The translations under genes were made by a program, and so were the position numbers. The notes beneath the pieces were generated by a model. It saw only the letters and a list, made by a program, of their open reading frames with translations, made no database searches and had not been told where the DNA came from. Positions 1 to 28,021 of a DNA stretch of 28,021 bases are shown in pieces. Where the stretch lies: IMG/VR virus record IMGVR_UViG_3300046167_000067, positions 1 through 28,021 of that record; one strand, given 5' to 3'. This DNA comes from a virus. How positions within the stretch are numbered: the stretch's first letter is position 1; each line of letters starts with the position of its first letter.

Positions 1-380
1 TTCCTAAAAGCAAAGTAAAACTTGTAGTAGCTAAAATTAGAGATGTAACCTTTTTAAACCTTTTAAACGTGGCACAAGATTGTCAAAGCTTTGGAATACT
101 TGGGAAGCTTTTTAGAAGTTTTTGGAATATATGCGGAATCTGGCACAAGCTTTGCAAGGTTTTGTTGTTGGCACAATTATTGCAAGGCTTGTGAAGCTTG
201 CCAAGCTTGTGAGGGCGGGGCAGGTGGTCAGGGGGTAGGGGGTGGGGAGTAATACAATTAAATACATTTTAAAAGCTTTTCAAGTTGTCTAGCCTTCACA
301 TACTGCGGCTCCCTTTTAAAGCTTTAAAGTACATATATTGAGATCTATATAATACATACTTACACCCTCGGCGGCTGTTA
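1..380. other. Non-coding region with palindromes and G-rich tract
   Basis: No convincing gene lies in the first 380 bases. The stretch contains seven AAGCTT hexamers (starting at 86, 105, 147, 194, 203, 273 and 319), a 14-bp perfect palindrome TTTAAAGCTTTAAA at 315-328, a 10-bp palindrome AAAAGCTTTT at 271-280, repeated TGGCACAA words near 69, 141 and 169, and a G-rich tract at 213-247 in an otherwise A+T-rich setting. It lies next to the terminase genes and beside a divergent promoter pair, the usual place for a packaging site, a replication origin or a regulatory switch; which of these it is cannot be told from sequence alone. On the minus strand the first eight bases read TTTAGGAA, which could be the ribosome binding site of a leftward gene starting just outside the window. 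Confidence 0.6.
213..247 (+). other. G-rich tract, possible G-quadruplex
   Basis: The + strand has G runs of 3, 4, 2, 2, 5, 5 and 4 within 35 bases, separated mostly by one or two bases. At least four runs of three or more G are present (213-215, 217-220, 231-235, 238-242, 244-247), the pattern expected for a G-quadruplex, although one loop would be about ten bases. It stands out because the flanks are A+T-rich. For the leftward transcript predicted from the 385-413 promoter, the G-rich strand is the template strand. Confidence 0.45.
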
Positions 381-384
381 CTAT

Positions 385-413
385 AGTATAGTGTCAGATT
401 CTCAATCTGTCAA
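385..413 (-). promoter_or_regulatory. Leftward sigma70-type promoter
   Basis: On the minus strand a perfect -35 box TTGACA (413-408) is followed by 17 bases and a TATACT -10 box (390-385), five of six bases matching the consensus. The expected start is near 378. Transcription runs leftward, off the window, through about 380 bases without a credible gene. The spacer contains the palindrome CAGATT-CTC-AATCTG (395-409), which could be an operator. The promoter is the mirror partner of the one at 441-469. Confidence 0.75.
395..409. promoter_or_regulatory. Candidate operator palindrome
   Basis: CAGATT and AATCTG form a perfect 6-bp inverted repeat around a 3-bp centre. It sits between the -10 and -35 boxes of the leftward promoter, where bound repressor would block polymerase. 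The rightward promoter spacer has no matching copy, so any regulator would act on the leftward promoter or on both only through proximity. No protein partner is visible in the window. Confidence 0.4.
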
Positions 414-440
414 GTTTTTTATTATTTTTTTAAAAAAGAC

Positions 441-469
441 TTGACAAAACCTCAATACAACACTATACT
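441..469 (+). promoter_or_regulatory. Rightward sigma70-type promoter for the terminase/head genes
   Basis: TTGACA at 441-446, a 17-base spacer and TATACT at 464-469 give a near-consensus host sigma70 promoter. An A/T-rich tract lies immediately upstream (414-440), shared with the divergent promoter, and could act as an UP element. The predicted start is about position 476, one or two bases before the terS ATG at 478, so the message would be essentially leaderless. This is the only strong rightward promoter I see before the terminator at 7742. Confidence 0.8.
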
Positions 470-477
470 GTCTTGTT

Positions 478-900
478 ATGAATGCTTATTTACCTCAAAC
501 AACCAAAGAACGAGAGCTAACAGAAAAGCAACAGAAGTTCTTGGACTGTCTAATCCAAACAGGAGGTGATCCAAAATACGCAGCGGAGTTAGCGGGTTAT
601 GCCGAAGGTAGCTATTCTCAAGTAGTTAAATCACTTAAAAATGAAATAATAGAACTGGCCTCTCATATACTTGCTCAATCTGCACCCAAGGCAGCTATGA
701 AGCTTGTACAGGTATTAGATTCAGATGATCCTATGCCTCAAGCTAACGTAAAGTTACAAGCTGCTCAAACGATATTGGATCGCACTGGTTTAGGGAAGCA
801 AGATAGACTAGAGGTTAATGTTGAGTCAGAGGGTGGCGCTTTATTCATACTTCCTGCTAAGACTGTTGTAGAAGGTGAGTATGAAGTTACCCAAGACTAA
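478..900 (+). CDS. terS: Terminase small subunit
   Basis: This 140-residue protein has the features of phage small terminases, which bind the packaging start site and present DNA to the large subunit. The N-terminal third carries the typical Terminase_2-like start LTEKQQKFLDCLIQTGGDPK followed by AAELAGY and further predicted helices, consistent with a helix-turn-helix DNA-binding domain (about residues 14-60). The middle (residues 60-110) is helical, as expected for oligomerisation, and the C-terminus is acidic. It is the first gene after the rightward promoter and overlaps the next gene by 20 bases. There is no Shine-Dalgarno sequence before the ATG, and the -10 box is only eight bases upstream, so leaderless translation is likely. 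The call rests on family resemblance plus position directly before the large terminase. Confidence 0.8.
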   Translation: MNAYLPQTTKERELTEKQQKFLDCLIQTGGDPKYAAELAGYAEGSYSQVVKSLKNEIIELASHILAQSAPKAAMKLVQVLDSDDPMPQANVKLQAAQTILDRTGLGKQDRLEVNVESEGGALFILPAKTVVEGEYEVTQD

Positions 901-1426
901 GCCACGTACACAGGGTGTTGCTCCATTTGCATACGATGCAGATCCAGAGAGTAAGCTATTTGTACGCAATGATAAAGTCTACAAAGTACTCAAAGAGGTT
1001 GTAGAAGGTATTGTTGATGGTAAGTATAAATCTATCCGTGAAGGTAGATTGTTTATAGAGTCTAAGGGCTACAAGGTATCGGTACAAACTCTCTCTAACC
1101 ATGTAAAGCAGGAAAGAGAGGATAGAGGACAATCTCCTAAGTACCGTTACAGTAAGAAAGAAAAGGCTAAGATGGCTGCTAGAAGGTCTGTAAAGGACAA
1201 GCAGCGCCGTATAGAAGCCCTTGACAAGAAGTTGAAGTCTGCTAAGGCTACACTAAACCAGCAGACAAAGGTACAATCTAAGTTAGATGAGGCTTTAGAT
1301 GCCTCTACAACTGAAGGAAAGATTTTAACAGAAGATGAACTTGATCTGTTGGCTCCTAGTACAAAGGAGATAGTAGATGAAAAGATTATCTTTAAACCTA
1401 ATGATGGGCCGCAGACAGACTTCTAG
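881..1426 (+). CDS. terL: Terminase large subunit, N-terminal segment (frameshifted)
   Basis: This 181-residue reading frame ends in IIFKPNDGPQTDF and then TAG. In marine podovirus large terminases the motif FKPNxGPQTxF is followed directly by LAA and then YGGAAGGGKS; here LAA-type sequence and the Walker A motif continue in the next frame from 1426 on. I therefore read 881-2709 as one gene of about 609 residues missing one base near 1424 (TTC-TA-GCG instead of TTC-NTA-GCG). The N-terminal part is basic and helical, with a possible helix-turn-helix region (residues 27-80) and a lysine/arginine-rich coiled-coil stretch (residues 90-135), an accessory domain seen in this terminase group. I chose ATG 881 rather than GTG 875 because AAGGTGAG lies immediately upstream of the ATG. 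It overlaps terS by 20 bases, which suggests translational coupling. Confidence 0.7.
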   Translation: MKLPKTKPRTQGVAPFAYDADPESKLFVRNDKVYKVLKEVVEGIVDGKYKSIREGRLFIESKGYKVSVQTLSNHVKQEREDRGQSPKYRYSKKEKAKMAARRSVKDKQRRIEALDKKLKSAKATLNQQTKVQSKLDEALDASTTEGKILTEDELDLLAPSTKEIVDEKIIFKPNDGPQTDF

Positions 1427-1446
1427 CGGCTCCAGAGACGGACGTA

Positions 1447-2709
1447 TTGTATGGTGGCGCAGCAGGGGGTGGTAAGTCCTATGCTATGCTCGTAGATCCC
1501 CTCAGATTCGCTCACAGGGCTGCTCACAGGGCGTTGATATTAAGACGCTCCATGCCTGAACTGAGGGAGCTTATAGATAAGTCTAGGGAGTTATACCCAA
1601 AGGCTTTTCCGGGATGTAAGTTCAGAGAAGTTGAAAAGATCTGGACATTCCCTAGTGGTGCTAAACTAGAGTTTGGCTTCCTTGAAAGAGATGCAGATGT
1701 GTACCGCTATCAGGGACAAGCTTATAGTTGGATTGGTTTCGATGAGATTACTCATCTATCAACAGAGTTTTCTTGGAACTACCTAGCATCAAGACTACGT
1801 ACTACAGACCCTGAGATTACGCCGTACATGCGTTGTACAGCTAACCCCGGTGGTGCTGGTGCAACATGGGTAAAGAAGCGTTATGTGAACCCATCAGAGC
1901 CTAATGAGAGCTTTACAGGCCATGATGGTTTGACACGACGTTTCATACCAGCCCGCTTAGAAGATAACCCATACCTGTCTACAGATGGTAGGTATGAGCA
2001 GATGCTTAAAGCTCTACCAGCGGTACAGCGTAAGCAGCTTCTAGAAGGTAACTGGGATGTTACAGAAGGTGCTGCCTTTACAGAGTTTGATGTAATGGAG
2101 CATGTTATAACACCATTTGAAATCCCAGTAGGCTGGGAAAGGGTGAAAGGAATTGACTACGGATACGCTTCAGAATCTGCTTGTGTTTGGGGCACTGTTG
2201 ATCCCTCTGACGGTACACTTATTATATATAGGGAACTTTATCGGAAAGGACTGACAGGTGTTGATTTGGCTCAGATGATTACAAACATGGAGCTAATAGA
2301 CCCCTACTCTGTGCCGGGAGTGTTAGACACAGCGGCATGGAATAGAACAGGTACTACAGGCCCTACAGTTGGAGAGACACTTCAACGAGCAGGGCATAAA
2401 TTACGTAGAGCAGATAAAAACAGAATACAAGGTAAGATACAAATCCACGAATACTTGAGAGTGCAACCAAGTGGCAGACCTAAGATACAGATATTTAATA
2501 GCTGTCCCAACTTGATACGTGAACTCCAAAGTCTTCCTCTGGATAAATCTAACCCAGAAGATGTTAATACAAATGCACCTGACCACGCTTATGATGCGTT
2601 ACGCTACTTAATTATGTCAAGACCTAAAGTCAATGACATCTTTAGTCAGTTTAGAAACATGAGAATGGAACAGGCATATACACCCGTTGATTCGGAGTTT
2701 GGATACTAA
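1447..2709 (+). CDS. terL: Terminase large subunit, ATPase and nuclease segment
   Basis: This frame holds the DNA-packaging motor and headful/terminal nuclease. Counting from the TTG at 1447, Walker A is GGAAGGGKS at residues 3-11 and Walker B is WIGFDE with D99-E100. The C-terminal RNase H-like nuclease has candidate metal-binding aspartates in GIDYG (D237), VLD (D294) and PDHAYDALRY (D379/D383). There is no credible start or ribosome binding site: the frame is open upstream to about 1426 and its first residues are already the ATP-binding loop, so it must be the continuation of the 881-1426 segment after a one-base frameshift. The combined length of about 609 residues suits the family. Its stop overlaps the portal start (TAATG at 2707-2711). 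Identification as TerL is firm; whether the break is real or a read error is open. Confidence 0.9.
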   Translation: MYGGAAGGGKSYAMLVDPLRFAHRAAHRALILRRSMPELRELIDKSRELYPKAFPGCKFREVEKIWTFPSGAKLEFGFLERDADVYRYQGQAYSWIGFDEITHLSTEFSWNYLASRLRTTDPEITPYMRCTANPGGAGATWVKKRYVNPSEPNESFTGHDGLTRRFIPARLEDNPYLSTDGRYEQMLKALPAVQRKQLLEGNWDVTEGAAFTEFDVMEHVITPFEIPVGWERVKGIDYGYASESACVWGTVDPSDGTLIIYRELYRKGLTGVDLAQMITNMELIDPYSVPGVLDTAAWNRTGTTGPTVGETLQRAGHKLRRADKNRIQGKIQIHEYLRVQPSGRPKIQIFNSCPNLIRELQSLPLDKSNPEDVNTNAPDHAYDALRYLIMSRPKVNDIFSQFRNMRMEQAYTPVDSEFGY

Positions 2710-4883
2710 TGGCAGAAAATACTTTAACAGCGAACGGGATTTACTTCGGAGACGTTGAAGGCGAAGATGGCCTTGAACTAACCCTAGAAGAAAATCTACG
2801 CAATAACCTAGTGGGTCTAATTACTGATCGCTATGTTTCTGCTAAGTCCTCACGCGATCTAGATGAGCAGCGTTGGCTTACAGCGTATCATAACTATCGT
2901 GGTTTATACGGCAAGAATGTACGCTTTAGAGAGTCTGAGAAGTCTCGAATCTTTGTAAAGGTTACTAAGACTAAAGTACTTGCAGCCTTTGGACAACTTG
3001 TAGATGTTGTGTTTGGTGCTAATAAGTTTCCTATCGGTATTAGTGAAACTAAGATGCCTGAAGGTATTTCTCAGTATGGGCATGTAGATGCTTCTGCTGC
3101 ACCGGGAATTGAAACTTCTCAAGGACAAGCTCCTGAAGAAGAACAAGAGATTACAGATAATCCTTTTGATGTAGGCTTTGAAGGTGACGGACGGGTGTTA
3201 AAACCCGGAGCTACATATGCTACAGGAAAGTTTGAAGATATAAAACTTGACAAGAAAGCAGAAGAAAAAGGTATGTTGAAGGAAGGGCCTTCACCAGACC
3301 CACAAGTACTCGAACTAAGTCCTGCACAAAAAGCTGCAAGACGTATGGAAAAACTTATACACGATCAGATAGAGGAGTCTAACGGCGCTAGTGAGATCAG
3401 GAACGCATTATTTGAATCAGCTTTATTCGGCACCGGAATCGTTAAAGGGCCGTTCAATTTTAACAAGACCCTCCACCGATGGGATGAAGGAGAGGACGGT
3501 GATAGAGTTTACTCTCCTGTTGATGTTAGGGTGCCTCGCTTGGAGTTTGTCAGCATCTGGGACTTTTTCCCAGACCCCAACGCAACAAATGTTGACGAAT
3601 CAGAGTATGTATTCCACCGCCATAGAATGAACCGTACTCAGCTTCGTAGTCTTGGTAAGATGCCTTACTTTGACAAAGAAGCTATACGTACATGCCTTCA
3701 AATGGGGCCTAACTACGTAGAAGAAGATTACGAGCACGAACTAAAAGATGATAATCGTAATGATGAATACGGTGCATCTCAGTATGAAGTATTAGAGTAC
3801 TGGGGTGTTATGGATGCAGAGTACTGCCGTCAGGTAGGTATGGAGATTCCTGATGAAGTAGATGACCTAGATGAAGTACAGATCAACGCTTGGGTCTGTA
3901 ATGGTCAAATGCTTCGCAGTGTTGTAAATCCTTTTACACCTTTCCGTATTCCTTACCATGCGTTTAGTTACGAAAAGAACCCCTACAGCTTTTTTGGTAT
4001 TGGGGTAGCAGAGAACATGGATGACTCTCAGAAGATTATGAATGGTCATGCACGTATGGCTATTGATAATCTAGCTCTATCAGGCTCTGTAATCTTTGAT
4101 GTAGATGAAACTGCCCTTGTAGGTGGTCAAAGCATGGAGATTTATCCGGGTAAAGTATTTAGGCGACAAGCAGGTGTACCCGGACAAGCTATTAATGGTT
4201 TGAAGTTTCCTAACACTACTGTAGAAAACATGCAGATGTTTGACAAGTTTCGACAGCTTGCGGACGAACAGACAGGTATTCCTTCTTACAGTCACGGTCA
4301 AACAGGCGTACAAAGCATGACACGTACCGCATCAGGTATGTCTATGTTGCTTGGTGCAGCCTCATTGAACATTAAGACTGTTATTAAGAATCTTGATGAC
4401 TTCCTGTTGAAGCCTATGGGTGAAGCATACTTCCAATGGAACATGCAGTTTTCAGACTATAAGCTTGGCATTGACGGTGACTTAGAAGTTAAGGCTACAG
4501 GCACGAATAGTTTGATGCAAAAGGAAGTACGCTCTCAAAGGCTTACAATGTTCCTTCAGACCGCAGCTAACCCTGCTGTAGCTCCGTTTATTAAGATGAA
4601 CAAGCTTATTAGTGAACTGGCGTATAGCTTAGACCTAGACCCAGATGAACTGATGAATGACCCTGAAGAAGCTGCAATGATGGCTCAGATTATAGGAATG
4701 CAAAATAATGTTGGACAAAGCCCTAGCCCGGAAGCTGGCCCCGATGGTCAAGGACAAGCACCAATGGGAGGCCCTGAAGGAGTACCTCAACAACCTCAAG
4801 ACCTTGGAGTTACAGGTACTGGTGGCGGCAACATCGGAACTGGATCTGTTCCGCAGTCAGGGGAAGCTGAGTTCTCTGGCTAG
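2709..4883 (+). CDS. Portal protein (P22-like size)
   Basis: The 724-residue product matches the length of P22-type portals (725 residues in P22) and lies directly after the large terminase, as portals do. The portal forms the twelve-subunit ring at one capsid vertex through which DNA is packed and ejected. Supporting segments are YEVLEYWGVMD, GIGVAENMDDSQKIMNGH and MEIYPGKVFRRQAG in the central part, followed by GMSMLLGAASLNIKTVIKN, all characteristic of phage portals. The last 60 residues are rich in Gly, Pro and Gln (low complexity), and their DNA also encodes the N-terminal part of another gene in a different frame (4708-4941). The ATG overlaps the terL stop, with GGAG about ten bases upstream. 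Residues 100-210, an acidic Pro/Glu/Lys-rich insert, look disordered. Confidence 0.88.
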   Translation: MAENTLTANGIYFGDVEGEDGLELTLEENLRNNLVGLITDRYVSAKSSRDLDEQRWLTAYHNYRGLYGKNVRFRESEKSRIFVKVTKTKVLAAFGQLVDVVFGANKFPIGISETKMPEGISQYGHVDASAAPGIETSQGQAPEEEQEITDNPFDVGFEGDGRVLKPGATYATGKFEDIKLDKKAEEKGMLKEGPSPDPQVLELSPAQKAARRMEKLIHDQIEESNGASEIRNALFESALFGTGIVKGPFNFNKTLHRWDEGEDGDRVYSPVDVRVPRLEFVSIWDFFPDPNATNVDESEYVFHRHRMNRTQLRSLGKMPYFDKEAIRTCLQMGPNYVEEDYEHELKDDNRNDEYGASQYEVLEYWGVMDAEYCRQVGMEIPDEVDDLDEVQINAWVCNGQMLRSVVNPFTPFRIPYHAFSYEKNPYSFFGIGVAENMDDSQKIMNGHARMAIDNLALSGSVIFDVDETALVGGQSMEIYPGKVFRRQAGVPGQAINGLKFPNTTVENMQMFDKFRQLADEQTGIPSYSHGQTGVQSMTRTASGMSMLLGAASLNIKTVIKNLDDFLLKPMGEAYFQWNMQFSDYKLGIDGDLEVKATGTNSLMQKEVRSQRLTMFLQTAANPAVAPFIKMNKLISELAYSLDLDPDELMNDPEEAAMMAQIIGMQNNVGQSPSPEAGPDGQGQAPMGGPEGVPQQPQDLGVTGTGGGNIGTGSVPQSGEAEFSG

Positions 4884-4941
4884 ACTAGAAACTTTACCTG
4901 AGCAAGTAGACGAAGCACTTAATAGGAAAGATTATGAGTAA
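4708..4941 (+). CDS. Small helical protein overlapping the portal gene end
   Basis: This 77-residue frame overlaps the last 176 bases of the portal gene in a different frame, then continues 58 bases to the next gene. Unlike a chance shadow it has a coherent helical, charged composition (KDKHQWEALKEYLNNLKTLE, then ELDLFRSQGKLSSLARLETL). This resembles small post-portal proteins of marine podophages that carry a WxxLxEYL element and a charged helix ending in a short Leu-rich segment. An AGGA-type ribosome binding site lies about ten bases before ATG 4708. The stop overlaps the start of the next gene (ATGAGTAA at 4934-4941), consistent with coupling. Function is unknown; a head-assembly accessory role is inferred from position only. 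Confidence 0.65.
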   Translation: MLDKALARKLAPMVKDKHQWEALKEYLNNLKTLELQVLVAATSELDLFRSQGKLSSLARLETLPEQVDEALNRKDYE

Positions 4942-5797
4942 GAGTATGTTGAATTTAAAAGATACTGATGCAGCACTAGCTTCGGCTAAAGCTTCAGCAG
5001 AAAACAGTAGAAGGCAAGAACTACTACAGCAACAAAAAAATGCTCAAGCTTTAATGGATGCTGAAGTTCGTCAATTGCAACGTGAAAATAGAGGAATGTC
5101 TGAAGAACAAGCCAGAGAAATTATTTTTATGCAGATGCAAGAAGCTGCTGCTCGGCAAGAAAAACAACCGCTGGCAGAAGGCGGCTTACCAGATCTTACA
5201 GGCGATGGAAAGATTACTCAGGCAGATGTCTTGAAAGGACGTGGAGTATTTAACGAAGGTGGCTCAATGATGATGCCCCCTGAAGGTATGCCAGTAGATA
5301 CCTATCCTAACATACCAGAAGATGAAATGGATGAAGCACTGGCTTCGCAGCTTCCAGATGATGAGATGGAAGACGATTATATTAGTTACGTCATGGATGA
5401 ATCCCTTGACGATGATGAACAAGATTACCTAGCAGGTGTATTACAAAATGATCCAAGACTATCAGATATTTTGGACAAAGTAATTACAGTTGCTAGTGAG
5501 TTTTCGGGTGCTGGAGAAGTCGAAGGCCCCGGAACTGGTGTATCAGATTCTATCCCCGCTCGTTTGAGTGATGGAGAGTTTGTATTTACCAGAAAAGCAA
5601 CCGATCAGATTGGTGCGGATCAGCTTCAAACAATTATGGATGATGCTGAACGTGCTTATGATGGCGGTTATCAAATGAAGGCTATCGGCGGTTATATGCA
5701 AGAAGACCCTGAAGAGCAAGATTCACCCCTCAGTCAAACCGATGAGGAAATCAAGAAGCTCATGATGGGTGCAAATAAGATGCCTAGTCTTCAATAA
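4934..5797 (+). CDS. Post-portal structural protein with dockerin/EF-hand-like loop
   Basis: The 287-residue product has three parts. Residues 12-78 are a Gln/Ala/Glu-rich helix or coiled coil. Residues 87-98 read DLTGDGKITQAD, with Asp, Thr, Asp, Lys, Thr and Asp at loop positions 1, 3, 5, 7, 9 and 12, the pattern of dockerin-type EF-hand calcium loops. The C-terminal third carries EGPGTGVSDSIPARLSDGEF followed by VFTRKATDQIG, a motif I know from many marine phage head-region proteins of unknown function. In between is a strongly acidic stretch (about residues 125-165). It overlaps the preceding gene by eight bases and sits between portal and scaffold, so a virion or head-assembly role is likely. 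The calcium binding is a motif-based inference. Confidence 0.65.
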   Translation: MSKSMLNLKDTDAALASAKASAENSRRQELLQQQKNAQALMDAEVRQLQRENRGMSEEQAREIIFMQMQEAAARQEKQPLAEGGLPDLTGDGKITQADVLKGRGVFNEGGSMMMPPEGMPVDTYPNIPEDEMDEALASQLPDDEMEDDYISYVMDESLDDDEQDYLAGVLQNDPRLSDILDKVITVASEFSGAGEVEGPGTGVSDSIPARLSDGEFVFTRKATDQIGADQLQTIMDDAERAYDGGYQMKAIGGYMQEDPEEQDSPLSQTDEEIKKLMMGANKMPSLQ

Positions 5798-5804
5798 TTT
5801 TTAC

Positions 5805-5875
5805 GGCTACCTTGGTAAGACAAGCCCCATAAACTCGACGGAGTTAATATGGCTACCTTGCAAGACACAAGCCCC
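5805..5875 (+). repeat. Two tandem leader repeats able to form hairpins
   Basis: Two imperfect direct repeats, 5805-5828 (24 bases) and 5851-5875 (25 bases), both begin GGCTACCTTG and end ACAAGCCCC, with starts 46 bases apart. In each, GGCT pairs with the terminal AGCC and an inner CTT or CTTG pairs with AAG or CAAG, so each copy could fold into a small stem-loop. They occupy the gap between the post-portal gene and the scaffold gene. Both halves of the stem being kept while the loop differs suggests RNA structure rather than simple duplication, but no known element is recognised. Confidence 0.55.
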
Positions 5876-5917
5876 GTGAAGGAGATTGAGAATGTCAGAA
5901 GTACAAGAAGAAGTTAG
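5849..5917 (+). CDS. Possible 22-codon leader peptide before the scaffold gene
   Basis: ATG 5849 is preceded by GGAG at 5840-5843, at good spacing, and opens a 22-codon frame beginning MATLQDTSPVKEIENV. It lies within the second leader repeat, runs into the scaffold gene and ends 26 bases after that gene's ATG at 5892 in another frame. It could serve as an upstream coupling or attenuating open frame. The peptide is short and could equally be accidental. Confidence 0.25.
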   Translation: MATLQDTSPVKEIENVRSTRRS

Positions 5918-6710
5918 TAATCCATACAATGCTCGTAAGCCTTGGCACGAAGCTGATAAGCCCAGTGGAGGCAGTGCAGATGGATTATTTTTTGAGCCAC
6001 CTCAGGCTACCCCCGAAGAGGCCCCTGAAGAAGAAGCTCAACCCCGAAAGAGGACTAACTATAAAAAGCGATACGATGATCTAAAGAAACATTATGATCA
6101 AAAACTTGGAGAGTTTAAACAAAAGGAACAAGAACTCCTTGCGATGGCTCAACAAGCACAACCCCGTTATGAACCGCCTAAGTCTGAAGAAGAGTTAGAA
6201 AGTTTTAAAGAGGAGTATCCTGATCTGTATAACACTGTTGAATCTGTAGCACATATGCAGAGTCAACGGCAGGTAGCAGAACTTGAAGCGCAACTACAGG
6301 CTATGCGGCAACGTGAGTCTGAAGTATTACGTAGAGAGGCTGAAACCACTTTGCAACAGCGCCATCCAGACTTTGAAGATATCAGAGGGGATGAGCAGTT
6401 TCATGCGTGGGCTAAAGAGCAACCTGAGCAGATTCAAGATTGGGTTTATAATAACCCTGATAATGTTGCTTTAGCTTCAAAAGCTATTGATCTTTACAAA
6501 TTGGAAACTGGTGTTGCTCAAAAACAACAGCCCAGAAAGAAACCTCAAGGTTCGGCAGCAGATATGGTATCAACTAAAACAACTAACGTAGATGCTGGTC
6601 AACCTAAGATCTGGACTGAACGGGAAATCGCTGCTATGTCCCTAGATCAGTTTGATAAATATGAAGAAGATATTAAACAAGCAATGATGGAGGGCCGTGT
6701 AGTAGCATAA
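5892..6710 (+). CDS. Capsid assembly scaffolding protein
   Basis: The 272-residue product is highly charged and helical and lies directly before the major capsid gene, the standard place for a scaffold that guides procapsid assembly and then leaves. Residues 1-60 are Pro/Glu-rich and probably flexible; residues 65-95 and 108-160 are predicted coiled coil (for example LEAQLQAMRQRESEVLRREA). A short conserved-looking block HPDFEDIRGDEQFHAW follows, and a basic KQQPRKKPQGS segment precedes the C-terminal helix, where podovirus scaffolds often contact the coat. The start is ATG 5892, with AAGGAG (5879-5884) seven bases upstream; an in-frame TTG at 5886 has no good ribosome binding site. No catalytic motif is seen, so it is not a protease. 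Confidence 0.8.
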   Translation: MSEVQEEVSNPYNARKPWHEADKPSGGSADGLFFEPPQATPEEAPEEEAQPRKRTNYKKRYDDLKKHYDQKLGEFKQKEQELLAMAQQAQPRYEPPKSEEELESFKEEYPDLYNTVESVAHMQSQRQVAELEAQLQAMRQRESEVLRREAETTLQQRHPDFEDIRGDEQFHAWAKEQPEQIQDWVYNNPDNVALASKAIDLYKLETGVAQKQQPRKKPQGSAADMVSTKTTNVDAGQPKIWTEREIAAMSLDQFDKYEEDIKQAMMEGRVVA

Positions 6711-6738
6711 TTAATTGTGTTATTAGGAGAATATTAAC

Positions 6739-7728
6739 ATGGCTTATAATGTAAGTGACCAATTCTTTGAACCGTCTACAGATACCAATGCTAACTTTGG
6801 TAACTCTGTATCAGGACAAACTAACTCGTTTTTCCTACCTAAAGTTTATTCCAAGCAGGTACTAAACTTTTTCCGTAAGGCTTCTGTGATTGAAGGTATT
6901 ACGAACACTGACTATGCGGGTGAAATCGCAGCATTCGGTGATAGTGTACGAATCATCAAAGAGCCTGAAATTACTGTTTATCAGTATGAGCGTGGTCAAG
7001 ATGTGACCGCTACGAAGTTGACTGACCAAGAAGTAACTCTGGTTGTTGACACGGCTAACGCATTTAAGTTTATCGTAGATGACATTGAAACTAACATGTC
7101 TCACGTTAACTTCCGTGACGTTGCTACGTCTTCAGCAGCATACTCTTTGCGTGATGCTTTTGACCAAGGTGTACTGGCTTCTATGTTCTCTGGTGTATCT
7201 AGCTCTAGCCCTGACCATGTACTTGGTACGGACAATGCTACTGATCTAGCTGAAGGTACTTTTGATGGTACTGGTAACCTAGACCTTGGTTTTGGTACTA
7301 ACGAGCATGATCCTCTGGATATTATGGCACGTATGGCACGTTTGCTAGACGAGCAGAACATCCCAGAAGAAGGCCGTTGGTTCGTAGCTTCACCACAGTT
7401 CTACGAAGTACTGTCTCAGTCTAGCTCTAAGCTGTTGAACGTAGACTTCAACGCTGGTCAAGGCTCCATCCGTAATGGTTTGGTAAGCTCTGGCAAGCTG
7501 CGTGGTTTTGATATGTACAAGTCAAACAACATTCCTGCGGTATCTAATGCTGCTGGTCAATGTCTGGCTGGTCACATGTCTTCTACGGCTACTGCTCAGA
7601 CGATCACCAGCACTGAGGTCATCCGTGACCCAGATAGCTTCGGTGACATTGTACGTGGTCTACACGTTTACGGTGCTAAGGTACTGCGTCCAGAAGCTCT
7701 GGTCTCAGCCTTCTACGGTATCGACTAG
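6739..7728 (+). CDS. Major capsid protein
   Basis: The 329-residue product follows the scaffold gene and has the length and composition of HK97-fold coat proteins of T7-like and related marine podoviruses (T7 gp10A is about 345 residues). Diagnostic stretches include the N-terminal FFLPKVYSKQVLNFFRKASV, an E-loop-like segment with VRIIKEPEITVYQY, and the C-terminal P-domain region ending GAKVLRPEALVSAFYGID. Codon use is visibly more uniform than in neighbouring genes, as expected for the most highly expressed product. Start: ATG 6739 with AGGAG (6724-6728) ten bases upstream. It is followed at once by a strong intrinsic terminator. No second, longer form by slippage (as in T7 10B) is obvious. 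Confidence 0.88.
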   Translation: MAYNVSDQFFEPSTDTNANFGNSVSGQTNSFFLPKVYSKQVLNFFRKASVIEGITNTDYAGEIAAFGDSVRIIKEPEITVYQYERGQDVTATKLTDQEVTLVVDTANAFKFIVDDIETNMSHVNFRDVATSSAAYSLRDAFDQGVLASMFSGVSSSSPDHVLGTDNATDLAEGTFDGTGNLDLGFGTNEHDPLDIMARMARLLDEQNIPEEGRWFVASPQFYEVLSQSSSKLLNVDFNAGQGSIRNGLVSSGKLRGFDMYKSNNIPAVSNAAGQCLAGHMSSTATAQTITSTEVIRDPDSFGDIVRGLHVYGAKVLRPEALVSAFYGID

Positions 7729-7741
7729 ACCTTTTTAGGTG

Positions 7742-7772
7742 GGGGCTGCTTCGGTGGCCCCTTTCCTTTTTT
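7742..7772 (+). terminator. Intrinsic terminator with UUCG tetraloop
   Basis: GGGGC (7742-7746) pairs with GCCCC (7757-7761); inside, TGC pairs with GTG through two G-U pairs and one C-G pair that closes a UUCG loop (7750-7753). The eight-pair stem is followed by TTTCCTTTTTT. This is a textbook Rho-independent terminator 13 bases after the capsid stop codon. It would limit read-through into the tail genes or stabilise the capsid mRNA end. Confidence 0.88.
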
Positions 7773-7785
7773 ATTGGAGATTATA

Positions 7786-7992
7786 ATGCCTCAACTTGGA
7801 TCTGATGCGAAGCCTTTAATGATGAGACAAACTATTGCTGGGAAAGGCAGTAGAATCCGCAAAGGAACTAATTACGCACGTTACAAAGATAACTTTGATA
7901 AAATTTTTAATAAAGACTCTGACCCTGAATGCGCTACAGAGTTTGAGGGTGCTAGAGCAATTAGTAAAACTTTTTCAATGGAGCAAGACTAA
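7786..7992 (+). CDS. Small conserved-type phage protein, function unknown
   Basis: A 68-residue protein, basic in its first half (MRQTIAGKGSRIRKGTNYAR) and acidic towards the end. I do not recognise a domain. The start is ATG 7786 because GGAG (7776-7779) is six bases upstream; an in-frame TTG at 7774 would overlap that ribosome binding site and the terminator tail. The stop overlaps the next start by one base (TAATG). Its location between capsid and tail tubular A suggests a head-completion or connector accessory role, but that is only positional. Confidence 0.6.
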   Translation: MPQLGSDAKPLMMRQTIAGKGSRIRKGTNYARYKDNFDKIFNKDSDPECATEFEGARAISKTFSMEQD

Positions 7993-8258
7993 TGAGTCTA
8001 GGCAAATTGGTTAAAAAATTAAAAGCTAAAATGTCAGCGCAGCAAAATTATGGTGGAGTTCAGCAACTCCCTACATTTCCTATTGGTTATGACGAAAGAA
8101 TACAATATTCTGAAGGAGGTCAAAGTATGTATGCTAAAAAGAAAATGATGGGTGGAGGTTCTACAAAACGTAGTGCTTACAATAAAGGAGGCTATAATTC
8201 CGTACAAGAGATGGAAAAAATGTGCGGTAGTAAAACAGTAACGCAGAAAGTAAAATGA
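7992..8258 (+). CDS. Small basic Lys/Gly-rich protein with a second in-frame start
   Basis: The 88-residue frame begins at ATG 7992, coupled to the previous stop. A perfect AAGGAGGT at 8113-8120 lies seven bases upstream of an in-frame ATG at 8127, so a 43-residue protein starting MYAKKKMMGGGSTKRSAYNK may be made from the same frame, or be the only real product. Short proteins with MYAKKKM and Gly/Lys-rich repeats are common among small virion-region genes of marine phages; their function is unknown. The preceding 45 residues (MSLGKLVKKLKAKM and on) are also basic. The stop codon overlaps the next ATG (ATGA). Confidence 0.55.
   Translation: MSLGKLVKKLKAKMSAQQNYGGVQQLPTFPIGYDERIQYSEGGQSMYAKKKMMGGGSTKRSAYNKGGYNSVQEMEKMCGSKTVTQKVK
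8113..8129 (+). promoter_or_regulatory. Perfect internal ribosome binding site
   Basis: AAGGAGGT at 8113-8120, fully complementary to the 16S rRNA anti-Shine-Dalgarno, lies seven bases before the in-frame ATG 8127. It is the longest such match I noticed in the window and lies inside the 7992-8258 frame, so it decides which start dominates. Confidence 0.6.
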
Positions 8259-8398
8259 AAGTAGCTGCTCCTAAAGGTTACCACTGGATGAAGTCTGGAA
8301 AGACTTTTAAGCTTATGAAAGATCCTAAAGACGGTTATAAGCCCCATAAGGGTGCAAGTAAATCAGCAACCTTTGAGGTTCAAAAGGCGCATAAATAA
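8255..8398 (+). CDS. 47-residue basic protein, function unknown
   Basis: ATG 8255 overlaps the previous TGA (ATGA) and the TAA at 8396-8398 overlaps the next ATG (TAATG), so the gene fits its slot exactly between two coupled neighbours. The peptide begins MKVAAPKGYHWMKSGKTFKL and continues with DGYKPHKGASKSATFEVQKA. The GYHWM and GYKPHKGAS elements resemble tiny proteins encoded in the head-tail region of marine podophages. It has about one lysine in four residues and no membrane segment. The function is unknown; DNA or connector binding is conceivable from the charge. Confidence 0.65.
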   Translation: MKVAAPKGYHWMKSGKTFKLMKDPKDGYKPHKGASKSATFEVQKAHK

Positions 8399-9165
8399 TG
8401 GCAACATATCTAGATTTAGCAAATGAACTCCTACGGGAGATGAATGAGGTAGAGCTTACAAGTTCTAGCTTTGCTTCTGCTGTGGGTATTCAACAACACG
8501 TTAAAGACTCTATTAATAGGGCTTATCTAGATATTGTTAATGAAGAACCTCAGTGGCCTTTTCTTGCTGCTAACTTAAGCGGTGAAACAGATCCTATGTA
8601 CGGTAATGTGTATGTAGAAACTGTAGCAGGACAACGCTGGTACAACTTAAAACCTACTAGCTCTTCTTTAACCACTGACTATGGTTACATAGATTGGGAT
8701 AACTTTTACTTAACTACTGTAGGTGTATCTGGTGAAGCTGCTCCTTATACTGCGCGTAACTTACGTTTTACTACGACAGAAGCTTGGAAAGACTATAGAC
8801 GTATTCCAGAAAACTTAGATGACGCAGATACTCAACAGTACGGCGTACCTGATCGTGTAATCAAAAGTCCTGATAACCGTAAGTTTGGTTTGAGTGCTAT
8901 ACCAGATAAAGTATATCGTATTTGGTTTTATGCTTACGTATTACCTACAGAACTTTCAGTTTTTGGCGATGAAACAGTATTCCCAAATACTTATAAGACT
9001 GTACTACTTAACAGGGCTAGATATTATATCTATCAGTTTAAAGAAAGCCCACAGTTCTCTGCATTTGCTCTTGAAGACTACAAGCGTGGCTTACGTTTGA
9101 TGAAGCTTAACTTGATGAGTCCTAATCCCGGTGAGTTTAAAGATGACCGTATGAGGTTTGTATAA
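8398..9165 (+). CDS. Tail tubular protein A (T7 gp11-like adaptor)
   Basis: The 255-residue product resembles the gatekeeper/adaptor that attaches under the portal in short-tailed phages (T7 gp11, 196 residues). The opening MATYLDLANELLREMNEVEL, then IQQHVKDSINRAYLDIVNEE, matches the helical N-terminus of this family. The middle (residues 60-165) is beta-rich with repeated Tyr/Trp. The later segment YRIWFYAYVLPTELS and the C-terminal KTVLLNRARYYIYQFKESPQ with ALEDYKRGLRLMK are also typical. It lies directly before the nozzle gene and shares TAATG overlaps with both neighbours. Confidence 0.82.
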   Translation: MATYLDLANELLREMNEVELTSSSFASAVGIQQHVKDSINRAYLDIVNEEPQWPFLAANLSGETDPMYGNVYVETVAGQRWYNLKPTSSSLTTDYGYIDWDNFYLTTVGVSGEAAPYTARNLRFTTTEAWKDYRRIPENLDDADTQQYGVPDRVIKSPDNRKFGLSAIPDKVYRIWFYAYVLPTELSVFGDETVFPNTYKTVLLNRARYYIYQFKESPQFSAFALEDYKRGLRLMKLNLMSPNPGEFKDDRMRFV

Positions 9166-9365
9166 TGTCTCAACCTTTTGGTTTATCCGCAAAGGGTGGT
9201 CTATACACCAGCCTTAACCAGCTTGAAATGCTGGGGCAGCCGGGTGTTGCTTCTAAGCTTACAAACTTTGAAGTAGATACTGATGGTGGCTATCGTCGTA
9301 TTAACGGCTTTAGTATTTTTGGGGAGGATCAGCAGTACGTCCTAATGGTTCTGCTAAAGTACTAG
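9165..9365 (+). CDS. Tail tubular protein B, N-terminal segment (frameshifted)
   Basis: The first 52 residues of this frame (MSQPFGLSAKGGLYTSLNQL and on to YRRINGFSIF) match the start of marine podovirus tail tubular/nozzle proteins, in which a NxLxMLxQPGxxxxLxNFExxxxGGYRRINGF pattern is usual. After 9320 the frame becomes meaningless (GEDQQYVLMVLLKY, then stop), while another frame continues sensibly as GGSAVRPNGSAKVLGIRGY and stays open to 10768. One missing base in the GGGG run at 9321-9324 explains this. The whole gene would be 9165-10768, about 534 residues. Start: ATG 9165 overlapping the previous TAA, with GAGG upstream. Confidence 0.7.
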   Translation: MSQPFGLSAKGGLYTSLNQLEMLGQPGVASKLTNFEVDTDGGYRRINGFSIFGEDQQYVLMVLLKY

Positions 9366-9559
9366 GCATTAGAGGTTATGCCGATGGTGTAATAGTTTGT
9401 TCTGGTACTGGAATCTTTTTTAGTCAGGATGGTACATCTTGGATTTCTATATCTAAGCAAAGTGTACACAGTAGTGGAGATAACTACACAACCTTTACAG
9501 GCCGCACAGACTTAGCACGTACTGATCAGAAACAAACCAGTTTTTCATTCTTTGAAGGT

Positions 9560-10768
9560 TTGTCAGACTACGGTGAAATTCTTATATGCGATGGAGTTAA
9601 CAAGCCTTACTTTTTTAGAATGGAAGGCACTGGTGCTTTAACTACCCGTACTTTCTTTGCTGATGAAATTACTGTAGATGGTACAGTTGCTCCAGCAACA
9701 GGAACTATTCATGACAAACACTTTGTAGTTGCCGGTGCAGGTGCTGCATCTAATACAATTTACTACAGCCATACGAATGATCCTGATAACTTTACAGGAA
9801 CTGGAGCAGGCTCTATTGTACTTGAAGACCAAGTAGTAGGCTTGGCTAGTTTCCGTAGTGATCTTATTATCTTTTGTAAGAATAGTATTTTTAAACTTCT
9901 TAACATTAATGATTCTAATAATATTGTAGTACAACCAGTTACAAAAAACGTAGGTTGTATGGATGCCCAGAGTATTCAAGAAATTGCAGGTGACTTGTTA
10001 TTCTTGAGTCCTGACGGTCTTAGAACCGTTGCAGGTACGGTACGGATTGGTGACGTTGAATTAGGAACTGTAAGTAGACCTATTCAGCCTACAATTAAAA
10101 GTATTGCGGCTAACATTGATAACTTAGATATTACAAGTGCTGTACTTAGAAGTAAATCACAATATAGATTATTTTATAATACAGACGGTACAGCTAATGC
10201 TGCTTCTAAAGGCATTATAGCTACATTAACAAATGAAGGTTTTCAGTACTCAGAGACTCAAGGAATTAAAGCAACTGCCTTGACTTCAGATTTAGATGTT
10301 AATGGTATTGAACAAACGTGGCATGGGGATACTGACGGTTACATTTATAATCATGACAGTGGTAACTCTTTTGACTATGGTGGTACTGCTTCAAATGTAA
10401 CAGCAGCTTATCAAACACCTAACTTAGACTTTGGTGATGTAGGTACTAAAAAGACTATGCGTTATGTACGCATTTCTATGAGTCCTGAAGGGTCAGTACA
10501 GCCTACATTGCGTGTGCGTTATGACTATGAAGATCCTCTTATTGCACAACCTTTAGATTATGTATTAGATAGCATTCCTTTGCCTAGTATTTTTGGATCA
10601 GGTATATTCGGAGCCAATGTATTTGGAGCCTCTTCAGATCCTTTGATACGTCAAACCGTACAGGGCAGTGGACATACTGTAAGTTTTATTGTAACAAGTT
10701 CAGATCAACAATCGCCATATACAGTGAATGGTCTTTATATAGACTACACTCCATCAGGAAGGAGATAA
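9560..10768 (+). CDS. Tail tubular protein B (nozzle), main segment
   Basis: This is the body of the nozzle protein (counterpart of T7 gp12), which forms the lower tail tube and holds fibres. The frame is open upstream to about 9323 and reads sensibly from there, so the ATG at 9560 is only the first in-frame Met, not a genuine start. Sequence features fit a beta-propeller-like nozzle: many DG, SP and Tyr-rich beta strands, IYYSHTNDPDNFTG, GDLLFLSPDGLRTVAGT and ASFRSDLIIFCKNSIFKL, which recur in this family. The C-terminus has IDYTPSGRR. AAGGAG at its end (10759-10764) is the ribosome binding site for the fibre gene. Confidence 0.8.
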   Translation: MSDYGEILICDGVNKPYFFRMEGTGALTTRTFFADEITVDGTVAPATGTIHDKHFVVAGAGAASNTIYYSHTNDPDNFTGTGAGSIVLEDQVVGLASFRSDLIIFCKNSIFKLLNINDSNNIVVQPVTKNVGCMDAQSIQEIAGDLLFLSPDGLRTVAGTVRIGDVELGTVSRPIQPTIKSIAANIDNLDITSAVLRSKSQYRLFYNTDGTANAASKGIIATLTNEGFQYSETQGIKATALTSDLDVNGIEQTWHGDTDGYIYNHDSGNSFDYGGTASNVTAAYQTPNLDFGDVGTKKTMRYVRISMSPEGSVQPTLRVRYDYEDPLIAQPLDYVLDSIPLPSIFGSGIFGANVFGASSDPLIRQTVQGSGHTVSFIVTSSDQQSPYTVNGLYIDYTPSGRR

Positions 10769-10771
10769 TAG

Positions 10772-10888
10772 ATGGCTCAGAGCTATACCAGACAAAGTAC
10801 ATTCGCTGATGGAGATACTATCTCAGCATCGTTGTTTAATAACGAGTACAACCAATTAGTAAACTCTTTTGCTTACTCATCTACCTAG
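10772..10888 (+). CDS. Tail fibre 1, N-terminal segment (frameshifted)
   Basis: ATG 10772 has AAGGAG seven bases upstream, the proper start of the first fibre gene. The 38 codons read MAQSYTRQSTFADGDTISAS followed by LFNNEYNQLVNSFAYSST and then TAG. This is the usual N-terminus of marine phage fibres that dock on the tail, in which a GHRHDG motif follows within about ten residues. Here TGHRHDGSAGQGG is found in the next frame, so an extra base near 10886 (ACC-T-AGT) has interrupted the gene. Too short to be functional alone. Confidence 0.7.
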   Translation: MAQSYTRQSTFADGDTISASLFNNEYNQLVNSFAYSST

Positions 10889-12563
10889 TGCAGTAAACAC
10901 AGGCCATAGACACGATGGTTCTGCTGGACAAGGTGGTAATATTTTTAAAATTGGTGATCTTGATTTTCTTAACAAGATCGAAGTAGATGGAACTAACAAC
11001 CGTCTAGGTTTTTATGTAGAAGTTTCTAGTGCTGCTGTAGAGCAGATCCGTATTCAAGATGGTGCTATTGTACCTGTTACGGATAATGATATAGATCTAG
11101 GTACATCTTCTTTAGAGTTTAAAGATTTATTCTTAGACGGCACAGCCCACGTAGATACTTTAGATGTAGACGCAAACGCTACCGTTGCAGGTACTCTAGG
11201 CGTTACAGGCGTTACAACTCTTTCAGATAACTTGAGTGTCGGTGGTAACCTTACAGTAACAGGCAATGCAACTATTGCAGGTAACCTAACCTTTGGTGAT
11301 GCTGCTACAGATACAGTAGCCTTTAGTGCTGATGTAGCCTCTAACTTACTTCCTAGTGCTGATAATACTTATGACTTAGGTGCTTCAGGATCTGAGTGGA
11401 AAGACTTGTATATTGATGGCACTGCTAATATTGACAGCCTTGTAGCTGACACAGCAGACATTAACGGCGGTACTATTGATGCTGCTGATATTACTGTAGG
11501 GGCTGGAAAGACTCTAAATGTTTCAGCAGGTACTCTTACGCTTGCAGACAACCAGATCTCCGGGGATAAAGTAGAAGGCGGCACAATTGCTGCTACTACT
11601 ATTACAGACCTGACCTTTGGAAGCCTCAATGATGGTTCAATCACTGTAACAGCTTTTGCTGATGAAGATGACATGTCTTCTGATAGTGCTACGCTTGTAC
11701 CTACTCAACAGTCTGTTAAGGCTTATGTAGACGCTCAAGTAACTGCACAGGATTTAGATGTTACCACAGACAGCGGTACGATTGCAATTGATCTTGATTC
11801 AGAGAATCTTACAGTTACTGGTGGCACAGGTATTGACTCTAGTGCTACAGGTAATGCTGTAACTCTTGCTATTGATTCTACTGTAGCTACTCTGACAGGT
11901 TCTCAGACGCTCACTAACAAGACTTTAACTGCCCCTGTGGTATCGGGTAACCTTACTACTGATGGCCTCTTAGACGGGCGTGACGTGGCTACAGACGGCT
12001 CTAAGCTGGATGGTATTGAGGCTAGTGCAGATGTTACGGATACTACGAATGTAACAGCCGCTGGCGCTTTGATGGATTCTGAAGTAACTAATCTTGCTCA
12101 AGTAAAAGCATTTGATTCTTCAGACTACGCTACAGCCGCACAAGGTACTACAGCAGATGCTGCTCTACCTAGAACTGGTGGAGCCATGACAGGTGCTATT
12201 ACAACTAATAGTACTTTTGATGGACGTGACGTAGCTACCGATGGTGCTAAACTAGACGGTATCGAAGCCAGTGCAGACGTGACTGATACAGCTAATGTGA
12301 CTGCTGCTGGTGCTTTGATGGACAGTGAGCTTACTGCAATTGCTTCTGTTAAAGCTTTAAATCAGGGTGTAGCTACTACAGATAGTCCTGCATTTACTAA
12401 CTTAACTTTAAATGGTACAGGATCTGTTAAGGTTCCTGCTGGTACAACGGCTCAGAGAGACGGTAGCCCTGCTGCTGGTATGTTTAGATACAATAGCAGC
12501 CTTGCACAGTTTGAAGGGCTATACAGACGCTTGGGGTTCTATTGGTGGTGGTGGTGGTACTAA
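10869..12563 (+). CDS. Tail fibre 1, central shaft segment
   Basis: The true coding part of this frame runs from about 10887 to 12518. It opens SAVNTGHRHDGSAGQGG and then IGDLDFLNKIEVD, the conserved neck of this fibre type. A beta-rich shaft follows, with two copies of a DLGxSxxEWKDLYIDGTA-like element and repetitive GNLTVTGNATIAGNL segments. Two 39-residue repeats starting DGRDVATDG lie at 11973-12089 and 12219-12335. It ends with TAQRDGSPAAGMFRYNSSLA and QFEG. After GGG at 12516-12518 the frame turns into an unnatural poly-Trp end, while the next frame continues as YTDAWGSIGGGGGT. The extra G is therefore the break. The antisense frames here are low-complexity shadows of the repeats. Confidence 0.75.
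   Translation: MLTHLPSAVNTGHRHDGSAGQGGNIFKIGDLDFLNKIEVDGTNNRLGFYVEVSSAAVEQIRIQDGAIVPVTDNDIDLGTSSLEFKDLFLDGTAHVDTLDVDANATVAGTLGVTGVTTLSDNLSVGGNLTVTGNATIAGNLTFGDAATDTVAFSADVASNLLPSADNTYDLGASGSEWKDLYIDGTANIDSLVADTADINGGTIDAADITVGAGKTLNVSAGTLTLADNQISGDKVEGGTIAATTITDLTFGSLNDGSITVTAFADEDDMSSDSATLVPTQQSVKAYVDAQVTAQDLDVTTDSGTIAIDLDSENLTVTGGTGIDSSATGNAVTLAIDSTVATLTGSQTLTNKTLTAPVVSGNLTTDGLLDGRDVATDGSKLDGIEASADVTDTTNVTAAGALMDSEVTNLAQVKAFDSSDYATAAQGTTADAALPRTGGAMTGAITTNSTFDGRDVATDGAKLDGIEASADVTDTANVTAAGALMDSELTAIASVKALNQGVATTDSPAFTNLTLNGTGSVKVPAGTTAQRDGSPAAGMFRYNSSLAQFEGLYRRLGFYWWWWWY
11973..12335 (+). repeat. Two 39-residue fibre shaft repeats
   Basis: Bases 11973-12089 and 12219-12335, 246 bases apart, encode nearly identical 39-residue blocks that start DGRDVATDG and contain KLDGIEASADVTDT and AAGALMDSE. 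At the DNA level they differ mostly at third codon positions, so the protein repeat is maintained by selection rather than being a recent duplication. Confidence 0.8.
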
Positions 12564-14190
12564 TACCTTCACTACTGATAGCTTTACTGGTAACGGCTCT
12601 ACTACTGCATATGCTTTAAGCCAGACAGTATCTTCTGAAGATAACCTTCTTGTATTTATTGAAGGTGTATTTCAGCAACAAGATGCTTACAGTATTGCTA
12701 CAGCAGGTGGTACAACTACACTGACCTTTAGCTCTGCTCCAGCTAATGGCAACAGTATTCTTATTTATTCTGTAGCTGCTGGTGTATCAGGTTCTAACTT
12801 GAACATTGATAGTATGACAGGCGATGGAAGTGATACTACTTTAACGCTTTCTATAAACCCTGTCAATGAAAATAATACACAAGTATTTATTGACGGTGTA
12901 TATCAGAGCAAGTCTAACTATAGCATTTCTGGAACTACTCTGACGTTCTCTACGGCTCCACCTAACGGTAGTGCTGTAGAGGTTATGACAATGACTCAGA
13001 CGGATATTAATGTCCCTGTTGATGGGACGATAACGTCTGCCAAGATTGCTTCTGGAGATTTCTACTTTGACACGAACACGTTGTACATAGATGCAACGAA
13101 TAACCGGGTGGGTATTGGTACTAGTTCGCCTACAAGAGCTTTATCAGTCTTTGGCGACACTGCTGGCGTTATTTCTATCACATCAAATTCTACTGACGGT
13201 ATTTCGTCTTTATCCTTTGGTGATACAGCAGACGATAACGCAGGCAGAGTTAACTACCTGAACGCTTCAGATGCAATGTTATTTTATACAGCAGCTACAG
13301 AACGCATGCGCCTAGATCAAAATGGGACTCTTTTGCTTACAACGCCTTTTGGTGGCGCATACGGTTACTTGAATATCAAAGAGGCAGGTTCTGGAGACGT
13401 TCGTTTTGGTAAAAAGTCAGGAAACGACTATGACGCTATAGCAGGAACTTGGACAAACAACCACTTTAGTTTTTATACCAACAGCACAGAACGCATGCGT
13501 ATTGACTCTAGCGGCAATCTTTTGGTGGGGACTTCGACAACCAACATAGCCACGGAAGGCACTGTCATTTACGGCTCTGGAAACGAAGGCGTTATGACGC
13601 TTTCAAGCACTAACATGACAGCCTTTTATGTTAATAGAAGTAATCAGGGTGAATTAGTTCAGTTTAGAAGCGCCAACACCACCGTAGGTAGTATTGCTAC
13701 TTGGGACGGTGAGATTGCTATAGGAAGACTAAACTGTGCTTTGTTATTTGATGATGATGCTAATCGCATAAAGCCACACTCTGTTTCCTCAAATACAGTC
13801 AGAGATAACGCTTTAGATCTGGGAGGCCCAAGTGCTAGGTTTGATGACATCTACGCCACCAACGGCACCATCCAGACATCTGACCGCAACGAAAAGCAGG
13901 ACATTGAAGCACTGTCTGATGCAGAGCAGCGTGTTGCTGTAGCAGCTAAAGGTCTTCTGCGTAAGTTCAGATGGATTAGCAGCGTAGAAGAAAACGGTGA
14001 TGATGCACGTATTCACTTCGGGATCATTGCACAAGACCTACAGGACGCATTTACTGCTGAAGGCTTAGACGCTGGACGCTACGCAATGTTTATATCAAGC
14101 ACATGGACTGATGAAGAAACTGGTGAAGAACGTACACGCTTGGGTGTGCGCTACTCAGAACTGCTCGCCTTCATCATCTCAGCAATCTAG
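12412..14190 (+). CDS. Tail fibre 1, C-terminal receptor and S74 chaperone segment
   Basis: Real coding starts about 12519 (GYTDAWGSIGGGGG); the first 35 residues of the listed frame are out-of-frame noise. Next come two related beta domains, each with a GNGS or GDGS strand, VFIEGVF or VFIDGVYQ, and TLTFSSAP or TLTFSTAPP. A VGIGTSSP-type shaft repeat and NSTERMRIDSSGNLLVGTST follow. The C-terminal ~100 residues are a peptidase S74 intramolecular chaperone: TSDRNEKQDI with Ser (codon 13879-13881), Asp, and Lys at Ser+5, the autocleavage Ser/Lys pattern of endosialidase-type chaperones, then FGIIAQDLQDAF and GVRYSELLAF. Such domains trimerise the fibre and cut themselves off. Joined with the two upstream pieces the gene is about 1,138 residues. 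The TAG stop is part of the next ribosome binding site. Confidence 0.82.
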   Translation: MVQDLLRFLLVQRLRETVALLLVCLDTIAALHSLKGYTDAWGSIGGGGGTNTFTTDSFTGNGSTTAYALSQTVSSEDNLLVFIEGVFQQQDAYSIATAGGTTTLTFSSAPANGNSILIYSVAAGVSGSNLNIDSMTGDGSDTTLTLSINPVNENNTQVFIDGVYQSKSNYSISGTTLTFSTAPPNGSAVEVMTMTQTDINVPVDGTITSAKIASGDFYFDTNTLYIDATNNRVGIGTSSPTRALSVFGDTAGVISITSNSTDGISSLSFGDTADDNAGRVNYLNASDAMLFYTAATERMRLDQNGTLLLTTPFGGAYGYLNIKEAGSGDVRFGKKSGNDYDAIAGTWTNNHFSFYTNSTERMRIDSSGNLLVGTSTTNIATEGTVIYGSGNEGVMTLSSTNMTAFYVNRSNQGELVQFRSANTTVGSIATWDGEIAIGRLNCALLFDDDANRIKPHSVSSNTVRDNALDLGGPSARFDDIYATNGTIQTSDRNEKQDIEALSDAEQRVAVAAKGLLRKFRWISSVEENGDDARIHFGIIAQDLQDAFTAEGLDAGRYAMFISSTWTDEETGEERTRLGVRYSELLAFIISAI

Positions 14191-14201
14191 GAGAACAACT
14201 A

Positions 14202-15956
14202 ATGGCTTTAACAAAAGTTACAGGTGGCCTATTAGGTAACCTCCCCACAGGCACAAATAACGTAGCAGTAGGTGATACTGCACTGGATAGTATTGAGTCT
14301 GGTGCCCAAAACAACGTAGCCATTGGTAGTGCTGCGGGTACGGCGCTTACTACGGGTGACCACAACGTAGCAGTTGGATATGCCGCTGGAGACGCAATTA
14401 CTACCGGCAGTCGCAATGTCGGAGTAGGCCAAAACGCGCTTGGCTCAGATACGTTAGGTAGTAGGTCTACAGCAGTAGGGCAAGGGGCGCTGGGCTCACA
14501 GAACTTCACTAGTTCCACCGATGCATACAACGTAGCAGTCGGTACGTTAGCAGGTAGTCTAGTCACCACGGGCGTTGAAAACACCCTCATAGGCGGTCTT
14601 TCAGGTGACGCTTTAACAACGGGCGAAAGGAATGTTGCGGTTGGTTATTTATCTTTGTCTAGTGATACATTGGGCAATAGAAGCGTTGCAATAGGCCGTC
14701 GAGCGTTAGAAAACCAAAACTTCACTTCGTCTACTTCTGCATACAACGTGGCTATAGGTTACGACGCTGGTAATGATATCACCACGGGAATACGAAATGT
14801 TTTAATCGGTGCCCTTGCTGGTGACGCTTTAACAGATACCGACAACAATGTTGCGATTGGTTACAGCGCATTGGGGTCAGATACGTTAGGTATCAATTCT
14901 ATTGCGATTGGCTTTCAAGCCTTGCTCAATCAGAACTTTACTTCGGCTACTGATTCTCACAATGTTGCGATAGGAGTTAATTCTGGTAAAGAAATTACCA
15001 CGGGAACCTCTAATACCTTAGTAGGTAACTTTTCAGGTGATGCTTTAACAGATGCAGATTACAACGTAGCAATAGGCTATTCGGCACTGACTACGGACAC
15101 CCTTGGCAGCCGCTCTGTTGCTATCGGTTATGAAGCTTTAGAGAACCAAAACTTCACTTCGGCAACAACTACCTACAATGTGGCGATGGGTTACAACGCT
15201 GGCAAAAACGTCACCACGGGAGTCCGGAACACCGTCGTTGGCGGTCTTGCAGGATCAGGACTCACCACGGGGGATAACAACACTTTTGTCGGTTCTGATA
15301 CAGCTCTTACGACTGTTACAGGCGATGTCAATACAGCCGTTGGATATGGAGCTTTACAAGTTTTAACGTCTGGTAGCTCCAACACTTGTGTAGGAGATCG
15401 CGCAGGCTTTCAATTAACATCTGGTACTAACAACCTTCTTTTGGGCCACGATGCAGGACGCACAGGAAGTCCCGGAGGAGCCACTGTAACTGGCGTTAAC
15501 GGAATAGTCTTTGGCGATGAAAATATAGCGAGTGCTCACATTCAAGTATCTATTACCGTAGCGTCGGATCAACGGGATAAGACTGACTTCAATGAGCTAG
15601 ACCTTGGTTTGGACTTTGTTAAAGCCTTAGAGCCTGTCACTTACTACTGGGACAAGCGTTCTAAATACGGTGATAAGTACGCTGAAGACTACGATCTTGA
15701 CGCACAAACACCAGACGGTACGCACAAAGAAGACTGGCTGGACATTGGCTTTAAGGCGCAGTCTGTACAAGCTCTTGAAGAAGCGGCTGGTTACAAAGTT
15801 GCTGACAAGAAAAACCTCACTGTATCGCTTTCAGATGACGGCAAACAGTACGGACTCAAGTATGAAAAATTCATACCAATCCTTGTAAAAGCCATCCAAG
15901 AACTATCCGCAGAGAACGCTGCACTCACTGCTCGTATTGAAGCACTAGAAGCATAG
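14202..15956 (+). CDS. Tail fibre 2, YadA-like repeats with S74 chaperone
   Basis: The 584-residue adhesin is intact. Residues 1-36 form a short start (MALTKVTGGLLGNLPTGTNN). Residues 37-324 are four tandem 72-residue super-repeats built from NVAIGxxAL/AG beta units, each ending LxxQNFTSxT; a partial fifth follows to about residue 370. This is the left-handed beta-roll pattern of YadA-type trimeric adhesin heads. The C-terminal domain starts near S455: SDQRDKTDF has Ser455, Asp456 and Lys460 (Ser+5), the S74 chaperone autocleavage signature, then LEPVTYYWD, IGFKAQSVQALEE and a terminal heptad ELSAENAALTARIEALEA. Likely role: host receptor binding after trimerisation and self-cleavage. TAGGAGA formed by the fibre 1 stop provides the ribosome binding site. 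Confidence 0.85.
   Translation: MALTKVTGGLLGNLPTGTNNVAVGDTALDSIESGAQNNVAIGSAAGTALTTGDHNVAVGYAAGDAITTGSRNVGVGQNALGSDTLGSRSTAVGQGALGSQNFTSSTDAYNVAVGTLAGSLVTTGVENTLIGGLSGDALTTGERNVAVGYLSLSSDTLGNRSVAIGRRALENQNFTSSTSAYNVAIGYDAGNDITTGIRNVLIGALAGDALTDTDNNVAIGYSALGSDTLGINSIAIGFQALLNQNFTSATDSHNVAIGVNSGKEITTGTSNTLVGNFSGDALTDADYNVAIGYSALTTDTLGSRSVAIGYEALENQNFTSATTTYNVAMGYNAGKNVTTGVRNTVVGGLAGSGLTTGDNNTFVGSDTALTTVTGDVNTAVGYGALQVLTSGSSNTCVGDRAGFQLTSGTNNLLLGHDAGRTGSPGGATVTGVNGIVFGDENIASAHIQVSITVASDQRDKTDFNELDLGLDFVKALEPVTYYWDKRSKYGDKYAEDYDLDAQTPDGTHKEDWLDIGFKAQSVQALEEAAGYKVADKKNLTVSLSDDGKQYGLKYEKFIPILVKAIQELSAENAALTARIEALEA
14310..15173 (+). repeat. Four tandem 216-bp repeats in fibre 2
   Basis: Units at 14310-14525, 14526-14741, 14742-14957 and 14958-15173 each encode 72 residues with no length variation. 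They begin [NYH]NVA[IV]G, contain SDTLG or TDTLG near position 46, and end QNFTS-[SA]-T. The DNA copies are diverged, but shared blocks such as AGAACTTCACTTCG variants could recombine and change repeat number, a possible route to adhesin length variation. Confidence 0.85.
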
Positions 15957-15964
15957 GAGACATC

Positions 15965-16216
15965 ATGTCTGAAGTAAGAACTGACGAAGAAAAAGCACAG
16001 ATGTACCAAGCGATGCTAGGTGGCGCTAACGTCATCACCAGTGTGCTTGATGCTGACAATGAGTTTGGCAACGATCTGACCAATGAAGAAAAGCAAGAGC
16101 GTGTACTGCGTAGTGCTGGATACCTATCGGCTGGTACAGCTTTGGAAGATTGGGGCAGTGAAGACATGACTGCAATTAACGCTGCTATAAGCGCAGCAGA
16201 CGCATATACACCCTAG
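15965..16216 (+). CDS. Small fibre-associated protein, function unknown
   Basis: An 83-residue acidic, helical protein starting MSEVRTDEEKAQMYQAMLGG, lying between two fibre genes. Small acidic proteins in this position are common in marine phages and may help fibre folding or assembly, but I recognise no domain and make no firm claim. Its C-terminal half (SAGTALEDWGSEDMTAINAA) resembles the DWGxxDxxAIxAA ending I associate with such accessory genes. The start codon follows TAGGAGA created by the fibre 2 stop; its own stop TAG again forms part of the next ribosome binding site (TAGGGAGA). Confidence 0.6.
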   Translation: MSEVRTDEEKAQMYQAMLGGANVITSVLDADNEFGNDLTNEEKQERVLRSAGYLSAGTALEDWGSEDMTAINAAISAADAYTP

Positions 16217-16228
16217 GGAGAACACATA

Positions 16229-16543
16229 ATGGCTTTAACACAAGTTCCAATAGAACTATCAAGTACTCCGGGGATCGTTGATAACTCCAATACTACTGCT
16301 ATTACTATTGATAGTAGTGAAAATGTTTTGGTGGGGACTGATCAGACTCCTGCAACACTTATTACTACCAGCACCACGTCTCACGAAGGCGTAGGTATTG
16401 CTGATGGCTATTTGGCTATTGCTCGAAATCTAACAGGATCAGCAGGAAGTGGCGGTGTTGCATTCTTAAATCGTTTAGCTACTGACGGCCCTATTTTAGA
16501 TCTTCGCAAAGACGGCACAACCAGTAGGCAGTATTGGTGTTGA
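16229..16543 (+). CDS. Tail fibre 3, N-terminal segment (frameshifted)
   Basis: The first ~98 residues (MALTQVPIELSSTPGIVDNS onward) form a beta-rich fibre start, with a DSSENVLVGTDQTP shaft element like that in fibre 1. At 16523 the sense moves to another frame: instead of GTT-SRQYWC-stop, the next frame reads GTT-VGSIGVESGDNFIIEA. An extra A (ACC-A-GTA) explains the break. The rebuilt gene 16229-17129 gives about 299 residues. The ribosome binding site is GGGAGA, overlapping the previous stop codon. Confidence 0.68.
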   Translation: MALTQVPIELSSTPGIVDNSNTTAITIDSSENVLVGTDQTPATLITTSTTSHEGVGIADGYLAIARNLTGSAGSGGVAFLNRLATDGPILDLRKDGTTSRQYWC

Positions 16544-16592
16544 GTCAGGTGATAATTTTATCATTGAAGCAAATGCAACAGACCATGCAGGT

Positions 16593-17129
16593 TTGCTTTT
16601 GTGGGGTTCTGGTGGATCTGGACGTGTTACTCCTAGACTTAATGGTTCAGAAGCTAACGGTACTGTTGATTTAGGCAGAAGTTCTGGAAGGTTCAAAGAC
16701 CTCTACCTATCAGGCGGTGCATACCTTGGCGGCACAGCAGCAGCCAACAAGCTGGATTACTATGAAGAGACAGCGTGGACACCAACGCAGTCTGGAGTAA
16801 CTTTATCAGTAAGCGTAGCAAAAGCCGTCAGAATTGGTAATTTAGTAACGCTGGCCTGTCGCGTTGCTTTCCCTAGCAACTCAGACAGCACCCTAGTCGG
16901 TATAAGTGGACTACCGTTTACACGCGACACTAATTGGCAAAGTGCTGGTGCTGTGATGGCTACCTTTGCGGATCTACCCTCCGGCTACACACAGTTAAAT
17001 TACTTTATAGGTGGTTCCACAATTCAACTTTATGCGGGCGGGGACGATCTTGGTTGGGATGCTCTTACAAATAGTGATATGTCAGGCGGCCAAATTATTT
17101 TGAATGTTACTTATCAAACAAACGCATAA
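16593..17129 (+). CDS. Tail fibre 3, C-terminal receptor-type domain
   Basis: The frame is open upstream to about 16524; ATG 16593 lies inside a continuous VESGDNFIIEANATDH-like reading and is probably not a start. It contains the fibre module DLGRSSGRFKDLYLSGGAYL (compare the similar DLG-FKDLYIDG elements of fibre 1). A beta-sandwich-like end domain follows with YYEETAWTPTQSG, VRIGNLVTLACRV and LVGISGLPF, which I know as a common C-terminal domain of phage fibres. There is no S74 chaperone here, in contrast to fibres 1 and 2. Likely an alternative or accessory adhesin. Confidence 0.7.
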   Translation: MLLWGSGGSGRVTPRLNGSEANGTVDLGRSSGRFKDLYLSGGAYLGGTAAANKLDYYEETAWTPTQSGVTLSVSVAKAVRIGNLVTLACRVAFPSNSDSTLVGISGLPFTRDTNWQSAGAVMATFADLPSGYTQLNYFIGGSTIQLYAGGDDLGWDALTNSDMSGGQIILNVTYQTNA

Positions 17130-17159
17130 CCCTAGTGGACTCTAGGGTTGGACAGTCCA
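17130..17159 (+). other. Nested inverted repeats, alternative hairpins or pseudoknot
   Basis: Directly after the fibre 3 stop, CCCTAG (17130-17135) pairs perfectly with CTAGGG (17142-17147), and the loop TGGACT (17136-17141) pairs perfectly with AGTCCA (17154-17159). The two stems interlock, so they could form an H-type pseudoknot if a pair or two opens, or two mutually exclusive hairpins. No U-run follows, so it is not a standard terminator. It ends just before the AAGGAG of the next gene. Confidence 0.5.
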
Positions 17160-17175
17160 TACAAGGAGATAAAAT

Positions 17176-17430
17176 ATGGCACTTTCAGAAACATCAGTAG
17201 AAGACAAGATTGAAGTAGTAGACTGCGGAGGATGGAAAGTCATCCAAGTCCGTACAGCTACGGTAATCAGCAGAGATGATGTAGAGATCAGTAGATCCTT
17301 TCATCGCCACGTTGTATCACCAGTAGACGATTGGTCAGGTGAAAGCACAGAGGTTCAAGCCATGTGCAATACCTTTCATACATCAGAAGCTATAGCAGCC
17401 TATGAAGCTGCACAGGCAGAAATAACCTAA
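17176..17430 (+). CDS. Conserved fibre-region small protein, function unknown
   Basis: An 84-residue protein starting MALSETSVEDKIEVVDCGGW with a central VIQVRTATVISRDDVEISRS followed by FHRHVVSP. The block QVRTAT...EISRSFHRHV is one I associate with a widespread small protein next to fibres in marine podo- and myophages; the function is unproven, and a fibre chaperone or attachment role has been guessed. The C-terminus (residues 55-84) is helical. ATG 17176 has AAGGAG seven bases upstream. This is the last gene before the new promoter at 17440. Confidence 0.65.
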   Translation: MALSETSVEDKIEVVDCGGWKVIQVRTATVISRDDVEISRSFHRHVVSPVDDWSGESTEVQAMCNTFHTSEAIAAYEAAQAEIT

Positions 17431-17439
17431 CTGGTACAG

Positions 17440-17468
17440 TTGACAACCTTCAAAAAATATGCTATAAT
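17440..17468 (+). promoter_or_regulatory. Perfect-consensus sigma70 promoter
   Basis: TTGACA (17440-17445), exactly 17 bases, and TATAAT (17463-17468), with TGC directly before the -10 box, giving an extended -10 element. All twelve consensus bases match. The predicted start near 17475 lies in the AAGGAG (17474-17479) that precedes ATG 17486, so the leader is only about ten bases. It drives the holin-like gene and probably all the ejection-protein genes. Confidence 0.88.
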
Positions 17469-17485
17469 CTTTTAAGGAGTTAAAG

Positions 17486-17644
17486 ATGGATTTAATTACT
17501 ATTATTAATACTGTTACAACAATTGTTACAGTGGCTTCTATTATTGCAGCTTCAACACCTACTCCTAAAGATGATGAGTGGATTGCAAAGCTTTATAAGT
17601 TTGTAGACTTATTAGCCATTAATATTGGTAAAGCAAAGAAGTAG
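17486..17644 (+). CDS. Holin-like small membrane protein
   Basis: A 52-residue peptide. Residues 3-22 are a clear hydrophobic helix rich in Ile, Val and Thr (LITIINTVTTIVTVASIIAA). Then comes a polar turn STPTPKDDEW and an amphipathic C-terminal helix (IAKLYKFVDLLAINIGKAKK) with a basic end. Size, one transmembrane segment and location next to another single-TM gene fit a small holin or a membrane-located lysis helper; the PTPKDDEW...KLYK...DLLA layout is one I have seen in small TM proteins of marine phages. Start: ATG 17486 with AAGGAG six bases upstream. No endolysin gene is adjacent, which makes the lysis role less certain. Confidence 0.6.
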   Translation: MDLITIINTVTTIVTVASIIAASTPTPKDDEWIAKLYKFVDLLAINIGKAKK

Positions 17645-17656
17645 GTGAAACTAGAT

Positions 17657-17878
17657 ATGGCAGTAAAAACTGAGATGGAGTTAGCTTTAGAAGCTTTAGA
17701 AAAGATTGCTCAACATGAAAAAGAATGTGGAGAGCGTTGGGGAGAAGCTACAGCAGAGCTAAAACAGTTAAGAGAGTTAGCTGCATCTCATGCTGCACGA
17801 TGGGAAAGACTTGCATGGCTTGTTGTAGGCGTTGTGTTTGCTGGTGCCTCTTCTGTTATTGTTGCACACTTAGGTTAA
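17657..17878 (+). CDS. Coiled-coil protein with C-terminal membrane anchor (XhlA-like layout)
   Basis: The 73-residue product has a charged helix (residues 4-45, EMELALEALEKIAQHEKECG and on) followed by a single membrane segment near the C-terminus (LAWLVVGVVFAGASSVIVAH). This layout is that of XhlA-type holin partners and also of some small phage envelope proteins. I chose ATG 17657, which has AGGTGA at 17643-17648; an in-frame GTG at 17645 lies inside that site. It follows the holin-like gene by 12 bases, so the two probably work together at the inner membrane. Identity is by architecture only. Confidence 0.5.
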   Translation: MAVKTEMELALEALEKIAQHEKECGERWGEATAELKQLRELAASHAARWERLAWLVVGVVFAGASSVIVAHLG

Positions 17879-17881
17879 ATA

Positions 17882-20758
17882 ATGAGTAAAAAAAGAGCCA
17901 GTAGAAATACCAAGAAGGTTTTAAAAGCTTTAAAACGCAAGCGTAAGATGGTTGGCGGCATAGAAACAGGTGATGTAGCTTCTTATTTAGCAGGCGGTGG
18001 AGACTTTGGGGCATTTGATAACTCTATGCCGGGACTAAACTTCAACCCTGCTATGACCTCAATACCTATGGCAATGGGTAATCCTTCTTTGGCTGTTAAT
18101 GGTGTAGGCATGGCAGCAACTCCAAGGATTGAGGGTGTAAATACTGATTTAGGTAGTTTAGATTCTGTCATAGCTCTTGGGATACAGTCTGCGGCTGATG
18201 CAGCTTCAGTTGCTGATCCAGAGCCTAAAAGATCTGATTATTCTGGAGGCATTGGAGGCCAGAATGCGTGGAAAAACGCACACAATGCTTGGAAAGCTAG
18301 GCAGGGTGAAGCTTCTAGAGGAACGTCTTCTAGTCCTAAAATAGGTGATAGGAAGACAGAGAACGGTAAAAACTATATTTATTATGAAGGCATAGGTTGG
18401 GTATATCTACCAGATCCAGAGGCAGAGGAAAATTATACAATGACTGAAGATAAAAAAGAAAGAATTCAGGATACTGCTGAACGTACAGAGAAAATAGCCT
18501 CTGGAGATCCTGATGCATTACAGCCTCCTATGGCTGAGGTTAAAGAAACAGATTCTGCTATTGTAACGGCTGAGAGGGATATAGAAGAAATAAAAGACCG
18601 CGATCCTACCACGAAGCCTGCTGATATTGTATCACAAGATATTACCACCACTACTGGTACTGCTGGAGAGGCTAAAGTAGATGATGCAACATTAACAAAA
18701 GCTGCTACAACAGACACCTACAATGTTAAAAAGGTGGGAGATTTAGACCCCACAAAAGCTGCACAAGGCGTTGTAAGCGATGAAGCTGTTGCGGAGGCTG
18801 TAGGCCCTACACTTACTGAAAGGGCTGTAGCGGCTGAAAGAGATACTGCACAAGAGCAAGCAGCTTTAGCAAGAGAGCAAGACTTTGAAATTTCTGATGG
18901 TGCTTATGTAGATAAAGTAACAGGCAAGACTACTGATGTAGCTCCTACTCCTGAAGCAGAAAAGAATCAACGTGAAGCTATTATTGGAACGCCTGCAACG
19001 GCTGGACAAGCTGCTGAGATTATCGGCATTGTAGGCTACGAGCAGATTAAAAACCGTAGTTACAGTGGAAGAGAGGCAGCAGCCGGTGCTACAAACATGC
19101 TATCAGAACTGGGTAATTTACCTACTAATGTTAGTACATCTATTGTAGAAGACCCTGCAACTGTAGAGGCTCAGTTAGATGAACAGCCTGTAGAAGTACG
19201 TGCAGCAGTAGCGGCATTGCCTACAGAAGCTTTAGTATCTTCACAGATGGAAACTCTTCTAGCAGGCATGGAAGATGGTAAGACTCCTGCGTGGGCTAGG
19301 CCAGCCGTTGCAGCTATTGAGCAGAAACTAGCCGCTAGGGGCCTCTCAGCGTCCACTGTGGGCCGTGACGCACTGTTTAATGCAATCATACAGAGTGCTC
19401 TACCAATGGCTCAGAGCAACGCACAGGCCCTTCAGCAACGTGCTGCACAGAACCTGTCCAATGAGCAGCAAGCTAATCTTACACAGGCTACTCAAGACAT
19501 GCAAAGGCGCATGGCTAACTTGGCTAATAGGCAGACAGCAGAGGGTCAAACTGCACAGTACGCACAACAGATGTCAGTATTGCAGAGTCAGTTCACACAA
19601 CAAGGTGTTATGGCTGAGATGCAGGTTGCTAATGACTTCCTTGCTAGGAATGCAGGTTTTCAACAGCAGATGAATCTTGCTAACTTGTCAAATGATCAAC
19701 AGATGCAGTTGGCTAATTTATCAGCCTTAAATCAAGCTTCGTCAGAAAACTTAACAGCAGAGCAACAAACAGATTTAGCTAATCTGAATACACGTATGCA
19801 GACTAATCTGTTACAAGCCAACTTAGCTCAACAAATGGGAATAGCTCAGTTAAATGTAGATCAACAAAGAGCAGTTCAAAATGCTGCAATGACTGCCCGT
19901 GTAGATCTTACAAAGTTTAATGCAGATCAACAAACTGCTCTAGCTAATAGTAAGTTCATGCAGTCTATGACTATGGCAGACTTTAGTGCTGAACAACAAG
20001 CAGCTATGCAGAATGCTACCATGATGGCTCAGATGGATCTTGCAGCGGCTGATCAACGTACAAAGCTTGCTATTACAAATGCACAAAGCTTTCTAGCAAT
20101 GGATATGGCTAATCTTAGTAATAGACAGCAAGCTAACATACTTGATCAACAGTTAAAGCAGCAGCGTCTTCTCTCGGATCAGTCAGCTACTAATGCTGCA
20201 AGACAATTTAATGCAGCTTCAAAAAATCAAACAGATCAATTCATGGCTAGTCTTGCTTCTAACATGTCCCAGTTCAACACTAGTCAAGCAAATGCTATGG
20301 AGCAGTTTAACAAGTCAGAACTTAACAGAGCATCGGCATTAGAGGCTCAGAATAAACTAGAGGCTGATAAGGCTAATGCAGATATTGCATCTAAGATGAA
20401 TACGTTTGATGCCGAACTACAGTTTAGAACTGATCAGTGGAACGCTGCTAATGCACAGGCTGTAGAGCAGTCAAATATTGAGTGGCGCAGAAAGTCTAAT
20501 ACAATTGATACAGCCGCTCAAAATGCAGCCAACCAGCAGAATGCAAGTTTTGCTTTTAATATGAGTTCAACGGCTCAAGCTCAGTTGTGGCAGGAGCTTA
20601 GAGATCAGGCTACGTTTGATTTTCAAGCTTCACAAGCCGATATAGACCGTAAGGTTAATGTTGTTAATGCTGCGTTAGGTAATGAAGCGTTAATGACAAA
20701 CGATACTTTAAAGCTTGAGAAGGAAAAAATATTTAAATTACTTGACGAGATAAGTTAG
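17882..20758 (+). CDS. Giant hendecad-repeat internal virion protein
   Basis: A 958-residue protein. Residues 1-25 are basic (MSKKRASRNTKKVLKALKRK). Residues 25-510 are low-complexity, Ala/Thr/Glu-rich, partly disordered, with one compact-looking segment (NYIYYEGIGWVYLPDPE). Residues 513-930 form an unbroken array of 38 repeats of exactly 11 residues with Asn or Asp at position 1 in about 26 of them, Gln-rich middles, and mostly Ala, Leu or Phe at position 11 (for example NAASKNQTDQF, MASLASNMSQF, NTSQANAMEQF). Eleven-residue periodicity means a right-handed hendecad coiled coil or a long amphipathic helix. Location among ejection proteins suggests an internal core protein that leaves with the DNA to form a channel or tether. 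No enzyme motif. The start is ATG 17882; the upstream ribosome binding site is weak. Confidence 0.72.
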   Translation: MSKKRASRNTKKVLKALKRKRKMVGGIETGDVASYLAGGGDFGAFDNSMPGLNFNPAMTSIPMAMGNPSLAVNGVGMAATPRIEGVNTDLGSLDSVIALGIQSAADAASVADPEPKRSDYSGGIGGQNAWKNAHNAWKARQGEASRGTSSSPKIGDRKTENGKNYIYYEGIGWVYLPDPEAEENYTMTEDKKERIQDTAERTEKIASGDPDALQPPMAEVKETDSAIVTAERDIEEIKDRDPTTKPADIVSQDITTTTGTAGEAKVDDATLTKAATTDTYNVKKVGDLDPTKAAQGVVSDEAVAEAVGPTLTERAVAAERDTAQEQAALAREQDFEISDGAYVDKVTGKTTDVAPTPEAEKNQREAIIGTPATAGQAAEIIGIVGYEQIKNRSYSGREAAAGATNMLSELGNLPTNVSTSIVEDPATVEAQLDEQPVEVRAAVAALPTEALVSSQMETLLAGMEDGKTPAWARPAVAAIEQKLAARGLSASTVGRDALFNAIIQSALPMAQSNAQALQQRAAQNLSNEQQANLTQATQDMQRRMANLANRQTAEGQTAQYAQQMSVLQSQFTQQGVMAEMQVANDFLARNAGFQQQMNLANLSNDQQMQLANLSALNQASSENLTAEQQTDLANLNTRMQTNLLQANLAQQMGIAQLNVDQQRAVQNAAMTARVDLTKFNADQQTALANSKFMQSMTMADFSAEQQAAMQNATMMAQMDLAAADQRTKLAITNAQSFLAMDMANLSNRQQANILDQQLKQQRLLSDQSATNAARQFNAASKNQTDQFMASLASNMSQFNTSQANAMEQFNKSELNRASALEAQNKLEADKANADIASKMNTFDAELQFRTDQWNAANAQAVEQSNIEWRRKSNTIDTAAQNAANQQNASFAFNMSSTAQAQLWQELRDQATFDFQASQADIDRKVNVVNAALGNEALMTNDTLKLEKEKIFKLLDEIS
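19418..20671 (+). repeat. 38 tandem 11-codon (33-bp) repeats
   Basis: From codon 513 to codon 930 of the preceding gene the protein can be cut into 38 consecutive 11-residue units with no insertion or deletion. Position 1 is Asn in 20 and Asp in 6 units. Neighbouring pairs form 22-residue super-units in several places (for example 656-677, 678-699 and 700-721, with DQQ or EQQ at the same point). The DNA is diverged between units, so the phase is held by protein selection. Confidence 0.8.
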
Positions 20759-20766
20759 GAGTAAGC

Positions 20767-21828
20767 ATGGGATTTTTTAGTAAAGTCTGGAAGGGTGTAA
20801 AGAAGACCTTTAAAAAGATTGGAAGGGGTATTAAAAAAGCCTTTAAGTCTGTGGGTAAATTCATGGGCAAGATTGGTATCTTAGGTACTATTGCGCTTAC
20901 AATCCTTACAGGAGGAATAGCAGGAGGCTTAGGAGGAATGTTTACCAAATTTGGTACTACTTTAGGAAAACTGGGTACTAGTATGGGTGGTGTTACAGGC
21001 AGTATTCTTAAAGGTGCTTCTTGGACTATCGGTAAAGCCGCACAATTCGGCAGTGCAATAAAGAATGGGTTTAGTACACTGACTAAGGGTGTTACTGAAT
21101 TCTTTGGGCAGACGGGTAAGTGGTTGGCTAATAAAATACCCGGAGTAAATATTGAAGGGGCGTCTACTGACTTTCTAGGTAAAGACGGTGTTTGGGCCAG
21201 AACTTCTGAAGCAGTTGCAAAAGAATTTGAAACTTTTCAGGGTAGTGTAGGTGACTTGTTTACTAAGACTTCGCCTACTTTAGAAGCTGGTAAAGCTAAA
21301 TACTTAGAGACAATGCAGTCTACTACGGGTTTAGATAAGAATCTGTTAGAACCTACTGACGGTTATGAATTTAGAGAATTGACTGACGAAGATATTTATA
21401 GATCTGGTACTGCTGACCTTAATGCTGATCCTACAAATATGCCTACTATTCCTAAAGAAGCGCCTGTTCCAGAAGCGGCTGCAGTAGAAGCTCCTAAGAG
21501 AAGTCTTCTTGATAAATATACAGATCCGCAAACATATATTGATGGTGCTGCAAAAATGGCTAGAGAAACTCCCGGTGCAGTAGTTACATCAGTAGGTACT
21601 CAGTTAGCTATGAACGCTATTATGGGTACTCCTGATTATGCTACTGCACCTAGTTTTGGAAGTTATGCACCACAGTTTGCATCGCAGGACTATGGCGCTG
21701 TTCAGCAGGGCCTTACGCCTATGGCAACCGATGGCTATCAAGATATGGTGTTTGCCTATGACGCACTGGGTCAACAAAGCGGTGCTTATGGTAATCTTTA
21801 CAAACAGAGGTTAGGAGCGTTTGCATAA
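20767..21828 (+). CDS. Cationic amphipathic internal virion protein
   Basis: A 353-residue protein. Residues 1-36 are extremely basic and amphipathic (MGFFSKVWKGVKKTFKKIGR, then GIKKAFKSVGKFMGKI), with a lysine/hydrophobic spacing like that of membrane-active peptides. Residues 37-60 (ILGTIALTILTGGIAGGLGG) are a Gly-rich hydrophobic segment, and a further Gly/Lys/Phe-rich amphipathic region runs to about 130. The rest is polar, with an Ala/Pro-rich stretch near residues 220-245. It lies between the hendecad protein and the lysozyme-like protein, so it is probably an ejection protein that inserts in the cell membrane, comparable in role (not sequence) to T7 gp14. The stop of the previous gene supplies TAGGAG as the ribosome binding site. 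Confidence 0.65.
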   Translation: MGFFSKVWKGVKKTFKKIGRGIKKAFKSVGKFMGKIGILGTIALTILTGGIAGGLGGMFTKFGTTLGKLGTSMGGVTGSILKGASWTIGKAAQFGSAIKNGFSTLTKGVTEFFGQTGKWLANKIPGVNIEGASTDFLGKDGVWARTSEAVAKEFETFQGSVGDLFTKTSPTLEAGKAKYLETMQSTTGLDKNLLEPTDGYEFRELTDEDIYRSGTADLNADPTNMPTIPKEAPVPEAAAVEAPKRSLLDKYTDPQTYIDGAAKMARETPGAVVTSVGTQLAMNAIMGTPDYATAPSFGSYAPQFASQDYGAVQQGLTPMATDGYQDMVFAYDALGQQSGAYGNLYKQRLGAFA

Positions 21829-22352
21829 TGGCTGAAGTACAGTATGACAATGATGAGATTGATCAAGTATACAGAGAAAAGGCAGGTCAACTAGCTCGTC
21901 CTGTTCCCGGTGAATCTCTGACAAATGATCCTGAAAACCCTATGCCTTTTGAAAGGGCACCAGAGTACACAGACCTTACAACGGCTCTTGAGTACTACTT
22001 TGCAACCTTTACAGAAGAAGGGACTTATGATCGCCTGCTAGAGACAATCGCAGGTGGTACGCCTATCATGGATATTGTGCAGCTTGTACTATATCAAGGG
22101 TTCCAAGAAGGTCTATTCAACCCTGATCTGATGATGATGCTTGCAGAGCCGTTGGCTTATATGCTGGCAGCTTTCTGTGAGCAAGAGAACATTGAGTTTG
22201 TTATTCAAGCTGATGATGAAGAAGATAGGCAAGAAGAAGAAGAGCAGAGCTTACCTATGATGAAGCAAGCTTTAGGACAGATAAAAGAACCAACGCCTGA
22301 TGTAGTACCTGAACAAGTACAGTCACTACTGGCAGCTAGAGGAGAGCAATAA
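21828..22352 (+). CDS. Small acidic conserved virion-region protein
   Basis: The 174-residue protein begins with a charged stretch and then PGESLTNDPENPMPFERAPE, an element I associate with a conserved protein of unknown function found beside structural genes in marine podo- and myophages. The middle is helical and hydrophobic (IMDIVQLVLYQGFQEGLFNP, then MLAEPLAYMLAAF). The C-terminus is Glu/Asp-rich (EEDRQEEEEQ). No enzyme motif. It could be a chaperone or minor component for the big internal proteins on either side; that is positional inference. TAATG overlaps join it to both neighbours, and TTAGGAG is the ribosome binding site. Confidence 0.6.
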   Translation: MAEVQYDNDEIDQVYREKAGQLARPVPGESLTNDPENPMPFERAPEYTDLTTALEYYFATFTEEGTYDRLLETIAGGTPIMDIVQLVLYQGFQEGLFNPDLMMMLAEPLAYMLAAFCEQENIEFVIQADDEEDRQEEEEQSLPMMKQALGQIKEPTPDVVPEQVQSLLAARGEQ

Positions 22353-25165
22353 TGGCTACACTCGGTGAAGGATACCGCGCACTAGGGGCAGGCATGTCAA
22401 GCCAGTACCAGAGAGACAGAGATGAAATGAAGAAGCTTATGAAGCTTCAGCAGCGTCAGCAGCTTATGACGGCTGCACTGGCTCCTATCGCACAGGGTGT
22501 GGGTCAATTTGCTACTGATCTTATTTCAGCGCCTTTTAAAGAGCCTGCAAAAAGGTTTATGACTACTGACTATGGGCAGCAAATTAAAAGAGCTAAAAAG
22601 ATTAGAAGAGCGCAACAACTTGAATTAGCAACTGAAGCTAAACGTGTCTCTGAATCTGGATTGGATATGATGTCTCTTTATACACGAGAGGCTGGAGAAA
22701 ACATAGATAGAGGTTATGCACAGCAGTTAGGTAAAGAAGAGTACGAAGCAAATAGAGAATTTTATGCTACTTCAAGAGAGGAGGCCGCAAGAAAAAACGC
22801 TGAAAAGCGTTACGAAGCTTATCAGAATGCCTCAAAGAGTTTAAGCCAAACGTACACAGATGAGGAGTATGCAGACGCTATTGCTAAGTATGGCTCTGAA
22901 TCGCCTAATGCTGCGGTTTCTGCGTGGCGTGGAACTAAAAGACTTCTTGGTATAGGTAAAACAAATGAAGAGTTAAGAAGAGAAGCATTTGACAATATTG
23001 TAGACGCTATGGACTTAGGTGCTTTTGTAGATCCTAAAAACCCAAAACTTATTGAATTAAAAAGACAAGTTGAAACTGGGATGAGACCGTTTAATCCTCA
23101 ACAAATTGCAGACCAAATTAGCGAAGATAATAAAAATAATCCTCTTTATCAAACAGCGGTAGCAGCTAAAGAGCAGGCTCTTAAAGATAATGCTTTTTAC
23201 AGGGAGGAATTCGCTACAGAATACGCAGACCTTATATCACAGAGTGGTGGCAGCATTAGAAAAGCTCAAGCTGCTATGCGTGAACGAATAAGAAGCAACT
23301 CTGCTTTGGATGATCCTAGCGTGGATAAGAATCAGCAGGTATATGCAGCTATGTATATAGGTGACGCTACTATTTCTGGGGATGCTATTAGGCAGCTAGA
23401 AGAGGGATTTTACTCTATAGTAACTGGTAATCCTTACGATAGTCTTACCGATGCTGAAATAGATCAACATAAAGAGCAAGTAGATAAACAGGTTAAAGCT
23501 ACAGTAACTAATGTTTATATTGAAGCTACAAGGGCAGCAGAGGCTCAACTTTATAAACTAAGTAAAGAAAATCGTACTGAGTTTGATGCTAAATTTGGGG
23601 ACAGTTCTTTAGCTAAGATAAATAAAGAAGCTCTTATATTAAGAAACATGGACTATTTGATTGAGAATTCTTTGGAAAAAGCTCCTATAACAGTTGATAC
23701 AAAACTTAGCTTTGAAAAAGAAATTTCTGTAGCCACAGGGAGATTAATAAAAACTGGTATACCTGATGATTTTCTGCTTAGACAAGAGGATGCAGAACAA
23801 GCACAGGTGCTAAAAGAAGAGAAAGTTGACCCCCTTCCCGCCGGTTCGGGTGTTCTACTTACTCCTGAGATGTTACGTGAAAGAGAAGATAGAGAGGCTA
23901 AAAAAGCATCAACAACTGAAGCCGTTGGTGTTGATAGTGTGGCAGGTATACAGAAACTTGTAGACCAAGGATTAACCGAAAGGGCTTATTCCGTTGGTAG
24001 AGAAGCTATCAGGCTTGACATTAAAACAAGACAGTTTGAAACCGCTGAAGAAGCTGTAGAGCATGGGCTGGAAATGTCTGCAAGTTTAGGCCAGATGATA
24101 GGTATGCCTGATTTATCAACTGTAAATGGAAGAGCGGCTATAAAAGGCTCTGTATTTGCACAAGACGGAGACACTCAAGAGTTTTCTATTACAGGTAATT
24201 CTGACTCCTTACTGTCTGATTCTTCTGACGTTAGTTACACTTTGTCTTTAGATGGCGGTCAAGTTAATATTGATGTCAACCAAGTAGGGCGTGGTGTTGA
24301 AAGCAAGGCTAGAATTTATTCTAGAAATCCTCTTGCTTTAGAAGATATACCTAATGGTAATATAAAAAATCACTTGACCTATTTGAAAAAGACTTATCAA
24401 GAAAATATTAGTGAACTTGAGTCTATAGGTATAGACGATCCTTCTTCAAGAAGCTTGAGCGGCTTAGGCGGCAGGGCTAGAGAATTGAAGATGATAAACA
24501 ATGAAATTTTAGGTGCCATTGATTTACCGGGAATAGGTGACAGAGGTGATGTCATATCTTTCTTGACAGCTACTCCCATAGAAAAACCTCAGCAAGCTGA
24601 ATCTTTGCTTAGTGCACCTACTGAAGAAGCCCCAGCATCAGTAGACTTTGAAGCTCCTGATGCTTCTACAGTAGAGCAGGTGGCTGCTGAAGTTTCTAAG
24701 TTGTTTAATGATGGAAAGGCTGCTACAGCGTTGCTTAGAGAAACTGCCATACAAGAATCTAATATGGGCCAGACATCTGGTACGTATGATATGGTTAATG
24801 ACCCTAAGTTCGGTAGAGGTAGTTTTGGGGTAGGTCAGGTAGATGAACGAAACTTTGAAGATACAATGTCTCGTCTTCGAGGAGATAAAGGTCAACCTAG
24901 AAATCTTGTTAAATATGTACAGCGTTTCAAAGATGAGCTAGGTATTGACTTGACTGAGGTTGAGTACGAAGATCTGGCTGATCCTAAATTAGGTTTAATA
25001 TTTACAAGGCTTCACTACTTGAAGAACCCAGACCCTGTTCCAACTACAGTACAGGGACGCTCTAAGTATTGGAAGAAGTTTTATAACACCAGTGCAGGTG
25101 CTGGGACTCCTGACGAATATTTAAGTAATCAAGAATCTTATGCTGAAATATATGGGAATGATTAA
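22352..25165 (+). CDS. Internal virion protein with C-terminal lysozyme-like domain
   Basis: A 937-residue protein. The N-terminus (MATLGEGYRALGAGMSSQYQ, then a Gln/Lys-rich helix) and the long helical middle (residues 60-480) look like a virion core protein. The C-terminal ~150 residues resemble a lytic transglycosylase/lysozyme fold: LLRETAIQESNMG with candidate catalytic Glu802 in the AxQES motif, GSFGVGQVD as the counterpart of the GLxQ motif, and a closing KYWKKFYNTSAGAGTPDEYL, which recurs in marine podophage internal proteins. It would cut peptidoglycan locally during DNA entry, as the transglycosylase of T7 gp16 does, but here the domain is at the C-terminus. Ribosome binding site AGAGGAGAG; TAATG overlaps with both neighbours. 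Confidence 0.78.
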   Translation: MATLGEGYRALGAGMSSQYQRDRDEMKKLMKLQQRQQLMTAALAPIAQGVGQFATDLISAPFKEPAKRFMTTDYGQQIKRAKKIRRAQQLELATEAKRVSESGLDMMSLYTREAGENIDRGYAQQLGKEEYEANREFYATSREEAARKNAEKRYEAYQNASKSLSQTYTDEEYADAIAKYGSESPNAAVSAWRGTKRLLGIGKTNEELRREAFDNIVDAMDLGAFVDPKNPKLIELKRQVETGMRPFNPQQIADQISEDNKNNPLYQTAVAAKEQALKDNAFYREEFATEYADLISQSGGSIRKAQAAMRERIRSNSALDDPSVDKNQQVYAAMYIGDATISGDAIRQLEEGFYSIVTGNPYDSLTDAEIDQHKEQVDKQVKATVTNVYIEATRAAEAQLYKLSKENRTEFDAKFGDSSLAKINKEALILRNMDYLIENSLEKAPITVDTKLSFEKEISVATGRLIKTGIPDDFLLRQEDAEQAQVLKEEKVDPLPAGSGVLLTPEMLREREDREAKKASTTEAVGVDSVAGIQKLVDQGLTERAYSVGREAIRLDIKTRQFETAEEAVEHGLEMSASLGQMIGMPDLSTVNGRAAIKGSVFAQDGDTQEFSITGNSDSLLSDSSDVSYTLSLDGGQVNIDVNQVGRGVESKARIYSRNPLALEDIPNGNIKNHLTYLKKTYQENISELESIGIDDPSSRSLSGLGGRARELKMINNEILGAIDLPGIGDRGDVISFLTATPIEKPQQAESLLSAPTEEAPASVDFEAPDASTVEQVAAEVSKLFNDGKAATALLRETAIQESNMGQTSGTYDMVNDPKFGRGSFGVGQVDERNFEDTMSRLRGDKGQPRNLVKYVQRFKDELGIDLTEVEYEDLADPKLGLIFTRLHYLKNPDPVPTTVQGRSKYWKKFYNTSAGAGTPDEYLSNQESYAEIYGND

Positions 25166-28021
25166 TGGCTGAACAAGATTATATTGCTAGCGTTTTGGCT
25201 GCCGCTTCAGAAGAAGATAGAGCGGCTTTCGGTAAGTCTGATTCTTCTCTATTTAGAGAGCTTCAATATGGCTTTGAAAAGTCTACTTTTATGGGTGCTG
25301 ATGCTGCCAGACTGTTGGAGGCTTCAACTACTGATAGGACTATACAAGAAATAGAAGCTGAAAGACTAGGACGCATAGAATCTAAATTTGGTGACTTGTC
25401 TAAAGAGTCTAAAGATTCTTATGCGGCTCTTGCTGGAGAGCTTGTGGGTGAAATTATTGATCCTACCCTTCTTGCTTTAGGCCCCGCTGGTCTAGCTGCT
25501 AAAGGAACTAAGATAGGTAAAATAGGACAAAGAGTTTACTCTTCTGCCTACGGCGCAGGCTTATTTGGCTCTGATGCTGCCATAGACTTAGCTGCTAGGG
25601 GGCAAGATGTTACCGCTTCTGGGGTTGCTATAGGCGCTATAGTAGGAGGCGCTGGTGGCGCATTCGTTAAACCTCTTGTAAAAGGCGTGGATGACATTTC
25701 TATTGGCGCTAAGGCTGTCACAGCCCCTGCAATAACGGAAAGTGAAGAGAGGGTAGTTAAAGAAATACTTGCAGAGGTAGATGATGGTAATATTAACCTC
25801 ATCGCTGCCTTAGAGGATGTGCCTAATATGGGCGCTAAAGTAGCAGCAGCTACTGCTACACGTCAAAGATACAGGGACGAATACGTTAAATTTAAATCTA
25901 AAAATCCTGATGCTTTATCTAAATCGGATCTAGATAATCTTAAACTAGAAAGAGACAAGGCGAAGCTGTTCACTCAAAGCTTACCCGAACAAATGCGTAG
26001 AAACGCTGAAATAATCTCAGACAGTTTGATAGAAACTACTGACAGATTAGCAAAGAACGGAATGCTCAATAAAAATACTATAGCTAGAGCAGTAACTCGC
26101 CCATTAATAGGAGCAGGCATAGGTTATGGTGCAGGTGTCACCAATCAGCTTATATCTGAAGATGACACTATATCTCCTTTTGCTTTCATGACAATAGGCT
26201 TATTAGGCGGTCAGTTATCCAAGAAGATACTCAAGACAGATTATTCTACAAATGTTAAAGAAGAAGGTTTGAGGTCTTTAGAAGAGCTACAAAAAAACAT
26301 AATGAAAGCTCAAATAAACTTGCTGGCTTCTGGCACTACTGCTGCAAGACTAAACTCTTTGGGTGCGGATGTTTCTGCTTTTGGTAAAACTTTACTATCT
26401 CAACGTGGCGCAGATTTAAAAGGTGTTGCAACTGTATCTGTAGAAGAAGCAAAAGATATAGCGATTCAAGAACTTAATAATACATTCAGCATGCGGATGA
26501 TGGATCTTGGTGCATTAGGAGATGACGCTAAGGCTTTAAGAGAAGCGGCTTGGAAATATAGTGAGAATTTTGCGGATGAAGGAGACTTGGCTATTCAAGG
26601 ATTCAACAAAGCACAGATTTCTACTATTAAACAGATAAGTGAAGCTTCTAAGTCTATCGTAAATACTGTTTCATCTGAAGCAGATAGTGTGGGGATTAAA
26701 TTTACAAGGCTAGAAGACTACGCTTTACCCCAGATGCACGATGCTAAAAAGATGGCTGACGCTCGTGATCTTGCTATTGAGGCATACACCGATGGCTTTG
26801 CCAAACAAAGGTTAGCTGATGCAAAAGCAGCTATGCTTCTAAAAAATCCTAAAGCAGACGTATCTACGCTGAAGATAAGTGAAAAGGATTTAGTAAGCGC
26901 GAGAGAAGCGGCTACTACCTATGTTGATGACAACATCAATCTAGGGTATTCAGGTACAAAACGTAATAAAACTTGGCAGTCAGAAGGTGCTCCAGATTTA
27001 TCTGATTATAGGCTGAGACTTACTCCTCTAGCAAAGCATTTTGAAAAAGACAGAAAATTTACAGATTTTGAAGCTCGTAAAGCGATACAAGATTTCTTAG
27101 TTCAAGATGTTTCTGAAATTATTCCAAACTATGTTAATACTTCAATGCCGAATATTGAGTTTGCAAGGGCCTTTGGTGCTAGAGGAGATGCAATTTTTCA
27201 ACTCAAGAGAAGCATACAGGACGAAGCGATAGAAGCTAAGAGGGCAGCGGGTGGTAATGGTGAGTTGTACAAATTAGCCGAAAAAGTTAAGGCTGAAAAA
27301 ATAAAAAACATACACAATGCTGTTGACATGTATTTTGGAAGTTATGGCTCTGAAACTTCAAGAGTTACAAGTGATTGGGCAACAAGTACATTAAGTGTTA
27401 TGACCACGTTAGGTAACGTCAGCATGCTTACAAAAGTTACCTTAGACAGTGTTGGTGATTTAGTTCAGCCTTTTGTCAATAGTGGCTTTAGTTCTTCTAT
27501 GAGAGGAAAAGCTCGTACCAATTCTAAAGAGTTAACAGACTTTGCAGAAAGTACAGGTTTTGCAAAAAGAGATGTACTGTCACAGGAGCTACGTGCTTTA
27601 GCGTTAGATAAAAGTACTGCTGGGTCTAAGACTCAAGATGCTATGGCCTCTGTTAATGACTTATTTTTTAGAGTGATTGGTCTAGGAAAACTAACTTCTT
27701 ACGCTAGAAGGTTTGCCTACAACACAGGTATTGAAAATGCTTTTGAGATATCTCAAGAGGCCGCTGCCAAAGGGATGACTCAGACAGTCTTTAATAAGGC
27801 AAAAGCTTTAGGTCTTACTGATGACTATATACAAACTTTGCAAAAGTTTAAAAATGTAGATGAAGCGTTTGACGATGTAGAAGGTAAGAAAATACTAAAC
27901 ATAGCAGGTATTAAGGCTTCAGACAGAGATGCCCTGATACCTCAGATAGGTAACAGGTTAGGTTTTTCTCAGACTAAAGACCCCCTGATACGTTCTTTAG
28001 GTCAGTTCTTATCTTGGGCAC
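25165..28021 (+). CDS. Large internal virion (ejection) protein, 3' end outside the window
   Basis: The frame starts at ATG 25165, overlapping the previous TAA, and stays open to the last base: 952 codons with no stop, so the gene is truncated by the window edge. Features: a charged helical N-terminus, then several Gly/Ala-rich hydrophobic patches that could insert in membranes (residues 93-112; 153-167; 313-325; and around PFAFMTIGLLGGQL). A long helical region rich in Lys, Glu and Ala follows. The visible end, KDPLIRSLGQFLSWA, is an element I associate with the largest internal core protein of marine podophages. The role is probably the main ejection-tube protein comparable to T7 gp16. No muralytic motif is seen in the visible part, in keeping with that domain being on the preceding protein. 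Confidence 0.75.
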   Translation, partial: MAEQDYIASVLAAASEEDRAAFGKSDSSLFRELQYGFEKSTFMGADAARLLEASTTDRTIQEIEAERLGRIESKFGDLSKESKDSYAALAGELVGEIIDPTLLALGPAGLAAKGTKIGKIGQRVYSSAYGAGLFGSDAAIDLAARGQDVTASGVAIGAIVGGAGGAFVKPLVKGVDDISIGAKAVTAPAITESEERVVKEILAEVDDGNINLIAALEDVPNMGAKVAAATATRQRYRDEYVKFKSKNPDALSKSDLDNLKLERDKAKLFTQSLPEQMRRNAEIISDSLIETTDRLAKNGMLNKNTIARAVTRPLIGAGIGYGAGVTNQLISEDDTISPFAFMTIGLLGGQLSKKILKTDYSTNVKEEGLRSLEELQKNIMKAQINLLASGTTAARLNSLGADVSAFGKTLLSQRGADLKGVATVSVEEAKDIAIQELNNTFSMRMMDLGALGDDAKALREAAWKYSENFADEGDLAIQGFNKAQISTIKQISEASKSIVNTVSSEADSVGIKFTRLEDYALPQMHDAKKMADARDLAIEAYTDGFAKQRLADAKAAMLLKNPKADVSTLKISEKDLVSAREAATTYVDDNINLGYSGTKRNKTWQSEGAPDLSDYRLRLTPLAKHFEKDRKFTDFEARKAIQDFLVQDVSEIIPNYVNTSMPNIEFARAFGARGDAIFQLKRSIQDEAIEAKRAAGGNGELYKLAEKVKAEKIKNIHNAVDMYFGSYGSETSRVTSDWATSTLSVMTTLGNVSMLTKVTLDSVGDLVQPFVNSGFSSSMRGKARTNSKELTDFAESTGFAKRDVLSQELRALALDKSTAGSKTQDAMASVNDLFFRVIGLGKLTSYARRFAYNTGIENAFEISQEAAAKGMTQTVFNKAKALGLTDDYIQTLQKFKNVDEAFDDVEGKKILNIAGIKASDRDALIPQIGNRLGFSQTKDPLIRSLGQFLSWA

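Follow-up and report, generated by a model that had tools for sequence, protein, structure and literature searches.

Length steps of whole 11-residue units in a phage hendecad protein suggest a modular rod or tube aiding DNA delivery into the host cell

Gene neighbourhood of the hendecad protein

The window (the whole stretch of viral DNA analysed here, 28,021 nucleotides) encodes a protein of 958 amino acids, here termed the hendecad protein, that carries a long array of 11-residue units (Table 1). Sequence searches with this protein against Pfam, PHROG, NCBIfam and PDB returned no match, and a search of Rfam was also negative. The portal protein of the window is of the SU10 type and the relatives of the phage are of the HMO-2011 type, which have been reported to be short-tailed (PMC9038755); this agrees with the preliminary description of the sequence as that of a podovirus.

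Table 1. Features of the hendecad protein and its gene neighbourhood (coordinates of the window)
Feature	Position	Strand	Basis or remark
Probable module promoter, exact sigma-70 consensus TTGACA-17-TATAAT with extended TG	17440..17468	+	12/12 matches; consensus match only
52-aa ORF, hydrophobic N-terminal half	17486..17644	+	
77-aa ORF, helical N-terminal part, C-terminal TM-like segment	17645..17878	+	
Hendecad protein, 958 aa	17882..20758	+	ORF call; relatives share start MS.KR..RN.KK.LK.L
N-terminal part, aa 1-425: basic start, then tract	17882..19156	+	Tract length unconstrained in relatives
Conserved pre-array domain, aa 426-512, ending at LPMAQS anchor	19157..19417	+	Conservation in relatives
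Array region I, aa 513-754: 22 units, 22-residue A/B alternation (NAQxFLQMDMA / NLSNEQQxxLA type)	19418..20143	+	
Array region II, aa 755-930: 16 units, F or W often at position 11	20144..20671	+	
353-aa candidate membrane component with a cationic amphipathic N terminus and a single TM-like segment	20767..21828	+	
174-aa protein	21828..22352	+	Same order in relatives
937-aa protein	22352..25165	+	C-terminal domain 779-929 matches phrog_3108
T7 gp16-type internal virion protein, truncated at contig end	25165..28020	+	phrog_342 'internal virion protein with endolysin domain', E 4.2e-19 and 2.6e-21

The putative promoter is the sole exact TTGACA-17-TATAAT match in the window, against 0.03 expected by chance. 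The two small ORFs that follow it separate the tail genes from the hendecad gene and are holin- or spanin-like by appearance only. Downstream, the N terminus of the 353-aa protein (20767-20900, + strand) contains cationic amphipathic repeats (MGFFSKVWKGVKKTFKKIGRGIKKAFKSVG) with a lag-11 signal of their own and resembles membrane-active peptides; no homologue of this protein was identified among phage records. The C-terminal domain of the 937-aa protein possesses an ES...GxGQ motif that by eye is possibly transglycosylase-like, with no Pfam match. Elsewhere in the window, a 287-aa acidic protein in the scaffold position (4934-5797, + strand) gave weak matches to several tape measure profiles, which probably reflect its composition.

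The gene order is conserved among the isolates, with the hendecad gene followed by one or more small genes, a gene for a protein of about 170 aa, a variable protein and a large protein; in phage CRP-603 a cell-wall hydrolase gene (Hydrolase_2) directly follows the hendecad gene. With gp16-like and cell-wall hydrolase genes alongside it, the hendecad gene lies where a gene of a podovirus ejection module is expected and, judged by its neighbours, opens an ejection-type module of HMO-2011-type phages. By synteny, its product is plausibly an ejected core protein, as had been supposed. Additional genes were seen around it in two relatives: a gene annotated as a toxin-activating lysine-acyltransferase is inserted directly after it in HTVC115P (L165, 4522-4971), and two 2OG-Fe(II) oxygenase genes and a putative ferrochelatase gene lie just upstream of it in the SAR11 phage HTVC033P (L068, 4106-6220). 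Vibrio phage Peru-2, also considered, has an unrelated T7-like system.

Two described ejection systems share features with this module. Phage SU10 possesses five ejection proteins (gp20-24), including a transglycosylase (PMC9509320), and the window phage has in common with SU10/Kuravirus the portal type and five ejection-module genes after the tail genes, the transglycosylase here being a possible domain. Phrog_4287, which represents SU10 gp21/gp22, had no match in the window or in any HMO-2011-type record tested; these two SU10 proteins display no lag-11 signal, hhalign found no similarity between them and the hendecad protein, and a search for relatives of gp22 retrieved only near-identical copies. 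The operon logic is also similar to that of the T7 gp14-gp15-gp16 ejectosome, the last gene of the window being of the gp16 type, while hhalign detected no similarity of the hendecad protein to T7 gp14 or gp15.

Periodicity and length of the array

The 11-residue phase described for residues 513-930 (window 19418-20671) is unbroken, with zero phase breaks, and when the segment is split into elevens from residue 513, 26 of the 38 units start with Asn or Asp (N in 20, D in 6), as first counted. Hydropathy autocorrelation, the check proposed for this claim, shows a peak at lag 11 (0.277, z 5.6 against composition shuffles) and further peaks at lags 22, 33 and 44. A cyclic 11-state HMM, which permits phase jumps, nevertheless placed a single segment at 509-920 (37.5 units) without one. 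The maximum of residue identity falls at lag 22 (0.222, z 8.3), lag 11 giving 0.172 (z 4.7). The array is bipartite: for aa 513-754 an A/B alternation with a period of 22 residues is the better description, while aa 755-930 consist of true 11-residue units. In the latter region the position-11 aromatics of the window protein are F776, F787, F798, F809, F842 and W853, and runs of F/W at lag 11 reach four in this protein and up to six in relatives, against three in shuffles.

Relatives were gathered from viral contigs, isolates and genome bins, and array length was taken between two anchors, namely profiles of the pre-array domain and of the array-end segment, each placed independently in every protein. 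In each of the 124 non-redundant relatives the distance between anchors is divisible by 11 without remainder. This figure is not a simple probability because the relatives share ancestry, but identity to the window protein falls to about 25%. The same phase is kept in all measured copies from genome bins (phage-like contigs in marine genome bins, found by a close-relative alignment scan and used for lengths only) and in 23 of 23 isolates in which the array was located; isolate CRP-212 yielded no anchor pair and is outside these 23. The 124 relatives show 20 distinct array lengths between 187 and 902 aa (17-82 units), the commonest being 42 units (50/124), and a 23-unit array among the isolates raises the number of distinct lengths to 21. 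Odd unit numbers occur (17, 19, 23, 25, 31, 41, 43 and 45). In contrast, the N-terminal parts of the same 124 proteins have 105 distinct lengths that follow no mod-11 rule, and nor do the C-terminal parts.

Whole units are also what unequal recombination between repeats would produce unaided, but it leaves unexplained the absence of other indels, of which there are many in the neighbouring regions. These length steps suggest a modular rod or tube that aids delivery of phage DNA into the host cell. Among the longer arrays a series of 42, 52, 62, 72 and 82 units was observed, in steps of 10 (62 in L116, 72 in L130 and 82 in L149, L102 and L124), and long arrays contain internal super-repeats of 110 and 55 residues. 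Several relatives (L152-L162) are on contigs filed under genome bins of Maricaulis, Campylobacteraceae and Flavobacteriales and are probably misbinned phage contigs.

Helical geometry and predicted structure

Proline occurs once in 52,430 array residues (0.002%), compared with 6.2% in the N-terminal parts, and cysteine is absent from the same 52,430 residues. The arrays are rich in amides (Q 17.7%, N 13.1%), hold 1.1% Gly and have few Lys or Arg. Drawn as a helical wheel with three turns for every 11 residues, the units show two opposed hydrophobic stripes, one formed by positions 10 and 2 and the other by positions 8, 4 and 11. For the window array the one-sided component (h1) is 0.027 (shuffle mean 0.129) and the two-sided component (h2) is 0.667 (shuffle maximum 0.444), with family values of 0.028 and 0.646, respectively; h2 exceeds all 2,000 residue shuffles, while on permuting the 11 position labels h2 alone is not significant (P 0.16). 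Stripes on two opposed sides rather than on one face argue against an amphipathic helix lying on a membrane and fit a tube or sheet in which helices pack against one another laterally. The amides are mostly at positions 1, 6 and 7, with position 3 next. Of the two arcs that separate the stripes, the shorter one (positions 3 and 7) has a high content of N/Q/S/T, its two positions being 40% and 57% N/Q and 8-9% acidic, and may face a lumen, while on the wider arc charges are concentrated at positions 5 and 9.

AlphaFold2 monomer models were obtained for aa 400-958 (35 sequences, mean pLDDT 54) and for aa 639-958 (98 sequences, mean pLDDT 68). The first has a near-continuous helix at aa 746-933 and the second a helix at aa 781-933 with one short break near 823, so that in both the last 150-190 or so array residues are a nearly unbroken helix. 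Region I is modelled as helix-loop units spaced by 22 residues, with pLDDT of about 54-74 in the 98-sequence model. A Foldseek comparison of the model with the PDB gave no significant match, so that no fold was assigned and no solenoid was matched. The helix of about 60 nm put forward in the preliminary description is arithmetic on one straight helix, of which the models back, at modest confidence, approximately residues 746-933, whereas region I appears there as helix-loop units; in the assembled state the helix may be continuous, for which the exclusion of proline argues.

Possible function of the array

The best explanation, which we hold tentatively, is that the hendecad protein is a structural protein of the ejection module whose array forms a tube or rod acting as a conduit for DNA, similar in its working to protein H of phage phiX174. 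The protein would be stored in the virion and released ahead of the DNA, and its array helices would associate laterally with one another along the two opposed hydrophobic stripes, giving a tube or rod that lines or extends the DNA conduit from the short tail to the cell interior. This supposes a continuous helix along all of region I, an oligomer, ejection and contact with DNA. As each unit would add an equal rise and rotation (11 residues, three turns), length would be free to vary in whole units, while other indels would be purged because one stripe would lose register with its neighbours. Of the roles proposed earlier, that of a tube wall is the best supported, by the two opposed stripes, the near-absence of proline and the amide-rich arc; the tube itself we infer.

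In phiX174 H, hendecads have been described to contribute to a decameric tube that has an N/Q/R lining and serves as a DNA conduit across the envelope (PMC7354561). Its tube domain (PDB 4JPP/4JPN) has in common with the array protein the hendecads, polar N/Q-rich positions and hydrophobic flanks. However, H has three hendecads followed by heptads in 121 residues, compared with 17-82 hendecads here, and belongs to an ssDNA microvirus rather than a dsDNA podovirus; hhalign gave no sequence homology between the two (probability 1.2%, E 0.046). Counting against a tube are the longest arrays (82 units), which as a straight tube of about 135 nm would far exceed the cell envelope, the lack of sequence homology to H, to T7 gp14/gp15 and to SU10 gp21/gp22, the low to modest confidence of the AlphaFold2 models and their rendering of region I as helix-loop 22-mers, the negative comparison with solved structures, and the P of 0.16 for the two-sided component when position labels are permuted.

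Tape measure proteins of long-tailed phages have been reported to possess a variable number of 11-residue repeats marked by F/W (PMC3271669), and the hendecad protein shares with them both the varying unit number and the lag-11 F/W of region II (runs to six versus three in shuffles). It may therefore be a tape-measure-like scaffold, an extended helical rod in which the number of units sets the length of an internal core or ejection channel, a reading also favoured by the length steps of 10 units. We consider it unlikely, since no tape-measure family matches the protein and these short-tailed phages have no long tail to measure: phage MQM1 has a 9.2-nm tail and a 70.6-nm head (PMC10410586), while its array of 20 units would extend for about 33 nm, so that array length does not scale with the tail in this single phage compared. 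Moreover, among phages that share the host strain FZCC0040 the array has either 18 or 23 units. The same two comparisons bear on the earlier suggestion of a molecular ruler: the array is modular, as a ruler would be, but the MQM1 mismatch disfavours a ruler of tail length and the FZCC0040 phages one of the host envelope. Likewise, with arrays of 28-135 nm across relatives, a simple rule by which the helix spans a Gram-negative envelope is improbable. That the head of MQM1 is about 70 nm across also means that a rigid rod of 60-135 nm would hardly fit straight inside it and that the array must be bent or folded in the virion. This would suit an internal core or packaging-side protein whose helices wrap the portal or coaxial DNA in the head, bind through their amide-rich arc and are released without assembling into a tube, for which the N/Q-rich surface and a module shared with a T7 gp16-like gene also speak. 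Such a role is rather unlikely, as DNA binding is conjectural and the role alone leaves whole-hendecad indels over such divergence unexplained.

Location directly after the tail-fibre genes might instead point to an external fibre or stalk, that is, a parallel coiled coil at the tail with stalk-like variation in whole units, and the homologue of phage CRP-3 (L067) ends in a Peptidase_S74 fibre chaperone domain. This domain was found in one of 17 relatives scanned, CRP-3 itself, and is absent from the window protein; a single-core trimer would show a strong one-sided component, which is near zero here, and the gene order groups the hendecad gene with ejection-type genes, all of which make a fibre improbable. 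Region I might also be a solenoid built from helix-loop units of 22 residues, a long helix being confined to region II, which would account for the spacing of region I helices by 22 in the 98-sequence AlphaFold2 model and for the maximum of identity at lag 22. Loops of helix-loop solenoids normally tolerate Pro and Gly, however, and the scarcity of both in the array, the odd unit numbers and the failure to match any PDB solenoid leave this reading quite improbable. A membrane-lying amphipathic helix like the repeats of apolipoproteins, also raised in the preliminary description, or like the 11-mers of perilipin could be suspected from the 11-residue period, the basic N-terminal segment and the membrane-type neighbour gene, yet it is very improbable given the few Lys/Arg of the array and the absence of a one-sided hydrophobic face, h1 being below the shuffle mean and h2 above the shuffle maximum.

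The hendecad protein is thus best explained, by analogy, as one whose action would resemble that of the phiX174 H tube or of a tape-measure repeat, belonging by sequence to neither family. If the preferred reading of an ejected tube or rod is correct, it might represent a new class of delivery tube in dsDNA podoviruses, with one very long hendecad helix per subunit and a length of approximately 28-135 nm set in exact whole units, independent of tail length and host strain; we regard this as a somewhat doubtful possibility. That lengths differ strictly by whole hendecads, even where identity is as low as about 25%, indicates in quantitative terms that the array acts as a helix whose neighbours are fixed, and it singles out a gene for experiments. 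Furthermore, the relatives provide a natural series of one structure from 17 to 82 units, in which unit number can be directly measured against a particle or channel dimension, and the carriers of this series are abundant short-tailed phages of the ocean.
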